DNA of 64,000 nucleotides from Shewanella sp. UCD-KL12. Lineage in GTDB: Bacteria; Pseudomonadota; Gammaproteobacteria; Enterobacterales; Shewanellaceae. A program made the translations under genes and the position numbers. Below the pieces are notes generated by a model. The model was not told where the DNA came from. It did not search any database and worked only from the letters and a program-made list of their open reading frames with translations. Shown in pieces: positions 1 to 64,000 of this stretch (its first letter is position 1; every line of letters starts with the position of its first letter). The stretch spans positions 62,001 to 126,000 of the forward strand of contig NZ_MPHJ01000005.1 in the NCBI RefSeq assembly GCF_001957125.1. The letters run 5' to 3'.

Positions 1-126
1 AAATCAGTTAACCGATTGCAAGCCAGACTTCAAATACAAATCCCAGATGCAGAAACAACAGAAAACAGCATGATTAAAAATAATCAAAATAAATTTTCGA
101 GCACTTACCTATTTAAAGGTATTTAA
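1..126 (+). CDS. C-terminal end of an unidentified protein (partial)
   Basis: Frame 1 is open from the first base of the window to a TAA at 124-126, giving 41 residues that begin KSVNRLQARLQIQ and end in YLFKGI. The start lies outside the window. The fragment is polar, with no motif I recognise. It could be the tail of a real gene upstream, since it is open for its whole visible length, but 41 codons in AT-rich DNA can also be chance. Confidence 0.4.
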   Translation, partial: KSVNRLQARLQIQIPDAETTENSMIKNNQNKFSSTYLFKGI

Positions 127-379
127 TCAATAGCGGTTTAATTCTAAATTATGCGGAAAATATAGCTATAACATCTGTTTTTTCAGAGAAGTTGGCATAA
201 GTAACAACAGGATTAATCACACGAGCACCCCACTGTTCACAAACAAAAACAATCCAGCCAAAAGACATATATTACAACCAATTAGAGTTAGACAGTTTAT
301 TTGATACTGTTTACTCTGATAACCATAGCATTAACATTTCAGCTGTTATTTGCATAAAGTAATTGAGGGATACACGACT

Positions 380-2323
380 TTGTATGATCTTAACGTCTTT
401 AATCATCTTCATACTCCTGTATGGATATACGATATAAAGAGAAAAAGAATCCACTGGGCAAATCAGGCCTCGCTGCCAATGTGGGAGTCTAGCTGCACCT
501 CAGAGTTACAGCAAAGAGATATGGGCGCCGACATGTCAGCAGCCGTGGCAGCCACACTAGAAAACTACCATGCAAAGTTTTTAAACGGTGAAGTGATAAA
601 AACATGGTGGAGATTCAGCCCTAAATTCAAGACTAAGCAAGCCATGTGTCATTTCTCAGGCTTTCCCCTGCCGGACGGAACTATCGCTATGCTAGTCCAA
701 GTGTTAGGCCATGAAAGCACCATGCGCCGCGAGTTAGCCGCCGTTGATTGTACCAATCTCTCACTGCTTTTCTCTGAGCAAGGAGACTTGCTTAGCGCTA
801 ACCAAGCTTTTACAGAAAAGTTTGGCGATGAACTCAAAAATCTGACTCAGTTTTTAGGTAACCGTGACAAACAGAGGGCCTTAATCAGCTCAGTAAAAAA
901 GCATATAAAAGTTAAGCTAGAGCTTGAGTGCCATACAGGTAGCAAAAAAGTATGGTTTCGAATTGAGCCTATCTGGCAAGAAGATACGAGCCAGCTGCTG
1001 CTTCAGCTCACGGACTCCACGGCGCAAAAAAAGCGATTTTTTCAGGAACAATACAATGCTGAGCATGACGATTTAACCCAAACATACAACCGCAGAGGGG
1101 GCATCAAGCAGATCCAAAACCTCTGTAATACACAACAAGCTTTCAGTTTATTCTTCCTTGATATTGATGGCTTTAAGCTCATTAATGATACCTATGGTCA
1201 CTCGACTGGCGATCAAGTACTGATCTCAGTCGCGAACCGATTACTCAATACATTATCGAAAGACTGCGTGCTCGCGAGGTTTGGCGGGGATGAGTTCATT
1301 ATTTTACTCAGCGAAAAAAACTACTCTCCACCCGATGATTTTGCCGCTTCTATCACTCATATTTTGACCCAGCCATTTTATATCGACGGTATCGATCAGT
1401 TATCTTTAAGCTGTAGCATAGGTTACTCAAGCTTTCCTTTAGATACTGTCGATCCTGAAGAGCTGATCGCTCAAGCAGATATGGCGATGCACCACGCCAA
1501 AGAGCGGGGAATAAATCAATATCAACACTTCTCTGAAGACATTGCTAATGCGTTATTTTTAAAAACTCATATCAGGCAACGTTTATCACAGGCTATTGAT
1601 AACAACAGCTTACAGCTTTACTTCCAGCCTATCATCGCCACAGACACGCTGGTTGTCGTCGGCTTTGAAGCCCTACTACGATGGAATGATGCAGAACTCG
1701 GCCAAGTCTCTCCTGCTGAGTTTATTCCCATTGCAGAGGAATCAGGACAGATCCTCTCAATAGGGCAATGGGTACTAGCAGAATCTATTAAGCAGTTAAG
1801 GAAGTGGCATAGGCACTACGACCCCTCATTGACCATGAGCATCAATCTATCTCGAAAACAGTTAGATAAGAGTCTGCCAAAGCAAGTCAAATTACTGTGC
1901 GATAAGTATCAGGTTCCACCTAAGCACATCGCGCTGGAGATCACTGAATCAGCCCTGATGCAAAACTATAAAGTGGGGCTTAAATGCTTATATGAATTGG
2001 CAGCCATTGGCGTACATCTATACCTAGATGATTTCGGTACAGGTTACTCATCCCTTGGTCAGCTTCAAAACCTGCCGATTAGCACAGTTAAGCTAGATCA
2101 GAGCTTTGTACAATCTACAGAAGATGGCTCACACGCAATTGTTGAAGCCACCAAGGCAATCTGTGAAAAAATGGGGCTAACACTTGTGGCTGAAGGCGTG
2201 GAGGAGCAGGGGCAGCTCTCTTACCTACAAGAGTGTAAGTATGAATTTGCCCAGGGATTTCTGTTCTCCAAACCTCTACCTGCCGAGCAGATAGAGGAGA
2301 AGATCTTAATGCAAAAAGTGTAA
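380..2323 (+). CDS. GGDEF/EAL cyclic-di-GMP protein with N-terminal PAS-like region
   Basis: Predicted cytoplasmic c-di-GMP turnover protein. From the TTG at 380, residues 1-230 are PAS-like sensory sequence. A GGDEF domain follows with an intact GGDEF motif at about residues 302-306, then an EAL domain with the EAL motif at about 430-432 and the DDFGTGYSS motif, so the phosphodiesterase half looks catalytically complete. No RxxD product-inhibition site precedes GGDEF. No membrane segment is seen. The frame is open from a TTG at 350, but GAGGGA at 365-370 sits 9 bases before the TTG at 380, so I prefer that start. Whether net activity is synthesis or hydrolysis cannot be told. Confidence 0.9.
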   Translation: MYDLNVFNHLHTPVWIYDIKRKRIHWANQASLPMWESSCTSELQQRDMGADMSAAVAATLENYHAKFLNGEVIKTWWRFSPKFKTKQAMCHFSGFPLPDGTIAMLVQVLGHESTMRRELAAVDCTNLSLLFSEQGDLLSANQAFTEKFGDELKNLTQFLGNRDKQRALISSVKKHIKVKLELECHTGSKKVWFRIEPIWQEDTSQLLLQLTDSTAQKKRFFQEQYNAEHDDLTQTYNRRGGIKQIQNLCNTQQAFSLFFLDIDGFKLINDTYGHSTGDQVLISVANRLLNTLSKDCVLARFGGDEFIILLSEKNYSPPDDFAASITHILTQPFYIDGIDQLSLSCSIGYSSFPLDTVDPEELIAQADMAMHHAKERGINQYQHFSEDIANALFLKTHIRQRLSQAIDNNSLQLYFQPIIATDTLVVVGFEALLRWNDAELGQVSPAEFIPIAEESGQILSIGQWVLAESIKQLRKWHRHYDPSLTMSINLSRKQLDKSLPKQVKLLCDKYQVPPKHIALEITESALMQNYKVGLKCLYELAAIGVHLYLDDFGTGYSSLGQLQNLPISTVKLDQSFVQSTEDGSHAIVEATKAICEKMGLTLVAEGVEEQGQLSYLQECKYEFAQGFLFSKPLPAEQIEEKILMQKV

Positions 2324-2341
2324 CACCACTTAATAGTAGCC

Positions 2342-2833
2342 TTACGTGATTGTCACCTTCTCAATTATGATAGCCTCTCTTGGCACATCATCATGGCCCA
2401 TTTTTGAGGTCGTTCTGGCCTTCTCTATCTTTCTAACCACATCCATACCAGCGGTCACAGCGCCAAATACCGCATAGCCCCAGCCCGCATTCGTGGTGCC
2501 AGTGTGATCGAGAAAGTCATTATTCCCTAAGTTAATGAAGAACTGCCCTGTCGCTGAATGCGGCGCATCGGTGCGCGCCATGGCTAAGGTGCCTTTGATA
2601 TTTTTCAGTCCGCGATTAGCCTCATTAACTATTGCCGCTCGCGTCGGCTTTTCATCCATATCAGCTGTAAAGCCACCACCTTGGATCATAAACCCTTTGA
2701 TCACACGATGAAAAATAGTGCCCTCGTAGAAACCATCCTCACAATATTTCAAGAAGTTCTTCGAGCTCACTGGTGCGGTTTCCATATCGAGCTCTATCTC
2801 AATATCGCCAAAATTGGTGGTAAAAGTAATCAT
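2342..2833 (-). CDS. ppiB: Cytoplasmic peptidyl-prolyl cis-trans isomerase B (cyclophilin)
   Basis: Catalyses cis-trans isomerisation of peptide bonds before proline, assisting folding in the cytoplasm. At 163 residues it has the size of the single-domain bacterial cyclophilin PpiB. It begins directly with the beta-strand [15 protein letters not shown] and has no signal peptide. Cyclophilin signatures are present: [15 protein letters not shown] with the catalytic Arg, and the substrate-pocket [14 protein letters not shown]. It is convergent with the GGDEF/EAL gene, whose stop lies 18 bases away. It appears to be monocistronic. Confidence 0.95.
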
Positions 2834-2952
2834 GATAAGTAGCTTTGATAGTCAGAATATAAGGATCCAAAGTATACCCTGAAAGTTGGAAAAGGGCTTG
2901 AATCCACAGCTGCATCTTTCATGATTTATGCCTTCCGCCCTTAATTATCAAC

Positions 2953-3783
2953 TTACCTAGTGCACATAACCAAGGTATTCATTTCATTATAATGGAGTAA
3001 TTCACGCTGCTCGTTGTCTTTAAAAGGCTTCACAGACAATTTCGTTCTGTGTTTCAAAGTCGAGTATGTATCGAGGAAGCTCCCAGGTCCGACACTAAAC
3101 CTGATAACCCCTTGTTTAAGCAACAATTCAGCGTGTGTTGAAACCGCTAAGTGGTCGCCAGCTAGCATAAAATTCAGTGGCATAATAAGATCGCTACGCA
3201 ACCGCAAAGCGATATCTTCAGCATCTATACCTGGAATAAAGCCACAATCTGCGCCTGCTGCTTGATAACGTTTTAAACGAGACTTAGTTATATCTAGCGC
3301 TCCATCATGAGATACAAGCTCTCGAAGGTATACATCGGTTCTGGCATTGATAAATACCTGTCTACAACATGAAGATGCCCGTATCGCTGTTATTTTATCC
3401 ACCAGCAACTCAGATGATTGTTCTCCATCCTCTATGTTGATACCAACCACGCCTAAACGAACAAGCTCAGCCACTAAAGACACCACCTCTTCGGGTTTAT
3501 CGCTATAGCCATCCTCTATATCCACAGTCACAGGCAACTTGCTCACTCGCATGATATTCGCAACAGCAAACAACAATGCATCAACGGGAAGATCTCCGCC
3601 ATCGGCATAACCTAATGACCAAGCCAGTGATGCACTACTGGTCGCCAATGCCTTGGCTCCTGATGCTTGTACTATCATTGCACTGGCTGCGTCCCAAACA
3701 TTGACCAACACCAAAGGTGAAGTCCCTACGTGCAACTGATGAAAGGTTTCAAGCTGTTCACTAAATTGAGTTTGCTTCTTCAT
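2953..3783 (-). CDS. Isocitrate lyase/PEP mutase family protein
   Basis: A 276-residue protein of the PEP mutase/isocitrate lyase superfamily, a TIM-barrel family that makes or breaks C-C or C-P bonds next to a Mg-bound alpha-oxo acid. Visible family features are NVWDAASA near residue 30, TSSASLAWSLGYADG near 47-61, the Mg-binding strand VTVDIEDGYS, GINIEDGE, and the INARTD strand. The specific catalytic Cys loop of methylisocitrate lyase (KRCGH) is absent, so this belongs to the broad PEP phosphonomutase-like group. Its substrate is unknown. It seems to be a single gene. Confidence 0.8.
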   Translation of the reverse strand: MKKQTQFSEQLETFHQLHVGTSPLVLVNVWDAASAMIVQASGAKALATSSASLAWSLGYADGGDLPVDALLFAVANIMRVSKLPVTVDIEDGYSDKPEEVVSLVAELVRLGVVGINIEDGEQSSELLVDKITAIRASSCCRQVFINARTDVYLRELVSHDGALDITKSRLKRYQAAGADCGFIPGIDAEDIALRLRSDLIMPLNFMLAGDHLAVSTHAELLLKQGVIRFSVGPGSFLDTYSTLKHRTKLSVKPFKDNEQRELLHYNEMNTLVMCTR

Positions 3784-4058
3784 GTTATGACTCCAATGTC
3801 ATGCCGCTAATTTAAGAGAGTAAGCACTCTAACAAGCGATCACTTATCAACCTCGCGGGAAACGGCACTCAACATAACTTGACCTAATATTGATCCTAAT
3901 ATCGACATGATTAGCTGGGTAAGTCAGGTTAGCTAGCTAGAAATATAGGCTAACAATTCCCCTAGATAACCTTTTTTCAAAATGGCGATTTTTTGATACT
4001 GTTAATCCTGCTAAAACTCAATAAAAGAAAACCACACAATAATAACAATGAGGTTTCC

Positions 4059-5471
4059 ATGAATCAGCCCACTTCGGCTAAACCCTTATTTTCAACTAAG
4101 CGTATCGCTTCGGTATTGCTGGTTTCAGCCGCACTTGCAGGCGTACTATTTACCAGCAGTAGTCAGGCTAAAGCAATAACCGCCGCTCCCTCTCAAGAAG
4201 ATATGCGTCTGTATGACATCGCCAGCGCCCCGAGTGCTGAACGTCTTCGTCGTGATGTAGAAAAACTTGTCAGCTTTGGCACTCGCCACACCCTATCTGA
4301 AACAGAGTCTGACACCCAAGGGATAGGCGCTGCTAGACGCTGGATTAAAGCCGAATTTGAACGTATCTCTGCCGACTGCGGTGGCTGTTTAGAGGTAATA
4401 ACCTTAGCAGATACTGTTACTGGCAAGCGCATTCCAGACCCAACCGAGGTGGTGAATGTCATTGCTATTCAACGTGGCTCTATCTCACCAAATCGTGTTG
4501 TCATGATGAGCGGTGATATCGATTCTCGCGTTACCGATGTGATGAATTCAAGTTCAATCTCCCCCGGCGCGAATGATAATGCCTCAGGCGTTGCAGGAGC
4601 TATTGAAGCTGCTCGCGTACTGTCTAAGTACCAGTTTTCAGGCTCTATCGTCTACGCCGCACTCTCTGGTGAGGAGCAAGGGCTCTATGGCGGTGCAACG
4701 CTTGCTCAATACGCCAAAGATAAAAACTGGCAGGTACAAGCGGTACTCAATAACGACATGATTGGTAATATTGAGGGGGTCAATGGCGTCATCAACAACC
4801 ACAGCGTCCGTGTATTTTCTGAAGGCGTTCGCATAGCAGAAACGGCAGAGGAAGCGAAAGAGCGTTATTTCAGCGGTGGTGAGAATGACTCAGCCTCACG
4901 TAACTTAGCGCGCAAGATCAAGTCCCTATCAGATCAATACATGACCAACTTAGATGTGATGATGGTTTACCGCTTAGATCGTTTCGGCCGCGGCGGCCAT
5001 CACCTTCCCTTTAACAAGGCTGGCTTTCCTGCGGTACGTATCATGGAGACCAACGAGAACTACAACCGTCAACATCAAGATATCCGTGTCGAAAGTGGCA
5101 TAGCCTACGGTGATGTGATTGAAGGCGTGGATTTTGACTTTAATGCTAAGCTCACCGCACTCAATGCTATAAGTCTAGCCTCTATGGCCTGGGCACCTGC
5201 GCCGCCAAAAGCTGTCACGATTGAAGGTAAGGTCTCGGCCAGCACCACACTTAATTGGCAGCCTAGCAAGCAGCAAGATATTGTGGGTTACCGCGTTTAT
5301 TGGCGCTTAACCACAGAGCCTGAGTGGACCCATAGTCGCTATGTCGGCAAGGTGGAGTCCTTTAAACTGAAGAATATGGTTATCGATAACTATCTATTCG
5401 GCGTCGCCAGTGTTAGTGCTAATGGTAACGTTAGCCCTGTTGTCTTCCCGGGAGCAGCAGGTGCGTTTTAG
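4059..5471 (+). CDS. Secreted M28-family zinc aminopeptidase-like protein
   Basis: The frame is open from 3993, but the ATG at 4059 has GAGG at 4049-4052 and starts a typical signal peptide ending near SSSQAKA, so the precursor is 470 residues. The M28 di-zinc peptidase core is clear: D173 in GANDNASG, E205/E206 in GEEQG, D233 in NNDMIG and H314/H315 before LPFNKAGFPAVR. The position of the usual first zinc ligand, His in GHxDS, is Asp (D153 in SGDIDSR). The last 80 residues resemble a fibronectin type III-like beta domain. It probably acts in the periplasm or outside the cell on peptides. The 3' end of this gene is repeated four times directly downstream. Confidence 0.85.
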   Translation: MNQPTSAKPLFSTKRIASVLLVSAALAGVLFTSSSQAKAITAAPSQEDMRLYDIASAPSAERLRRDVEKLVSFGTRHTLSETESDTQGIGAARRWIKAEFERISADCGGCLEVITLADTVTGKRIPDPTEVVNVIAIQRGSISPNRVVMMSGDIDSRVTDVMNSSSISPGANDNASGVAGAIEAARVLSKYQFSGSIVYAALSGEEQGLYGGATLAQYAKDKNWQVQAVLNNDMIGNIEGVNGVINNHSVRVFSEGVRIAETAEEAKERYFSGGENDSASRNLARKIKSLSDQYMTNLDVMMVYRLDRFGRGGHHLPFNKAGFPAVRIMETNENYNRQHQDIRVESGIAYGDVIEGVDFDFNAKLTALNAISLASMAWAPAPPKAVTIEGKVSASTTLNWQPSKQQDIVGYRVYWRLTTEPEWTHSRYVGKVESFKLKNMVIDNYLFGVASVSANGNVSPVVFPGAAGAF

Positions 5472-6095
5472 ACGCTATAACTACAGCAAAGTAGACTCTT
5501 CTAGATTAGATCCTTCAAGGTAAAGAGTCTGGTTATCGATAACTAGCTTCTTGTCGGCGTCGCCAGTGTTAGTGCTAATGGCAACGCAAGCCCTGTTGTC
5601 TTTCCCGGTGCTGCAGGTGCGTTTTAGATGCTATAACTACAGCAAAGTAGACTCTTCTAGATTAGATCCTTCAAGGTAAAGAGTCTGGTTATCGATAACT
5701 AGCTTCTTGTCGGCGTCGCCAGTGTTAGTGCTAATGGCAACGCAAGCCCTGTTGTCTTTCCCGGTGCTGCAGGTGCGTTGTAGATGCTATAACTACAGCA
5801 AAGTAGACTCTTCTAGATTAGATCCTTCAAGGTAAAGAGTCTGGTTATCGATAACTAGCTTCTTGTCGGCGTCGCCAGTGTTAGTGCTAATGGTAACGTT
5901 AGCCCTGTTGTCTTCCCGGGAGCAGCAGGTGCATTTTAGATGCTATAACTACAGCAAAGTAGACTCTTCTAGATTAGATCCTTCAAGGTAAAGAGTCTGG
6001 TTATCGATAACTAGCTTCTTGTCGGCGTCGCCAGTGTTAGCGCTAATGGCAACGCAAGCCCTGTTGTCTTTCCCGGTGCTGCAGGTGCATTTTAG
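5472..6095 (+). repeat. Four tandem 156-bp copies of the M28 gene 3' end
   Basis: The segment from just after the M28 stop codon (5471) to the TAG at 6093-6095 is exactly four units of 156 bp. Each repeats the gene's 3' spacer followed by its last ~95 coding bases and stop. The shared anchor GGTTATCGATAAC occurs at 5378 (in the gene) and at 5531, 5687, 5843 and 5999. In all four copies the gene's TAT codon after GATAAC is TAG and the unit is 3 bp longer there, so the copies are not translatable as extensions. The third copy carries the gene-like variant of the final 45 bases. Each unit holds an 8-bp inverted repeat (AGACTCTT/AAGAGTCT, first at 5493-5500/5523-5530). Confidence 0.95.
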
Positions 6096-6247
6096 ACGCT
6101 ATCAGCTGGTATTAAATGCAGGCTCTATAACTGTGAGCCTGCAATCTTTTCTCGATATTGACCATGAAGATTTCTAAGTTAACCGCTAAAAATAGAGCTG
6201 CTATGATTATATAATAGGTGATAGTGGCGATTGGGAGCGGTTAGCTA

Positions 6248-7180
6248 ATGGGAAAGACGGGTCGATACCATCATAGATACAGTGCAAAAGCCTCAAAGGC
6301 ACTCTCGCCAAAATTATCGCTAAAATTAGTGCCAAGCCCCTTGTTATACCTGATAGTACTCACTCTCTATATGGCGATGATGCAAAAAGCCATCGCCGAA
6401 CCTTACACTTCCCAAGCAAGGTTATCTCCCACGCCCACCCCAACGCTAAGAATATGCTACGAAGATAGAAATAATTTTCCATTCGTCACTAAAGGTGATC
6501 AGAACTTTACTAACACTCTTGGCAATCGCGGGACACTGGCTGATATCATCATTAATGCGGCGCAAGCTATCGAGCTACCCATTACATTCAGCCGGTTACC
6601 TTGGAAGCGCTGTATTCAGCAGTTATCTCAAGGGAAATCCGATGCCATTTTTGCTGCAATCTGGACGCAAGACAGAGATTCCCAATGGGTATTTCCCAAG
6701 GTAGATGGTGTGATAGAACCTAAGCTGAGACTATGGCGAGCAAGGTACCCAATATTCACCGCAAAGCACTCTACACTGCAGTGGCATAACGGTCGCTTCA
6801 CTAATCTTAAACTAGGTGTATCAGCGCCTTTAGGCTATGTCGCCCACGACAAGCTCAACAAACTTGATGTATTGCCTGCCAACAACTTAAGCGTCGAAGA
6901 GGGCTTTAACCTCATCGCCAGAGAAAGGCTAGACGGTTATGTCGTTGAGCGGTTCATCGGTCAACATACCATTCAAAAGCTAAGACTAAGCCAAGAGATC
7001 TCAACCTTAGATGAGGACTTTATGCAGATGGACTGGTTTGTGCCAGTCTCCCACGCTTGGTATCAAGAGCATCCTCAGCTTACTCAGCAACTGTGGCAAT
7101 CAATCAGCGAGGTGAGAGAGCAGCAAGGTGACGCGATTTTCAAACGCTACACCGAGCCAAAGCTTGACGCTACTCCGTAA
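6248..7180 (+). CDS. Periplasmic solute-binding-like protein (family 3)
   Basis: A 310-residue secreted protein with a basic, unusually long N-terminus and a hydrophobic segment around residues 30-50 ending near QKAIAEP. The rest resembles the amino-acid-type family 3 binding fold: a first strand LRICYEDRNNFPF, a lobe with TFSRLPWKRCIQQLSQGKSD, and later VSAPLGYV. No permease or ATPase gene is nearby, so it may be a stand-alone sensor or an orphan binding protein. GGGAGCGG at about 6236-6241 supports the ATG at 6248; a later ATG at 6371 would give a shorter signal peptide. Ligand unknown. Confidence 0.75.
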   Translation: MGKTGRYHHRYSAKASKALSPKLSLKLVPSPLLYLIVLTLYMAMMQKAIAEPYTSQARLSPTPTPTLRICYEDRNNFPFVTKGDQNFTNTLGNRGTLADIIINAAQAIELPITFSRLPWKRCIQQLSQGKSDAIFAAIWTQDRDSQWVFPKVDGVIEPKLRLWRARYPIFTAKHSTLQWHNGRFTNLKLGVSAPLGYVAHDKLNKLDVLPANNLSVEEGFNLIARERLDGYVVERFIGQHTIQKLRLSQEISTLDEDFMQMDWFVPVSHAWYQEHPQLTQQLWQSISEVREQQGDAIFKRYTEPKLDATP

Positions 7181-8246
7181 CGTCTACGACATTATTCAAT
7201 GACTCGTCCTGGTAACGCCGATACATAGCTTCAATGGATTCGTAGGGGGCCAGGTAGCCTTTATCGGTTAAAAACTGTGGATTAAATAGCTTAGAGGAGG
7301 AGCGCTCTGGCACATCACAGCAAAAGGTCACTATGGTTTTCCCCCTGCCCAGCTTAGCTGCAGCATAGAGCGCGCCAGCAAGATTAAGGGCTGAGCTGCT
7401 ACCGAGCACAATGCCATCGAGCTCCTGCACTTGCTTGGCGATAGCGATCAAATCTCTATCGGGTAAGGTGATTGCCCTATCCACCTTAGCCTGACGAAAG
7501 TTCTCCACGCAGCGCATAATACCGATACCTTCGGTGAACGAGCTTCCTGTCGACACATACTCGCCCGTTTTTAGGTATGAGTAGATCCCCGATCCATCCG
7601 GATCCACCAGCCAGGTCTCTAAGTTGGGATTACGCTCTGACAAATAACGCGAATTACCAGCAATCGTCCCGCCAGTGCCGGCAACTGAGACCAGCGCATC
7701 GATCTTACCTTGAGTCTGCTGCCAAATCTCCGGCCCAGTATGTTGATAATGGGCTTTGGCGTTACTGGTATTCTCAAACTGATCGGCCCACCAGTATTTA
7801 TCATCACTTTCACCGATACGCTTAGCGGTATGATAAAAGTGATCGGGATTGGCAAATGGACAAGCATCAACCAACTTAAGTTCGGCGCCATATAGTGTGA
7901 CCATAAGGGCTTTTTCTGGTGCTTGCCCTTTGGGCATCACCACCAACATCTTAAAGCCTAGTGCCTTAGCCACTAGGGCTAAACCTATGCCAGTATTACC
8001 TGCAGTGCCTTCGACAATTGTCATACCAGGCTTAAGCTTGCCACTGGCGATGGCATCTTGAACGAGTTGCAGTGCCGCCCTATCTTTGATTGAGCCACCA
8101 GGATTTTGCTGCTCACACTTGAGTAACACTTCACAACCTGTCAGATCAGAAATGCTGTTTACTCTAAGCAGATCTGTATTGCCAATGAGCTCTGTGACAC
8201 TAGGTAAAATCGACGATTTCATATGAAGTACATCCATGACAAACAT
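7170..8246 (-). CDS. Cysteine synthase-like PLP-dependent enzyme
   Basis: Fold-type II PLP enzyme of the O-acetylserine sulfhydrylase/cystathionine beta-synthase family, expected to do beta-replacement on an activated serine. The PLP lysine lies in NPGGSIKDRAA near residue 53. The substrate loop is EGTAGNTGIG (classical CysK has TSGNTG), the phosphate loop is VSVAGTGGTIAG, and a late GSSSALNLAGA loop contacts the pyridine ring. At 358 residues it is longer than CysK (about 320), with extra C-terminal sequence. Three in-frame ATGs lie within 27 bases; none has a strong ribosome site. Its 3' end overlaps the convergent solute-binding gene by 11 bp. Cysteine synthesis is likely but not certain. 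Confidence 0.85.
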   Translation of the reverse strand: MFVMDVLHMKSSILPSVTELIGNTDLLRVNSISDLTGCEVLLKCEQQNPGGSIKDRAALQLVQDAIASGKLKPGMTIVEGTAGNTGIGLALVAKALGFKMLVVMPKGQAPEKALMVTLYGAELKLVDACPFANPDHFYHTAKRIGESDDKYWWADQFENTSNAKAHYQHTGPEIWQQTQGKIDALVSVAGTGGTIAGNSRYLSERNPNLETWLVDPDGSGIYSYLKTGEYVSTGSSFTEGIGIMRCVENFRQAKVDRAITLPDRDLIAIAKQVQELDGIVLGSSSALNLAGALYAAAKLGRGKTIVTFCCDVPERSSSKLFNPQFLTDKGYLAPYESIEAMYRRYQDESLNNVVDVTE

Positions 8247-8455
8247 TCATTAAATAGCAGTTACAGCTAAATGCTGCACGCTCACCTATGCACTAAAGAT
8301 ATCAGTCTTTACTATTATGGCAATCCCTTAGCTGCGGTAACATTAACTAATCCCCCTAGTTATACCTGCTTTAAGCCTATCTGTTAGAATGGCACGACCT
8401 ACTTATCACTTTTTTGATTACTGAGAACGCTTTTTTCTCAGCTTAGAGGACTATT

Positions 8456-9199
8456 TTGAAGTGTAAACTCATAAGCTTACTTGCCTTAGCCATATTCAGT
8501 TTTTCATCAAAAGCAGAAGAGATTATTATCGCATCAGATATCTGGTGCCCCTACATCTGTGAGAATAACTCAGGCTATGTCGTCGAGCTTACCGAGCAAG
8601 CCTTTGCAAGCGTAGGCGTTAGAGTAAAGTTTGAAACCATCCCTTTTCAGCGGGCACTAAAACTGGCTAAACACAATAAAATTCATGCCGTTCTCGCGGT
8701 TACTCCTGAGCATGTCAAACAGTTCAACTTATTGATCTATGATGACGCACCTGTGGGGCAGTTTAGTAATGATTTTTACGTCCGTAAAAATTCAACTTGG
8801 CGCTACCAAAGTATTCATAGCCTGCAACAGCAGAGCATTGCCAGCATTCGCGGCTATGATTATGGCCCAGTGCTTAATAAATACTTATCTGCACACGCCT
8901 ATCACTACATAGCCTCAGGTGAAACGCCACACAAAATAAACTTAAACTTACTTCAACGAGGAAGAGTCGATCTGTTTATCGGTAATCGATATGTCATTGA
9001 ACATACCGCCAAAGAGCTTGGTTACGACAAATATATTAGCTTTGCCGGCAGCGAAAATATCACAACGCCACTCTATGTCGGTTTTAGCCGCCTCGACAAC
9101 GAAGCAGCTTATGCAGAGAAGTTTGCCCAAGGCCTAGATAACATCAAACAATCGGGTGTTTACGACGCCATTTTGAGCAAGTATCAGATAGTTCAATAA
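8456..9199 (+). CDS. Periplasmic solute-binding-like protein (family 3), TTG start
   Basis: A 247-residue exported protein. The start is TTG at 8456 with AGAGGA at 8445-8450 just upstream. The signal peptide ends at SFSSKA/EE. The mature protein starts with the family 3 strand IIIASDIWCPYIC and continues with the usual two-lobe layout (VVELTEQAFASVGV, ASIRGYDYGPVL, RGRVDLFIGNRYVI). It is 20 residues shorter than typical ABC amino-acid binding proteins. No transporter components adjoin it. It is a second orphan of this type within 2.3 kb, but too different in sequence from the 6248 gene to be a recent duplicate. Confidence 0.8.
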   Translation: MKCKLISLLALAIFSFSSKAEEIIIASDIWCPYICENNSGYVVELTEQAFASVGVRVKFETIPFQRALKLAKHNKIHAVLAVTPEHVKQFNLLIYDDAPVGQFSNDFYVRKNSTWRYQSIHSLQQQSIASIRGYDYGPVLNKYLSAHAYHYIASGETPHKINLNLLQRGRVDLFIGNRYVIEHTAKELGYDKYISFAGSENITTPLYVGFSRLDNEAAYAEKFAQGLDNIKQSGVYDAILSKYQIVQ

Positions 9200-9225
9200 T
9201 ACCAATCGATATAGCGACGATCAGC

Positions 9226-9325
9226 ACAGCGTCACACCAAACAAAAACACAATAAAACCGCAACCAACACAACCCAAAAAGCAAACCAAAAACAAACGTA
9301 ACCCCATAAAAATAAACAAAGTTAA
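9226..9325. repeat. Low-complexity A/C-rich tract
   Basis: Between the solute-binding gene and the next lipoprotein the + strand is almost only A and C. In 9241-9300 just 5 of 60 bases are G or T. No coding frame is convincing on either strand. Confidence 0.8.
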
Positions 9326-9409
9326 TTGCAAAAAGCACAAAAACGATACAGATGTGAAATAAACATAAAAAACGACAGGTTTCGCACTGATATCTCTGGT
9401 AGATTACCG

Positions 9410-9428
9410 CCCCATACTCGATGGGGAG
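9410..9428 (+). promoter_or_regulatory. Hairpin that sequesters the Shine-Dalgarno of the 9434 gene
   Basis: CCCCAT (9410-9415) pairs with ATGGGG (9421-9426) around a 5-base loop. The right arm is most of the ribosome binding site GGGGAG (9423-9428) of the ATG at 9434. Folding would block initiation, so this could be a translational switch. This is inference from the sequence only. Confidence 0.45.
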
Positions 9429-9433
9429 ATATC

Positions 9434-9988
9434 ATGAAACTTAAAATACTTGCAGCAATAACAGCCTTAAGCCTCACTCAATGTTCAAGCATGGATATGG
9501 AACAATGCCAACTTGCTGATTGGTATTCCATAGGGATGACTGACGGTAATAACGGTGTAGTCTCTTATACCGTCAATGATTACATCAAAGACTGTAATGA
9601 GTTTGGTTTATCAGTGGATAGCAAGCAGTGGACTTCAGGCTATCAAGCCGGGCTTAAAAATTACTGTCAATCAGAAAATGGCTACAAGCTGGGGTTACAG
9701 GGGGCCTACTACAATGGTGTTTGTTCCAATAACGAATTCCTAAAAAGGTATAATGAAGGCCACCGTAAATATGAGATAAAACAGCGGATATCAAGCATTG
9801 AATCTAGGCTGGACAATATTAACCGTGAAATAACAAGCCTCAACAAAAAGATTAATGCTGGCCAAGAGGTTGCTAATAGCAAAGAAGATAAAAAGAGCCT
9901 GAAACGAGAAGAAGATAAGTTAAAAACAGAGCTTATGCTACTGCGTATCGGAGCAGCAGACATACTCCCTGTTCAGTTCAATTTCTAA
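9434..9988 (+). CDS. DUF2799-like lipoprotein with coiled-coil tail
   Basis: A predicted outer- or inner-membrane lipoprotein of 184 residues. The frame is open from 9326, but GGGGAG at 9423-9428 and a signal sequence MKLKILAAITALSLTQCSS with a lipobox-type cysteine fix the start at 9434. The middle has repeated short motifs of the kind W..GY.AGLK.YC and GY.LGL.G..YNGVC, as in the DUF2799 family of Vibrio and Shewanella lipoproteins. Residues 115-165 are a highly charged coiled coil rich in Lys, Glu and Asn. Function unknown. See the hairpin over its ribosome site. Confidence 0.8.
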   Translation: MKLKILAAITALSLTQCSSMDMEQCQLADWYSIGMTDGNNGVVSYTVNDYIKDCNEFGLSVDSKQWTSGYQAGLKNYCQSENGYKLGLQGAYYNGVCSNNEFLKRYNEGHRKYEIKQRISSIESRLDNINREITSLNKKINAGQEVANSKEDKKSLKREEDKLKTELMLLRIGAADILPVQFNF

Positions 9989-10141
9989 GCCCTTACCGTG
10001 TCAGTCTATGATTCGCTCATCAAGGGGAAGAAATCACAATGTCTGCATACCTATAGTATCGATTGCAAGCAGGGCCTCCCTGCTTGCAATCCAAGATTCA
10101 CTCGCCACTCAACTAGCATCTGCAAAGTCGTACCTATTTAG

Positions 10142-10663
10142 CTAATTGTCGATGCTAAAACCTGAATAATGTAGCTTACCTATGTCTGAGGTTTCGAGTT
10201 TAGTTTGAGGCGGAGCAACCAGTGCTAACTTATGCATGTTAGGGCTAATACTTTTTTTGCTACCGCAACCACAGCCCCCCGTTGCACCACTGCAACATCC
10301 CCCCTTTTTCTCATGATTGAGTGAGGCTCGGCCTTCTGATGCATCCAGTAGACGATGATTAAGATCGAGACTAGCCGTTAATAGCGTTTCAATAGAGTCC
10401 TGGCTATCTCCCTTACTAACACATACTCCCGCAGCCAGTAACTTACCCAACATACGTTCACCTATGTGCTGCACAATAACGATATCTGTCTTCTGTGCTT
10501 TAATGAGATCTAACATCGCCTTTTTTGCACTACAGCCTCCAGCAAGGGCCGGGTTATCAAAACTGGTGAGCAACTGATGATACTGATTGAAAAAGCCTAT
10601 CCTTTGCGCTTTAGTAAAGTGACTTGCTAGCCGTCCTCGGCTCATTGGCAGTGCGATAATCAT
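10142..10663 (-). CDS. NifX/NafY-type iron-molybdenum cofactor-binding-like protein
   Basis: A 173-residue cytoplasmic protein whose first ~100 residues match the dinitrogenase FeMo-cofactor biosynthesis fold (RNase H-like, as NifX, NifB C-terminus and MTH1175): a start MIIALPMSRGRLASHFTKA, the strand DIVIVQHIGERMLGKLLAAG and a conserved Cys near residue 44 (GGCSAKKA). It is followed by a Cys/Gly cluster GGCCSGATGGCGCG that could bind metal. No nitrogenase genes are visible, so this is one of the widespread non-nitrogenase members. It lies 25 bp downstream of the UPF0251 regulator gene on the same strand, suggesting an operon. Confidence 0.8.
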   Translation of the reverse strand: MIIALPMSRGRLASHFTKAQRIGFFNQYHQLLTSFDNPALAGGCSAKKAMLDLIKAQKTDIVIVQHIGERMLGKLLAAGVCVSKGDSQDSIETLLTASLDLNHRLLDASEGRASLNHEKKGGCCSGATGGCGCGSKKSISPNMHKLALVAPPQTKLETSDIGKLHYSGFSIDN

Positions 10664-10688
10664 ATCGTTTCCTTATCTACGGCTCGTA

Positions 10689-10973
10689 CTATGAGTCGCT
10701 TTTGGGTAATAGCAAGGCATCTCCTCGAACAATGGCTGTGGCCACTTTCTTACGTGCACTTGCGAGTAGATAACCAAATGTCTGCCTTGAGATCCCCATA
10801 GCCTTAGCGGCTTCTAGTTGAGGCATCTTTTGCACATCCCCTAAATTCAATGCTTCAAATTCATCGGCTTCTAACTGCGTTTTCTTCAGCTCGACAGATG
10901 GAATGCCATTAGGCTTAAACATGCTACACGGTGCGCAGCACGAGAGGTTGCGAGACTTCTTAGGTCTAGGCAT
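10689..10973 (-). CDS. UPF0251 (DUF134) family DNA-binding protein
   Basis: A 94-residue putative regulator. It shows the UPF0251 layout: N-terminal MPRPKKSR, a cysteine pair CCAPC, FKPNGIP, then DEFEALNLGD and a sigma-70 region 4-like helix-turn-helix QLEAAKAMGISRQTFGYLLA followed by ARKKVATAIVRG. The cysteines may bind metal. Family members often sit beside NifX-like genes, as here. Likely role: regulator of its own operon; target unproven. Confidence 0.8.
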   Translation of the reverse strand: MPRPKKSRNLSCCAPCSMFKPNGIPSVELKKTQLEADEFEALNLGDVQKMPQLEAAKAMGISRQTFGYLLASARKKVATAIVRGDALLLPKSDS

Positions 10974-11438
10974 AAATAGAACTTATCTAGATAAAGGTAC
11001 AGAGAGAGTAACGAGTATCGACAAAGCCTCTACTCATTAATCAGTTTATGGCCTAGGCCAATAACGACTGATTATTTGATAATTTCACGCACTAAACTGT
11101 GTGCAAGTTCACAGTCAAAAATATTCAAACAGTCTAAAAAAGCAGGCGTTTTATTAGCGCTTTAGATAATAAACAGGTTTGAGCTACCAGTGAAGGATTT
11201 GAAAAATTCAATTGAGATATAAGCAAATCTATCTCCTATCAGGAGCATGCAATTCAGACAAGAATGATGCTAGAACAACAGTAAAAAGGGCAGCTTAAAA
11301 GGGATCGTAGCCTAATAAAAAGCGTGTTTAGCGAATAAGATAGCTTGCGCTAATTAGCTTTATACTCACAAATTACCGAAAAAAAGCGACGATGAGTGGT
11401 AGAATTGGAACATATTTTAAAACTAAACAGGTAATGCA
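10974..11438. other. 465-bp divergent spacer
   Basis: Lies between the start of the UPF0251 gene and the start of the DUF2999 gene. No ORF with a ribosome site is seen. An interrupted palindrome TGTGCAAGTTCACA occurs near 11100-11113, but its spacing is two bases too short for a CRP site. Promoters for both genes must lie here, but I could not assign a convincing -35/-10 pair. Confidence 0.5.
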
Positions 11439-11690
11439 ATGAATCCTATTCTTGCCATCTTAAAAGAAAACAATATCAATGATGAACAAATTAGCGAGCT
11501 ATTTCAAACGCTAACCGAAAACCCAATCGCTGCTATGGCGACTATTGGTCAACTAGGTCTACCTCCTGAGCAGCTACAGCAATTGATGGGTCAGGTAATG
11601 CAAAACCCAGCCCTGCTAAAAGAGGCGGTCGTTGAGTTAGGGCTAGACTTCTCAAAAGTTGAAGCCGCGAAGGCTCAGTTACAAAAATAG
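11439..11690 (+). CDS. DUF2999 family small protein
   Basis: An 83-residue, acidic, helix-rich cytoplasmic protein. The sequence (MNPILAILKENNINDEQI..., ending LDFSKVEAAKAQLQK) is of the DUF2999 type known from Shewanella and Vibrio. A repeated pattern of NP(I/A) and Q-L-x-Q helices suggests a small helical bundle. AACAGG at 11426-11431 serves as the ribosome site. Function unknown; it appears monocistronic. Confidence 0.8.
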   Translation: MNPILAILKENNINDEQISELFQTLTENPIAAMATIGQLGLPPEQLQQLMGQVMQNPALLKEAVVELGLDFSKVEAAKAQLQK

Positions 11691-11984
11691 GTCACCGACG
11701 ATTAGATAGCGCTGACTTAAATGCACTGCTCTTGGGGCTTAACCAGCCTCAAAGCAGCTCAAATTACCACTCATAAACTCGCCCAACCCACATTCCCTCC
11801 CCTTTAATACCTGCCTTAAAATTAAGTGCACTCTTAATTAAAAAATACTGACTACACCGTTAAATTAACTCAACTATTTCTAATCAATGATTGGTCTTAA
11901 TATTTAGCTATCTTATCTCATGGGTTACTTGATCACATCACCTCCAAATCGAGTTTTCAAGTTAATCAATAGAAAGGAAAGTAA

Positions 11985-13394
11985 ATGAAACCAACGACTT
12001 TAAGGCTTAAGCCAGTAAGTTTCCTTATATCATTAGCCCTAGTATCTTCATCTTTTGCCTTTGCACAAGATGAAGGTCAAGGCCTTGACCCACGCAGCGA
12101 GCAATACAGTAAGAAGTTTCCTAAACAGTATAAAAGCTGGAAGAAAACCACAGATTACAGTGAGAAGATTGATGAAGTCGCCGAAAACCCTAACCTGGTC
12201 GTTTTATGGGCAGGCTATGCCTTCTCCAGAGACTACACCCGTGCAAGAGGCCATCAATATGCCGTTACTGATCTCAGAGAAACGCTGAGAACCGGCTCCC
12301 CAGATGAACAACAGCCCGATATGATGCCCATGGCTTGTTGGAGCTGTAAGGGCCCCGACGTACCAAGGATGATCGCTGAGCAGGGGGAAGATGGATTCTT
12401 CGATGGCAAGTGGAGCAAAGGCGGCTCAGAGATAGTTAACACTATCGGTTGCCAAGATTGCCATGAGCCTGGTTCATCAAAATTGCGTATGGCTAGACCT
12501 TTCGCTGAGCGAGCGATGAGTAGCATTGGCTTAGAGTGGGATGACGCAGGCCGCAAGGATAAACAGGCTATGGTCTGTGGACAGTGTCATGTCGAATACT
12601 ACTTCGAGGGTAAAAATAAAAAAGCCAAATTCCCTTGGGATAATGGGGTGAAAGCAGATGAAGTTGAAGCTTACTTTGACTCCATAGACTTCACCGATTG
12701 GACTCATCAACTGTCGAAAACACCTATGCTTAAAGCCCAGCACCCAGACTATGAAACTTGGAGTCAGGGAATACATGGCCAAAACGATGTCACCTGTATC
12801 GACTGTCACATGCCGAAAGTCGTCAATGAGCAAGGTCGTAAGTACACCGACCATAGAGTCGGTAACCCATTCGATCGTTTCGAACAGGCCTGCGCTAGCT
12901 GCCATGAGCAATCTAAAGAGCAGTTGCAAGATATTGTCGCTCAGCGTAAAGCTAAGATTGACGAGCTTAAGGTTAATGCTGAAACCCAGTTAGTACATGC
13001 TCACTACGAAACTGCAGCAGCACTGGCGGCAGGAGCGACTGATGAAGAGGTTCATGACATCCAGCAGGATATACGTCACGCACAATGGCGCTGGGATCAC
13101 GCAACAGCTTCACATGGCATTGCCATGCATAACCCTGATGAAGCACTTAGAGTCTTAGGTACCGCTATCGACAAAGCAGCCAATGCACGGATTAAACTGG
13201 CTAGGCTGCTGAGCAGCAAAGGGGTTAAACAGCCAGTTGCTATCCCAGATATCTCAACCAAGGCAAGAGCTCAAGCTGCTATCGGCTTAGATATGGATAA
13301 ACTCAATTTAGAAAAAGCTCAATTCATCGACAAAGTCATTCCTCAATGGGATGAGGAGGCGAAGTTAAGAGAAGCTAAATACGATAAGCATTAA
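11985..13394 (+). CDS. nrfA: Ammonia-forming cytochrome c nitrite reductase
   Basis: Periplasmic penta-haem enzyme that reduces nitrite to ammonia with six electrons during anaerobic respiration. The signal peptide ends near [10 protein letters not shown]. Five haem sites are visible: CWSCK at 118-122 (the Lys-ligated catalytic haem unique to NrfA), CQDCH 156-160, CGQCH 198-202, CIDCH 271-275 and CASCH 303-307. Length (469) matches the family. AAAGGAAA precedes the ATG. No nrfBCD follows, as expected for Shewanella, where electrons arrive from the quinol oxidase CymA. Regulation by EtrA or CRP is expected but I found no clear site in 11820-11980. Confidence 0.97.
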
Positions 13395-13410
13395 CCTATA
13401 AACATCCCCC

Positions 13411-13428
13411 GCTCACAAGGAAGTGAGC
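13411..13428 (+). terminator. Weak stem-loop after nrfA
   Basis: GCTCAC/GTGAGC, a 6-bp perfect stem with the loop AAGGAA, 17 bases after the nrfA stop. No U-tract follows, so termination is uncertain. Confidence 0.35.
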
Positions 13429-13720
13429 AACCACAATTCAGCCTTTAATCATTTTAATTATATTCGATTAATTAACAAGGAATTAGCTACCGACATTCAA
13501 AACCAATCAATAAGAAAATTAATTAGCATACTCACCTAGGTAAACTAAAATATTATAGTTTTAGTCGTAAAGTATAATATATCTAAAATTCAACTGTTAA
13601 TAACCAATAATTATTATACATCCATAATGCCTGGCTATACTTCAGTGCTGATAGAGACGAGTAACCTTTATCACAAATTGAATTGAATGGATCAATTCAA
13701 ATATTTCATGGAGAATAATA

Positions 13721-14254
13721 ATGTCTTTAATTAATGTACAAGTAAGTGTAAACGCAGATCAACTTTCTACTCAAGTTAGAGATGGTTCTATACCTGCCGG
13801 TAATGTTAATCAGCCAACTAATCTGGGTTCATATAGTTCATCGGATGTTTTTATTTCAATGGTCGCACAAGATAATGTGGTCGCAAATGATCAAGGAAAA
13901 TCCGAGCTTCGTATCAATGCCGTAGCAGGTGATGCCATAAGGTGGTCGATGACAACACTGGATGATAACGCACGCAACACGGCATTTCTGTATGATGGTC
14001 ACTTTAATCCGAGTACCTGTATTACCCCTCTTACATATTTCAATATGCATACTAAACTATACCTTCCAGCAGGGGCTGAACCCAAAAATGGTGTCATAGT
14101 AGAATATGATAGTTATGATTATGTCGCTCAAGGAAGTATTATTGAACCAGGCCAAACGATTCAATACACTCTCTCATTTAAGCTTATCGATAATAGTAAT
14201 GGTCAAGTAATAGGTTACTTTACTTGGGATCCATTTATTAATGTAGCCCAGTAA
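13721..14254 (+). CDS. PixA/AidA-type inclusion body family protein
   Basis: A 177-residue protein without signal peptide that resembles the PixA/AidA family. PixA forms crystalline cytoplasmic inclusions in Xenorhabdus, and AidA is quorum-sensing-controlled in Ralstonia and Burkholderia. Features: a start MSLINVQVSVNADQL, a beta-rich body with DVFISMVAQDN, AGDAIRWSMTTL, and an end QTIQYTLSFKLID..GYFTWDPFI. GGAG at 13711-13714 precedes the ATG. It stands alone between two long AT-rich spacers, which fits an independently regulated, possibly abundant protein. Function here unknown. Confidence 0.8.
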   Translation: MSLINVQVSVNADQLSTQVRDGSIPAGNVNQPTNLGSYSSSDVFISMVAQDNVVANDQGKSELRINAVAGDAIRWSMTTLDDNARNTAFLYDGHFNPSTCITPLTYFNMHTKLYLPAGAEPKNGVIVEYDSYDYVAQGSIIEPGQTIQYTLSFKLIDNSNGQVIGYFTWDPFINVAQ

Positions 14255-14744
14255 GTTTAACAAATAAGCTCTCAATATTTTATTGAGGGCTTTAAAACGA
14301 GAACAAAATAACACTCTCTTAAATAGTTAGTAAGTAAATAACAAATATCAGCTAAAAAAGTTAATTAAACGACTATATAGCATTGATATAATAATTATCG
14401 ATTATTAAACGCTAAAATTACGCATCCTAAGCCCAAAATAGTGATGACTGCTATTGAGTGTAAACCTTACACTGATCTCAACTCTCGAATCTCAACTCTC
14501 GAACCTCAACCCCAGATGAAACAAAATTGTTACAGCTCTACACACCTTCCCTCTAGTAGGTGAACTTAATGTCACTCAATTGCTACAACTTGGATTAACT
14601 AGAGCCTTCTATGCGGCTTAATGAATACATAAAGGTGCATTTTCAGTATATTGTTCCGATAAAAATCGGACAGTAGATCATTACTACGTTTAATGATCAC
14701 TTGATATGGACAGTCTTTTACTCATTCAAGTTGGAGAAAGATTG
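14255..14744. other. 490-bp spacer with a 14-bp tandem repeat
   Basis: AT-rich and non-coding as far as I can see. It holds two exact copies of TCTCAACTCTCGAA at 14476-14489 and 14490-14503, followed by a partial third (CCTCAAC). The promoter of the symporter must lie in its distal part. Confidence 0.55.
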
Positions 14745-15926
14745 ATGAAGTTAGTTTTAAAGCTCGTAGCGGGCATATTCATTGGTATTCTAATGGGCTT
14801 TTTTGCGCCAGATATCATAGTTCGCTGTCTACTTACGATCAAAGCCGTTGTCGGCCAGCTGATCGGGTTCACCATCCCCCTCATTATTCTGTTTTACATC
14901 ACCAGTGGTATCGCAAGCCTACCCAAAAATTCGGGTTCCTTGTTAGGTAAAACTGTTGGCCTAGCTTATGGCTCAACCGTCGTGGCTGGTAGTCTTGCAT
15001 TCCTTGTAGCAAGTTTTGCACTGTCAGGCTTACCATCGGCGCCAGCAGTACCGGCTGATTCAGCCAACCAGTTAACAAGCTTCATCACCTTAGAGGTTCC
15101 TCCTCTGTTTGGTGTTATGACCGCATTAGCCGCAGCCTTCCTATTCGGTTTAGGCATCAGCGTAACTGGCAGTAAAAACTTGAAATCGATAGCCGATGAT
15201 GGTCGCGCGATTATCGATTTACTACTCTCTCGTGTCGTTATCCCGGTATTGCCCTTCTTTATCGCTGGTATTTTTGCCGAAATGGCCGCTGAAGGAACAG
15301 TATTCTCGACACTGAAAACCTTTGGTGTGGTGTTAGCACTTGTCGTGCTTATGCACTGGGTATGGATCACGATTCAATATATTGTAGCGGGCCTAGCTGT
15401 TGGCTTATCACCCATTAAGCTAATTAAAAACATGCTACCTGCCTACTTCACAGCAATTGGTACCATGTCATCGGCAGCGACGATTCCGGTAACGCTACGT
15501 CAGACTAAAGAGAATGGCGTTAAGAGCTCGATCGCCAACTTTACCGTACCACTTTGTGCCACGATCCACCTTTCAGGCTCAACCATCACCTTAGTGACTT
15601 GCGCGACGGCAGTGATGGTGCTCAGCCAAAACTTAGCGCTGCCATCACTACTTGAGATGCTACCGTTTATCATGATGCTAGGTGTAACTATGATTGCAGC
15701 ACCAGGTGCACCTGGTGGCGCGGTAATGGCAGCCCTTGGTCTTATGGCTACTATGTTAGGTTTCGGTGAGGCAGAGCTTGCGCTAATGATAGCCCTATAC
15801 ATGGCACAAGACAGTTTCGGCACCGCCTGTAACATTACCGGTGACGGCGCAATCTCATTGCTAGTAAACAAGCTGGCTAATGAAGAAGTTGGCGCAGAAG
15901 CAAGTATTGCTCAACCAAACGTATAA
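14745..15926 (+). CDS. Dicarboxylate/amino acid:cation symporter (DAACS family)
   Basis: Inner-membrane secondary transporter of 393 residues. The frame is open from 14706, but TGGAGA at 14732-14737 before the ATG at 14745 sets the start. It has about eight membrane segments and the family's serine-rich re-entrant loop TAIGTMSSAATIPVTLR. A second re-entrant region includes MIAAPGAPGGAVMAALG, and the substrate motif has QDSFGTACNITGDG near the end (compare QDxxxTxxNVxGD of GltPh). Expected to import glutamate, dicarboxylates or a related amino acid with Na+ or H+. A strong terminator follows. Confidence 0.9.
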   Translation: MKLVLKLVAGIFIGILMGFFAPDIIVRCLLTIKAVVGQLIGFTIPLIILFYITSGIASLPKNSGSLLGKTVGLAYGSTVVAGSLAFLVASFALSGLPSAPAVPADSANQLTSFITLEVPPLFGVMTALAAAFLFGLGISVTGSKNLKSIADDGRAIIDLLLSRVVIPVLPFFIAGIFAEMAAEGTVFSTLKTFGVVLALVVLMHWVWITIQYIVAGLAVGLSPIKLIKNMLPAYFTAIGTMSSAATIPVTLRQTKENGVKSSIANFTVPLCATIHLSGSTITLVTCATAVMVLSQNLALPSLLEMLPFIMMLGVTMIAAPGAPGGAVMAALGLMATMLGFGEAELALMIALYMAQDSFGTACNITGDGAISLLVNKLANEEVGAEASIAQPNV

Positions 15927-15960
15927 GCGGTTATTATCAAATAACCCTTAAGTAAAAACT

Positions 15961-15986
15961 AAAAAGGCCCTTTATTGGGCCTTTTT
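15961..15986 (+). terminator. Bidirectional Rho-independent terminator
   Basis: AAAAAGGCCC (15961-15970) and GGGCCTTTTT (15977-15986) form a perfect 10-bp stem with a 6-base loop. It lies between the convergent symporter and solute-binding genes and can serve both. Confidence 0.9.
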
Positions 15987-16015
15987 GCTATCTACTCGCG
16001 CTCAATATTCACCGC

Positions 16016-16735
16016 TTACAAGGCGATATTTGCATAACCAGAAGCTAGGTCTAACTCAATGATCCCCTCGGTTTTCATCTGCGTTAGGGCATCATTGATG
16101 GCAGTGCAAAGTGTTTTACCTGAGAGCGAGTCTTGGCATACATAAAACACCTCTAATACATCAAGCGGTGCAGTTAAATCATAATGTATCATCTGTGCAA
16201 ACTTGCTACCTTCTATGGCGGCGACAGTTGATTTGCTATCACCAATAATCGCATCAATATAACCTCGCATTAGCCTTTCAATATTAACATCATCATTTTT
16301 GGTGTAGTCCAAATGGATAGCTGGGTTTTGGGTAATATTTTCACCATAACTGTAGCCAGTGACGGCCCCCACAAGTTTACCTTCTAAATCATTGATGGTC
16401 TTAATATCTGAACCTAGCTTAGTAAACAGCACTATTTTTTTAAGATAAAAAGGCTCCGAGATGATGACACTAGCCTTAGGTAAGTTTTCTAATAATTCAG
16501 GAAAATAGGCCTCTAGCTTATATTGCTTAAAGTCTCGCTGGGTGCGCTTAGTAGGCTGAATAATGAGGTTGGCATCCAGTGATATACGCTGCAACACTTG
16601 GTTATGCATTTTAATAAACAGACCTTGCTGCTTATCTACCACTAATTTTGGAATGTAATAGCTGCCAATCGTGGTGCTAACAGCCGTAGTTGAATACAAA
16701 ACTAACGCTAAAAAAAGGGCAAACAAATATCGCAT
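16016..16735 (-). CDS. Periplasmic solute-binding-like protein
   Basis: A 239-residue exported protein with a signal peptide ending near STTAVST. Its two-lobe layout resembles family 3 binding proteins (ASVIISEPFYLKKIVLFTK, INDLEGKLVGAVTGYSYG, RGYIDAIIGD, and a C-terminal helix ALTQMKTEGIIELDL). It lacks the aromatic/Arg ligand clamp of true amino-acid binders that I can recognise. No transporter genes adjoin it. This is the third such orphan in 10 kb. Likely a periplasmic sensor or scavenging protein; ligand unknown. Confidence 0.7.
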   Translation of the reverse strand: MRYLFALFLALVLYSTTAVSTTIGSYYIPKLVVDKQQGLFIKMHNQVLQRISLDANLIIQPTKRTQRDFKQYKLEAYFPELLENLPKASVIISEPFYLKKIVLFTKLGSDIKTINDLEGKLVGAVTGYSYGENITQNPAIHLDYTKNDDVNIERLMRGYIDAIIGDSKSTVAAIEGSKFAQMIHYDLTAPLDVLEVFYVCQDSLSGKTLCTAINDALTQMKTEGIIELDLASGYANIAL

Positions 16736-16922
16736 TCACAGAGGCCTTTGAAAGTTCTTCGTATTATTTTAAACAAAATTATCGTAGATTAATCATACAG
16801 TGATGACTAATAGGCCTCAACCTTGCCACTAAATCAATGAAATGAACCAATGAAATAAGCCTGGCTTGAGCGGTATAACTCAGGTTAGTTACACTGCTTG
16901 CCGTAAGCATTTGCATAAATTA

Positions 16923-16944
16923 AGGTGAGCCGAACAGCTCACCT
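16923..16944 (-). terminator. Stem-loop downstream of the 17017 lipoprotein gene
   Basis: AGGTGAGC/AGCTCACCT-type perfect 8-bp arms (16923-16930 and 16937-16944) with a 6-base loop. On the minus strand it is followed by TTAATTT. Probable terminator for the gene ending at 17017. Confidence 0.55.
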
Positions 16945-17016
16945 CTTGGGTAGAGTGGACGCGGGTCCGCTGATACAGCACACATCATAGTAACGATAAT
17001 ATTTACTAATCAGTGA

Positions 17017-17529
17017 CTAACAGTCGTAGGCACAAGTGACTTCCGAGCTAGCACTCTTGTCTTTACCATGCTCTAACTGACGCTCCGCATCTTGTACTGA
17101 AATCTTTTGGAAGAACACTTCCATAATAAGCGTCAGCCTCTCCTCAGCATTGCCAAATTTGTCCATGCCACCGTACTGAACAGAGTCAAAATCAAGTGCG
17201 GCAAGTTTGTTTCCTTTGTTGTCTGTCACATCTAAGTTTACATAGCGCATGTAAGTGGCAATATCCCACCACCAGTTAGCATTAAACTCAAACATAACCT
17301 GATCATCTGCTAATTGAGCTGTTGGGCTTGCTGTGGTCTTAGAGACCTTATAACCATTATCGACCATCCAGTTCGTCACAATACTTCTAACTTGCGCCGT
17401 CTGCTTCGAGTCGTTTGTCATGACGATCTCTTTATCGAAATTAGGATCCATCGGCTTTAGCTCAGTTAACCCATTACTTGAACACCCAGTAACGGCAAGC
17501 AAAACTAAACCTAATAATATCTTTTTCAT
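17017..17529 (-). CDS. Lipoprotein of unknown function
   Basis: A 170-residue predicted lipoprotein: MKKILLGLVLLAVTGCSSNG has a textbook lipobox (VTGC). The mature part contains NWMVDNGYKV, a tryptophan run FNANWWWDIATYMRYV, and ends with two cysteines (VTCAYDC). It resembles Shewanella lipoproteins with a compact alpha/beta fold, but I cannot name a function. RBS on the minus strand is GAGAGAG just before the ATG. Monocistronic, with a hairpin downstream. Confidence 0.75.
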   Translation of the reverse strand: MKKILLGLVLLAVTGCSSNGLTELKPMDPNFDKEIVMTNDSKQTAQVRSIVTNWMVDNGYKVSKTTASPTAQLADDQVMFEFNANWWWDIATYMRYVNLDVTDNKGNKLAALDFDSVQYGGMDKFGNAEERLTLIMEVFFQKISVQDAERQLEHGKDKSASSEVTCAYDC

Positions 17530-17719
17530 TTGACTCTCTCTTTGAAATTCCGCTGGATTTTACAACACAAGAGAGACAGGTGTCTAGCCATCAATTTACT
17601 CACTAAACCTAACGACTTATATTCAGGTTTAGTCATGGCAATGGATTTTTATTAGCTAATGGGTAATGTATAAAACGGATAGTCCATTGGCCCTCAATCG
17701 CTCAAGTACTATTTAGCTA

Positions 17720-18670
17720 TCATAAACGCAGCTTACTTTCTCCACAGTCTTTAAACTGACTTTGAATACAGCGCTGACTCAGCCCTTGAGCTTGTTGTAA
17801 TTCACTCTCACTCAGCATAGGTATCAATAACGCCATACGCTCCCGAGCAATTTCGTGACCTTGGGAGTCTGCCGCACTGAGCCAGACATAACATTGCATT
17901 AGATCTGACTCGCCGTTGATACCATTAAACTCAAGTGTTGCAAGATTCACTTGGCTATCGGCACTGCCCATTTCTGCAGCCTTCAGGAACCACAGCCTAG
18001 CTTGCTGTTGATCGGTATGCCCCATCGAACCATCTGAATACATCAAACCCAGTTTATGATTAGCAGGCACATGGCCCAGCTCTGCACTTTTTTGAAACCA
18101 AGAGTGTGCTCGCTGTATGTTGTAGTACTCATCGAAGTTAATCTGTCCAAGCAGATAAGCCGCTTCGCCATGGCCATTATCAACACTGAGTTTAAGCCAA
18201 TGCTCGGCTGCCGATAGATCTTTGCCCCCGCCATTACCTTCAAAATACATCAAACCCAGCATAAACTGAGCATCCTTTTGATATTCATGTTGCTGCTGAG
18301 CAGCCTTCATATACCATTCTCGCGCAAGCTTGGGCTGTCTCGCCCCAGTAAAGCCTGTACGATAGAGCTCAGCCAGAGCATATTCAGCCGTCGGCTCTCC
18401 CATACTCGCTGCCATATGGTACAGCTCCGTTGCACGTTTGGGGTTGGTAGCAATCAACTCCGCTTTAACATAGAGGTAAGCAAGGTTCATTGCTGCATGA
18501 CTATTTCCTTGTTCGGCTTGAGCGATACATGATTGGGAAACCGTATCGACAAGCCCCGCCACAGCATAGTCACAAAAGAGGTCGTTCATCGATGGCTTGG
18601 AGTCTGAGGTGCTACACCCCAGCAGAGGAACAGTTGAAACGAGAGCTACGATGGCAAATAAGGCACGCAT
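17720..18670 (-). CDS. Sel1-repeat (TPR-like) lipoprotein
   Basis: A 316-residue predicted lipoprotein (signal peptide to PLLGCS). From residue 50 on it is built of about six Sel1-like repeats, seen as A..LG.(M/L)Y..G...D...A..W..(K/L)AA..G: AMNLAYLYVKAE, AEYALAELYRTG, AQFMLGLMYFEG, AAYLLGQINFDE, ANHKLGLMYSDG, SQVNLATLEFNG. Such solenoids mediate protein contacts in the periplasm, often in envelope signalling. The C-terminus is free of known domains. Partners unknown. Confidence 0.85.
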   Translation of the reverse strand: MRALFAIVALVSTVPLLGCSTSDSKPSMNDLFCDYAVAGLVDTVSQSCIAQAEQGNSHAAMNLAYLYVKAELIATNPKRATELYHMAASMGEPTAEYALAELYRTGFTGARQPKLAREWYMKAAQQQHEYQKDAQFMLGLMYFEGNGGGKDLSAAEHWLKLSVDNGHGEAAYLLGQINFDEYYNIQRAHSWFQKSAELGHVPANHKLGLMYSDGSMGHTDQQQARLWFLKAAEMGSADSQVNLATLEFNGINGESDLMQCYVWLSAADSQGHEIARERMALLIPMLSESELQQAQGLSQRCIQSQFKDCGESKLRL

Positions 18671-18830
18671 AGAAAAATACCAAAAACATCAGTTTATGGT
18701 GATTTATAGCGACCGCCAAGGCGATAATTAAAATATGAGACTGAAAACATGGAGATAATTGTTACAGGGTTATAGGTTGCATAAGTTGAAATTAAGCCTC
18801 CCATGAAAACCAGTGACTCTTTAAGATCCA

Positions 18831-19223
18831 CTATCCACCGAAGGTAATATCAACTTCATGCTCCTCTTCACTAACTGGTTTTACCGTAAAGAAGATACCT
18901 AGCGGACATTCATCAGCTTTGACTGGAGCGGGAGACAGGAAGCCTTTTTGCCCACCTTTACTCGTCGTCCACACTCGACAAGCGCGTTCACCTTCATCTG
19001 TCATAAAAACAATCTTAGTTGTACCCTGCTCATCTAACTTAGGCCCAACGCTTGTGCTCTCATCCCAATCCTCTCTTAAGGCTTTAATCACACTATGACA
19101 GATCGCTTTAGCATCATATTGGATGTTCGCTTCATGCTCGGTAGTACCGAGTGAAGTCGACGCATGAGCAGCTAATGGGATAAAGCTAAAAATAGACAAG
19201 ATAACCAGAGTAGTTTTCAACAT
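18831..19223 (-). CDS. Small secreted protein of unknown function
   Basis: A 130-residue protein with a clean signal peptide (cleavage after AAHA). The mature protein has three cysteines (AICHSV, ERACRVW, DECPLG), so a disulfide is possible. No family recognised. The acidic C-terminus ends HEVDITFGG. It lies among several other small exported proteins on the same strand but separated by spacers. Confidence 0.65.
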   Translation of the reverse strand: MLKTTLVILSIFSFIPLAAHASTSLGTTEHEANIQYDAKAICHSVIKALREDWDESTSVGPKLDEQGTTKIVFMTDEGERACRVWTTSKGGQKGFLSPAPVKADECPLGIFFTVKPVSEEEHEVDITFGG

Positions 19224-19430
19224 TTGCAGGCCTAAATATAGTGATATTCAGCAATATGACCTAAGGGCTCAAGGTAAGTTCGCTCAGTGGTTAGCGCTTT
19301 TCGTATTGAAGCCATTTATTGTGACGCTGAGCTCATTTTTAAAAAGCGAAGAATAGTCAATAAGGAAGTACAAACATATCAATTTATAATAGTATTCTAT
19401 GAATATAAAGATTTAGTATTAGAATCGCTT

Positions 19431-19462
19431 GGCAGTGTGAACTTTATCAAATACACACTGCC
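19431..19462 (-). terminator. Stem-loop just after the small peptide gene
   Basis: GGCAGTGTG (19431-19439) and CACACTGCC (19454-19462) form a perfect 9-bp stem with a 14-base loop, starting 12 bases after the stop of the 19475-19621 gene. No U-tract follows on the minus strand. Confidence 0.5.
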
Positions 19463-19474
19463 ATCAATATTACT

Positions 19475-19621
19475 CTACCATGTGATATAGAAGCAGAAGC
19501 CCCATAAACACCCTCCAATTGAACCATCTGGATTAACTACGTCATCTGCTGCTAGTGCAAAGTTTGAAAACATAGCACTTGCTGTTAGCATTGCTGTTAA
19601 CCCAATAAGTTTATTTTTCAT
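19475..19621 (-). CDS. 48-residue secreted two-cysteine peptide
   Basis: A short gene with strong start signals: AAAGGAG lies 6 bases before the ATG at 19621. The product has a classical signal peptide (MKNKLIGL...) ending FALA/ADD, which would leave a mature peptide of 24 residues. The mature part starts ADDVVNPDGSIGG and ends in a hydrophobic CLWGFCFYITW with two cysteines spaced CxxxxC and two Trp. A hairpin follows the stop. It is 103 bp downstream of the 20165-19725 gene on the same strand. Size, export signal and amphipathic tail suggest a secreted peptide (bacteriocin-, signal- or membrane-active type), but no function is shown. Confidence 0.7.
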   Translation of the reverse strand: MKNKLIGLTAMLTASAMFSNFALAADDVVNPDGSIGGCLWGFCFYITW

Positions 19622-19724
19622 ATAAAACTCCTTTAATTTACATTAATCGCACTTCATTGTGCACGGTAAGTTATAACCTAAATCATAACTAAACTTTCAA
19701 CTTTATATTAAAATTACACCATAT

Positions 19725-20165
19725 TCATATTAGATTTATATTAACAATATGAAACTCATTTAAATTTAGCACATCCATATATTCTTTCTGTTCATTACAT
19801 GGCTCACAATCAAACATCTTGCTAACAGAAACATTTATTATGTAATAATTGGCAGTGGGATCATCACTCTCTGCTGCAGATAAAACCATCTTTATTAAAG
19901 CTTTTATTTTTGGTATGTCATCATCGTCAATATCTACATCCAAGCTATTTTTATTTATCGACAGCAAAAACTCCACTAGTTCACTGGAGTTTTCACCGGT
20001 TTCAAAATAAACAGGAGAAAGGTCTTTCGATATAATAAAGGTTTGTGGGAAACGATTGGGAAGATCTAAATCCTTCCAGTCTTTAGCTCTTACATCTAAT
20101 TCTACAGCAGAAGATAGTGTCGAAAATGCTATAGTTGCTATCGCAACCAATATTAGTGCTCTCAT
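19725..20165 (-). CDS. Secreted protein of unknown function upstream of the small peptide
   Basis: A 146-residue protein with signal peptide MRALILVAIATIAFSTLSSA. The mature part is acidic, with a DVDIDDDDIPK run near residue 80 and a single CEPC pair (MFDCEPCNEQKEY) that could be a redox or metal motif. No family recognised. Its codon use and surroundings are very AT-rich. It lies directly upstream of the 48-residue peptide on the same strand, so the two may be cotranscribed. Confidence 0.65.
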   Translation of the reverse strand: MRALILVAIATIAFSTLSSAVELDVRAKDWKDLDLPNRFPQTFIISKDLSPVYFETGENSSELVEFLLSINKNSLDVDIDDDDIPKIKALIKMVLSAAESDDPTANYYIINVSVSKMFDCEPCNEQKEYMDVLNLNEFHIVNINLI

Positions 20166-20694
20166 CCGTGAGTCGCCTTTTATTTTATGAGTCGAACATT
20201 ATATATGTTACAGCGAGATTATAAACTGCAAAATAAAATTTTGTCAAACAATAAAAAGCCCAAAACAATTATCCACAATAAATAATTTCATGTAGACCAA
20301 TAAACACCTGAGATTAAATAAAACATAAACTAAACGGCTAGTACATTAGTATGGACCATATAAAACATAATAATAAATCCAACTATACCAAACTATAAAA
20401 GGCAGATAAAAATAAAGACTTATAAACATCCAACTAGAAAGAAAAATTTATATACAAATAACTCATATTATTAGTCATGCGACTCAGGTAGCGCAGCTTA
20501 CATAATATTTTGTATAAAAAAGCCTCAGCCTTCATAGCGAAGTACTGAGGATTTCTGTTAGTGGTTGCTCTTAGTTGTTAGTGTTTGCTCTTAATGAATT
20601 AGGGCGATGACCTCAATGTCAGACACTTTTCTATTAGGTTGTTACTTAGATTCCTAATTCAGTTTCTAAAATAGACTCTTAAATAGCTTAAAAA
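20166..20694. other. 530-bp AT-rich spacer with one terminator and a 20-bp-period repeat
   Basis: Very AT-rich, without convincing genes. It contains a minus-strand terminator (20523-20550), two near-identical 17-mers GTTAGTG(G/T)TTGCTCTTA at 20557-20573 and 20577-20593, and one consensus DnaA box TTATCCACA at 20269-20277, which stands alone. Confidence 0.6.
20523..20550 (-). terminator. Terminator of the DUF2306 gene
   Basis: CCTCAG (20523-20528) pairs with CTGAGG (20545-20550), with an inner TTC/GAA pairing. On the minus strand the stem is followed by CTTTTTTA, a good U-tract. It lies about 145 bases after the stop of the gene ending at 20695. Confidence 0.7.
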
Positions 20695-21570
20695 TTAAAT
20701 CCTTGGTAACCACATTCCCATTGAAGCAGCGAATATCCCGCCAGCCATAGCGAGAGTAAGTACCACTAAACTGAAAGAAAACGCTAACTTAACCTTTGGG
20801 CTTTTACTGTCAGATGCAGCAAAGTACATTTGAGCGACCGCCAGCGGGATCAGGTACTGAGCAAAGCCTAAGAAGCTTAAAAATGGGCCTTCGAATGTTT
20901 TAGGATCAAAGCCTACCGGCGCTTGGTGTACCATCAACCACAACATCAGCCCGATACGGAAAAACCACACCCCTCCCATAGCGATAAACAAGCGTAATGC
21001 CCAACGTCTATGGGTTTTAATATCACGCTTAATCGCATGGTATACCGCAAGACCTGCAAACATCATGATTAAAATAGCGTTTAAACTGATGCTGTACTTA
21101 CCGATTTCGCCGCCTGCAACACCACGGCTCCACACCATAAATAGGCCGCCTAAACTCAATATAAAAGCGGTAAAAATATAGATCCGCCCATTTACGCGGT
21201 GCAACTTAGGCGCATAAGATCTTATCTGAGGAATAAGCTGTAGTGGACCACCAACAAGCACCACTAATGCCAATAAAAGATGCATACCAACAGCGAAGTT
21301 TCCTATGCTGTCGCCTGCAACATAACCGTGTGGCATCACCTTGTTCCATCCTGACAGATCGCCAGAAATTGCAACCCCACCATAAAACATGGCCACATAG
21401 GCTGCGAAAATCCATTGCCCTACAACGGTCACTGCAAACCATAGTTTGGCACTATGGCCCAGCCAGCTCCCGCTTCTAGAATCACTCATTGAATGGCTCA
21501 CCGATTGAGTCGTTACATTCTGACTTTCCCCATCTACCGCTATTGTTTTGATTATTGCAGCTTCACTCAT
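20695..21570 (-). CDS. DUF2306 family membrane protein
   Basis: A 291-residue integral membrane protein. After about 40 polar residues it has seven predicted membrane segments. DUF2306-like motifs are visible: GPLQLIPQIRSYAPKLHR followed by NGRIYIF, and the later IKRDIKTHRRWALRLF with conserved His. The paired HR residues and His-rich loops suggest a haem- or quinone-linked fold, but that is inference. Function unknown. Transcribed alone, with a terminator downstream. Confidence 0.8.
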   Translation of the reverse strand: MSEAAIIKTIAVDGESQNVTTQSVSHSMSDSRSGSWLGHSAKLWFAVTVVGQWIFAAYVAMFYGGVAISGDLSGWNKVMPHGYVAGDSIGNFAVGMHLLLALVVLVGGPLQLIPQIRSYAPKLHRVNGRIYIFTAFILSLGGLFMVWSRGVAGGEIGKYSISLNAILIMMFAGLAVYHAIKRDIKTHRRWALRLFIAMGGVWFFRIGLMLWLMVHQAPVGFDPKTFEGPFLSFLGFAQYLIPLAVAQMYFAASDSKSPKVKLAFSFSLVVLTLAMAGGIFAASMGMWLPRI

Positions 21571-21967
21571 GCCTATCCCCTTGGCTGTCCCTTAAGATTT
21601 ATCGAACGATATTTAACACATCGTTAACAGCAAAAGTTATGCCAAATTCATACTCACACAAAATCAACAAGTTATAGATTTAGTTCTTCTTAAAGTGATG
21701 ATCGTTTTCACTGATAGTTAGTTAATATCACAATTTCTATACAGGGTAAGAGGAGTGGACACAGCCTAAACTGAAGCATTAAGTAGATAGGGAAATTGAG
21801 TGTAAATTGAGTATAAATTGAGGTAGTAGCAGACGTTAAGCCTACTAATTAATTCTATTTACTGAAGGATGTAGGCCTGTCTATGGGGGGCTTTTTATGA
21901 GAGCCTTTTTATGAGAGCCTTTTTATGAGAAACTTCTTCGATATCAAATAATTCAAATGGACCTTGA
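21571..21967. other. 397-bp spacer with short tandem repeats
   Basis: Divergent spacer between the DUF2306 gene and the 21968 gene. It carries three copies of (G)CCTTTTTATGAGA at 21889-21930, with a 14-bp period, about 38 bases before the ATG at 21968. It also has GAGT(G/A)TAAATT repeated twice near 21800-21822. No gene seen. Confidence 0.6.
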
Positions 21968-22384
21968 ATGAAAAACCTCACCATAGCCATACTCGTCATC
22001 GCCATCATATATGGTATTTATGATAATAGTTCTACTAAAGAAACTGTCAGTGACATTATCACCTTGACCCCAGTCGCCGCCGAATTCACCTCAGACCTCT
22101 CAAGATCTTGGTCATACCAAGCTTTAGAGAAGCACATAGATTCAAAACACCTCATTTCAAACGAACAAAACTATCGCAGTATGCTTGAAAAAGCTAAACC
22201 TCTTGGACAGATGGAGCGTTGCAACAAACTACAGATGAACCAGCTCCATAAACAAAAAACGGATGGACCCATTGTCGTGTCGGGCGTATGCCAATTCGAA
22301 TATGGAACCGCCTCCCTCATGCTGGTTTTTTCTCATAAAATTGAGGAGTTTGAAATAATAGCTTGGTCAATTAAGTCAGCCTAG
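21968..22384 (+). CDS. Small membrane-anchored or secreted protein of unknown function
   Basis: A 138-residue protein with an N-terminal hydrophobic segment (MKNLTIAILVIAIIYGIY) that can act as an anchor or uncleaved signal. The rest, facing the periplasm, contains two cysteines (MERCNKLQ and VSGVCQFEYG) that could form a disulfide. No family recognised. The ribosome site is weak (GGACC at 21959-21963). The 3' neighbour is a long spacer. Confidence 0.6.
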   Translation: MKNLTIAILVIAIIYGIYDNSSTKETVSDIITLTPVAAEFTSDLSRSWSYQALEKHIDSKHLISNEQNYRSMLEKAKPLGQMERCNKLQMNQLHKQKTDGPIVVSGVCQFEYGTASLMLVFSHKIEEFEIIAWSIKSA

Positions 22385-22844
22385 TTTTCACACTTTTCTT
22401 GTAGATATTATGAGTCCAATGATTATCAAGCTCTAGCTCTCCCTTCGCTTGAGAGCTAGCACAGTAGAATGGATGCGATTGATAGATGATTCTTAAAACT
22501 AAGCAGCGACAAAGCATCAAGTGCTAGTCATCAAAGACTAAAAGTTCGCTTTTAATGAAAGCTAACTCTGCCAACTTCATTTGCTTGCTAAAGAAAAGAT
22601 AAGCTACGAACATTGCGTAAAATCAAACAATTACACCCCAATGTATGGCAAGTTTGACTCTCTTCTAGGAATTAGTACGTGAAATGCAACATATGCACAA
22701 AGAACACGCCGATGAAGCAGGGCTGCCACCGTCTCAAAACAAAGAGCAAAAGCAAGAATACTAAGGTGCAGAAGCGCAGAGAGGCCTATACGTTGAACTG
22801 CCAAGATTGTGGTTGAAGCCAACAGACAGTCTAAGGAGTAAAAC
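22385..22844. other. 460-bp spacer with a possible 34-codon ORF
   Basis: Mostly non-coding. At 22712-22816 (+) a 34-codon frame MKQGCHRLKTKSKSK... ends LNCQDCG and is very basic with a C..CxxC arrangement. It has no good ribosome site, so I leave it as a possibility or a gene remnant. A second overlapping frame at 22669-22764 ends in QNKEQKQEY. Confidence 0.4.
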
Positions 22845-23462
22845 TTGAAAAGCATGGAAAGAGGCAAGATTGTTCGTTGGAACGATGAAAAAGGCTTTGG
22901 CTTTATTAAACCAGAAACGGCTAACGGCAAAGATGTGTTTATTCATATCTCAATATTAAAGCAGATGGTAAGAAAGCCTGTCGTTGGTGACCAAGTTAAC
23001 TATTTCTCAGAATTGCAGAGCGATGGCAAGAGTAAAGCTATCAAAGCCAATATTGAGGGTGTTGCTGTTATCGCATCAACCTCTAAACGGGATGCAACCA
23101 CTAATCATAATAAGAAGAGTCACAACAGACACAGTCGCCAATCCAAATCATCCAGTGTCATGCTTATACCGCTACTTGTCATTCTTGTACTAGGTATCTT
23201 CGGCTTTCAAAGATTCGAAGCGCTAACAGCACAATCAAACACACAAGTGGAAATCAGTAACGAGCCTCCCCTGCAGCAACTAGCTGCAGAACCAATAAAG
23301 TGGGAGCAGCCCAATGAGACATTTCGCTGTGAAGCCGGGAAGCAACACTGCAGCCAAATGCGCTCATGCGCCGAAGCAAAGTACTACCAGAGAAACTGCC
23401 CCGGCACCAAAATGGATGGCGATAGCGACGGCATCCCATGTGAAAGGCAATGGTGTAATTAA
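22845..23462 (+). CDS. Cold-shock domain / TM / excalibur fusion protein
   Basis: A 205-residue three-part protein. Residues 1-70 are a cold-shock OB-fold with RNP-type motifs (GKIVRWNDEKGFGFIKP, DVFIHIS). A basic His/Ser/Lys linker follows, then one membrane helix (about 105-122, MLIPLLVILVLGIFGF). The C-terminus is an excalibur Ca-binding domain: FRCEAGKQHCSQMRSCAEAK and DGDSDGIPCERQWC with the DxDxDG loop. This would put the nucleic-acid-binding domain in the cytoplasm and the Ca-binding domain in the periplasm. Start is TTG at 22845, with AAGGAG at 22833-22838. Function of the combination unknown. Confidence 0.85.
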   Translation: MKSMERGKIVRWNDEKGFGFIKPETANGKDVFIHISILKQMVRKPVVGDQVNYFSELQSDGKSKAIKANIEGVAVIASTSKRDATTNHNKKSHNRHSRQSKSSSVMLIPLLVILVLGIFGFQRFEALTAQSNTQVEISNEPPLQQLAAEPIKWEQPNETFRCEAGKQHCSQMRSCAEAKYYQRNCPGTKMDGDSDGIPCERQWCN

Positions 23463-23473
23463 TATTAAAAAGG

Positions 23474-23497
23474 GTCGGAGTAAAAGTTTACTCTGAC
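23474..23497 (+). terminator. Hairpin after the cold-shock/excalibur gene
   Basis: GTCGGAGTAAA (23474-23484) pairs with TTTACTCTGAC (23487-23497), allowing one G-U pair, 12 bases after the stop. It is followed by GCCATTTATT. Probable terminator or a member of a dispersed repeat: a related GATCAGAGTAAATTT string is at 24199. Confidence 0.45.
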
Positions 23498-23538
23498 GCC
23501 ATTTATTACTCGGCTTTACGACATTAAAGGAACTAAGA

Positions 23539-24183
23539 ATGACTGCTAAACCCATAAAACTTTTCATTTCTGTATTTTTTTCACTTCTAACGACTTCATG
23601 CGTGTTTACAGAAGCCTTATGGCGAGAGTCTAGCTATGATGAGTCATTCGCTAGTTTTTTAATTAGTGAAGATAACAAGAACCTAGTCATCATCGGAGAG
23701 AAGTACCACTACGTTATCAAGCCGTCAGAAACGCTCGTCAACATTTTAAAATCAAGCTATAAACCGAACATCCAAGGTCACTTTGATTATTTTAAAGTAG
23801 AGGCTAATGACAATATCAAGGGGACATATTCCCTCACCTTTAATGCTATCCCCTCAGAAGCAACTAAAGAGTGGCTTAATGCCAATGATTTTAAGGTAAA
23901 AGAGCATAAAAAACTTGGTGATAAATTTGTTTTTCAAGGCAATATTTCAGGAGTAAGGTACCTTCCAAGTGAATCCGTCAATAATACCTTTAGTTTCAAT
24001 AAAGCCTACTCGGTCAGTATTTATGAAGAAATATCTACTGCAGGACAAGCATATAGAACGGCACTATCACCTATATCTGTAGCACTAGATGGCACTTTAG
24101 CCATCGGTGGGATGGCTTTATTCATTACGGCTTGCACTGGGAAAAGAGTCACAACAGGGAAAGGCGCCGATAATATCTGTTAA
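23539..24183 (+). CDS. Lipoprotein of unknown function
   Basis: A 214-residue predicted lipoprotein: the signal peptide ends LLTTSCVF. The first 150 mature residues look like a beta-rich domain (NLVIIGEKYHYVIKP, GTYSLTFNAIPSEATKEWLN, GDKFVFQGNISG). A hydrophobic stretch near residues 182-199 (ALDGTLAIGGMALFITACTG) could insert in the membrane. AAAGGAA at 23526-23532 supports the ATG. No family recognised. It stands alone between the excalibur gene and the groEL terminators. Confidence 0.65.
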   Translation: MTAKPIKLFISVFFSLLTTSCVFTEALWRESSYDESFASFLISEDNKNLVIIGEKYHYVIKPSETLVNILKSSYKPNIQGHFDYFKVEANDNIKGTYSLTFNAIPSEATKEWLNANDFKVKEHKKLGDKFVFQGNISGVRYLPSESVNNTFSFNKAYSVSIYEEISTAGQAYRTALSPISVALDGTLAIGGMALFITACTGKRVTTGKGADNIC

Positions 24184-24222
24184 AGATATAATAAATGGGA
24201 TCAGAGTAAATTTAACTAAAAG

Positions 24223-24258
24223 CTAGATTCCGGCTAAGAGCATCACCGGAATGACGGT
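24223..24258. repeat. Palindromic dispersed element, copy A
   Basis: CTAGATTCCGG followed 13 bases later by CCGGAATGACGGT: ATTCCGG and CCGGAAT are inverted. A second copy is at 24445-24481. Confidence 0.7.
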
Positions 24259-24264
24259 AAAGAA

Positions 24265-24296
24265 AAAGCCCCGATACCGTAAGGTATCGAGGCTTT
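24265..24296 (-). terminator. Terminator hairpin, distal copy
   Basis: AAAGCC-C-CGATACC (24265-24278) pairs with GGTATCG-A-GGCTTT (24283-24296), loop GTAA. On the minus strand it is followed by TTCTTT. It probably backs up the groEL terminator and may also stop the plus-strand lipoprotein transcript. Confidence 0.75.
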
Positions 24297-24444
24297 AAAT
24301 CTTTTAGGGTTTAAGCTTCTAGGCTAAGACCAGCAAAAGTAACTAACGCAGGAAAAATCGATTTAGAGCAAGGCTTCTTGCCACGACGTTTAGCTTCTTA
24401 AACGGATATGATAAAGGGAACAGAGCCCATTAGCAGAAAAGCCA

Positions 24445-24481
24445 CTAGATTCCGGCCCACAAGCATTGCCGGAATGACGGT
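24445..24481. repeat. Palindromic dispersed element, copy B
   Basis: CTAGATTCCGG followed by GCCGGAATGACGGT, the same element as at 24223-24258, with a different 13-base centre. Confidence 0.7.
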
Positions 24482-24537
24482 GTTCACAACATTGCACTAG
24501 CACCTATTTAGTTAGCACCTCTTCAAACTCCAGACAT

Positions 24538-24565
24538 AAAAAAACCGATACTCTAAAAGTATCGG
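24538..24565 (-). terminator. Terminator hairpin of groESL, proximal copy
   Basis: CCGATACT (24545-24552) and AGTATCGG (24558-24565) form an 8-bp stem. On the minus strand seven T follow, a typical Rho-independent terminator. Confidence 0.85.
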
Positions 24566-24717
24566 CTTTCATCTTTAGTTCTAAGCTTTTGAGCTATAGA
24601 CCAACAGACGTTTTTGCGCAGGATAGATTGATTATGACAAGGCGCCTTGAGCGACGCGTAGTCTTTCTTACGCGAGCGAATGGCAACGCAGTAAGAATCA
24701 ATTTAGACCAGCAAAAA

Positions 24718-26391
<1,674 letters not shown>

Positions 26392-26453
26392 TTAAATTGT
26401 CTGTGGCCTAATTCGAGGCCATCACACATTGGAAAATATCTAAACGAAGTGAT

Positions 26454-26744
26454 TTAGCTCACTACAGCCATTAGATCCGACTCTGAAAGGATCAGAACTT
26501 CTTCACCATCAATTTTTTCTTTCTTCACGCCGTAACCTTCGTTGAAGATCACTGTGTCGCCAACTTTTACGTCAAGTGGCTGAACAGAACCATTTTCAAG
26601 AATACGGCCATTGCCTACTGCAAGTACTTCACCGCGAGTTGACTGCTCAGCTGCACTACCGGTTAGCACGATGCCACCCGCTGACTTTGATTCAACTTCA
26701 GAACGTTTAACGATAACGCGGTCATGTAATGGACGAATATTCAT
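26454..26744 (-). CDS. groES: Co-chaperonin GroES (10 kDa)
   Basis: Heptameric lid of the GroEL chamber. At 96 residues it is of family length, with [14 protein letters not shown] at the start, the mobile loop [15 protein letters not shown] (the GroEL-contact IVL), and the tail [13 protein letters not shown]. It is the first gene of the groESL operon. AGGAGCATAC just before the ATG on the minus strand is its ribosome site. A sigma-32-like promoter lies upstream. Confidence 0.98.
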
Positions 26745-26862
26745 GTATGCTCCTAATGATTTTTTTACCCAACACTGTGTTGGCTGATTATCAATTTATT
26801 CGGCGGTGTTAATAAGTTGACCACTGCAACCTTTAACAGACTAATGCCGTTAGATGTTTGAG

Positions 26863-26891
26863 ATATGGGGGTCAAGACGAACAGATCCAAG
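26863..26891 (-). promoter_or_regulatory. Candidate sigma-32 heat-shock promoter of groESL
   Basis: On the minus strand CTTGGAT (-35; 26885-26891) is followed after 14 bases by CCCCATAT (-10; 26863-26870), a perfect match to the sigma-32 -10 consensus and close to the -35 consensus CTTGAAA. It is 118 bases upstream of the groES ATG. No CIRCE element is seen. Confidence 0.65.
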
Positions 26892-26993
26892 GCCTTTACA
26901 AAAAATATCTCACTTTTTTTAACTGGTCTTTATAAATGAGCAAGCAATCCTGATAGAATTGCGCTCCCTCAGTAGATTAGGCAAGACTTCTCC

Positions 26994-28346
26994 ATGAAAG
27001 ACAGACACGGGCTGCTAACACAGCCAATTGGTCGTGTACTGCTAAATATGAGCCTCCCAAACCTGATTGGTATTTTAACCATTCTTGGGTTCAGCCTCGT
27101 CGACACTTTTTTTATCAGTCAGTTAGGGACAGAATCCTTAGCTGCGATCAGCTTTACCTTTCCGGTAACCTTAGTCATCTCTAGCATTGCCATAGGTATC
27201 GGCGCTGGGGTATCTACTAATCTTGGTCGCTTGATAGGCGGTGGTCATGCCCCCAAGGCCAAGGTGTTTCTGCATGACTCATTACTGTTGACCTTTTTGC
27301 TTATCGCCTTTGTTTCCCTGCTTGGCAGCTTGTGTATCAACCCGCTATTTAGCCTGCTTGGAGCTAATGACTCTAGCCTGCCACTGATCCGTGATTACAT
27401 GTTTATCTGGTATCTTGGCGCACCTCTGTTAGTACTGATGATGGTTGGTAACCAAGGGCTTAGGGCTACGGGTGATACCCGCTCTCCAGCTAAGATAATG
27501 ATGTTAGCGGCGTTAATTAATCTGATACTCGATCCGCTGCTTATCTTTGGTATTGGCCCCTTTCCGCGGCTTGAAATACAAGGTGCGGCGATAGCGACGG
27601 TGATCTCCTGGATTGTCGCCCTGTCTCTGTCGAGCTACCTGCTGATCTTTAAGCGTCACTTAGTGGAGTTTGCCGAGTTTAATATCGAGCGACTCAAGTG
27701 TAACTGGAAACAACTCGCTCATATTGCCCAACCTGCGGCCTTAATGAACCTGCTGAACCCGTTAGCCAACGCCATGATAATGGCTATGCTGGCGCGCATC
27801 GATCATAGTGCGGTCGCCGCCTTCGGTGCGGGTACACGTATTGAGTCGGTGCTGCTTATCGTAGTCATGGCACTATCATCAAGCTTAGTGCCCTTTATTG
27901 CCCAGAATTTAGGGGCTGGACAAACAGCGCGAGCCCGTGATGCCCTGCTGTTGTCGCTCAAATTTGTTTTGGTGTTTCAGACGCTACTTTATCTGCCGCT
28001 ATTTTTATTAGCCGCACCTCTTGCGCAGCTTTTTAGCAGCGACCCTCAGGTTATTGAGTGGTTAACCTTCTACATTATTGCCCTGCCTGCCGCCTATGGG
28101 CCATTGGGCATAGTGATACTCATTGCCACGTCGCTGAATGCCTATCACAGACCCATGAGCTCTTTAGTGCTCAACGTATGTCGCCTGTTCTTAATTATGT
28201 TGCCGCTGGCAGCGCTTGGCTCATATTTAGGTGGTGTAAAAGGCTTGATGATGGCGCTACCAATTACCAATACTGTGATGGGTATAGCCTGCTATATTTT
28301 GGCCAAAAAGATCTCAGAACCGGATCACCTAAAAAAGAGCACCTAA
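26994..28346 (+). CDS. MATE family multidrug efflux transporter
   Basis: Inner-membrane Na+- or H+-coupled exporter of 450 residues with twelve predicted membrane helices in two homologous halves. Signatures: N-terminal QPIGRVLLNMSLPNLIGIL, LVDTFFISQLGTESLAA (helix 1-2), GVSTNLGRLIGGG, and NQGLRATGDTRSPAKIM in the first half. Second-half equivalents are AAFGAGTRIESV and AQNLGAGQTARARDALL. Family members of the NorM type export fluoroquinolones and cationic dyes, but substrate is not predictable here. A qnr-like gene follows after 26 bp, so they are likely one operon. Confidence 0.92.
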   Translation: MKDRHGLLTQPIGRVLLNMSLPNLIGILTILGFSLVDTFFISQLGTESLAAISFTFPVTLVISSIAIGIGAGVSTNLGRLIGGGHAPKAKVFLHDSLLLTFLLIAFVSLLGSLCINPLFSLLGANDSSLPLIRDYMFIWYLGAPLLVLMMVGNQGLRATGDTRSPAKIMMLAALINLILDPLLIFGIGPFPRLEIQGAAIATVISWIVALSLSSYLLIFKRHLVEFAEFNIERLKCNWKQLAHIAQPAALMNLLNPLANAMIMAMLARIDHSAVAAFGAGTRIESVLLIVVMALSSSLVPFIAQNLGAGQTARARDALLLSLKFVLVFQTLLYLPLFLLAAPLAQLFSSDPQVIEWLTFYIIALPAAYGPLGIVILIATSLNAYHRPMSSLVLNVCRLFLIMLPLAALGSYLGGVKGLMMALPITNTVMGIACYILAKKISEPDHLKKST

Positions 28347-28372
28347 AGAAACCAGCAAGCTAAGGAATAGAT

Positions 28373-29038
28373 ATGCAGCCAGAGAGGTTCACAGACAAAA
28401 GTTATTATGAAACGAGTTTCAGCGGCGAAGACCTGCAAGAGGTTATATTCGAACGCTGCGAATTTACCCGTTGTGACTTTGGCCGCGCAGACCTGACCGA
28501 TGCCAGCTTTATCAACTGCCGCTTTATCGAATCAGGTGAAAGCGAGGGCTGTAACTTTAGCTATGCCACTCTGATTAGCGCTAGCTTTAAGCACTGTAAC
28601 CTGAGCATGGCAATATTCACTGGCTCTCGCTGTTTTGGCATTGAGCTGCGTGAGTGTAACCTGCAAGGCGCTGACTTTTCTCGTGCATCGTTCGCCAATC
28701 ACATCACTCACAAGACTTTTTTCTGCAGCGCTTATATTACGGAATCAAACCTCTCCTACGTCAACCTTGAATCCGCCAAACTAGAAAAGTGCGAGTTGAT
28801 GGACAATCGCTGGCGCGGCGCAAACTTACTGGGTGCTTCGATGAAAGGGTCTGATCTGAGTGGCGGTGAATTTTCTCAGTCTCAGTGGGGCAGTTTCGAG
28901 CTTGAAGGCTGCAACTTGTGCCGAGTTGAACTCGAAGGGCTCGACCCGAGAAACGTTAAGCTTGAAGGGGTGATGATAAGCCAGTGGCAGCAGGAGCAAC
29001 TGCTAGCACCACTGGGGATCATAGTGGCGCCGGATTAA
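28373..29038 (+). CDS. qnr: Qnr-type pentapeptide-repeat quinolone-protection protein
   Basis: A 221-residue protein made of pentapeptide repeats A(D/N)Lxx, a right-handed square beta-helix that mimics DNA and binds gyrase and topoisomerase IV. The match to Qnr proteins is specific: the same order of RFIESGESEGCNFSYA, CFGIELRECNLQGADFSRA, FFCSAYITESNL, LEKCELMDN, GASMKGSDLSGG, LDPRNVKLEGV and the C-terminal WQQEQLLAPLGIIV..PD. It is a chromosomal Qnr homologue (plasmid QnrA is thought to derive from Shewanella algae). AAGGA at 28361-28365 precedes the ATG. No LexA box was recognised upstream. Whether it reduces drug susceptibility is untested. Confidence 0.92.
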   Translation: MQPERFTDKSYYETSFSGEDLQEVIFERCEFTRCDFGRADLTDASFINCRFIESGESEGCNFSYATLISASFKHCNLSMAIFTGSRCFGIELRECNLQGADFSRASFANHITHKTFFCSAYITESNLSYVNLESAKLEKCELMDNRWRGANLLGASMKGSDLSGGEFSQSQWGSFELEGCNLCRVELEGLDPRNVKLEGVMISQWQQEQLLAPLGIIVAPD

Positions 29039-29212
29039 AGCTGATTAAAGAAGTGGTACATTTTACGTTCAAGAGCATATCTAAGAAGCTATAAGGCAAC
29101 CTGGTAGGGACAGTGACAACCACTGTATCGAATACTGATTGGTATAAAGCCAAAACAGTAATATAATGCCGGAAGGACCTGCTAGTCACATACATGGAAT
29201 GTAAGGGTAAAT

Positions 29213-29764
29213 ATGTATAATATCTTTAAAATCACAGTTATAGCTGTAATCATCACCTTTGTTTATCAACAATGGTTCGCCGCACTCCCGCTCACGGGAT
29301 ACCACCTGTCATCAGTCCCCGTCAAAGTTGAAATGCTCAAAGGCTCTCAGGTTAGCCGCGACACGGATACGACTTCTGACATCGAATCAATTATTGCTCC
29401 CAAAAGCAAAGAGAAACAGATTGTTATGGTAGCAATGTCTGTAAGCTCAACCATGGAGAACTTCGAAGAGTCTGACATTGAGTTTATTCCCGATGAATAC
29501 GAAAAATTTAATCAATTGAGCGCTATCTACGGCAATATTGCTGGCAGTAACTTTGCCGTAGACCAAGAACGTGGCTTTATCGATCAAAATGGCAAGCGTG
29601 GCTATCAGATGAAAGTAAAAATGCAGGCCCAAGAAACTGAAGTTACTCTAATCCAACAGGTATTTATTGTCGGTGAGCATCTATTAGTATTTATGGCCAG
29701 CTACAGTGATACACAAGAGGAAAATACCGCTATGGCTTTCCTCGACTCTATAGAGTTTCTATAA
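29213..29764 (+). CDS. Membrane-anchored or secreted protein of unknown function
   Basis: A 183-residue protein with one N-terminal hydrophobic segment (IFKITVIAVIITFVYQQW), then a soluble part. The soluble part has a long alternating strand region (KEKQIVMVAMSVSSTM, GYQMKVKMQAQETEVTLIQQVFIVGEHLLVFMAS), consistent with a small alpha/beta domain in the periplasm. No family recognised. A ribosome site is faint (TAAGGG at 29201-29206). Not clearly linked to qnr, which ends 174 bp upstream. Confidence 0.65.
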   Translation: MYNIFKITVIAVIITFVYQQWFAALPLTGYHLSSVPVKVEMLKGSQVSRDTDTTSDIESIIAPKSKEKQIVMVAMSVSSTMENFEESDIEFIPDEYEKFNQLSAIYGNIAGSNFAVDQERGFIDQNGKRGYQMKVKMQAQETEVTLIQQVFIVGEHLLVFMASYSDTQEENTAMAFLDSIEFL

Positions 29765-29921
29765 CTTTCAGCCATTCCAAACGGGTTAAGCTTAAAGTAA
29801 AAAACCGCCTTAGTTTGGCACTTTCAGGCTGCATAAAATATCAGTATGAGGGCTAGAGACACTAGGATGCTTATCCAGGCCTCAAGCCCTTACCTCAAAC
29901 CCTCCAGCCCTCAAAAAGAAT

Positions 29922-31544
29922 CTACCTCTTATCACTGATCCCAAGCATCTGTTCGAGATTCACAAAGCGGTAGCCCTGACTGCGGTAGTACTCGATAACG
30001 GTAGGCAGTGCATCGACGGTATTTTGTCTATTACCACCCGCATCGTGCATCAAGTTAATCACTTCAGGATGCAGATTGTTAATCATCACATCACTGATAT
30101 TTTCTGTGGTGACTGTGGGCGAGTTCCAGTCTCGCGTATCTACCGACCATAAGATCACTTTCATGCCTTTTTCATCTAAAAAAGCGATCTGCTCGTCGGT
30201 GATCTCACCAAATGGCGGTCGATAGAAACGTGGCGTTATGCCAACTGAACTTTGAAACAGTGCATTGGTTTTAAGCACTTGTTGTTGCCATAACACTTCA
30301 TTAGTGAGTGAGCGCCCATAGGGATGGCTCCAGCTATGATTGGCCAAAGTATGCCCCTCCGCCAAGGCTCTAGCCATAATAGCTTGATTAGATTTCATGT
30401 TTTCCCCCGTCCAGAAGAAACTTGCCGGAACTTGATGCTCCGCTAACCGGTCTAAAATTTGGGTCGTATAAGGTGAAGGGCCATCATCGAACGTTAAAGC
30501 AATAAGCTTCTCTTGGTTCCAGCCCTCTAGAAAATAGGCGCCAATAAAGTCACTCGCTTGCCTTGTTAATTCGCTGACAGCAACTTGTTGGTTAACATCA
30601 TCCGTTCTGACATATTGCTCGGCCTTATGACTCACTGCTATTGATGAGTCTAGACTCACTTTAAAGAGGTTTGCATCGACTGCGAAGGCATTACTGGCAT
30701 CGCTACCTGGATATCTAGCAAAATGCTCTGCTGCAAGGTAATGGCCCAGCTTCCACGCCGCTCCATTATCTTTAAAATCTGAGCCTAAAACATTAAGCCC
30801 GCTATCTTGTGGATTGAACCAATCTGCGACTGTACCGCCAGCATCAATCGCGGCTTTGGTTAAGGTAAGTGCATCAGCCAGCTCAGAAGTTGAGATTTGT
30901 GTCGCTTGATACAAGTGATCAGGCTTAACTTGTGTTGCTATAAACTGCAGCGCTAAACCATGACTTACCAGTTTTTCTAGCAAATCACCTTGAACTTGAT
31001 GCGCTTGTCTTAAGCTTAAATAGATTGCTGTTGCCAAAGGTTGAGTTAGCTTATCCGTGTCAGGCATTGCAGATAAGGTTAGCTGCACTCGACTCATACC
31101 TATCTGTGAACTTGAATAATCTATGACTATCGCTTGCGTTTGCAACGGATCGAGACTGATGGATAATGCGAAATCTTCAACAGAGAATTGACTCGAAAAT
31201 AGTTCTGAAAGCCCAGTTAACTGGGCTTTCAATGCTGATAGTATCTCTTCACTTGGCTCACTCGCTGCAAGCCAGTAGGTTGGTAGAGCCAGTTCATCCA
31301 AGATCGGCTGATACTCAATACCATTGATCGCTAAATTTGCACGTGAAATCTGCTCGTCAGCAGAGTGACCAGAGTCGATAGGCGCGCTATTATCGGACGA
31401 TTGAGCCGTCGAGTCACTCCCGCCACAAGCTGACACAAGTAATACACTCCCAATGACTGCGAAGAATAGCGGTAACCATGACTTTAATACTCGATAAGTC
31501 ATTGTATTAGTTTTAAACTTTGTTTTAGCGCTTATTAGCCTCAT
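29922..31544 (-). CDS. Polysaccharide deacetylase (NodB-type) lipoprotein
   Basis: A predicted lipoprotein, lipobox LVSACGG near residue 40 from the ATG at 31544 (the frame is open from a TTG at 31568; a later ATG is at 31502). The N-terminal 320 residues have no recognised domain. The C-terminal 200 residues are a NodB carbohydrate deacetylase with all five motifs: TFDDGPSP, HSWSHP (metal His pair), RPPFG, DTRDW and LMHDAGG. It should remove acetyl groups from peptidoglycan, chitooligosaccharide or exopolysaccharide. The long extra N-terminal part is unusual and may be a substrate-binding or targeting region. Confidence 0.85.
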   Translation of the reverse strand: MRLISAKTKFKTNTMTYRVLKSWLPLFFAVIGSVLLVSACGGSDSTAQSSDNSAPIDSGHSADEQISRANLAINGIEYQPILDELALPTYWLAASEPSEEILSALKAQLTGLSELFSSQFSVEDFALSISLDPLQTQAIVIDYSSSQIGMSRVQLTLSAMPDTDKLTQPLATAIYLSLRQAHQVQGDLLEKLVSHGLALQFIATQVKPDHLYQATQISTSELADALTLTKAAIDAGGTVADWFNPQDSGLNVLGSDFKDNGAAWKLGHYLAAEHFARYPGSDASNAFAVDANLFKVSLDSSIAVSHKAEQYVRTDDVNQQVAVSELTRQASDFIGAYFLEGWNQEKLIALTFDDGPSPYTTQILDRLAEHQVPASFFWTGENMKSNQAIMARALAEGHTLANHSWSHPYGRSLTNEVLWQQQVLKTNALFQSSVGITPRFYRPPFGEITDEQIAFLDEKGMKVILWSVDTRDWNSPTVTTENISDVMINNLHPEVINLMHDAGGNRQNTVDALPTVIEYYRSQGYRFVNLEQMLGISDKR

Positions 31545-31916
31545 GATCCATATCCCTATCTGTATCAATAATATGCTTTAACTTAGATTTAGCTTCCTGT
31601 TGTGACTCTCGCTAAAGCTTTCGTTTTTAACAACAGGAATCGCGACGCCCCACTTTTGCCAGATAGCCCTAACAATACTAGAACTTTGACGGTAGTGACA
31701 GCGCTGTCATTTTACGCAATTAGACTAACAAATAAACACAGAGATAGGTAATGAATCTGAGGAAGACGTTATAACTCAAGGCTGGTCGAAGAAAGCGGAA
31801 AGCTTAAAGGCTAAAGCTTAAAGACTAGAGTTTAAAGGATAAAAACAGCAGAGCCCAGATAGATCTCCGGGCTCTCGCTTTACTTACTGCTTAGAGCCTA
31901 CAACTCATAACTAACG
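31545..31916. other. 370-bp spacer
   Basis: Between the deacetylase and the LysR gene. It holds A/G-rich imperfect repeats (AAGCTTAAAGG, AAGCTTAAAGA, AGTTTAAAGG around 31798-31839) and the LysR terminator. No gene seen. Confidence 0.55.
31850..31875 (-). terminator. Terminator of the LysR gene
   Basis: AGAGCCC (31850-31856) pairs with GGGCTCT (31869-31875), 7 bp, loop 12 bases. On the minus strand it is followed by GCTGTTTTTA. Confidence 0.75.
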
Positions 31917-32864
31917 CTATACCCAAGATTTGATAGAACCACGGAGTCTTTCCTCGCGGCCACAAGCCTGGCCTGAGTTACAACGCTCTAGCGCCGCCAT
32001 CATATGGTCAATAAATCGTTGGCTCGCGAGGCTAATAAAGCGCCTTGACGGATACACCAGATAACACTTACCCAGGTATGGCTCTACATCTTCATACAGC
32101 ATAGTGAGCTCACCCCGCTCTACAAATTCACGGGTGACCTCAATCGGCAGAAAGGCAATACCACGTCCCGCTAGGCTCGCTTCTAAACAGAGCTGAATAC
32201 TATTGAGACATAAGTTACCTGTTACCGCTATTTTCATATCATTACCAAATGGCACCTCATTAAAGATCCGTCCATTAGGGTAGCGAAATAGAATTGAATT
32301 ATGCTTCTCAAGCTCTTCGGGGAGCACAGGTGTTCCCGCCTTTGCTAGATAATCTGGGCTAGCAACGAAATGCAGCTCTTCATTGAGCACCTCGCGTGCC
32401 ACCATCTCATTTTCATTAAATGAGTCCTCAACCATGAAGGCCAGATCGATATTATTACGGATCATATCTTGAGGCTCGGTACTGACGATCAGCTCGACGG
32501 TGAGCTCAGGGTTATGATCCATAAAGTCGAAGATGGCATTGGCGATATCCAAAACTTCAGGCACAGGAAAGATCAGAATCCGCAGATGGCCACCAATTTC
32601 TGCTTCGCTATCGGTGAGCTCAGTCATCGTTTGCTCAAGCTCGCCGAGAATAGACAAGGTTTTATCGTAAAAATGGCTACCTGATGCGGTTAATGTCATG
32701 GAGCGGCTCTGGCGATGAAACAGCTTTACGTTAAGATCATCTTCTAAGATCTGTAACCGACGGCTCACTGTCGATTTAGGCAGGTTAAGCAGGTCGGCTG
32801 CATCAACGAGACTGCCAGTTTCGACGATACGGTGGAACAGGGAGATATCTTCAGTTTTCATCAC
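31917..32864 (-). CDS. LysR-family transcriptional regulator
   Basis: A 315-residue regulator with an N-terminal winged helix-turn-helix (FHRIVETGSLVDAADLLNLPKSTVSRRLQILEDDLNVKLFHR as the pattern, written here only in part: SLVDAADLLNLPKSTVSRRL) and the LysR effector domain. It is of the CrgA/AaeR-like subgroup that uses TVSRR-type recognition. It is transcribed away from the RND efflux genes across a 273-bp spacer, the usual layout for a local regulator of that operon. Effector unknown. Confidence 0.92.
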   Translation of the reverse strand: MMKTEDISLFHRIVETGSLVDAADLLNLPKSTVSRRLQILEDDLNVKLFHRQSRSMTLTASGSHFYDKTLSILGELEQTMTELTDSEAEIGGHLRILIFPVPEVLDIANAIFDFMDHNPELTVELIVSTEPQDMIRNNIDLAFMVEDSFNENEMVAREVLNEELHFVASPDYLAKAGTPVLPEELEKHNSILFRYPNGRIFNEVPFGNDMKIAVTGNLCLNSIQLCLEASLAGRGIAFLPIEVTREFVERGELTMLYEDVEPYLGKCYLVYPSRRFISLASQRFIDHMMAALERCNSGQACGREERLRGSIKSWV

Positions 32865-33137
32865 TCACTCTCAAATTTTAATAAAACGCTTAATACCGCT
32901 CTCAAAAAAACACTCAAAACAGCAAAAATAACCTCAGAGATGCGCCTGAGTTATTGACTAAAAGCTCGAGCATTTTATAACAAATCAGATCATGCACACG
33001 CTTTGTGATAACAATCAACCATAAATAGTCTCAAAAAATGGAACTGATGATTCCGATCATTCCCGTTTTGTAAATTAGTAGAGACTGTTATCTTAGCCAT
33101 CAATGATACAACTTGTCGCAAATATGGAACTCGCTTT

Positions 33138-34217
33138 ATGAAGCATCTATCAAAAATACTCATCCTTTTAATATCTACAGCCTGGTTAGCTGGTTGTAGC
33201 GTAGAGTCTACTGAAATTGCTCCTACGCCTATAAGACCGGTGAAATTGTTAGAGGTCACTGATATTAATGCGAGTTCAATTCGTGTTTTTCCTGCAAAAA
33301 TAGCCGCCACTAAGCAAGCTGAGCTAGGCTTCAGAGTCTCTGGGCAGCTTATCGATTTTACGTTAGTCGAAGGCGTACACGTTAAAAAAGGCGAAGTGTT
33401 GGCGCAGTTAGATGACAGAGATGCCCGCAACACCTTACTTAACCGTGAAGCCGATCATGAGCTTGCAGCTGCCGACTTTAAACGTAAGGGTGAATTACTG
33501 CGCCGCCAGTTAATCTCACCTGCCGATTACGACTTAGCTAAAGCCCAGCTAAAATCAGCTACTGCAGCCTTGTCCAATGCTCGCGATCAACTAGGGTACA
33601 CTAGCTTAATAGCGCCATATGATGGCACAGTTGCAAAGATTTCAATCGATAATTTTCAGATGCTCCAAGCCAATCAACCAGTATTAGTGTTACAGAAAGA
33701 TGCTGATATCGATGTGGTCATTCAGGTGCCTGAATCTATGGCCAACCGAGCGATTACATTTAACCCTAACGCTAAGTTTCAGCCTAGAGTCAGCTTCAGC
33801 AACCAGCCTGTAAATAACTATCGAGTTACCCTTAAAGAGTATGCAACCCAAGTCACGCCTGGCACTCAAAGCTATGAAGTTGTTTACACGCTACCTAGAC
33901 CCACACAGATTAACGTACTACCAGGCATGAGCGCCGAGTTAACCTTAGACCTGTCATTGGGCAACGAAGAAAGTAAAACCGTTATCCCCACCAGTGCAGT
34001 GATGAAACGCGATCTTGATGGTGAGAACATCATCTGGCTCTATCATGCAGACACTGGCAATGTGACAGCTCAAATCGTTACTTTAGGTCGCATCACAACT
34101 GATGGCGTGGAGATTGTTGATGGATTAAGCCTAGGCGATCAGCTAGTTGTCGCAGGCGTACAGTATTTATCAGATGAGCAACAAGTTAAACCGCTTCGCT
34201 GGCAACGTGGCGTATAA
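33138..34217 (+). CDS. RND efflux membrane-fusion protein (periplasmic adaptor)
   Basis: A 359-residue adaptor lipoprotein (lipobox WLAGCS). Domain order is typical: a beta-strand start, a biotinyl-lipoyl half (QAELGFRVSGQLIDFTLVEGVHVKKGEVLAQLD), a helical hairpin, the second half (SLIAPYDGTVAKISIDNFQ), and a beta-barrel plus membrane-proximal domain. It would link the RND pump to an outer-membrane TolC-like channel, which is not encoded here. It is followed 52 bp later by the pump gene, and a LysR gene diverges from its start. Confidence 0.93.
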   Translation: MKHLSKILILLISTAWLAGCSVESTEIAPTPIRPVKLLEVTDINASSIRVFPAKIAATKQAELGFRVSGQLIDFTLVEGVHVKKGEVLAQLDDRDARNTLLNREADHELAAADFKRKGELLRRQLISPADYDLAKAQLKSATAALSNARDQLGYTSLIAPYDGTVAKISIDNFQMLQANQPVLVLQKDADIDVVIQVPESMANRAITFNPNAKFQPRVSFSNQPVNNYRVTLKEYATQVTPGTQSYEVVYTLPRPTQINVLPGMSAELTLDLSLGNEESKTVIPTSAVMKRDLDGENIIWLYHADTGNVTAQIVTLGRITTDGVEIVDGLSLGDQLVVAGVQYLSDEQQVKPLRWQRGV

Positions 34218-34269
34218 CGCCTGAATCTACCAGAATTAATTTTAGCTTTCGTCTGCAAGGATCTGATCT

Positions 34270-37200
34270 GTGAATTTCGCTCAATACTCAATCGAACATA
34301 AAGTTGTTAGCTGGATGTTCGCCCTATTACTGCTCGTGGGGGGCAGTATCTCATTCCTTGGTTTAGGCCAACTTGAGTTTCCCGAGTTTACCCTCAAGCA
34401 AGCACTTGTTGTTACCGCTTACCCTGGCGCTTCACCAGAACAGGTTGAAGAGGAGGTCACCCTTCCCCTTGAAGATGCTATACAACAACTCGATGCCGTT
34501 AAACATATCACTTCAGTCAATAGCGCTGGGCTATCTCAGATAGAGATAGAAGTTGAAGATCATTATGGCGCAGATGAACTCCCACAGGTTTGGGATGAGC
34601 TACGCCGTAAGGTGAATGATAAGATCAATGAGCTCCCCCCTGGAGTGGCCACGCCATCAGTTATCGATGATTTCGGTGATGTTTATGGTGTTCTTCTCAA
34701 TATTACAGGCGATGGTTACACTAGTCGTGAACTGCAAAATTATGCTGACTTTCTTAGACGAGAGCTGGTATTGGTTGATGGCGTTAAAAAGGTCAATATT
34801 GCTGGTAAAATTACCCAGCAAGTCGTGGTAGAGATCTCCCAGCAGAAACTCAATGCTTTAGGGCTGGATCAAGACTATATCTACGGCTTAATCAACAGCC
34901 AAAATGTCGTTTCTAACGCGGGTAGCATTCGCGTCGGTGATAACCGTATTCGTATTCACCCAACCGGTGAGTTTAATCAAGTTGATCAGATGGAGCGCCT
35001 ACTAATCAGCGCGCCAGGCAGTACCAAATTGGTTTATCTTGGCGATATTGCCAAAGTCTATAAAGATGATGACGAAACACCAACAGAGATCTATCACGGT
35101 AACGGCGAGAGTGCTCTATCAGTGGGTATCGCATTCTCAAGCGGCGTTAACGTGGTCGATGTTGGTGAAGCCATTAATCAAAGACTGGCAGAGCTTGATA
35201 ACCAACGCCCTATAGGCCTTGAGCTAGTGACCGTCTATGACCAGAGTAAAATGGTTGACCAGACTGTTACAGGCTTCTTAGTCAACCTCGCTGAGTCTAT
35301 TGCCATCGTTATTGGCGTGCTACTGATCTTTATGGGCGTACGGGCTGGCCTGTTAATGGGGCTAGTCCTGCTACTGACCATTTTAGGCACCTTTATCATG
35401 ATGAATGTGCTTAATATCGAGTTACAGATCATCTCCCTTGGCGCCCTGATCATCGCATTAGGTATGTTGGTTGATAACGCAATCGTTGTCACCGAAGGCA
35501 TACTCATAGGCATTAAACGTGGCCATAGCCGCTTAGAAACCGCTAAACAGGTCGTCACTCAAAGCCAATGGCCACTACTTGGTGCCACTATTATCGCTAT
35601 TCTTGCCTTTGCCCCAATCGGTTTATCTGATACGGCAACGGGTGAGTTCTGTGCATCGCTGTTCCAAGTGCTATTGATCTCCCTGTTTATCAGCTGGATC
35701 ACAGCCATGACCTTGACCCCTTTCTTCTGTCACTTGATGTTCAAAGATGGCGAAGTTAGTGGTGATGACAACGACGACCCTTATAAAGGTTGGGTATTTC
35801 AGATCTATCGCAGCAGCTTGAATTTTGCGATGCGTTTTCGTGCCTTAACGATATTAACTGTCATTGCAGCTTTAGTGGCCTCAGTGATGGGCTTTGGCCA
35901 TGTGAAAAACGTTTTCTTTCCGGCTTCAAACACACCGATGTTTTTCGTCGATGTGTGGATGCCTGAAGGTACAGATATCAAAGCTACTGAGCACTTACTC
36001 GGACGCATAGAGAAGGACTTGATGCAGCAGCAGGAGAACCATGATATCGGCTTAGTCAATCTGACTAGTGTCGTTGGTCAGGGCGCTCAACGATTTGTAC
36101 TCTCCTATGCACCAGAGAAAGGCTATAACGCTTATGGCCAGCTACTTATCGAGATGACAGATCTCACCAGTCTGAACCAATATATGCGCACACTGGAAAA
36201 GGAGTTAAGCCTTAAGTATCCAGAAGCTGAGTACCGTTTTAAGTATATGGAAAATGGCCCAAGCCCAGCAGCTAAGATTGAAGCCCGTTTTTATGGCGAA
36301 GATCCTAAAGTACTACGTCAGCTAGCGACTCAAGCCAAGGCAGTATTAGATGCAGAACCCACCGCTGTTGGAGTGAGACACAGCTGGCGTAATCAAGTAA
36401 CTATGATACGTCCTCAACTGGCTCTGGCTCAGGCACGAGAAACCGGGATCAGTAAACAAGATCTCGATAACTCGCTACTGGTTAACTTCAGCGGTAAGCA
36501 GGTTGGCGTCTACAGAGAGAATAGCCACCTGATGCCTATCATAGCTAGAGCGCCAGCAGAGGAGCGTCTCGATGCTGACAGCCTTTGGAAGCTACAAGTA
36601 TGGAGCTCAGAGAACAATGTCTTTGTGCCTGCAACTCAAGTGGTGTCTGAATTTACTACCGAGTGGGAAAACCCGCTTATTATGCGCCGTGACAGAAAAC
36701 GTATGCTAGCTGTGTACGCCGATCCTATCAACGGTACCGATGAGACTGCGGACTCTGTATTTAGAAAAGTCAGGGCAGATATTGAAGCCATTGCCCTACC
36801 AAGTGGTTATCAGCTCGAATGGGGCGGCGAATTTGAAACAGCAGGCGAAGCTCAGGTATCTGTGTTTAGCTCAATTCCTATGGGCTATCTGGCGATGTTC
36901 CTGATCACAGTGCTGCTATTTAACTCAGTACGTCAGCCATTAGTTATCTGGTTTACCGTGCCCTTAGCGTTAATCGGTGTGGTGTCAGGTTTATTAATAT
37001 TCGATGCCCCCTTTAGCTTTATGGCACTGCTTGGCCTGTTAAGTCTGACAGGTATGATTATCAAAAATGGTATCGTGCTAGTCGATCAGATAAATCTAGA
37101 ACTAAGTGGCGGGAAAGAAGCTTATCAGGCTGTGGTTGACTCTTCGGTGAGTCGTGTTAGGCCAGTATTAATGGCTGCGATTACGACCATGTTAGGTATG

Positions 37201-37344
37201 GTGCCCTTACTGTCTGATGCCTTTTTCGGGTCAATGGCCATCACCATCATATTCGGCTTAGGCTTTGCCTCGGTGCTGACACTCATTGTGCTGCCAGTCA
37301 CCTATGCACTCGCTTTCCGCATTCCTTACCCTAAACAGAAATAG
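34270..37344 (+). CDS. RND (HAE-1-like) inner-membrane efflux pump
   Basis: Proton-driven exporter of 1024 residues with twelve predicted membrane helices and two large periplasmic loops. GTG start at 34270, with AAGGA at 34257-34261. Motifs: N-terminal YSIEHKVVSWMFALLLLVGG, the helix-4 region LIIALGMLVDNAIVVTEGI, and the helix-10 Lys in LTGMIIKNGIVLVDQI. The position equal to AcrB D408 is Asn (LVDN), while the D407 equivalent and the helix-10 Lys are kept. With the adaptor it should export hydrophobic or toxic compounds; substrates unknown. Confidence 0.93.
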   Translation: MNFAQYSIEHKVVSWMFALLLLVGGSISFLGLGQLEFPEFTLKQALVVTAYPGASPEQVEEEVTLPLEDAIQQLDAVKHITSVNSAGLSQIEIEVEDHYGADELPQVWDELRRKVNDKINELPPGVATPSVIDDFGDVYGVLLNITGDGYTSRELQNYADFLRRELVLVDGVKKVNIAGKITQQVVVEISQQKLNALGLDQDYIYGLINSQNVVSNAGSIRVGDNRIRIHPTGEFNQVDQMERLLISAPGSTKLVYLGDIAKVYKDDDETPTEIYHGNGESALSVGIAFSSGVNVVDVGEAINQRLAELDNQRPIGLELVTVYDQSKMVDQTVTGFLVNLAESIAIVIGVLLIFMGVRAGLLMGLVLLLTILGTFIMMNVLNIELQIISLGALIIALGMLVDNAIVVTEGILIGIKRGHSRLETAKQVVTQSQWPLLGATIIAILAFAPIGLSDTATGEFCASLFQVLLISLFISWITAMTLTPFFCHLMFKDGEVSGDDNDDPYKGWVFQIYRSSLNFAMRFRALTILTVIAALVASVMGFGHVKNVFFPASNTPMFFVDVWMPEGTDIKATEHLLGRIEKDLMQQQENHDIGLVNLTSVVGQGAQRFVLSYAPEKGYNAYGQLLIEMTDLTSLNQYMRTLEKELSLKYPEAEYRFKYMENGPSPAAKIEARFYGEDPKVLRQLATQAKAVLDAEPTAVGVRHSWRNQVTMIRPQLALAQARETGISKQDLDNSLLVNFSGKQVGVYRENSHLMPIIARAPAEERLDADSLWKLQVWSSENNVFVPATQVVSEFTTEWENPLIMRRDRKRMLAVYADPINGTDETADSVFRKVRADIEAIALPSGYQLEWGGEFETAGEAQVSVFSSIPMGYLAMFLITVLLFNSVRQPLVIWFTVPLALIGVVSGLLIFDAPFSFMALLGLLSLTGMIIKNGIVLVDQINLELSGGKEAYQAVVDSSVSRVRPVLMAAITTMLGMVPLLSDAFFGSMAITIIFGLGFASVLTLIVLPVTYALAFRIPYPKQK

Positions 37345-37509
37345 ACTGTTTGGTAGAAACGGCAAGGAGGTAAAGTATCCACAGATTGAATTAGCTCATA
37401 ATATATTTGCTTCCCGGCAATCCCGGCCCCATCAAGGGTCGGGCTTAACCTATTAATCACTAAACTCCCCTGATATGCTGCAGTTCAGTATTTTAAATGG
37501 GGGATCGCT

Positions 37510-37896
37510 ATGAAACTGCGCATCAACATCATTCTATTCAGTGCACTTTTACTCACCGCCTGTGCCCAACAAAACAATGTCACTCCAACAAATACAGAGC
37601 ATGATCAGGCTTCACAAACCTATCAAGTAGGCGTCATGGTTGAGGCAATCTCATTAGCACTCAGTAAACCTAATGAAGCCAGCTCGCTTGAAACTATAAG
37701 CCTATACGGCACCGACTCACGCTATTATGTGATGATTAGAGGCTGGCTCGTTCAGGAGCAAGCCGGCGTACAGAGTCAGCTTAATGCAATACGCTCAAGC
37801 GGAGCGACTACAGCGAAGCAAGCTCAAACTAAACAAAAATTCATCGACAAGCTGGCTTTTTTAACACTAGCAATACGTAGAATTGATTTAGAATGA
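37510..37896 (+). CDS. Small lipoprotein of unknown function
   Basis: A 128-residue predicted lipoprotein (lipobox LLTACAQQ). The mature part has a Ser/Thr-rich linker, then a helical region around YQVGVMVEAISLALSKP and a Y-rich patch (SRYYVMIRGWLVQEQAG) with repeated Gln. No family recognised. It has a reasonable ribosome site (GGGGAT at 37501-37506). It is separated from the pump by 165 bp that contain a GC-rich inverted stretch (CCCGG...CGGG around 37415-37441), which may be the pump terminator. Confidence 0.65.
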   Translation: MKLRINIILFSALLLTACAQQNNVTPTNTEHDQASQTYQVGVMVEAISLALSKPNEASSLETISLYGTDSRYYVMIRGWLVQEQAGVQSQLNAIRSSGATTAKQAQTKQKFIDKLAFLTLAIRRIDLE

Positions 37897-37952
37897 CCCC
37901 ACAGTTGAGCCCAAACCGTATTAATAAACAGTGCTAGGTAAAAGGATGGACA

Positions 37953-38312
37953 ATGAATAAGGCAATTACAGCAAGCTTACTTTCAGCTTTTGTCTGCCCA
38001 GGTGCAGGACACTTTTATTTAAAAAAGTACAATACCGCAACCTTGATCTCAGCCTGTAGTTTGACTGGTTTGGTATACCTGCTTTATCAAGCCGTTGAGC
38101 GGGCGAAAGAGATCTCTGAGCAGATCTTATCCGGTGCAGTACCGCTCGACATTAGCGTTATCACTAAGCTAATCACTGAGCAGCCCGCAAATGGGCAATA
38201 TGTTACTTTGGCGACTTGGGTGTTTATCCTAGGCTGGGCTATAGGCGTATTTGATGCCTATCGACAGGGGAATGCCATCGATAAGAGAGAGCAGAAAAAT
38301 GAGAAGCTATAA
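37953..38312 (+). CDS. Small inner-membrane protein, TM2-like
   Basis: A 119-residue protein with an N-terminal ASLLSAFVCPGAGHFYLKKYNTA stretch, similar in style to TM2-type small membrane proteins with PGxGHFYL. It has two predicted membrane helices (about 24-45 and 85-105) and a charged tail KREQKNEKL. Function unknown. AAAGGAT at 37940-37946 precedes the ATG. The stop codon is followed immediately by the heptamer array. Confidence 0.7.
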   Translation: MNKAITASLLSAFVCPGAGHFYLKKYNTATLISACSLTGLVYLLYQAVERAKEISEQILSGAVPLDISVITKLITEQPANGQYVTLATWVFILGWAIGVFDAYRQGNAIDKREQKNEKL

Positions 38313-38320
38313 GCTATAAG

Positions 38321-38376
38321 TTTTAAGTTTTAAGTTTTAAGTTTTAAGTTTTAAGTTTTAAGTTTTAAGTTTTAAG
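38321..38376. repeat. Eight tandem TTTTAAG heptamers
   Basis: Exactly eight perfect copies of TTTTAAG, preceded by two copies of GCTATAA at about 38306-38319. It starts 9 bases after a stop codon. Perfect heptamers in this number are prone to slippage, but the array is outside coding sequence. Confidence 0.95.
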
Positions 38377-38407
38377 TAGAAAATAGAAGCGAATCTTTCA
38401 AAAAAGA

Positions 38408-38448
38408 AAGCCCCTAGACCAGACTGCTCGCCTTAGTCCAGGGCCTTT
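38408..38448 (-). terminator. Bidirectional terminator-like hairpin
   Basis: AAAGCCC...GAC (38408-38420) pairs with GTC...GGGCCTTT (38437-38448), with two mismatches. On the minus strand it is followed by TTTCTTTTTT. It fits between the TM2-like gene and the minus-strand gene ending at 38532. Confidence 0.5.
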
Positions 38449-38469
38449 ACTTCAAACGCTTTTACTATT

Positions 38470-38506
38470 CTTTATCTGTCTACTCTTTATCTGTCTACTC
38501 TTTATT
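38470..38506. repeat. Tandem 15-mer CTTTATCTGTCTACT
   Basis: Two perfect copies at 38470-38484 and 38485-38499, then a partial third. It lies just beyond the stop of the minus-strand gene that ends at 38532. Confidence 0.8.
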
Positions 38507-38531
38507 GCACAAGAATACAGTCCAGTGACTT

Positions 38532-38834
38532 TCAGCTCTGCTTGAGTGCTGTCGTCGTTGAGAAATCATGCTGGGTTGAAGGCGCAACACTCACCTTAAC
38601 TGCTGGGATCTCATTTTTTGAGAACTGATAATCTTTATCTGCTGCAACAGTTTTTGAGAAATCATGACGAGTCGATGACTGCTGTAAATGATTGCCTGAT
38701 ATAGGTTTATTCTTTGAAAAATCATAGCTTGATTTAGCTGCTGAGGTTTTAGAGAAATCAGGAATATCGGCGACAACCGATGCTGAAGAGAACACAAATA
38801 CTGCAGATAAGGCCACGCTGGTTAACAACTTCAT
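38532..38834 (-). CDS. Secreted protein with FSK-type repeats
   Basis: A 100-residue precursor. The frame opens at 38861, but GGAG lies 6 bases before the ATG at 38834, which starts a clean signal peptide (cleavage near SVVA/DI). The mature 78 residues hold five FS(K/T) units: PDFSKTS, YDFSKNKP, HDFSKTVAA, YQFSKNEIP and HDFSTTT, at spacings of roughly 11-21 residues. DFSKT and YxFSKN types alternate. No Cys, low complexity. Function unknown; the repeats suggest a cell-surface or matrix role or binding to a repeated partner. Confidence 0.7.
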   Translation of the reverse strand: MKLLTSVALSAVFVFSSASVVADIPDFSKTSAAKSSYDFSKNKPISGNHLQQSSTRHDFSKTVAADKDYQFSKNEIPAVKVSVAPSTQHDFSTTTALKQS

Positions 38835-39024
38835 ATAGAACTCCAATCTTTTTGACCACAAGTGTGTAACAACACTCTAGTTTAAATTACATCACCAGTG
38901 AACAAATGAATTACATTTTATGCAAATTGATACATTTATGCTCAATTGCTAAATTTGAACGCTTTAGAGATTTTCGCTATTTATCAACATGAAAATAGTC
39001 ATCTCGTCTGAACTGAAAATAAAG

Positions 39025-39417
39025 TTAAGCGATTGGAGGGCGATAATCTGGAGTAGACTCTGCAGTCTGAATAGACCATAAACGGTTAGGCACAGGCTCA
39101 GAGGATGTTGATCGAATTAAAATTAACGGTGAGTGAATAACTATTCCTGTTAGTAAAGTGCAGTGTGTTACACAGTGGCCACTCGCTAAAATCATACAAG
39201 GCTGATCGCAGTGTACAATTTGGCCATCAGTAAAAATTAAGGCTCTGATATCACCAGCTTCGGTCGCAGTCTGATGTTTCTGAGATGTCACTACAGGTTG
39301 TTCAGCGACTTTATGACTAATTGAGTGGAGAAACTCCGGCATGGCCATCGCTGGAGACAGCAAGCTCTGCCCAACAAGCGCGATAAATATCAGCAGATGT
39401 ATGATCTGTTTTGCCAT
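39025..39417 (-). CDS. Small secreted Cys-rich protein, DUF2946-like
   Basis: A 130-residue precursor from the ATG at 39417 (the frame is open from a GTG at 39447). Signal peptide to PAMA. The mature part has SHKVAEQ and a four-cysteine cluster CDQPCMILASGHC, VTHC, in the style of metal-resistance accessory proteins such as DUF2946. Its C-terminus is Pro-rich. It may bind copper or another metal in the periplasm, but this is inference. The next gene downstream, on the same strand, is the FSK-repeat protein. Confidence 0.6.
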   Translation of the reverse strand: MAKQIIHLLIFIALVGQSLLSPAMAMPEFLHSISHKVAEQPVVTSQKHQTATEAGDIRALIFTDGQIVHCDQPCMILASGHCVTHCTLLTGIVIHSPLILIRSTSSEPVPNRLWSIQTAESTPDYRPPIA

Positions 39418-39562
39418 GTTCTGTTCGCTACAGTCCTGAAACAACACTTATTAGAGTCAAAGATGTAAAGGGGAATCCCCCAGCTACTCCAATAGACAAG
39501 CTAGCAGTAAATAAGTTGCAAAGTGTCAGCTTACAATGACTAACCGAACAGAAATAAAACAA

Positions 39563-39591
39563 AAAGCCCAGTTCCTCAGGAACTGGGCTTT
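39563..39591 (-). terminator. Bidirectional Rho-independent terminator
   Basis: AAAGCCCAGTTCC (39563-39575) and GGAACTGGGCTTT (39579-39591) form a perfect 13-bp stem with a 3-base loop. Both flanks are T-rich on the respective strands. It ends the 39632-39802 gene on the minus strand. Confidence 0.9.
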
Positions 39592-39631
39592 AGAATTTTT
39601 GCTTTCAAGTCACAATGACTTGAAAAGAAAA

Positions 39632-39802
39632 TTAACCTACTGCGCAGGTCTTCTCTTCTTGAACTAGGCCAGCTTCAATAGCATCGATCGCTTTTTGATC
39701 GTGATCGTTTGCTGGGCAACCACATGCGTGCTCACTTGTTGCGTGAAGACGAGCCTGTTCGATGTGCCACTGAGCTACTTTAAGGTGCTGATCTACGTTC
39801 AT
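39632..39802 (-). CDS. Small cytoplasmic protein with a CxC pair
   Basis: A 56-residue protein. The frame opens at 39814, but GGAG lies 6 bases before the ATG at 39802. The sequence MNVDQHLKVAQWHIEQARLH is a helix, followed by EHACGCPANDHDQKAIDAIEAGL and EEKTCAVG. The C-x-C with nearby His and a C-terminal Cys could bind metal or act as redox site. No signal peptide. No family recognised. Strong terminator downstream supports a discrete gene. Confidence 0.75.
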   Translation of the reverse strand: MNVDQHLKVAQWHIEQARLHATSEHACGCPANDHDQKAIDAIEAGLVQEEKTCAVG

Positions 39803-40043
39803 GTTGAACTCCAAATAATGATAGTACTTTTATTAGTACTAATGTTGATATATAAAAGCCGGCGATAAAATATCATCACTAAAAGGCTTTACACAACACT
39901 TACACGGCAACAAAAGCCAATTTATAAGAAATATGTTTTAATATTAGAATTTACATTCTTACTATGTTGATATGTTAGTTTTAAACGCAACATTCAACGC
40001 CAATGACCTAGCAGCTTTAAGGCAATCGCTAAAAAGGATACAG

Positions 40044-40589
40044 ATGAGCAACCCGATCAATGAAGGTATTAAACGCTTACGCGCTCAACATAAACTGACC
40101 CAAAATGAGTTAGCCGATATGGCAGGGATCCCCAGAGCAACATTAGCCAATATGGAAAGCGCCAACAGTAACCCAAGTATCAGCGTTGTAGTAAAAGTGG
40201 CTCAGGCGTTGGGTGTATCGGTAGATGATTTAATCACTCACAGGCAGTCGGTGCACGTAACTAAAGTTGAACGTAAGGATATGCCCGTTTCTCATCAAGA
40301 TGACGGTAAGTTTATCAGTACCCGTACTAGCCCCATCAGTACACAAAACCTGCAGATAAATGATGTGATTATCATGCCTGGTTGCAACACTAAGGGCGTA
40401 CCTCACCCAGAAGGCAGTCATGAACTGTTTCTCTGCCTTGAAGGTACAGCAACATTGGAAGTTCATGGAGAGATGTTTGAGATTGAAGCAGGCAACCTCA
40501 CCTATTTTAAAGGTCACCTGCCACACCGATACGGCAATGCCAGTTTAAAGCCTGTGCATGCAGTAGTCGTTGTGTTTATGCAGAAGTAA
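40044..40589 (+). CDS. XRE-family regulator with cupin domain
   Basis: A 181-residue transcription regulator. The frame is open from 39972, but AAAAGGA at 40031-40037 and ATG at 40044 set the start. Residues 1-60 are a helix-turn-helix of XRE type (KLTQNELADMAGIPRATLAN) and the last 75 residues are a single cupin beta-barrel (GSHELFLCLEGTATLEV, FEIEAGNLTYFKGHLPHRY). Such proteins sense small ligands and often control amine or amino-acid use. The target is unknown; the neighbouring metalloprotease is convergent. Confidence 0.9.
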   Translation: MSNPINEGIKRLRAQHKLTQNELADMAGIPRATLANMESANSNPSISVVVKVAQALGVSVDDLITHRQSVHVTKVERKDMPVSHQDDGKFISTRTSPISTQNLQINDVIIMPGCNTKGVPHPEGSHELFLCLEGTATLEVHGEMFEIEAGNLTYFKGHLPHRYGNASLKPVHAVVVVFMQK

Positions 40590-40593
40590 AGGC

Positions 40594-40623
40594 TAGTCCC
40601 TAGTTTCTAGAACCTAGGGACTA
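40594..40623. terminator. Bidirectional terminator
   Basis: TAGTCCCTAG (40594-40603) and CTAGGGACTA (40614-40623) form a perfect 10-bp stem with a 10-base loop, between the convergent XRE-cupin gene and metalloprotease gene. Confidence 0.7.
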
Positions 40624-40629
40624 AAGATA

Positions 40630-43035
40630 CTAGATCGGTGAGCCTGGAGGCATTTTAAGAGGCTTAGTTATCAAGTTAACTTTAGAGTCTTTCATTCCCT
40701 TCTCAACACCTTCTGCAAGCCATGCAAAGTGCGCAGCTTCATAAGCACTCACACGCTTCACCTTACGCTTAAGTTGCTTAAGGGTATAACGCAGACGGTC
40801 AGCCAATTGCGCTTTCACTTCTGGGCTGGTTTGTTTGTCATGGTAGCTCGTTAATAGCTCATCAAGTACCACGCTGTTTACGCGCATCCAAACCCCTAAC
40901 TCTGCACCAGTTGGAATATCAGCATAGAGCGTAAAACCTAGTACTTTATCGACTAATGAAGGGACTGATAGCTGCTCTCTATCACTCATATAGCTCTGGT
41001 TGACTCGATTTAGTCTAAGTGGCGAGAACAACTGCTTGGCTGTATGACGGCTCAATACTTCGGCCATGCCGATAGGATCAGTGATAACACCTAAGCCAGA
41101 GTCGAAACTTTCACGAGTCCTGCTATAATTGCCCGCTTTAGGGACTAATGACTCACTCAAGCTTTGTGAAATAGCCAACTCTTGGGGCGAAAGTGTTTGC
41201 AAAAGCGCATCCAGGGCACCTTTTTGCAGTTGAGGCGCGATATAGTGCCACGCTTCTCCATCGACGCCCTCATTGTAGCTATAGGTCGTTCCACCAATAA
41301 ACTTAGCCGCAGCAGTTATCTGATAACGATTAAGTAGGTAGATAGGCACAAAAATATCACTGAGTTCACCAAGCGGTTGCCCAGTGAGCAGGGCTTTTGC
41401 AGAGAAGTCTTTAATCGCTTTAGCGCGAACTTCACCAATGCGAATGAGCTCCTTCACAGGATCTTCGCCTCTATCCCAAAGACTCGCATAAGCGTTACTT
41501 GCACCTTTTGCTCTCGAGTCTGCTTCACCAATATATCTAAGCCCCTGTTGCTGAGCTTGACTCATCAGCGCATTCAGTTGACTCGCCTCTTCAGTTGCAT
41601 CGGCAAATTCGCGATAACCATACTCCACGATATATTTGTCCCATGCGCCAACACCTACACCATAGGGCTCAGAGATATCAATTTTATCGCCATTAAGCGT
41701 CGCTTGAGGATGGGGGTAATCCATTACAGAAGCATCTGAATTACTTGATGCTGCAAAGTTATGATCAAAGCCTAAAGTATGACCCACTTCATGGGCTGAA
41801 AGCTGACGAATACGGGCGAGAGATAGCGCCATTGCTGCCTCTTCAGCCGCTTGTCTATCTTCCCAGCCTGCAGTAAGTCCACGAGCAATGAGATGATCTT
41901 GGCGAACGCGCTGACTCCCTAAGGTGACATGGCCTTTAATAATCTCACCCGTTCTTGGATCAGCGACTGCAGAGCCGTATGACCAGCCTCTGGTGGCTCT
42001 ATGCGCCCATTGGATCACGTTATATCGCACATCTTGCGGATCGGCATCTTCAGGTAGCAACTCAACCTTAAAGCCACCGATAAAGCCAGCTTGTTCAAAT
42101 GCTTCTTCCCACCAGCTCGCACCATCGAGAAGCGCGCTGCGGATAGGCTCAGGTACACCAGGGTCTAAGTAGTAGGTAATAGGTTTAACGACTTCACTGG
42201 GCTCAGAGCCAGGATTTACCTTTTGCAAGCGATGACGCAACAGGTGACGTTGGCGAATATCTTGGTTAACTTGAGTACCGTAATCTAAATACTCATCAGA
42301 GAGGTAGCCACTCATTGGGTGGTAGCTTCTTGCTGTATAGCCAGTTTCAGGTAACTGAATAAAGGAGTAACGCAGACGCACCGACATATGATGTGCATCT
42401 GGCGTCACCTGAGCGACATAGTTACCCGCTTTGCTACTGTTAAAGGTTAACAGCACATCCACATCACTGTTGCGCTCAAAGGACTTCACTCCTTCAGGGA
42501 TAATGAGTGAGCGAGATTTATCTAGCTGATAACTGCCCTGCTTCGTCTCTTCGAGCACAGTGCTAATACCGTGAAGATCGTTCACAACCAGCTCATTGAT
42601 AGAGACCAAATCGCGCTTACCATCGATAACTTTTCCGCGCCAAAGTACAGACTCGGCAAATGCTTCTTTGACCGCACGCTGCTCGGCGGCGTTATCTGTG
42701 CTGGCACGGTACTGGGTATTAAGCTGCTTTAAAATGAGATATGGACCATGGCGCTCAAACTGCACCATGCGGGTATAACCAAGCTGACCTCTGTCTAGCC
42801 CAATATCATTAGATCCCACACCATGGGGCAAACTCGTTAATAGCAGAAAAGGTTGCTCTAGTTTGTTCGCCTCTAAATAGAGTTCGCCATCTGTTTTTGA
42901 ATAAAAGAGATTGATAAAGCCTTTGGCAGACTGGCTTTTTTTGATGATAGTTGCGGTGTTCGATGGGGCTGCGACGACATCGACAACAGGCACAGAAAGC
43001 AGCGCTATTGCCAATGCGAGATTGTAAGGTTTCAT
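40630..43035 (-). CDS. Secreted zinc metalloprotease (HExxHxxGxxH, DUF4953/DUF5117 type)
   Basis: An 801-residue exported protein from the ATG at 43035, with GGAG upstream on the minus strand (an extra 8 codons are open upstream). The signal peptide ends near DVVA/AP. Metzincin-type zinc motif HEVGHTLGFDH is at residues 415-425. The flanking regions match the large DUF5117/DUF4953 family: GFINLFYSKTDGELYLEANKLEQ near the start, and SVMDYPHP after the zinc site as the Met-turn. A helical C-terminal third follows. It should be a periplasmic or secreted endopeptidase; substrate unknown. Confidence 0.88.
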   Translation of the reverse strand: MKPYNLALAIALLSVPVVDVVAAPSNTATIIKKSQSAKGFINLFYSKTDGELYLEANKLEQPFLLLTSLPHGVGSNDIGLDRGQLGYTRMVQFERHGPYLILKQLNTQYRASTDNAAEQRAVKEAFAESVLWRGKVIDGKRDLVSINELVVNDLHGISTVLEETKQGSYQLDKSRSLIIPEGVKSFERNSDVDVLLTFNSSKAGNYVAQVTPDAHHMSVRLRYSFIQLPETGYTARSYHPMSGYLSDEYLDYGTQVNQDIRQRHLLRHRLQKVNPGSEPSEVVKPITYYLDPGVPEPIRSALLDGASWWEEAFEQAGFIGGFKVELLPEDADPQDVRYNVIQWAHRATRGWSYGSAVADPRTGEIIKGHVTLGSQRVRQDHLIARGLTAGWEDRQAAEEAAMALSLARIRQLSAHEVGHTLGFDHNFAASSNSDASVMDYPHPQATLNGDKIDISEPYGVGVGAWDKYIVEYGYREFADATEEASQLNALMSQAQQQGLRYIGEADSRAKGASNAYASLWDRGEDPVKELIRIGEVRAKAIKDFSAKALLTGQPLGELSDIFVPIYLLNRYQITAAAKFIGGTTYSYNEGVDGEAWHYIAPQLQKGALDALLQTLSPQELAISQSLSESLVPKAGNYSRTRESFDSGLGVITDPIGMAEVLSRHTAKQLFSPLRLNRVNQSYMSDREQLSVPSLVDKVLGFTLYADIPTGAELGVWMRVNSVVLDELLTSYHDKQTSPEVKAQLADRLRYTLKQLKRKVKRVSAYEAAHFAWLAEGVEKGMKDSKVNLITKPLKMPPGSPI

Positions 43036-43145
43036 TTTGTCTCCTTGAATGAGGCTCAAACAGTATTTATCTCAACAGTTCACTATTAATTTTTGTTCTA
43101 TATCTAAAACGTTGAGATTCTGTTCTATTTTTGCACTAGAGTGCT

Positions 43146-43171
43146 AAGAGATAGCTTAACAGCTATCTCTT
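43146..43171 (-). terminator. Hairpin between the histidine kinase and metalloprotease genes
   Basis: AAGAGATAGC (43146-43155) and GCTATCTCTT (43162-43171), a perfect 10-bp stem with a 6-base loop, 90 bases after the kinase stop on the minus strand. No long U-tract follows. Confidence 0.45.
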
Positions 43172-43260
43172 TAGTCTCAAGTGCAAATCATTCATTTAGC
43201 GATTTAGTGAAAATCGCGCGCTTAGCTAAGGTGACAATTAGCTAAGCTGTAGATGTAACC

Positions 43261-46200
43261 TTAGCTCTTCTCTTCTTTCTGCTTAACCCAAAAGCTCAAG
43301 GTATCAAACAGCTCATTAAGTACGATAGGCTTAGTGATATGGGCATTCATTCCCGCAGAAAGGCTTTTTTCTCTATCGCCAGACATGGCATGCGCCGTCA
43401 TAGCTATGATAGGTAACTCCTGCTGATTAAAGTGCTTTCTAAGCTCTTTAGTTGCCGTTAAACCATCCATAACCGGCATCTGAATATCCATCAACACCGC
43501 ATCGAAACGCTTCTCGGCAATCATATCGATAGCGATCTGACCATTATCGGCCACATCAACCTCATAACCTGCACTCTTAAGTAGCTCAGTAGCCACTTGC
43601 TGGTTAATGAAGTTATCCTCAACCAACAGGACGACACCTGCGTGCTCATCGATAGCCTCCTCAACCTCTAACTCCTTCACTGGGTTCAATTTAGGCTCAT
43701 CGGCAAATGCACCGATAATTTCATCGAATAGTGCAGAGGCTTTAAATGGCTTTTGCAACATGGCGTAGATATCTGAGCGTTCAGCGTCCTCCCTTAGCGG
43801 CTCTGCTGCATAAGCCGTCATCATGATCACTATTGGTCGTTTATCTAAACGCCCATCAGCCACCATTTTATCTAGCTCTTCGATCACTTGAATGCCATCC
43901 ATTTCAGGCATCATCCAATCGAGTAGTAGCAGATCGACAGAGCTCTTTCCTAGCTTATAGAGGGCTTCTGAACCACTCGCAGCAGTATCCACTTCAAAAT
44001 GGAAATCGCGCATTACCGCTGAGTAGATCTGTAGTGCAGTAGGGTTATCGTCAACCACTAGCGTCTTCAGATTCCCTAGTCGCTCAGGGACTATCATAGG
44101 CTTAACTTCAGCCTCTTCAGCAATCTCGAAGCTGATGGTGAAACTGAAGGTACTCCCCACTCCCATCTCGCTTTGCACCTGCATCTGACCGCCCATCATA
44201 GACACTAAGTGTTTACTAATAGAGAGACCAAGACCTGTACCACCATACTTACGCGTGGTAGAGCCGTCGGCCTGCGCGAAAGCATCAAATAAGCTCGCCT
44301 GCTGCTCTTTACTGATACCAATACCTGTATCGCGAACCCAGAACTTAAGGGTTATACGATGATCTCGCTCGCCCACATCTTCACAGCCAAGTTCAATTTC
44401 CCCACTTTGGGTAAACTTCACCGCATTTGAAAGCATATTGATCAAGACCTGCCCTAGACGCAATGGATCGCCCTCAAGGATCAAGCCTGCCGTAACCGGT
44501 GCATAGAGCAGTAGCTCAACACCTTTTTGTTGCGACTTTAACGCATTAAGATCCAGTGCATGATCTAACACTTTGTCCAGTGGGAAAGCGACTCTTTCAA
44601 GCTCAAGTTTACCCGCTTCAATCTTTGAGAAATCGAGAATATCATTGATAATCCTCAATAGTGATTGCGCCGAGAAGCCCGCCTTATCAAGGTAATCTTC
44701 CTGCTTAGGGGTTAAGTCTGTTCGTTGAGCAAGTTGCAGCATACCTATGATGGCATTCATAGGAGTACGGATCTCATGGCTCATATTCGCCAAGAACTCA
44801 CTCTTGTAGAGGTTGGCAGATTCAGCGTCTTGCTTAGCCTCAAGTAGCGCGACTTCGTTACTCTTATGTCGAGTAATATCTTTATGCGTCCCCACCATAC
44901 GCTTAGGCTGATTATCTGCGGTAAATTCAACAACACGCCCACGGGAGAGTAACCAGTGATACTGTCCACTCTTACTGCGCATTCTAAATTCGATATCATA
45001 AGCACCAATTGGATCGCCAAGGTACTGCTCGCGATACTCCTCTACCCGAATCCTGTCATCAGGGTGGATAAGATCGTCAATTGTAGAGACTAACGCTGGG
45101 AACTCATTACTCTTATAACCCAACATTGAATAGTAAGCGGGGTTACAGATGATCTGCTTAGAATCGAGATACCAATCCCATAGACCATCTTCTACCGCAT
45201 CCATGGCAAGGTGATAACGCTCCTCAGACAATCGAAGCTGCTCAGCAGATTCATACTCACGAGTCACATCACGCCATACGGCAATCAAACCTAATAGCTC
45301 ACCACGTCTGTTATAGAACGGCAGCTTTAAGGTATCTAGCAAAATAGGTTTACCGGCTAGCTCGACCTTTTCTTGGTAACGTAGCGGCGTCCTATCAGAC
45401 AACACTCGCTCATCTTCGGCGCGAATACGTACTGACTGCTCATCTGAGCTGACCTTAATCGTTTGTTGGCCTATCATCTCGCTTTCGGTATAACCCAACA
45501 TGCGCTCGGCTGACTTATTACACCCTAGATACTTGCCCTCTTTATCCTTAAAGACAATCGCCTCAGGAATCGCATCGAGCAGTGAACGCAGCAATGCATA
45601 TTCTCGCTCACGGCGCTCGGTGGTCTCTTTAAGTCTGTCAGTTCGACGGGCCACCAGCTTATCGAGTCGCCTGTTTTGTTCGGCTAAGTGCCTAGTATAT
45701 TGCTGGTTCTCTTCAAAAATTCTACTGACTAGCTGGAACCAAGGTTCCCAGCCTTGGGAGATCTGCTCTGGGGGTTTGCGCGGCTCCTGAGAGCAGCCCT
45801 CTAGGTGACTCAATAATCTTGATGCCGGATTGACGAAAGAGCGCCTAGTTTGCCAGTGAACTATGGTCACCAAGATAGACAGGGCTAAAACGACTAAAAT
45901 AAACGTCAGCTCTAACTTCTCCCAAGAGTCCATAAATAGATCATCTCGGTCTTGAAGGTAGAGTAATCGCCAAGGGGCATTTTGCAGCGCAACTGAGTGG
46001 ATATAGTAACCATTTCGAATGATGCCTTCATGCGCATCAAACAACTCAGACTCAGGAATAGAGTGCAGTTCAGAAGGGATCTTTTGACTGATATGATAAA
46101 CACGGCTTATCTCAGTGTACTCATCATCACTGTGAGACAAAATATTATTGTGCTGATCAAGCAGGATCACTGTGCCTGGCATTTTGAAATAGAGGCGTAT

Positions 46201-46968
46201 TTGACGCGCAAGCGATGCGAGTGTCATATCTAAATTTATCGAACCGATAAACTCATCTTGCAAATAGATAGGCACACCTAAGGTAGTCAATAAGCCCTTA
46301 TCAGTTGGATCAACATAAGCTGGACTCCAAAACACCGTTCTTTGCGGATTCATAGCCGGTGTGGCTAGCTGGAACTGGTTCTTATTGAGCAGCTCCTCTC
46401 TAAATCTTTGCTCATCAGATGGCCAGGGGAAATATGACATGATGCGGCGTTTGGAGATGTAATAGATGGAGTCGGCTTTTGGCGCAGCTTCTGTTGCCAC
46501 CGGGAATGAAAGCGACAGCTCAAATAGCATCTCTAGCTCTTGGTAAAACTTTTCGCTACGACCATTTAGCGAGCCGGCACCAGTAATACGTCCCATATTG
46601 GTAAAGGGCTCACCACTTTGTGCATAGCTAGGTTCTAAGGTAAAGAATTGGCCACTTTCATTGAATTTTTCATATTGAGGTAGGCGGTCTTTACGCACAA
46701 GCTCACCCAGCCTGAGATGATCGACTGCGACATTTCTTAAACTTTTTACCGCACGGATACTGGATTCAAGCAGCAAGTCAATCTGCAAAACATGACGTTC
46801 AACCTGCTCCTCTCTTTGATCCATAAGCAGTGTTTTTTGGCGTTCGAAGAAAAACCATGCGGTTAGGAGTGCCATGATGATCACACCAATATAAGTATAA
46901 AAAACAGCACGGTTGTAGTTTTTCTGTATCGGGGACTTCAGTTGAAGATCCGGCTCAGTCGATTTCAT
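43261..46968 (-). CDS. Hybrid sensor histidine kinase with two receiver domains
   Basis: A 1235-residue inner-membrane sensor. Domain order: membrane helix about 21-43, a periplasmic Cache-like sensor (40-350), membrane helix about 352-372, PAS about 460-590, PAS about 590-710, HisKA with phospho-His H731 ([17 protein letters not shown]), an HATPase domain with N-box and G-boxes, then two receivers. Receiver Asps are D1017 ([13 protein letters not shown]) and D1161 ([12 protein letters not shown]). No Hpt domain is present, so phosphate must pass to a separate Hpt protein. The 3' end is followed by a hairpin. Signal and output unknown. Confidence 0.93.
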
Positions 46969-47183
46969 TCATGGCCCTTGATCGAACCTGTCATTCCCAG
47001 TACAGGTTCTTAATTTCATTACCAGTATAGTATCAGGAAGTTAGGTGAATGGAATACACTATATTAGTCTAATAAGTCCACAGAGGTGAGATATAGACCT
47101 CTAGTAAACACCTCTCTTACAGTCAGAAACAGAGCTGATTAATTTTTTACCATTTTGCTACAAATCAGCAGAAGAAAATAATA

Positions 47184-47208
47184 AGGCCCCCAGTTGCTAT
47201 GGAGGCCT
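47184..47208 (-). terminator. Terminator of the PhoH gene
   Basis: AGGCC..CC (47184-47191) pairs with GG.GGCCT (47201-47208) with one mismatch. On the minus strand it is followed by TATTATTTTC. Confidence 0.6.
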
Positions 47209-47254
47209 AACTTTAGCTGGCAAGCAGCCAATGGTTAAGTTAACTAATTATTAG

Positions 47255-48649
47255 TTAAAGATTTTCTTCAGCGAACTCAGCAAGGCGAGAACGCACAACA
47301 CCGTTAAGGTAAATATTGGCACTGCCTTCAAAGTCTTTAAATCGCTCCACAATATAGGTGAGTCCTGATGTCACCGGAGTCAGGTAGTTAGAGTCAATCT
47401 GAGACAAGTTACCGCCACAGATAAGCTTAGTGCCCTCACCCATACGAGTGATCATGGTTTTAATTTGAGAAGCGGTTAGGTTTTGACACTCATCCAAGAT
47501 GACGACAGAGTTTTGAATAGAGCGCCCACGCATAAAGTTAATTGATTTAAACTGGATATTGGCCTTATCCATGATGTAGTTCATGCTGCCACTCGGGTTA
47601 ACGTCATTCTTATGCAGCACCTCTAAGGTGTCTGTGATTGCCGCAAGCCAAGGCGCCATCTTCTCCTCTTCGGTACCAGGTAAAAAACCAATGGACTCGG
47701 CGATTTCTGGGGTATTTCGGGTAACGATCACTTTGTCATAAAGCCCCCGCTCTACCACCATCTCAAGGGCTGCTGCGATGGCGAGTAAGGTTTTACCACA
47801 ACCTGCAGGGCCCGTTAAGATAACCAGATCAATGTCAGGATCGAGCAGCGCCTGCAACGCCATGCCTTGATAGATATTCTTCGGCCTGATCCCCCAAGCG
47901 TTAAGGTTGAGTAACCTGTCTTTACCTAAATCCAGCAGTTTCAGCTCACCGTTATCGATATTTTGAATTCTGCCACAAAAGTTAGAATCTTCATCTAACA
48001 GGTATTGGTTAGTGTAAAAGTGCTCATCACCCACTTCGGCTGTAGGCACTGTATGTATCGTGTGTCTACCTTGGGTCTCGGTTGAAACATGCTCTTTACG
48101 TTCCCAAAAATCCCCTCCAAACTGATGAAAACCTTTAGTGAGGAAACGAATATCATCGATTAGCTGGTCGGTACGATAGTCTTCGACCAACTTGATACCC
48201 GCACCTTTAGCCTTAAGGCGCATATTGATATCTTTGGTCACCAGAACAACGCTACGGGGCTGGTTTATCTTCTGCAGGTGAAGTGCGGTATTGATGATGC
48301 GATTGTCGTTATTATCTGCCGGTAAGGAGGCAAGGGTCATTTCAAGTTGGTGATCGGGAAATATAGAAAGTGTGCCACAGGCATCACCATGATCTTCTCG
48401 CCGTGGTAGAGGTACACCCTGAACGATCTCCTCGGGTGTGGTTTTGCCACCTAAGATATCTTCGAGTGCTCTGATGGCAACTCGAGCATCTCTGCTTACA
48501 TCTCGTTTTCTATCTTTTATCTGATCCAGTTCTTCTAGAACGGTCATTGGGACAACTACATCGTGTTCCTTAAATGAATAGATAGCTAAAGGTTCATGTA
48601 GTAATACATTGGTATCCAGTACAAACAACTTTCTGTCGTCTTGTTCCAT
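47255..48649 (-). CDS. PhoH family PIN-ATPase protein (PhoH2 type)
   Basis: A 464-residue cytoplasmic protein. Residues 5-135 are a PIN ribonuclease domain (FVLDTNVLLHEP with acidic residue, VPMTVLEELDQIKD, NRIINTALHLQ, VLVTKDINMRLKAKG). Residues 240-464 are a PhoH P-loop ATPase with Walker A GPAGCGKT and Walker B VVILDECQN, then GEGTKLICGGNLSQID. This PIN-plus-PhoH fusion (PhoH2) is an RNA helicase and ribonuclease in other bacteria. It diverges from rapA across a 406-bp spacer. Confidence 0.92.
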   Translation of the reverse strand: MEQDDRKLFVLDTNVLLHEPLAIYSFKEHDVVVPMTVLEELDQIKDRKRDVSRDARVAIRALEDILGGKTTPEEIVQGVPLPRREDHGDACGTLSIFPDHQLEMTLASLPADNNDNRIINTALHLQKINQPRSVVLVTKDINMRLKAKGAGIKLVEDYRTDQLIDDIRFLTKGFHQFGGDFWERKEHVSTETQGRHTIHTVPTAEVGDEHFYTNQYLLDEDSNFCGRIQNIDNGELKLLDLGKDRLLNLNAWGIRPKNIYQGMALQALLDPDIDLVILTGPAGCGKTLLAIAAALEMVVERGLYDKVIVTRNTPEIAESIGFLPGTEEEKMAPWLAAITDTLEVLHKNDVNPSGSMNYIMDKANIQFKSINFMRGRSIQNSVVILDECQNLTASQIKTMITRMGEGTKLICGGNLSQIDSNYLTPVTSGLTYIVERFKDFEGSANIYLNGVVRSRLAEFAEENL

Positions 48650-49055
48650 GGCGCCTCCAATTATGTCTATCGATATGATGTCGTGTTTTCGCGGCTCCTA
48701 GTCCTTAAATTAATCCATTAATTATGTTTATCGAAGAAAATGTTCAGTGATCATAAAGCAATAAATAGCTATCACCTTGATTTTATACTGACACTATTAA
48801 GAAGCCGCTTCAATCACTTGCTTAGAACTTTCTTTTACTGAGACTCTACCACTTAGATTACACTGATATGACAAATGGCAATTAGATAAACTAGCTGTAT
48901 AATTTATCATCGACTCCGGTAATAATTATGCTGTTGATAAACAAATATTACCCAAGCAGATCCCCGCTAAAGCTAGGGCCAGAACCTTGCACTTTGAGGG
49001 AGTTTAGGTAAAATACGCGCCCTTTCGTGGTTCACCCGTAGATGAGAAATAGTTA
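48650..49055. other. 406-bp divergent spacer, PhoH and rapA promoters
   Basis: No gene seen. It must hold the promoters of both the PhoH gene and rapA; a candidate for rapA is listed separately. The upstream part is AT-rich. Confidence 0.55.
48987..49014 (+). promoter_or_regulatory. Candidate sigma-70 promoter of rapA
   Basis: TTGCAC (-35, 48987-48992) and TAAAAT (-10, 49009-49014) are separated by 16 bases, 42 bases before the rapA ATG. Confidence 0.45.
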
Positions 49056-51962
49056 ATGCCCTTTTCCTTAGGTCAACGTTGGATAAGTGATACTGAATCA
49101 GAACTTGGTTTAGGTACTGTAGTAGGATTAGAAGGCCGTATGGTCACACTAATGTTTCCAGCCACCGATGAGAACAGGTTGTTCTCACGTGCAGATGCCC
49201 CCCTAACTCGAGTTATCTATAACCCAGGCGACAAAGTTGAAAGCCATGAAGGCTGGAGTCTGACAGTTACTGAGCTTGAGGAAAAAAACGAGCTCATTAT
49301 CTATCACGGAGTTCATTGCGAAACAGGCGAACAAACCAGCCTGAGAGAAACACTGCTTAATCACAATATTCGCTTCAATAAGCCTCAAGACCGCCTTTTT
49401 GCTGGCCAGATCGATCGTCTCGATAGATTTGGTGTGCGCTTTAATAGCCAGCTATTGCGTCATAAACTTGCGACATCCGATCTACTTGGGCTCCAAGGGC
49501 CACGTGTAGGCTTGATCCCTCACCAGCAGTGGATTGCCCATGAAGTGGGTCGCCGATTCGCACCTCGGGTATTACTTGCCGATGAAGTGGGCCTAGGTAA
49601 AACCATCGAAGCTGGCTTGATTATTCATCAGCAGTTACTCACTGGCCGTGCTGAACGTATCTTGGTGATAGTTCCCGATACATTGCGTCACCAATGGTTA
49701 GTTGAGATGTTACGTCGCTTCAACCTTAAGTTCTCTGTATTTGATGAAGACAGATGTATCGAGGCCTACGCCGATAACGATAACCCTTTTTACACTGAAC
49801 AGTTAGTGATCTGCTCCCTTGAGCTGCTACGTAAAAAGAAACGTCTCGAACAGGCTCTGGATGCTGATTGGGATCTAATGGTTGTCGATGAAGCGCACCA
49901 CCTTGAGTGGACTGAAGAGGCGCCAAGCCGTGCTTATCGTGTGGTTGAAGCCCTGAGTGAAGTGGTTCCTGGAGTTTTACTACTTACAGCAACGCCCGAT
50001 CAACTTGGCCATCAGAGTCACTTTGCTAGATTACGCTTACTCGATCCTGACCGCTTCTATGACTATGAAGCTTTCCTCGCAGAGGAGAGCAGTTATAAAG
50101 AGGTTGCCAGTGTTGCCGAAGCCCTTGCTAGTGGTGGTGAACTGGACAGCGATGCAGTTGCAAACCTCACTGAACTATTGAGTGAAAAAGATATTAGTGA
50201 TGTGCTTGAACTGATTCAATCGAGCAGTGCCGATAGCGACCAGCAGCAAGCTGCTCGTGATGAACTACTGCAAGATCTACTTGACCGTCACGGTACTGGC
50301 CGAGTGCTTTATCGTAACAGTCGTGCATCAGTAGCAGGATTCCCAACGCGTATTCTTCATACCCACCCACAACAGATGCCGTCGCAATATGCTACCGCCG
50401 CTCGTGTTGGTGCAATGATGAATGGCCACTTGGATACTGCTGCAAAAGTAAAGCAGGCATTGAGCCCTGAAAAGATCTACCAAGACTTCGACAGCAGTAG
50501 TGCCAGCTGGTGGAAGTTTGATCCAAGAGTTGACTGGCTCATTGAGTTCCTAAAAGCCAATCGCAGTAAGAAAGTATTAATCATTGCTAGCCAGGCTGAA
50601 ACAGCACTAAGCCTAGAGGAAGCCCTACGTACCCGTGAAGGTATTCAGACAACCGTTTTCCATGAAGGCATGTCGATTATTGAGCGTGATAAAGCAGGGG
50701 CTTACTTTGCACAAGAGACAGGTGGTGCTCAGGCGCTTATCTGTAGTGAAATTGGATCTGAAGGTCGTAACTTCCAATTTGCTAGCCAACTTGTGCTATT
50801 TGATCTGCCGCTTAACCCAGATCTTCTCGAGCAACGTATCGGTCGACTCGATCGTATCGGTCAAAACAATGATGTTGAGATCCACTTGCCCTACCTTGCC
50901 GGTACTGCGCAAGAGTGCTTGATGCAGTGGTACCACCAAGGGCTTAACGCCTTTGAGCAAACCTGTCCAAGTGGTCACATTCTGTTTAACGAGTTTTCAG
51001 AGTCACTACTGTCACAGCTCATCAACCAGGATGAATCTGCCTTAGAAGCGCTGCTAGAAAACACTCAGACTCGTTACCAAGAGCTAAAGGTAGCCATGGA
51101 GCAAGGGCGCGATAAACTGCTTGAGATTAACTCTCACGGCGGTGAACGTGCTAACAAACTCGTTGAGCGCATTGCCGAGCGAGATGAAGACACTCAGCTT
51201 ATCGGTTCAGTGATCAGATTGTGGGATATTATCGGTGTCGAGCAAGAAGACAGCGGTGAAAATAATATCGTACTCAGAACCAGTGAACACATGATGTTCC
51301 CTACCTACCCAGGTCTTTCTGAAGATGGTATGACAGTAACTTTTGATCGTGATGTCGCTCTATCTAGAGACGATATTGCACTGATCACACAAGAGCACCC
51401 TCTGGTTCAAACGGGCTTAGATCTGATCACCTCATCAGAGACGGGTACCACAAGCGTGGCAGTATTGAAAAATAAAGCCCTGCCTGCTGGCACCATCTTC
51501 CTTGAGCTAATCTATATGGTCGATGCTTCAGCGCCGAAATCAAGTCAGCTATATCGTTACTTGCCACCAACGCCTGTACGTATTTTACTGGATAAAAACG
51601 GCAATAACCTCTCTGATAATGTCAGCTACGAGAGCTTCGATAAGCAGCTTAGCGCGGTAAATCGTCATATCGCCAGCAAGTTAGTGAACGCATCTCAAAC
51701 CGTGTTGCACCCACTATTTGCCAAAGGTGAAGAGTTTGCTCAAAGCGAGCTTAAGCTACTTGCCGAAAGTGCTCGCGCACGAATGACTTCGCAGCTAACG
51801 GGCGAGCTTGAGCGTCTTGAAGCACTCAAAGCGGTTAACCCGAATATTCGTGATGAAGAACTGACTCACCTAAAAGAGCAGATGACAGAGCTTAATGGCT
51901 ATTTAGACGACAGCCTGCTACAGCTTGATGCTGTGCGCCTAGTGCTCGTCAGTCACGCCTAA
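49056..51962 (+). CDS. rapA: RNA polymerase-associated Swi2/Snf2 ATPase RapA
   Basis: Recycles RNA polymerase during transcription by an ATP-dependent Swi2/Snf2 motor. The length of 968 matches E. coli RapA exactly. N-terminal Tudor-like domains ([20 protein letters not shown]) bind RNA polymerase. The helicase motifs are in place: Walker [13 protein letters not shown] (about 176-187, K183), DEAH at about 278-281, [10 protein letters not shown], and the C-terminal motif [13 protein letters not shown]. The rest is a helical domain and a C-terminal tail. A strong terminator follows. Confidence 0.97.
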
Positions 51963-51976
51963 CGCTACAAGTATTT

Positions 51977-52004
51977 AGACCTTAGGTGCTAGCACCTAAG
52001 GTCT
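51977..52004 (+). terminator. Palindromic terminator of rapA
   Basis: AGACCTTAGGTGCT (51977-51990) and AGCACCTAAGGTCT (51991-52004) form a perfect 28-bp palindrome, followed by a T-rich stretch (CCCTTTTTT at 52016). As a hairpin it would have a near-zero loop; as a terminator the inner bases open. Confidence 0.7.
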
Positions 52005-52088
52005 ATCAATTTGGCCCTTTTTTACTCTCTTAGTCTGCATATCCTGTTATACTTTCACTATTGTATTCATTAGCTTCTTTCCTCTTTT

Positions 52089-53003
52089 ATGCGATCACCG
52101 CTCAGTTTAAGCCTCCTGATACTCGTTAGTTCAGCCAGCCTATTAATTTGTATTCCAAGCTTTGCCGCCGATCCAGAAACCAATGTGACTAATGAGCAAG
52201 TTGAAGAGAAAAAAGTCGATAAGCACAGCAAATATGATTACCTGCCGCAAGAGGAGGTCATAGAGATAACCGTTGGCCAGCAACAGAGCGAGATTTTAGT
52301 AAAATCATGGAGCGGTAAGAAGAAATTAGGCGCAGCTATTTTATTTGCAACTCCAGGTATGGGTGCAGACGGGGCAGGATTAAACGCCTACCTTAGGCGC
52401 GAATTAACGCGAACAGGCTGGGCAACAATCGCCATAACGCCACCGAAGAAGGTCTCGACACCCAATTTTGCGACTCAACCTGAAGAGGTAGCAAAAGCAG
52501 GCGAAGGTATAAATAATCAAAAAGCCAATGAGGCAACTAAGCAGTACTCAGAAGAGGTTTGGAAAGATATTCGAGAGAAGCAAACTCAGTTTGTTACCCA
52601 AACAATGAGTCAACTTGATGCTATCGGCGCTCCCTATCCAGGTAAACGTTTACTGATCACTAGCGGTCAGGGAGCTGGCCTTGCGATCTCAATGATCAGT
52701 AATAATCTCTTACCTAAGCCAGATATCTTAGTGCTAATAAACCCTTATATGAAGATGAAAGAAGAGAATCAAGCGCTAGCGAAAATGTTAGCCCAACTTG
52801 AGGTCCCTATTCTCGATATTCAATCTGAAGACGGCCATAGAGCTTCCTATGCGACCGTCAAAGATAGGGCTGAACTCTCTCCTCAAAATGCCCCCTATCG
52901 TTATAGTCAGCAACGACTGGCGTTAAACCTTAATAACGAAACAGCCTGGAATACCACTTTAAAACTGATAGAAGGCTTTGCACAAAGGATTAGCAAACGC
53001 TAG
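52089..53003 (+). CDS. DUF3530 family protein (alpha/beta-hydrolase-like)
   Basis: A 304-residue exported protein with a signal peptide ending SFAA. The body shows an alpha/beta-hydrolase-like layout: a strand LGAAILFATPGMGADGAG, then RRELTRTGWATIAITPP, a nucleophile-elbow-like region RLLITSGQGAGLAIS (GxGxG, with Gln in the nucleophile place rather than Ser), and VPILDIQSEDGH. This matches the DUF3530 family found beside rapA in Shewanella. The lack of the canonical Ser elbow suggests it may not be an esterase. The gene is separate from rapA by its terminator. Confidence 0.85.
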   Translation: MRSPLSLSLLILVSSASLLICIPSFAADPETNVTNEQVEEKKVDKHSKYDYLPQEEVIEITVGQQQSEILVKSWSGKKKLGAAILFATPGMGADGAGLNAYLRRELTRTGWATIAITPPKKVSTPNFATQPEEVAKAGEGINNQKANEATKQYSEEVWKDIREKQTQFVTQTMSQLDAIGAPYPGKRLLITSGQGAGLAISMISNNLLPKPDILVLINPYMKMKEENQALAKMLAQLEVPILDIQSEDGHRASYATVKDRAELSPQNAPYRYSQQRLALNLNNETAWNTTLKLIEGFAQRISKR

Positions 53004-53048
53004 AAGCCTGCTTCGGAAAACCAGAGTATAGGCACTAGCGATATTGGC

Positions 53049-53549
53049 TTAATCTTTTTTCTCTTTGGTCAGCATCAAAGCCAGTGCAATTAAGACGACT
53101 ATGATGCCCATATAGAGCAGCTCTAACATAGAAGTTGGCTTCATCTCGGTAAAGTATGAGAACACCTTGATAATCAACATCATCAAGATAACTTTACCCA
53201 ACTTACTTTTAAGTGAATCAATACTGCTTATTATCAGTATCTTACCACCCGCCTCACTCTTCTCCGCTGGCTCTAATTTACTGATAAACAGCTCGTATAA
53301 ACCAAAGGCAAAGATAAGCAACACTGCACCTAACAGGAAGGTATCGAGTATCTCTACCACCACCATCACCAGTTCATTTCTCACTTCATGACTACTGGTT
53401 AAAATATAGTTCCAGATAAGCTCGAGCATGTGAATAACATCTAGTACACCCATGATGAATATTACGAATGCAGCAACAATGCAGGCAAACACTCCGAGCA
53501 TCACCGACAGCCGGCTACTCCATAAAATTCGTTCAAATAGGTTTCGCAT
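53049..53549 (-). CDS. YqhA/UPF0114 family membrane protein
   Basis: A 166-residue inner-membrane protein with four predicted helices. It has UPF0114 signatures: MRNLFERILWSSRLSVML, a central VEILDTFLLGAVLLIFAFGLYELFI, and SIDSLKSKLGKVILMMLI. E. coli YqhA is of similar length. Function not established; members are thought to be a channel-like membrane protein. Convergent with the DUF3530 gene, ending 45 bp away. Confidence 0.85.
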   Translation of the reverse strand: MRNLFERILWSSRLSVMLGVFACIVAAFVIFIMGVLDVIHMLELIWNYILTSSHEVRNELVMVVVEILDTFLLGAVLLIFAFGLYELFISKLEPAEKSEAGGKILIISSIDSLKSKLGKVILMMLIIKVFSYFTEMKPTSMLELLYMGIIVVLIALALMLTKEKKD

Positions 53550-53704
53550 CTCGATCCTTGATTATAAAGATATGGCAATAAAAATTGAGTGGGATAATAG
53601 AGATTCGATTAAAGAAGACTAGCAGCTGAACGACAGAGTGTGATCAAACTCACTTTTTAACCAGTAAGCGTCTAGTAGGAAAAGTGAGTCTCTCATTTTT
53701 CAAG

Positions 53705-54511
53705 CTACCACCAAGATTGCCTCACTTTATAAGCTTTATCAGGCTCGCCAGTTTGACGTTTTGCTGCAACAATGCGGTTTTTACCAAGCAGTAATTTAAT
53801 CTGGCTGATTGACTCACGAGACAGCAAGCTTCTAACGCTTGTCGTCCAGCTTCGATTGATACTATGTTTTATGGCTGCATTAGCATCGGGTGACGTTTTC
53901 GACAGTTGTGATGCAAGCTCACTGGCCCGTTCTATAGGCGACTCAACCACCTCAGTCACTAGCCCCTTTTTGAGTGCCTCAGGGGCCGCTAAAATCTCTG
54001 CAGTCATAGTGAGCAACATCGCTTGATCGCGAGAAACCACTTCACGTAGCGAGACAAGCCCAGCCATATCCGGTACTAAGCCCCACTTAGCCTCCATAAT
54101 AGACAGCTTGGCTTCTTTCGATGCGATACGAATATCAGCGCCCAGCGCTATCTGCATGCCGCCACCAAAGCAACAACCTTCGATAACGGCAATAACAGGC
54201 ACAGGTAAACGGCGCCAGCCTACTGACACTCTTTGCGCTAAGTTGGCATTGCCCGGTAACCATTTAAAAAGCAGCTTTAACGGTTGAGTCGGTGAACTAA
54301 TGACACTTTTAACATCTAAACCCGAACTGAAATTCCCCTCACTGCCTGAAAGAATCACAGCCTTTAGTGTGCGATCTTTTTTTAGCTCGCTAATTACTGC
54401 ATCAATCTCACGAAACATCTCAAAGTTAAGCGCATTGAATTTATCAGGTCGGTTTAAGACAACATGTGCCACCTGTTGGTTAATCTTAAGCTGAACGAAC
54501 TTCCTTGCCAT
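53705..54511 (-). CDS. Crotonase/enoyl-CoA hydratase family protein
   Basis: A 268-residue crotonase-fold enzyme acting on acyl-CoA thioesters. Oxyanion-hole motifs: VAHVVLNRPDKFNALNFEMF, GSEGNFSSGLDVKSV, and EGCCFGGGMQIALGADIRI. The residue matching the catalytic Glu of enoyl-CoA hydratase is in IMEAKWGLVPDMAGLVSL: the second Glu position of the canonical pair is Asp-like (PDMAG), so hydratase activity is plausible but not certain. Ribosome site AGGG precedes the ATG. A FadR-like operator lies upstream, which would fit fatty-acid degradation. Confidence 0.85.
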   Translation of the reverse strand: MARKFVQLKINQQVAHVVLNRPDKFNALNFEMFREIDAVISELKKDRTLKAVILSGSEGNFSSGLDVKSVISSPTQPLKLLFKWLPGNANLAQRVSVGWRRLPVPVIAVIEGCCFGGGMQIALGADIRIASKEAKLSIMEAKWGLVPDMAGLVSLREVVSRDQAMLLTMTAEILAAPEALKKGLVTEVVESPIERASELASQLSKTSPDANAAIKHSINRSWTTSVRSLLSRESISQIKLLLGKNRIVAAKRQTGEPDKAYKVRQSWW

Positions 54512-54917
54512 ATCACCCTCTACTAATCAAACTGGTCTGTCCAGACTAGAGGTTAACATATTTGGATTATTTAACTAATAGAGATAACATACAAAGAAAG
54601 TTTGACTGACGTCAAAAAAATGGCATAGTACTTTCCTCTTTTGACTCAGAGTAATAGACAATAACTTATAGGGTATCGATAGCGCTTTATTTAGCTTTTT
54701 ATGGAATTAACGTTAGAGACTTGTCTTTGAGTTCAGCATAGACATTAAGCCAATGAATAGATCGGCATACTCATCAAATACAGATTAATACCTATTTATC
54801 GTCCGTTGAACCTGAAAAAATTAACAAAAACTGCGCCTAAATTTATCATTTGAAGCACCGAAGTCAGTAATAAGTGTTATCTTGAATATATGGGCAGATT
54901 AGGATGTTGAAACGATA
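54512..54917. other. 406-bp divergent spacer
   Basis: Between the crotonase start and the receiver-CheC start. Apart from the FadR-like site at 54530-54546 I see nothing definite. The DNA is AT-rich near 54590-54870. Confidence 0.5.
54530..54546 (-). promoter_or_regulatory. Candidate FadR-type operator
   Basis: AACTGGTC-T-GTCCAGAC matches the FadR-like palindrome AACTGGTC-N-GACCAGTT in 13 of 16 defined positions. It also reads as the 8-2-8 inverted repeat CTGGTCTG/CAGACTAG at 54532-54549. It lies 19 bases upstream of the crotonase start. Inference only. Confidence 0.4.
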
Positions 54918-55913
54918 ATGCCGATCCCAGTACTGATATGCGATGATTCCGCTCTTGCCAGAAAACAGATGGCGAGAACCCTACCCAAGGAGTGGGATGT
55001 CGATATTACCTTCGCTAATAATGGTGCCGAAGGCATTGAAGCTATTCGAGCCGGTAAAGGTGAGGTGGTATTTCTCGATCTCAATATGCCGGTCATGGAT
55101 GGCTATGAAGTCTTACAGACCATTCAGCAAGAAGATCTTCCAGCTTTAGTCATCGTCGTGTCTGGCGATATTCAAATCAAGGCTCACGAGCGTGTCAAAG
55201 CCATGGGTGCGCTCGATTTTATCCAGAAACCTGTCAGTGCTGACGCGATTAGCAATATCTTACAAGAATATGGCATTCTCACCATCGCACTCGGGGATGA
55301 AGTCGCCGAAAGCCCGATGATTGAAGTCGATCTTCGTGATGCTTGTCAGGAGATTGCCAACGTCGCTATGGGCCGTGCAGCCGACCTACTCGCAAAACTC
55401 CTCGATGTTTTCGTGCTATTACCTATTCCAAATGTCAACGTCCTCGAGGTCAGTGAGCTGACAATGACCCTTAAGGCGACTGAAGAACATAGTACGGTAT
55501 CTGCGCTTTGCCAGGGCTTTATTGGCGCAGGAGTCGCAGGCGAAGCCCTGTTGCTGTTCCATGACTCATCTTTTAAAGATATGGCCAAATTAATGGGCCT
55601 AGCAAACCCTGAAGATAAAAATACCGAGATGGAAGTGATGATCGATACTGGTAATGTATTGATTGGGGCTTTTCTCAACGGTATCTCTGAACAGCTACAT
55701 ATGAAGTTTAGCCAGAGCCATCCGGTAGTACTCGGACGTCACTGTACGGTGAATGATCTCATTCACGATAATTCAGAAAAATGGTCTCGCACATTAGCAA
55801 TGGAGATTAACTACCGAATCGAAGATCACGATGTTCAATGCGATCTACTTTTGCTATTCACCGAAGACTCATTACCGACGCTTAATTTTAAGCTCGGTTA
55901 CCTGTTTGATTAA
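54918..55913 (+). CDS. Receiver domain fused to a CheC/CheX-like phosphatase domain
   Basis: A 331-residue protein. Residues 1-125 are a receiver with the acidic pocket (ICDDSALARKQMART) and phospho-Asp in VVFLDLNMPVMDGY; the Lys is in DFIQKPV. The rest is CheC/CheX-like: motif DACQEIANVAMGRAADLL with the E-x-x-N pattern, and a second copy MIDTGNVLIGAFLNGISEQL. CheC-type domains dephosphorylate a receiver, so this may be a phosphatase with a regulated input. It is 13 bp upstream of a diguanylate cyclase gene, so the pair is likely an operon. Confidence 0.85.
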   Translation: MPIPVLICDDSALARKQMARTLPKEWDVDITFANNGAEGIEAIRAGKGEVVFLDLNMPVMDGYEVLQTIQQEDLPALVIVVSGDIQIKAHERVKAMGALDFIQKPVSADAISNILQEYGILTIALGDEVAESPMIEVDLRDACQEIANVAMGRAADLLAKLLDVFVLLPIPNVNVLEVSELTMTLKATEEHSTVSALCQGFIGAGVAGEALLLFHDSSFKDMAKLMGLANPEDKNTEMEVMIDTGNVLIGAFLNGISEQLHMKFSQSHPVVLGRHCTVNDLIHDNSEKWSRTLAMEINYRIEDHDVQCDLLLLFTEDSLPTLNFKLGYLFD

Positions 55914-55926
55914 GTTGGACCCATCT

Positions 55927-56892
55927 ATGTCACATGACCAAAGCGCAATGAACGAACTCCACTGGTTAATCGATATGGTTCAAACCATCGAAGTCGGCTT
56001 AGTGGTTCTCGATAAGAATTTCAATATTCAGCTTTGGAATGGCTTTATGGAGAACCACAGTGGGGTTTCTCCAAACTCAATAAAAGACTGCAACCTGTTC
56101 GAGCAGTTCGAGTACCTGCCTGAGGCTTGGCTCAAACAGAAGATGGAATCGGTTTTTTTACTGAAAAACCGCGCTTTTATTAGCTGGGAACAGAGACCTT
56201 ACGTCTTTAAATTTAAGAACTATCGTCCCATTACAGGACGCGCTGATTTTATGTACCAAAACGTCACCCTACTGCCCCTATCATCACTGACTGGGCAGAT
56301 CACTCATATCAGTATGATTGTTTATGATGTGACAGATGTGGCGATCAACAAGCTTCAGCTAAAAGCAGTTAATGAACGTTTAGAGCATCTGAGTCAAACC
56401 GACGGCCTTACTCAATTACATAACCGCAGACATTGGCAGATATGCATGCAAAAGGAGTTTGATCGCCATGCCAGATACGGCGATGAAACCAGCCTAGTCA
56501 TGTTCGATATCGATCACTTTAAAAAGATCAATGATACTTACGGCCATATGGCGGGTGATAAAGTTATCCAGCATATTTCGCACTTGTTAAAGCAATCGCT
56601 GCGTGAAACTGACTGTGCAGGGCGTTATGGTGGTGAGGAGTTCTCGGTAGTACTCGCCAAAACCAATGCCCAAGATGCCCTTAACTTTGCCGATCGCCTA
56701 CGTAAGAAGATAGAAACCACCTCGTTAGTTTATGAGGGGCAATCAATTAAGGTTACTGTCAGCATGGGCATTAGCGATCTCCAGGCACAACAAGAGAATA
56801 GTGGTCAGTGGTTATCCTTTGCCGATCAAGCACTCTATGAAGCCAAGGAAGCTGGCCGAAACCAGTGTGTGATCTATCAAGAGAAGCCATAA
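55927..56892 (+). CDS. PAS-GGDEF diguanylate cyclase
   Basis: A 321-residue cytoplasmic c-di-GMP synthase. The frame is open from 55831, but the ATG at 55927 follows the CheC gene stop by 13 bp, giving an operon start. Residues 10-145 are a PAS domain (WLIDMVQTIEVGLVVLDKNFNIQLWNGFM). The cyclase has GRYGGEEF, the metal Asp in VMFDIDHFKKINDTYGH, and an intact inhibitory RxxD (RETD) five residues before GGEEF. It looks fully active. Control by the upstream receiver-CheC protein is likely. Confidence 0.93.
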   Translation: MSHDQSAMNELHWLIDMVQTIEVGLVVLDKNFNIQLWNGFMENHSGVSPNSIKDCNLFEQFEYLPEAWLKQKMESVFLLKNRAFISWEQRPYVFKFKNYRPITGRADFMYQNVTLLPLSSLTGQITHISMIVYDVTDVAINKLQLKAVNERLEHLSQTDGLTQLHNRRHWQICMQKEFDRHARYGDETSLVMFDIDHFKKINDTYGHMAGDKVIQHISHLLKQSLRETDCAGRYGGEEFSVVLAKTNAQDALNFADRLRKKIETTSLVYEGQSIKVTVSMGISDLQAQQENSGQWLSFADQALYEAKEAGRNQCVIYQEKP

Positions 56893-56905
56893 GGCTCAGA
56901 AAGCA

Positions 56906-56929
56906 AAAAGGCCCAATTATGGGCCTTTT
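56906..56929 (+). terminator. Terminator of the REC-CheC/GGDEF operon
   Basis: AAAAGGCCC (56906-56914) and GGGCCTTTT (56921-56929), a 9-bp perfect stem with a 6-base loop, followed by ATTG. It also faces the convergent rraB. Confidence 0.85.
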
Positions 56930-56955
56930 ATTGAGTTTCGCAAGACTGGAAAATA

Positions 56956-57375
56956 TTAACGAGAAATATCTTCACCGTCATCTAATTCATCATCGAACTC
57001 ATCGTCACGTACTTCGCCATTTTCATCAATGAAGTAAGTGCCCCAGCCGTCATAATCAACTTTCTGCTTCTGAGCAAGTTTGAGTAACCCCTCACATGCT
57101 AGATCAAGGATCTCAACTTCAAGCTTATGCTGGGCTACAGCATCGAAACAGTAGATCACAGAGCCATCTTCTAGCTCCATCTCTTCAGCATCATTCACCT
57201 CAAAACCTTGCTTGAACGCATCTACCGCTGCTTTTTCTAAACGATCGAAGCTGGTCGATGAAAAATGGTGCTCAATTGTGTACTCAGCATCAGGCTTTGA
57301 TCCATCCCCAAGAATAGCTTCAACTATCTCCAGATTTTCCTGTTTCTGTGCCGTAAGTAAACGCTCAATTGACAT
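56956..57375 (-). CDS. rraB: Ribonuclease E inhibitor RraB
   Basis: Binds RNase E and modulates mRNA turnover in the cytoplasm. The 139-residue product matches E. coli RraB in size and motifs: [46 protein letters not shown], and an acidic tail ([15 protein letters not shown]). It is convergent with the GGDEF gene. The acidic tail is the known RNase E-binding region. Confidence 0.95.
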
Positions 57376-57479
57376 GAATGACTCCCAATAAAATAACTGA
57401 GGGGATTATATACGTATCCCACTGACACATCAAAACCAGAGTTATTCCGATTAAGATTAAATTTCTGCCGCCACAAAAA

Positions 57480-57498
57480 AGCCTCCATGTAGGAGGCT
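57480..57498 (-). terminator. Terminator of plsC
   Basis: AGCCTCC (57480-57486) and GGAGGCT (57492-57498), 7 bp, loop 5. On the minus strand six T follow directly. Confidence 0.9.
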
Positions 57499-57544
57499 CT
57501 CGATTTAACGTCTAGCTATAATACCAATCAGTATAAGTAGCAGA

Positions 57545-58270
57545 TTATTTTGCCATCAAAGCCGACGCTTCAGAGTTTAACTGAGTGAGCTTAGCCGACA
57601 TCAAGGTATGAATACGTGACGAAAGCTCCTTCACTTGGTTTTTAGCGAGTCCCTTAGTCTCAATAGGGTCCATCACCTCAATAATCACCACGCCATTATT
57701 CCAGCGATTCAATTTGATATGACCTTGGTTAGAGGCAAGCACTGGTACCATAGATACGCCAGCTTCTATAGCGGTATGAAAGGCACCAGATTTAAACGGC
57801 AGTAACCCTTTACCACGTGAGCGAGTACCCTCTGGAAAAATCCAGATTGAGAGACACTTCTCTTTAATCTTTCTCGCTGTTTGCGCCATGGTTTCAAACG
57901 CGCGATTGCGGTTTTTTCTATCGATCAAAATATTACCGGATAACCAGTATATCTGCCCGAAAAATGGTACCCAAGCTAAACTCTTCTTACCTAAGCTCAC
58001 AGTTCCTTTAGGCACAGCCGCGGTGTGAGTGAACATATCAAAATTATTTTGATGGTTCGCAAGGTAGATGCAAGGCTCGCTTTTTACTACAGCAGTTGGC
58101 TTACGTACAATAACTTTTATCCCCAAAACTGGGGCGGCAAAAGAAAATATTTTAGCGAACATGTGTACATTGTCTCGATGGCGAGGTCTAAGTAAACAAA
58201 AAAGACCACCAAAAACAAATGCTAGCAAAAGCATCATAGCCAATATCAACGATCTGAGGATTAACAGCAC
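57545..58270 (-). CDS. plsC: 1-acyl-sn-glycerol-3-phosphate acyltransferase
   Basis: Second acyl transfer in phospholipid synthesis: lysophosphatidate to phosphatidate at the inner membrane. The frame extends to a TTG at 58327, but GGGAG lies 6 bases before a GTG at 58270, giving 241 residues, close to E. coli PlsC (245). After two hydrophobic segments, the catalytic NHQNNFD (NHx4D) and FPEGTRSRG motifs are clear. It has its own terminator. It diverges from nothing: the neighbouring zinc genes run in the same direction but are separated by 147 bp. Confidence 0.93.
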   Translation of the reverse strand: MLLILRSLILAMMLLLAFVFGGLFCLLRPRHRDNVHMFAKIFSFAAPVLGIKVIVRKPTAVVKSEPCIYLANHQNNFDMFTHTAAVPKGTVSLGKKSLAWVPFFGQIYWLSGNILIDRKNRNRAFETMAQTARKIKEKCLSIWIFPEGTRSRGKGLLPFKSGAFHTAIEAGVSMVPVLASNQGHIKLNRWNNGVVIIEVMDPIETKGLAKNQVKELSSRIHTLMSAKLTQLNSEASALMAK

Positions 58271-58417
58271 AACTAACTCCCATGATTCCAATGGCGACAG
58301 TATAGCCAGCAAGGGGGTGCGACTCAATATTTTGTTTACGAATGTAGCCCGAGATTGACGATAATTAATTAGAGCAAAAAGACTAATTTAAGCGCCTTTA
58401 TCGCAAACTGATATTAA

Positions 58418-59212
58418 TTATGCACCTACCTCTTTATCTGCAACGCCCTTTGAATTGGCCAAAAAATGCAGCGTCAATCTAAATAGAGTCGCACTCACAG
58501 CAAGGGTAGCAACAATTGCCGCACCACTTGGTAAGTCAAAACTTGCCGACAAGACTAACCCGAAAAGGTAACCTGATAAGCCGACAAAATAAGCGGCAGC
58601 AAGACGATATTTAGCCCGGTATTTATTAACGGCAAGCGCCGGTAAAATGAGGGTACTAAACACTAAGTACACACCTACAAGCTCCACCGAAAGAGTAATC
58701 ACAATCGCGAACAAGATATAAAAGCCACTACCTTCGAGAATATTTGGCTTAAATACAATTAGCGCTAATACTATGGCTGATATACAAGCTGGTAAAATAA
58801 GCTGCGACCAGTTAACCCACAATATTTGCCCTGACAGCAACTGCTTAAGCATCTCCGCACCATGTGGATCATTCGACAGCATCAGCATAGCTGCGACAGC
58901 AGCTAAAACATAAAAGCAACCAATAATCGCTTCCAGTTCATCAGCCATACGTTTAGATAACCAAGCAATAAGACCCGCCCCCAAGAGTGCGAAAAGGGCT
59001 GGCATCCATACGTTAGCAAATGGAAGATGAGCTATATCATGGTTAAGGTGGGCCACAATAGCACCTAAAGCAGCGACTTGAGCAATGGCTAGATCGATAA
59101 AGATAATGCCTCGCTTTAAAACCTGCTGACCTAAAAGCACGTGAGTGGATAAGACTAAGATCCCTGCTGCGAGTGCAGGTAATAAAATAGAGAGTAGATT
59201 GATATCAAACAT
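58418..59212 (-). CDS. znuB: Zinc/manganese ABC transporter permease (ZnuB-like)
   Basis: Membrane permease of the metal ABC-3 family, 264 residues with seven to eight predicted helices. Visible motifs are LSTHVLLGQQVLKRGIIFIDLAIAQ (start), SKRMADELEAIIGCFYVLAAV, and VELVGVYLVFSTLILPALA. It imports Zn2+ or Mn2+ together with a substrate-binding protein and an ATPase. The binding protein gene is just upstream; no ATPase is encoded between or near them. A 9-bp hairpin separates the two genes. Confidence 0.9.
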   Translation of the reverse strand: MFDINLLSILLPALAAGILVLSTHVLLGQQVLKRGIIFIDLAIAQVAALGAIVAHLNHDIAHLPFANVWMPALFALLGAGLIAWLSKRMADELEAIIGCFYVLAAVAAMLMLSNDPHGAEMLKQLLSGQILWVNWSQLILPACISAIVLALIVFKPNILEGSGFYILFAIVITLSVELVGVYLVFSTLILPALAVNKYRAKYRLAAAYFVGLSGYLFGLVLSASFDLPSGAAIVATLAVSATLFRLTLHFLANSKGVADKEVGA

Positions 59213-59281
59213 AAATTTTACTCATTTATAGAGGGTACTAAACCTGTAAGCATACGAAGTTTAGCGCCCAATATAGATAAC

Positions 59282-59310
59282 GGTTCGACACCTCATAGAG
59301 ATGTCGAACC
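59282..59310 (-). promoter_or_regulatory. Intergenic hairpin between znuA and znuB
   Basis: GGTTCGACA (59282-59290) pairs with TGTCGAACC (59302-59310), with a further CTC/GAG pair inside. No U-tract. It could be an mRNA-processing or stability hairpin that gives different levels of binding protein and permease. Confidence 0.5.
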
Positions 59311-59317
59311 TGACACA

Positions 59318-60232
59318 TTAGCCTGCCTTAATACTTAACAGCAGATCTAACACGCTGTCATAAAGTGAGAATAGATCTTGGCTTTGATCATTCCCTCCAA
59401 CAGACATAGGTAAAACTTGCACAGGAAGTGATGCTCTATCACCTAACCAGTTTGCACCGCGCTCGTCTTGGTAAGACGCGACGATGATCCCCATAATATC
59501 ACCAGCTTCTGCTCGAGTAAGCAAACTCGCTAAGTGGCTGCTACTTGGTGGCAGACCCGGCTTAGGCTCAAGATCAGCAACCTGCTCCATTCCAACCCAG
59601 TCAAATAGGTATTTAAAACTAGAATGATAAGCGATCACTTTTTTACCTTTTAAAGGTAAAGCTTTACTTTCCCATACCGGAATCGCAGCACTCCAGCGTT
59701 GACTAAAGTCATTCAGCGCAGCCTCGTACTGAGATTTTGAACCAGGATCGGTAGCTATCAACTTCTCAGTTAGACTTTTGGCAACTTGTAACATTCTCTC
59801 TGGAGAGAAATGAAGGTGAGGATTACCCTTAGCGTGTACATCACCCATGCTACGATCTACTGACGTAAGCTGATCTATCGTCTCAACCTGCTCTGCAGCA
59901 AAGAAGAGTCCCTGATCTGTCGAACGTACTTTTGCATTCGATGATTTCATCTGCAGCATTGGAAGCCAGCCCACCTCTAAGTCAGCGCCAGCACAGACAG
60001 CAATGTCTGCCTGACGCATCTTAGCGATCAAGCTAGGTCTTGCCTGTACTTGATGCGGATCTTGCATCGCTGTTGTGGCTGAATAGATCTCCGCCCCAGG
60101 TGCAAGCTCTTTAGCTAATGCTGCATACTCAGGCTCACAAGCAAAAATATTTAGCTGTGCTGTTGCAAGACCAGAGTAGCTAACCGCTAAGGCAGTAACT
60201 GCCACTTTAATTAACTTAGAATTGATGCGCAC
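59318..60232 (-). CDS. znuA: Zinc ABC transporter substrate-binding protein (ZnuA-like)
   Basis: Cluster 9 metal-binding protein of 304 residues with a signal peptide ending GLATA. Likely metal ligands: H60 (DPHQ), H139 (GNPHLH), H203 (AYHSSF) and D256/E257 (SYQDERG). The long His-rich loop of E. coli ZnuA is replaced by a short DVHAKGNPHLH segment. It captures zinc in the periplasm for the ZnuB permease. Its start overlaps the end of the porin gene by 17 bp, so translation is probably coupled. Confidence 0.9.
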   Translation of the reverse strand: MRINSKLIKVAVTALAVSYSGLATAQLNIFACEPEYAALAKELAPGAEIYSATTAMQDPHQVQARPSLIAKMRQADIAVCAGADLEVGWLPMLQMKSSNAKVRSTDQGLFFAAEQVETIDQLTSVDRSMGDVHAKGNPHLHFSPERMLQVAKSLTEKLIATDPGSKSQYEAALNDFSQRWSAAIPVWESKALPLKGKKVIAYHSSFKYLFDWVGMEQVADLEPKPGLPPSSSHLASLLTRAEAGDIMGIIVASYQDERGANWLGDRASLPVQVLPMSVGGNDQSQDLFSLYDSVLDLLLSIKAG

Positions 60233-61439
60233 CGTGAGCCCCCAAAGTCATTACATATTGAAGAGTGAAAATATTGTCATCTTCTATACCGAAGTAGTTG
60301 GTACCTTGCTGATTGGTGTATTGCAAACGCACAGTCGAAAAATGACTGTGATGCCACGCCAGGCTTACTTCGGTTTCTTTTAACTTTTCAGGGTGAAAAT
60401 GGTCACCATGTAGCTCCTGAACATCTGTTTCGCCATAACGAACACCCGCAGACCAGTTAGGAGTGAATTGATAAACACTACTTAGGTACCAGCCCGTCAT
60501 GTCGTCAACACTTTCTGCTGAATGTGCATCATGATCATGCCCATCTTCCAACGGTGCAAAGTCAGTCACTTTAAAGTACTCACCACTTACAGTTAGATGC
60601 TGGTACTTATAGTTTCCATTTGGTGCCCACTTATAAACAAAGTCAGCTATATAGGTGTTCTCACCTGTAAAGGTTGCACTATGGCTATGATCGTCATGAC
60701 CTGCTTCGAGTGCTGCATGATCTTCATGCTCACCCTCAACCATACGGCCATTCTCATTGCGCATATAGCTTAAACCAGCCTGCCATGAGCCGTTACCAAT
60801 ATCACCACCTATTTTAGTATAAGCGGTGTAGATACCTATATTTTTATAGTCACGTTCTGCATGGTCATCTTCTGCATCAAAATGGTCATGCTCATCATGC
60901 TCACCACCCGCAGCGCGCATACTGTCACCTTTAAAGCTTTCAAGCCCCATGGTCCAATAGAGATCTGTCGGAGCAACCCAGTTTAGGCGTACACCATCAT
61001 CAAAATAATGACTCCCCAGAAAGGCGCGATATGCAGCTGGTCTATCTGAAAATGAATCGGTATGAACATGTTGGTTATTCAAGTAACCCACATCGGATAG
61101 GAAGCGACCGGCACGGATTGATAAGCCACCTGGCATAGCGAGTGTTTGAATAAACGCTTCCTCTAGGCCGATCTCTGTTTCGCCTTCATGCATCTCGATG
61201 ACAGCAGTTAGCTTACCGTAGAACATATCATCAATATTGGCACTCATTGCCAATTCAGTATGCCCTAAACCAAAGCCTTCACCACGTTCAGCCATAGGGC
61301 GATCACTGTTTTGATAATAGCCATCAAGCACTGCACTAATAGCAGGATTAGTTAAGCTTGAGTCTTGTGCAAAAGCGGAAGTCGAAAAAATTGCACATGC
61401 AGCAGCCACGCAAGTTACGCGGTTATTTAAAACGTTCAT
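60216..61439 (-). CDS. His/Asp-rich outer-membrane porin-like protein
   Basis: A 407-residue exported beta-barrel-like protein. The frame opens at 61451, but GGAG lies 6 bases before the ATG at 61439. The signal peptide ends SAFA/QD. Alternating strands with many aromatic residues (SYMRNENG, YWTMGLESF, FTLQYVMTL, and a terminal F) fit an outer-membrane barrel. Four loops are rich in His and Asp/Glu (HDEHDHFDAEDDHAER, EGEHEDHAALEAGHDDH, EDGHDHDAHSAE, LHGDHFHPEK). They are well suited to bind zinc. It is the first gene of the znuA-znuB operon and probably helps bring zinc across the outer membrane. Confidence 0.85.
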   Translation of the reverse strand: MNVLNNRVTCVAAACAIFSTSAFAQDSSLTNPAISAVLDGYYQNSDRPMAERGEGFGLGHTELAMSANIDDMFYGKLTAVIEMHEGETEIGLEEAFIQTLAMPGGLSIRAGRFLSDVGYLNNQHVHTDSFSDRPAAYRAFLGSHYFDDGVRLNWVAPTDLYWTMGLESFKGDSMRAAGGEHDEHDHFDAEDDHAERDYKNIGIYTAYTKIGGDIGNGSWQAGLSYMRNENGRMVEGEHEDHAALEAGHDDHSHSATFTGENTYIADFVYKWAPNGNYKYQHLTVSGEYFKVTDFAPLEDGHDHDAHSAESVDDMTGWYLSSVYQFTPNWSAGVRYGETDVQELHGDHFHPEKLKETEVSLAWHHSHFSTVRLQYTNQQGTNYFGIEDDNIFTLQYVMTLGAHGAHQF

Positions 61440-61676
61440 TTGTTTCTCCAAAATACAGCATAAACCTCCTGACTTTTTATAGAAGTAGGATCAGGTAGGC
61501 ATAATATAAAAGTTAATAAACATGGAGTTAACGAGTTACAAGCAAGCCCAAAGCCTTTGCCCTCTTTACAGAAGTCGCGGCATGAATATCTAGATAGCGA
61601 GCATATAAAATGCACTTAGTCTATCTAAGTAAGTACTTATGAGTTGTTGAGTTTGGCTAACTAAAGTTGAAATTAG

Positions 61677-61970
61677 CTATACTGAAATTGGTGGGGCGCG
61701 ACTGCGAAATGCATTGGTATGAACAGCATGACGCTCAATAAGCTGAAATGCTATGGGTTCAAATGTTTGGCTTACTACGGCAAGGTGAAGTAGCTCACTT
61801 GGCAGCAGCTTATTAAGCTGGTGCTTATGAAAACAGAGAGTACAGTGCTCTTGAACACCATGATCTATGTGCTCAACACTGTGGGCAGAGGCGGCAAACG
61901 ATAGGCAGATCAATATGGCTGAAAGCCATAAAGCAACTCCTCGTCTTACACTACTGACCATGAATACCAC
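61677..61970 (-). CDS. Small exported His/Cys-rich protein, putative zinc chaperone of zinc uptake
   Basis: A 97-residue precursor with signal peptide to ASA. The mature start SVEHIDHGVQEHCTLCFHKHQ has a CxxC and five His within 20 residues, clearly a metal site. This resembles the proteins annotated as zinc chaperones next to zinc ABC transporters in Vibrio and Shewanella. It lies 225 bp upstream of the porin gene on the same strand. The C-terminus is unremarkable (FRSRAPPISV). It could hand zinc to the porin or binding protein. Confidence 0.75.
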   Translation of the reverse strand: MVFMVSSVRRGVALWLSAILICLSFAASAHSVEHIDHGVQEHCTLCFHKHQLNKLLPSELLHLAVVSQTFEPIAFQLIERHAVHTNAFRSRAPPISV

Positions 61971-61997
61971 CGATGAAAGCTATAGAATAACCCAAAT

Positions 61998-62014
61998 CTC
62001 GCTATAATAACGAG
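61998..62014 (-). promoter_or_regulatory. Palindrome upstream of the zinc chaperone gene
   Basis: CTCGCTATAATAACGAG is a 17-bp near-perfect palindrome (one mismatch), 28 bases upstream of the 61970 start, where a repressor operator would sit. It resembles but does not match the Zur consensus (spacing differs). Candidate metal-regulator site. Confidence 0.3.
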
Positions 62015-62130
62015 ACGAAATCGCGTCCAAGTTTATGCAAACAGCAACTTAAGTCAAGTTACACTTTTAATATAAATAGCAAATATTCACGATATAAATG
62101 TAATAAAAAATTTATCAAACTGATGAAAAG

Positions 62131-62144
62131 TTGAGGTATATCAC
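62131..62144 (+). promoter_or_regulatory. FNR/CRP-type half-matching site
   Basis: TTGAG-GTAT-ATCAC matches the FNR palindrome TTGAT-N4-ATCAA at 8 of 10 positions. It is 155 bases upstream of the small membrane peptide gene at 62299. An adjacent perfect hairpin ACAGCG/CGCTGT is at 62143-62157. Weak evidence. Confidence 0.25.
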
Positions 62145-62298
62145 AGCGAAGCGCTGTAAAATAACATGATCAGCGTCACTTTTTATCGAGTGATAATTAA
62201 TACTGACTTAAGCTCTAAAGCCTAAAATTACAGCAGATAAACCAATAAGCATAGCTAATTGGACTCAAGATTTAACCCATTAAAGGGAGTAAACACCT

Positions 62299-62424
62299 AT
62301 GTTAGAGTTTCTACGTGAAAACGGTAAAATGCTTTTTTGGACCACCTTATTCTTTATCGCTATCGGTGGCGGGATCTACTATGTAGATGCTTCATTAGAG
62401 TCTCAAGTACAAGTTGTTGGCTAA
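62299..62424 (+). CDS. 41-residue membrane peptide
   Basis: A short gene with GGGAG at 62285-62289 and ATG at 62299. The product MLEFLRENGKMLFWTTLFF... has a single membrane helix (about residues 12-28, containing FFIAIGGGIYYV) and a polar tail ending ESQVQVVG. It resembles accessory small membrane proteins that attach to larger membrane complexes, but no family is recognised. It is not part of the zinc cluster (opposite strand). Confidence 0.65.
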   Translation: MLEFLRENGKMLFWTTLFFIAIGGGIYYVDASLESQVQVVG

Positions 62425-62482
62425 ATAGCTAACCTCTAAGCTTCAGTTGAGTTAATAGCACTTTATTGAAAGTGCTAACGCT

Positions 62483-62518
62483 TAAGTACTAACAGCTAAG
62501 TACTAACGTTTAAGTACT
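62483..62518. repeat. Triple TAAGTACT repeat
   Basis: TAAGTACT occurs at 62483, 62497 and 62511, a strict 14-bp period, in the spacer between the small membrane peptide and the TonB-like gene. Confidence 0.75.
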
Positions 62519-62535
62519 GGCGCTCAACTGCTCAC

Positions 62536-62573
62536 CCTTGGGTTTCAATTGGTATCACTGATAAAACCCAAGG
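62536..62573 (+). terminator. Hairpin after the small membrane peptide gene
   Basis: CCTTGGGTTT (62536-62545) and AAACCCAAGG (62564-62573) form a perfect 10-bp stem with an 18-base loop. Not followed by a clear U-tract on the plus strand. Confidence 0.5.
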
Positions 62574-62713
62574 TAGCCTTCCCAAAACAAGCACTCAGCT
62601 ATAGCTGCACGCCTTCTCTTCCAAGCTTGAAAGTTTCACGCCTTAACTACTAGTGATTTAAGTGCCAGCCTTTAAATATTAAGGTTTAAAGCGCTTTAAA
62701 CTAAGACATTATC

Positions 62714-63096
62714 TTAGTTATCTAAACCATTGAAATTAAATTTTGTGGAGACATAAACAGGCACAGCTTTCGCGTTACTGTCTGCAGCTTTATATTCAAG
62801 GTTTGATAGTGCAAGCAGTGCAACCCTATCCCTGGCGCCCTCAGGATACGATTCTTCAACTTGTGGGTCGAAAACCTGCCCTTCAGAGTCAATCAAATAT
62901 TTAATGGAGACATGACCATCAACCGAGGGTGGGGTAAGGGTGTTGCTAAAACTGAACTGCTGCGATTCCTGTACCCAGTACTGAGACAGCTCAGATTGCT
63001 TAACAGTAATTGGGTCTTGGGATAAGCTCAGTTCCGCTTTTGCACTACAACCTACTAATACAAAAGATGCAACAAAGCCTGGGGGAAATACTTCAT
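62714..63096 (-). pseudogene. Frameshifted TonB-like lipoprotein
   Basis: From the ATG at 63096 (GGAG 6 bases upstream on the minus strand) the frame reads MKYFPQALLHLLY and stops. Adding one C to the five-C tract at 63081-63085 restores a 127-residue lipoprotein: signal MKYFPPGFVASFVLVGCSAK with a lipobox, then a linker and a TonB-C-like domain with HVSIKYLIDSEGQVFDP and RVALLALSNLEYKAA. Without the correction only the C-terminal part (62714-62896) is a usable frame. This is either a true inactivating frameshift, a phase-variable tract or a sequencing error. Confidence 0.75.
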
Positions 63097-63254
63097 ATAC
63101 AGCTCCATGTAAGTCATTAACTATGATTAGCTAACGATCAGAATTCCTTTCTGAAATAACCTAACAGTATATTACCAAAAGTGTAAAGAAGTGAAAGTCA
63201 TATCATCAGATAATATGCCCAACACAAGCTTAATCTAGCATACGCATAATAGTG

Positions 63255-63590
63255 TTAGCGGTATTTCTGCCTATGCTCACTGTCATCTTTCTCTTCGACT
63301 TCTGGGGCCTCAGTCACTTTAAGATGATCCATCATATGACTGACTAGCAGCGCAATCACAGACACTATCGCTATGGGTGTCGTTATATTTCGCATATCTG
63401 GCGTAAAGTAACCAAACACTAAAGCTGCAACACCGGCATAAAAGGCAAAAATTTTAATTCGAGTCAGGATAGGGTTTTTGCCTAGCCATGCATGGCAATG
63501 TGGGCACTGAACCTGTGCATTTAGCCCTTTCCCGCGCTGGTTCTCAACCGCATTGACACCGAACGCTTTACTACAATGGGTACACAACAC
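63255..63590 (-). CDS. Zinc-ribbon membrane protein
   Basis: A 111-residue protein starting at a GTG (63590; a TTG follows directly). The N-terminus is a zinc ribbon: CTHC and CPHC, 25 residues apart. Two hydrophobic helices (about 44-62 and 70-86) follow, then a charged tail ending HRQKYR. The cytoplasmic zinc ribbon and two helices suggest a small membrane-attached regulatory or scaffolding protein. Family unknown to me. Confidence 0.7.
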   Translation of the reverse strand: MLCTHCSKAFGVNAVENQRGKGLNAQVQCPHCHAWLGKNPILTRIKIFAFYAGVAALVFGYFTPDMRNITTPIAIVSVIALLVSHMMDHLKVTEAPEVEEKDDSEHRQKYR

Positions 63591-63808
63591 TAGATGAGCC
63601 TCTACTCTTAAAAAATTAGGGAGGGGAGTTTAGCAAAATAAAAAGCAAAATACCCTTTGTTAGCGGCAAGTCATGGCTACTTTTGTACGAAGTAAGACCT
63701 AAAATGTCATCTATTAAAAATTCAAATACAGATAATTGATAATGTGAATTTACACTAAGCTAATGAAAGTAATATTATAGCCTCTACAAAAGTAACTGGA
63801 TTTTACCT

Positions 63809-64000
63809 ATGCATCGTACATTCGTCATAATGATGTTCCTGCTCACAGCAATTATCGCTATCCCATCACAAGCCCAAGAGGCCAGCATAAGCTCTGAGCT
63901 TAACGCTCTACAACAGGCTATAGATCGTGATGTTAATAAGCTAAAACTTGAGCAAGGTGAACTCGCTCAATTTACTGAGTATAGAATTAAACAGAAAGCG
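63809..64000 (+). CDS. N-terminal part of a secreted coiled-coil protein (partial)
   Basis: Open from the ATG at 63809 to the end of the window (64 codons). A signal peptide MHRTFVIMMFLLTAIIAIP ends at SQA/QEA. The following part (SELNALQQAIDRDVNKLKLE) is helical and likely coiled coil. The 3' end lies outside the window. It may belong to a coiled-coil periplasmic protein of an envelope system, but this cannot be told from 64 residues. Confidence 0.65.
   Translation, partial: MHRTFVIMMFLLTAIIAIPSQAQEASISSELNALQQAIDRDVNKLKLEQGELAQFTEYRIKQKA

What the first reader, a model, noticed from the sequence alone, without database searches (positions are those of the whole stretch)
19475..20165. Small secreted two-cysteine peptide behind an AT-rich companion gene
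A 48-codon gene with a perfect ribosome site, a textbook signal peptide and a 24-residue mature peptide with a hydrophobic CLWGFC tail. It lies downstream of a secreted acidic CEPC protein on the same strand, in an AT-rich island with a hairpin at its end. The companion could be an immunity, processing or carrier protein. Together they look like a candidate peptide system (toxin, bacteriocin or signal) not evident from standard gene calls.
Basis: partly seen in the sequence, partly recalled or inferred. Interest (0 to 1): 0.62.

Follow-up and report, generated by a model that had tools for sequence, protein, structure and literature searches.

The report
Secreted peptide with permuted-thioredoxin partner
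A tiny secreted two-cysteine peptide in a marine Shewanella is paired with a secreted thioredoxin-like protein whose two halves appear swapped in order, and distant relatives of this partner usually sit beside export pumps and often beside other small cysteine peptides, which points to an unrecognised bacterial peptide system.

Summary
Both genes lie where stated on the minus strand: a 48-codon secreted two-cysteine peptide, 103 nt behind a 146-aa secreted CEPC protein, under a 12/12 sigma-70-like promoter. The pair recurs in S. kaireitica (core IGGC[LF]WGFCF[YF]I[TS]W). S. abyssi keeps the companion, but its peptide gene is decayed. Companions were found in 3 of 129 Shewanella genomes, in three different neighbourhoods, and 15 more in other genera. 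Only a proline and a CxxC are invariant in the 18 sequences, in the reverse of thioredoxin's order. Crossed (mostly weak) Pfam matches, profile comparison and a confident AlphaFold model support a circularly permuted thioredoxin. 14 of 18 loci (one with a CxxC-less companion) have a MacAB/Dar-like exporter; 11 of 18 have a small secreted peptide with two or more cysteines, against 8 of 104 control gaps. Best reading: a Sec-exported disulfide-ring peptide with its own permuted thioredoxin that oxidises it (or protects against it), expelled by a MacAB-type pump, which in Shewanella would act in trans. It works like pediocin/PedC and STII/MacAB, but membership in either is not shown. Activity is untested.

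The parts
20218..20247 (-). sigma-70-type promoter, 12 of 12 consensus bases (TTGACA, 18 nt, TATAAT)
   Evidence: consensus match only, transcription not tested; not conserved at that level in the two relatives
19725..20165 (-). companion: 146-aa secreted protein, predicted circularly permuted thioredoxin (P40 = cis-Pro equivalent; C120-x-x-C123)
19475..19621 (-). 48-aa pre-peptide; signal peptide residues 1-24 by rule, mature 24 residues with C-LWGF-C ring and WGFCFYITW tail
19430..19463 (-). hairpin after the peptide gene (probable end of the transcription unit; no T-run)

Best explanation
The pair is a minimal peptide cassette. Both products are exported by Sec (inferred from signal peptides). 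In the periplasm the companion, a circularly permuted thioredoxin with a CxPC, forms or corrects the disulfide that closes the six-residue ring C-LWGF-C of the peptide (inferred). In most relatives an adjacent MacA-like adaptor, MacB/LolD/DarD-like ATPase and large permease would then eject the folded peptide through a TolC-type duct. The Shewanella pairs have no exporter in view and would have to use a chromosomal MacAB-type pump in trans (inferred). The hydrophobic, non-cationic ring-and-tail suits a membrane- or envelope-acting bacteriocin or microcin-like peptide best (inferred). Shown here: the conserved pair, the permuted thioredoxin signature, the exporter linkage and the recurrence of small cysteine peptides. 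Not shown: oxidase activity, export, biological activity.
For: Pair in S. kaireitica with core conserved. In the 18-sequence companion alignment (17 loci) only P40, C120 and C123 are strictly invariant. One member matches Pfam thioredoxin profiles in crossed halves: residues 39-74 to Thioredoxin_2 70-104 of 104 (E 2.5e-5) and residues 94-142 to Thioredoxin 6-57 of 103 (E 0.07); in a second member residues 100-146 match the N-halves of three profiles weakly. Permuted profile against 10 thioredoxins of the genome: HHalign score 38.8 over 82 columns against 28.6 unpermuted; 0 of 200 controls with shuffled N-half columns reach it. AlphaFold pLDDT 80.7, pTM 0.75, with the expected order of elements. 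Exporter ATPase beside the companion in 14 of 18 loci. Small secreted peptide with two or more Cys beside the cluster in 11 of 18 loci against 8 of 104 control gaps, Fisher p 1e-6. CX4C in 9 of 10 intact predicted mature peptides of the 17 CxxC loci. Precedents seen as passages: STII goes Sec, Dsb, MacAB-TolC (PMC5985334); PedC is a CxxC thioredoxin-like accessory of pediocin (PMC4919988).
Against: No exporter near the Shewanella pairs or one of the two G774 pairs (the S. abyssi contig ends 0.5 kb from the companion). The peptide gene is broken or split in 5 of 17 CxxC loci while the companion stays intact, which fits retention for protection better than a pure maturation role. One Shewanella relative of the companion lacks the CxxC. 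16 of 18 members give no thioredoxin match in Pfam and no match reaches its curated cut-off; the N-half alone scores no better against thioredoxins (16.7) than the best whole-shuffle control (16.5). Foldseek found no PDB match at E <= 0.001 and VIA none at Z >= 5, though sequential aligners are expected to miss a permutation. The Shewanella mature peptides are not cationic. No expression, disulfide or activity data.
Confidence: 0.5

Rival explanations
1. Immunity or detoxification module: the companion binds or reduces incoming peptide in the periplasm and the MacAB-like pump expels it. Peptide, companion and pump form a bacteriocin-plus-immunity unit in which the companion protects rather than matures.
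For: Peptide gene broken or split with companion intact in 5 of 17 CxxC loci, 4 of these 5 with an exporter; two tandem companions beside one peptide in G871; MacAB also raises E. [quoted passage not shown]
Against: The strictly invariant CxxC and proline suggest redox catalysis. Split frames may be assembly errors or phase variation. The S. abyssi decay may be recent.
Confidence: 0.28
2. Signal: the cyclic peptide is a secreted pheromone and the companion and exporter are its maturation and release machinery.
For: Small ring peptide with its own promoter-like site and end hairpin.
Against: No regulator or receptor gene recurs by eye among the listed neighbours; peptide sequences vary widely, as in bacteriocins.
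Confidence: 0.1
3. Periplasmic redox or metal-binding peptide for house-keeping (scavenging of oxidants, copper or zinc), with the companion as its reductase.
For: Five of ten intact peptides carry 4-6 Cys.
Against: The Shewanella peptide has only two Cys in a hydrophobic ring; exporter linkage points outwards; patchy distribution, 3 of 129 Shewanella genomes.
Confidence: 0.07

Closest known systems
Pediocin PA-1 / PedC (and BlpGst, BdbA of other bacteriocins), Gram-positive class II systems
   Same: Small Cys peptide plus dedicated secreted CxxC thioredoxin-like protein plus ABC transporter (PMC4919988, passages)
   Different: Here Gram-negative, Sec-type signal instead of a leader excised by the ABC transporter, thioredoxin halves in swapped order, MacAB/Dar-type pump in relatives; direct sequence comparison with PedC was not made
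E. coli enterotoxin STII exported by MacAB-TolC
   Same: Sec export, periplasmic disulfide formation, ejection by a MacB-type pump (PMC5985334, passages)
   Different: STII uses the Dsb system and MacAB-TolC; here a dedicated oxidoreductase-like protein and, in relatives, an adjacent pump; no sequence comparison was made
Darobactin exporter DarB/DarC/DarD
   Same: DarD is the best NCBIfam model of one relative's ATPase (E 3.9e-67, LolD almost level at 6.2e-67); DarC and DarB are among the weaker matches of adaptors (2 of 2) and permeases (2 of 4)
   Different: All scores far below the curated cut-offs (ATPase 225.9 of 375 bits); no radical SAM maturase noticed among the translated neighbours (not searched by profile); peptide carries a signal peptide
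Thioredoxin/TlpA family
   Same: CxxC and proline register with thioredoxin once the halves are swapped
   Different: Order reversed: proline half first, CxxC half last; a further helix (84-98) lies between them

Membership tests
Thioredoxin-like fold (superfamily) | CxxC at the start of the active-site helix | tested here: met
   C120-C123 invariant in 18 of 18 aligned companions; helix 121-133 in the model
Thioredoxin-like fold (superfamily) | Proline before the beta strand that faces the CxxC (cis-Pro) | tested here: inconclusive
   P40 invariant in 18 of 18 and aligned to the thioredoxin cis-Pro in the permuted profile; cis geometry not seen, no coordinates available
Thioredoxin-like fold (superfamily) | Classical order: CxxC half before cis-Pro half | tested here: not met
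   Order reversed in all 18; crossed Pfam matches in one member, half of them in a second. Fits only as a circular permutation
Thioredoxin-like fold (superfamily) | Three-dimensional match to a solved thioredoxin fold | tested here: inconclusive
   Best VIA row UGGT 6trf_A, Z 4.7, 97 residues, rmsd 3.6; Foldseek nothing at E <= 0.001
PedC-type bacteriocin accessory protein | Match to curated models of accessory proteins | tested here: inconclusive
   Window companion: no Pfam or NCBIfam family at E <= 10; I did not check whether those libraries hold a PedC model
MacAB/Dar-type tripartite exporter (relatives' loci) | MFP adaptor + MacB-class ATPase + MacB_PCD/FtsX permease in one cluster | tested here: met
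   ATPase by tblastn in 14 of 18 loci; adaptor-size ORF in 14 of these 14 (12 by tblastn); permease-size ORF in view in 13 of 14; Pfam MacB_PCD or FtsX in 4 of 5 permeases tested. The outer-membrane duct was not sought
MacAB/Dar-type tripartite exporter (window locus) | Exporter beside the pair | tested here: not met
   No tblastn hit at 1e-3 or 1e-4 in 64 kb; 8 MacB_PCD matches elsewhere in the genome
Bacteriocin / microcin | Growth inhibition of related bacteria and a specific immunity function | not testable with these tools
   no experiment
Darobactin-type RiPP | Leader peptide and radical SAM maturase | not tested
   No radical SAM profile was searched; none noticed among the ORFs listed; the peptide has a Sec-type signal

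The most novel reading that the evidence does not exclude
A so far undescribed, patchily spread class of Gram-negative disulfide-ring peptide antibiotics (ring C-X4-C, in some flanked by hydrophobic strands, hence a possible disulfide-locked beta-hairpin acting on the envelope), each matured by its own circularly permuted thioredoxin and ejected by a private MacAB-type pump. The Shewanella version has been stripped to a mobile two-gene cassette, and some relatives may switch the peptide on and off through homopolymer runs near its start.
Probability: 0.3. Interest if true: 0.85.

Novelty: new variant of a known kind. Interest (0 to 1): 0.66.

Why it matters
If right, it gives a profile-based handle (permuted thioredoxin next to a MacAB-like operon) for finding short secreted peptides that family libraries miss. 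It would also give a natural, functionally linked circular permutation of a very well studied enzyme fold, and test in Gram-negatives the idea, known from pediocin and STII, that secreted peptides depend on disulfide machinery and a pump.

Tried and rejected
Peptide core as a DNA pattern: 1 of 369 class genomes (the own genome), and 16 stretches in viral contigs, all by eye short frames or unrelated long proteins: no relatives. Viral contigs: no relative of peptide or companion. Plasmids: none of companion, peptide or the G774 companion of L060. Phages: none of the companion (peptide not tried).

Weak profile hits dropped. G108 and G134 lie in 295- and 128-aa frames, not followed. G002 (residues 50-112 in a 570-aa frame), not followed; of 21 genomes at E <= 0.1 only the own genome, G774 and G098 were kept; G679 was opened and rejected; the others, not opened, are partial matches, in longer frames or with stops; of 12 genomes G043 (a TlpA-like protein), G768 (one of its two places opened, cytochrome-like by eye), G557 and G785 (stops, not opened) were dropped. 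G226 (residues 39-89) not followed; weak PDB sequence hits (best E 0.004, an acetyltransferase) judged chance. Weak family hits of the window proteins judged chance: PF11410 for the peptide, E 0.1; phrog_25894, E 0.12 and a PADLOC model, E 0.009, for the companion.

First AlphaFold run with 3 sequences was useless (pLDDT 37). Permuted single sequences against Pfam gave no thioredoxin match; only the deeper family showed the relation. Foldseek and VIA against PDB gave no clear fold match. Rfam: none at gathering score. A sister-genome look showed the interval to be variable but gave no clean empty site. Literature: no paper holds CFWGFC or CLWGFC; none holds 'permuted thioredoxin' or two variants; none holds circular permutation, thioredoxin and cis-proline together; none holds four of Shewanella, bacteriocin, MacB, thioredoxin-like, precursor peptide. 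Two broader searches listed papers (2, none opened; 180, 12 listed, one seen as a passage: PMC3091736, which says that thioredoxin-like folds include circular permutations).

Full report
OBSERVATION. On the minus strand of the window a 146-codon gene (20165..19725) is followed after 103 nt by a 48-codon gene (19621..19475). The peptide gene has AGGAG 6 nt before ATG. The N-terminus is a basic start, a hydrophobic stretch and ALA|A; no signal-peptide predictor was available, so the 24/24 split is by rule. A 12-of-12 sigma-70-like promoter lies 52 nt before the companion, but the two relatives have only 9-of-12 sites there. A stable hairpin without a T-run follows the peptide. The unit is an AT-rich island, 28-35% G+C.

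IT IS CONSERVED. The genus is Shewanella (named relatives). A search of 145 relatives with the peptide found at E <= 0.1 the own genome, G054 (S. kaireitica DSM 17170), G021 (S. abyssi DSM 17171) and two others not followed. S. kaireitica has both genes: companion 48% identical, peptide of 38 aa ending GQIGGCFWGFCFFISW. Five of the last 15 sense codons differ only synonymously and four by amino acid, three of these conservatively. S. abyssi has an intact companion (59%), but read by eye its peptide remnant lacks a start codon, has a stop before the core and has lost the core. The companion profile matches 3 of 129 Shewanella genomes; a wider profile added one more Shewanella protein, in G004, without CxxC. 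The three neighbourhoods differ. In G062, which has the window's two flanking genes, the interval holds other genes instead. This is the picture of a cassette gained and lost (inference).

THE COMPANION BELONGS TO A WIDER FAMILY. A profile of the three Shewanella companions found homologues in other genera of the order. With them added, 9 of 246 genomes of one finder genome's family (11 matches) held members, and in a further search 8 of 325 order genomes did, own genome and G004 included, after dropping 4 of 12. In the 18-sequence alignment only P40, C120 and C123 are strictly invariant, in the motifs P-[QAVR] and C-x-x-C.

IT LOOKS LIKE A CIRCULARLY PERMUTED THIOREDOXIN. In thioredoxin the CxxC comes first and the cis-proline later; here the order is reversed. 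Three results agree. (1) Unaltered single proteins match Pfam thioredoxin profiles in crossed halves: L071 residues 39-74 match the C-terminal end of Thioredoxin_2 (70-104 of 104, E 2.5e-5) and of Redoxin (110-148 of 148, E 5.7e-4), and residues 94-142 match the N-half of Thioredoxin (E 0.07). L086 residues 100-146 match the N-halves of three profiles (E 0.08-0.13). The other 16 members give no thioredoxin match, and none of these matches reaches the curated Pfam cut-off. (2) A profile with the halves swapped aligns to ten of the eleven thioredoxin-family loci of the same genome (one left out by my filter) over 82 columns, score 38.8, CxxC on CxxC and P40 on the cis-proline. Unpermuted it scores 28.6, the C-half alone 25.9, the N-half alone 16.7; C-half plus column-shuffled N-half reaches at most 33.6 in 200 trials (mean 28.2); whole-column shuffles at most 16.5 in 100. 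So the N-half alone is not significant; its contribution appears in the joined alignment. Without the Shewanella rows the score is 41.6 over 90 columns. (3) AlphaFold with the 18-row alignment gives pLDDT 80.7, pTM 0.75 and, after a short first strand (21-25), the order helix-strand(P)-strand-helix / helix-strand-CxxC helix-strand. Sequential structure searches find no good match; the best VIA row is UGGT, a protein with thioredoxin-like domains (recalled), at only Z 4.7, which alone would prove nothing.

THE SYSTEM AROUND IT. I examined 18 loci: 17 with CxxC companions (G871 with two in tandem) and G004. In 14 a MacB-class ATPase lies beside the companion, with an adaptor-size ORF in 14 (12 matched by tblastn) and a permease-size ORF in 13 (off the fetched piece in one; most by size and position). 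NCBIfam's best model for one ATPase is DarD, LolD almost level; of four permeases all match ADOP and two match DarB, all below cut-off; both adaptors tested match RND_mfp best and DarC weakly. The three Shewanella pairs and one of two G774 loci show no exporter in 64, 19, 9 and 14 kb; the S. abyssi contig ends 0.5 kb from the companion. The window genome has 8 MacB_PCD matches elsewhere.

SMALL CYSTEINE PEPTIDES RECUR. A fixed rule (33-85 codons, signal-like start, at least 2 Cys in the mature part), written after several of the peptides had been seen, was met on the cluster's strand beside the cluster in 11 of 18 loci against 8 of 104 other gaps of the same DNA, both strands (Fisher p 1e-6; L079 and L080 are close relatives). 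Among the 17 CxxC loci: 10 intact peptides; 5 broken or split (S. abyssi; G862 with an in-frame stop; G946, G665, G693 with start and signal peptide in different frames next to A6, A9 and C8 runs); 1 without a clear start (G885); 1 with none seen (G608). Nine of the ten intact mature peptides (cut by eye) have C-X4-C, for example CLWGFC, CFWGFC, CDSSGC, CNSTHC. Two have it between runs of Ile/Val/Leu, as in a disulfide-closed hairpin (inference).

HOW IT MOST LIKELY WORKS. Sec export of both, disulfide closure by the companion in the periplasm, ejection by a MacAB-type pump. The last two steps have precedents: STII (Sec, Dsb, MacAB-TolC; PMC5985334, passages) and PedC with pediocin (PMC4919988, passages). 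The main rival is that the companion and pump protect against the peptide; the broken peptide genes beside intact companions speak for it. Either way the pair is more likely a peptide system than two unrelated secreted genes. Whether the peptide kills, signals or does something else is open; its lack of positive charge argues against an ordinary cationic antimicrobial peptide.

NOVELTY. Permuted thioredoxin-like folds are mentioned in print in general terms (PMC3091736, one passage), and disulfide helpers of bacteriocins are known. The combination found here was not met in the searches made, which cover open-licence papers only. I file it as a new variant of a known kind.

Noticed in passing
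L075:3255-3420, L076:7944-8110, L095:4228-4430: Three peptide genes have ribosome site and ATG in one frame and the signal peptide in another, next to runs A6, A9 and C8: phase variation, decay or assembly error.
   Followed up: partly
L077:8195-8520: Signal peptide followed at once by an in-frame TAA, then a frame with two Cys: an interrupted peptide gene with companion and exporter intact.
   Followed up: partly
L097:6445-6918 and 6973-7125: In Shewanella genome G004 a companion-like protein keeps the FPALYIYD strand but lacks CxxC; beside it lies a secreted Gly-rich CC peptide, and a divergent MacAB-like operon: possibly a non-redox variant.
   Followed up: partly
L074:8033-9433 and 11028-15541: G871 carries two very similar companions flanking one peptide and, within 2 kb, a second adaptor-ATPase-permease cluster.
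   Followed up: no
window:19475-19621 and L005:1498-1614: The ring CFWGFC of the S. kaireitica peptide resembles the vertebrate urotensin II ring CFWKYC (PMC4406059, abstract start in search listing); most likely coincidence, the lysine is absent.
   Followed up: no
L103:7721-11660: In Shewanella G062 the two genes that flank the window's pair enclose about 4 kb with other genes, so this interval is a variable site.
   Followed up: partly
L079:3148-3249 and 3437-3727: Two similar reading-frame starts (..EIKCYLQVAFV..) lie in tandem before the peptide of G881, as if the 5' part had been duplicated.
   Followed up: no
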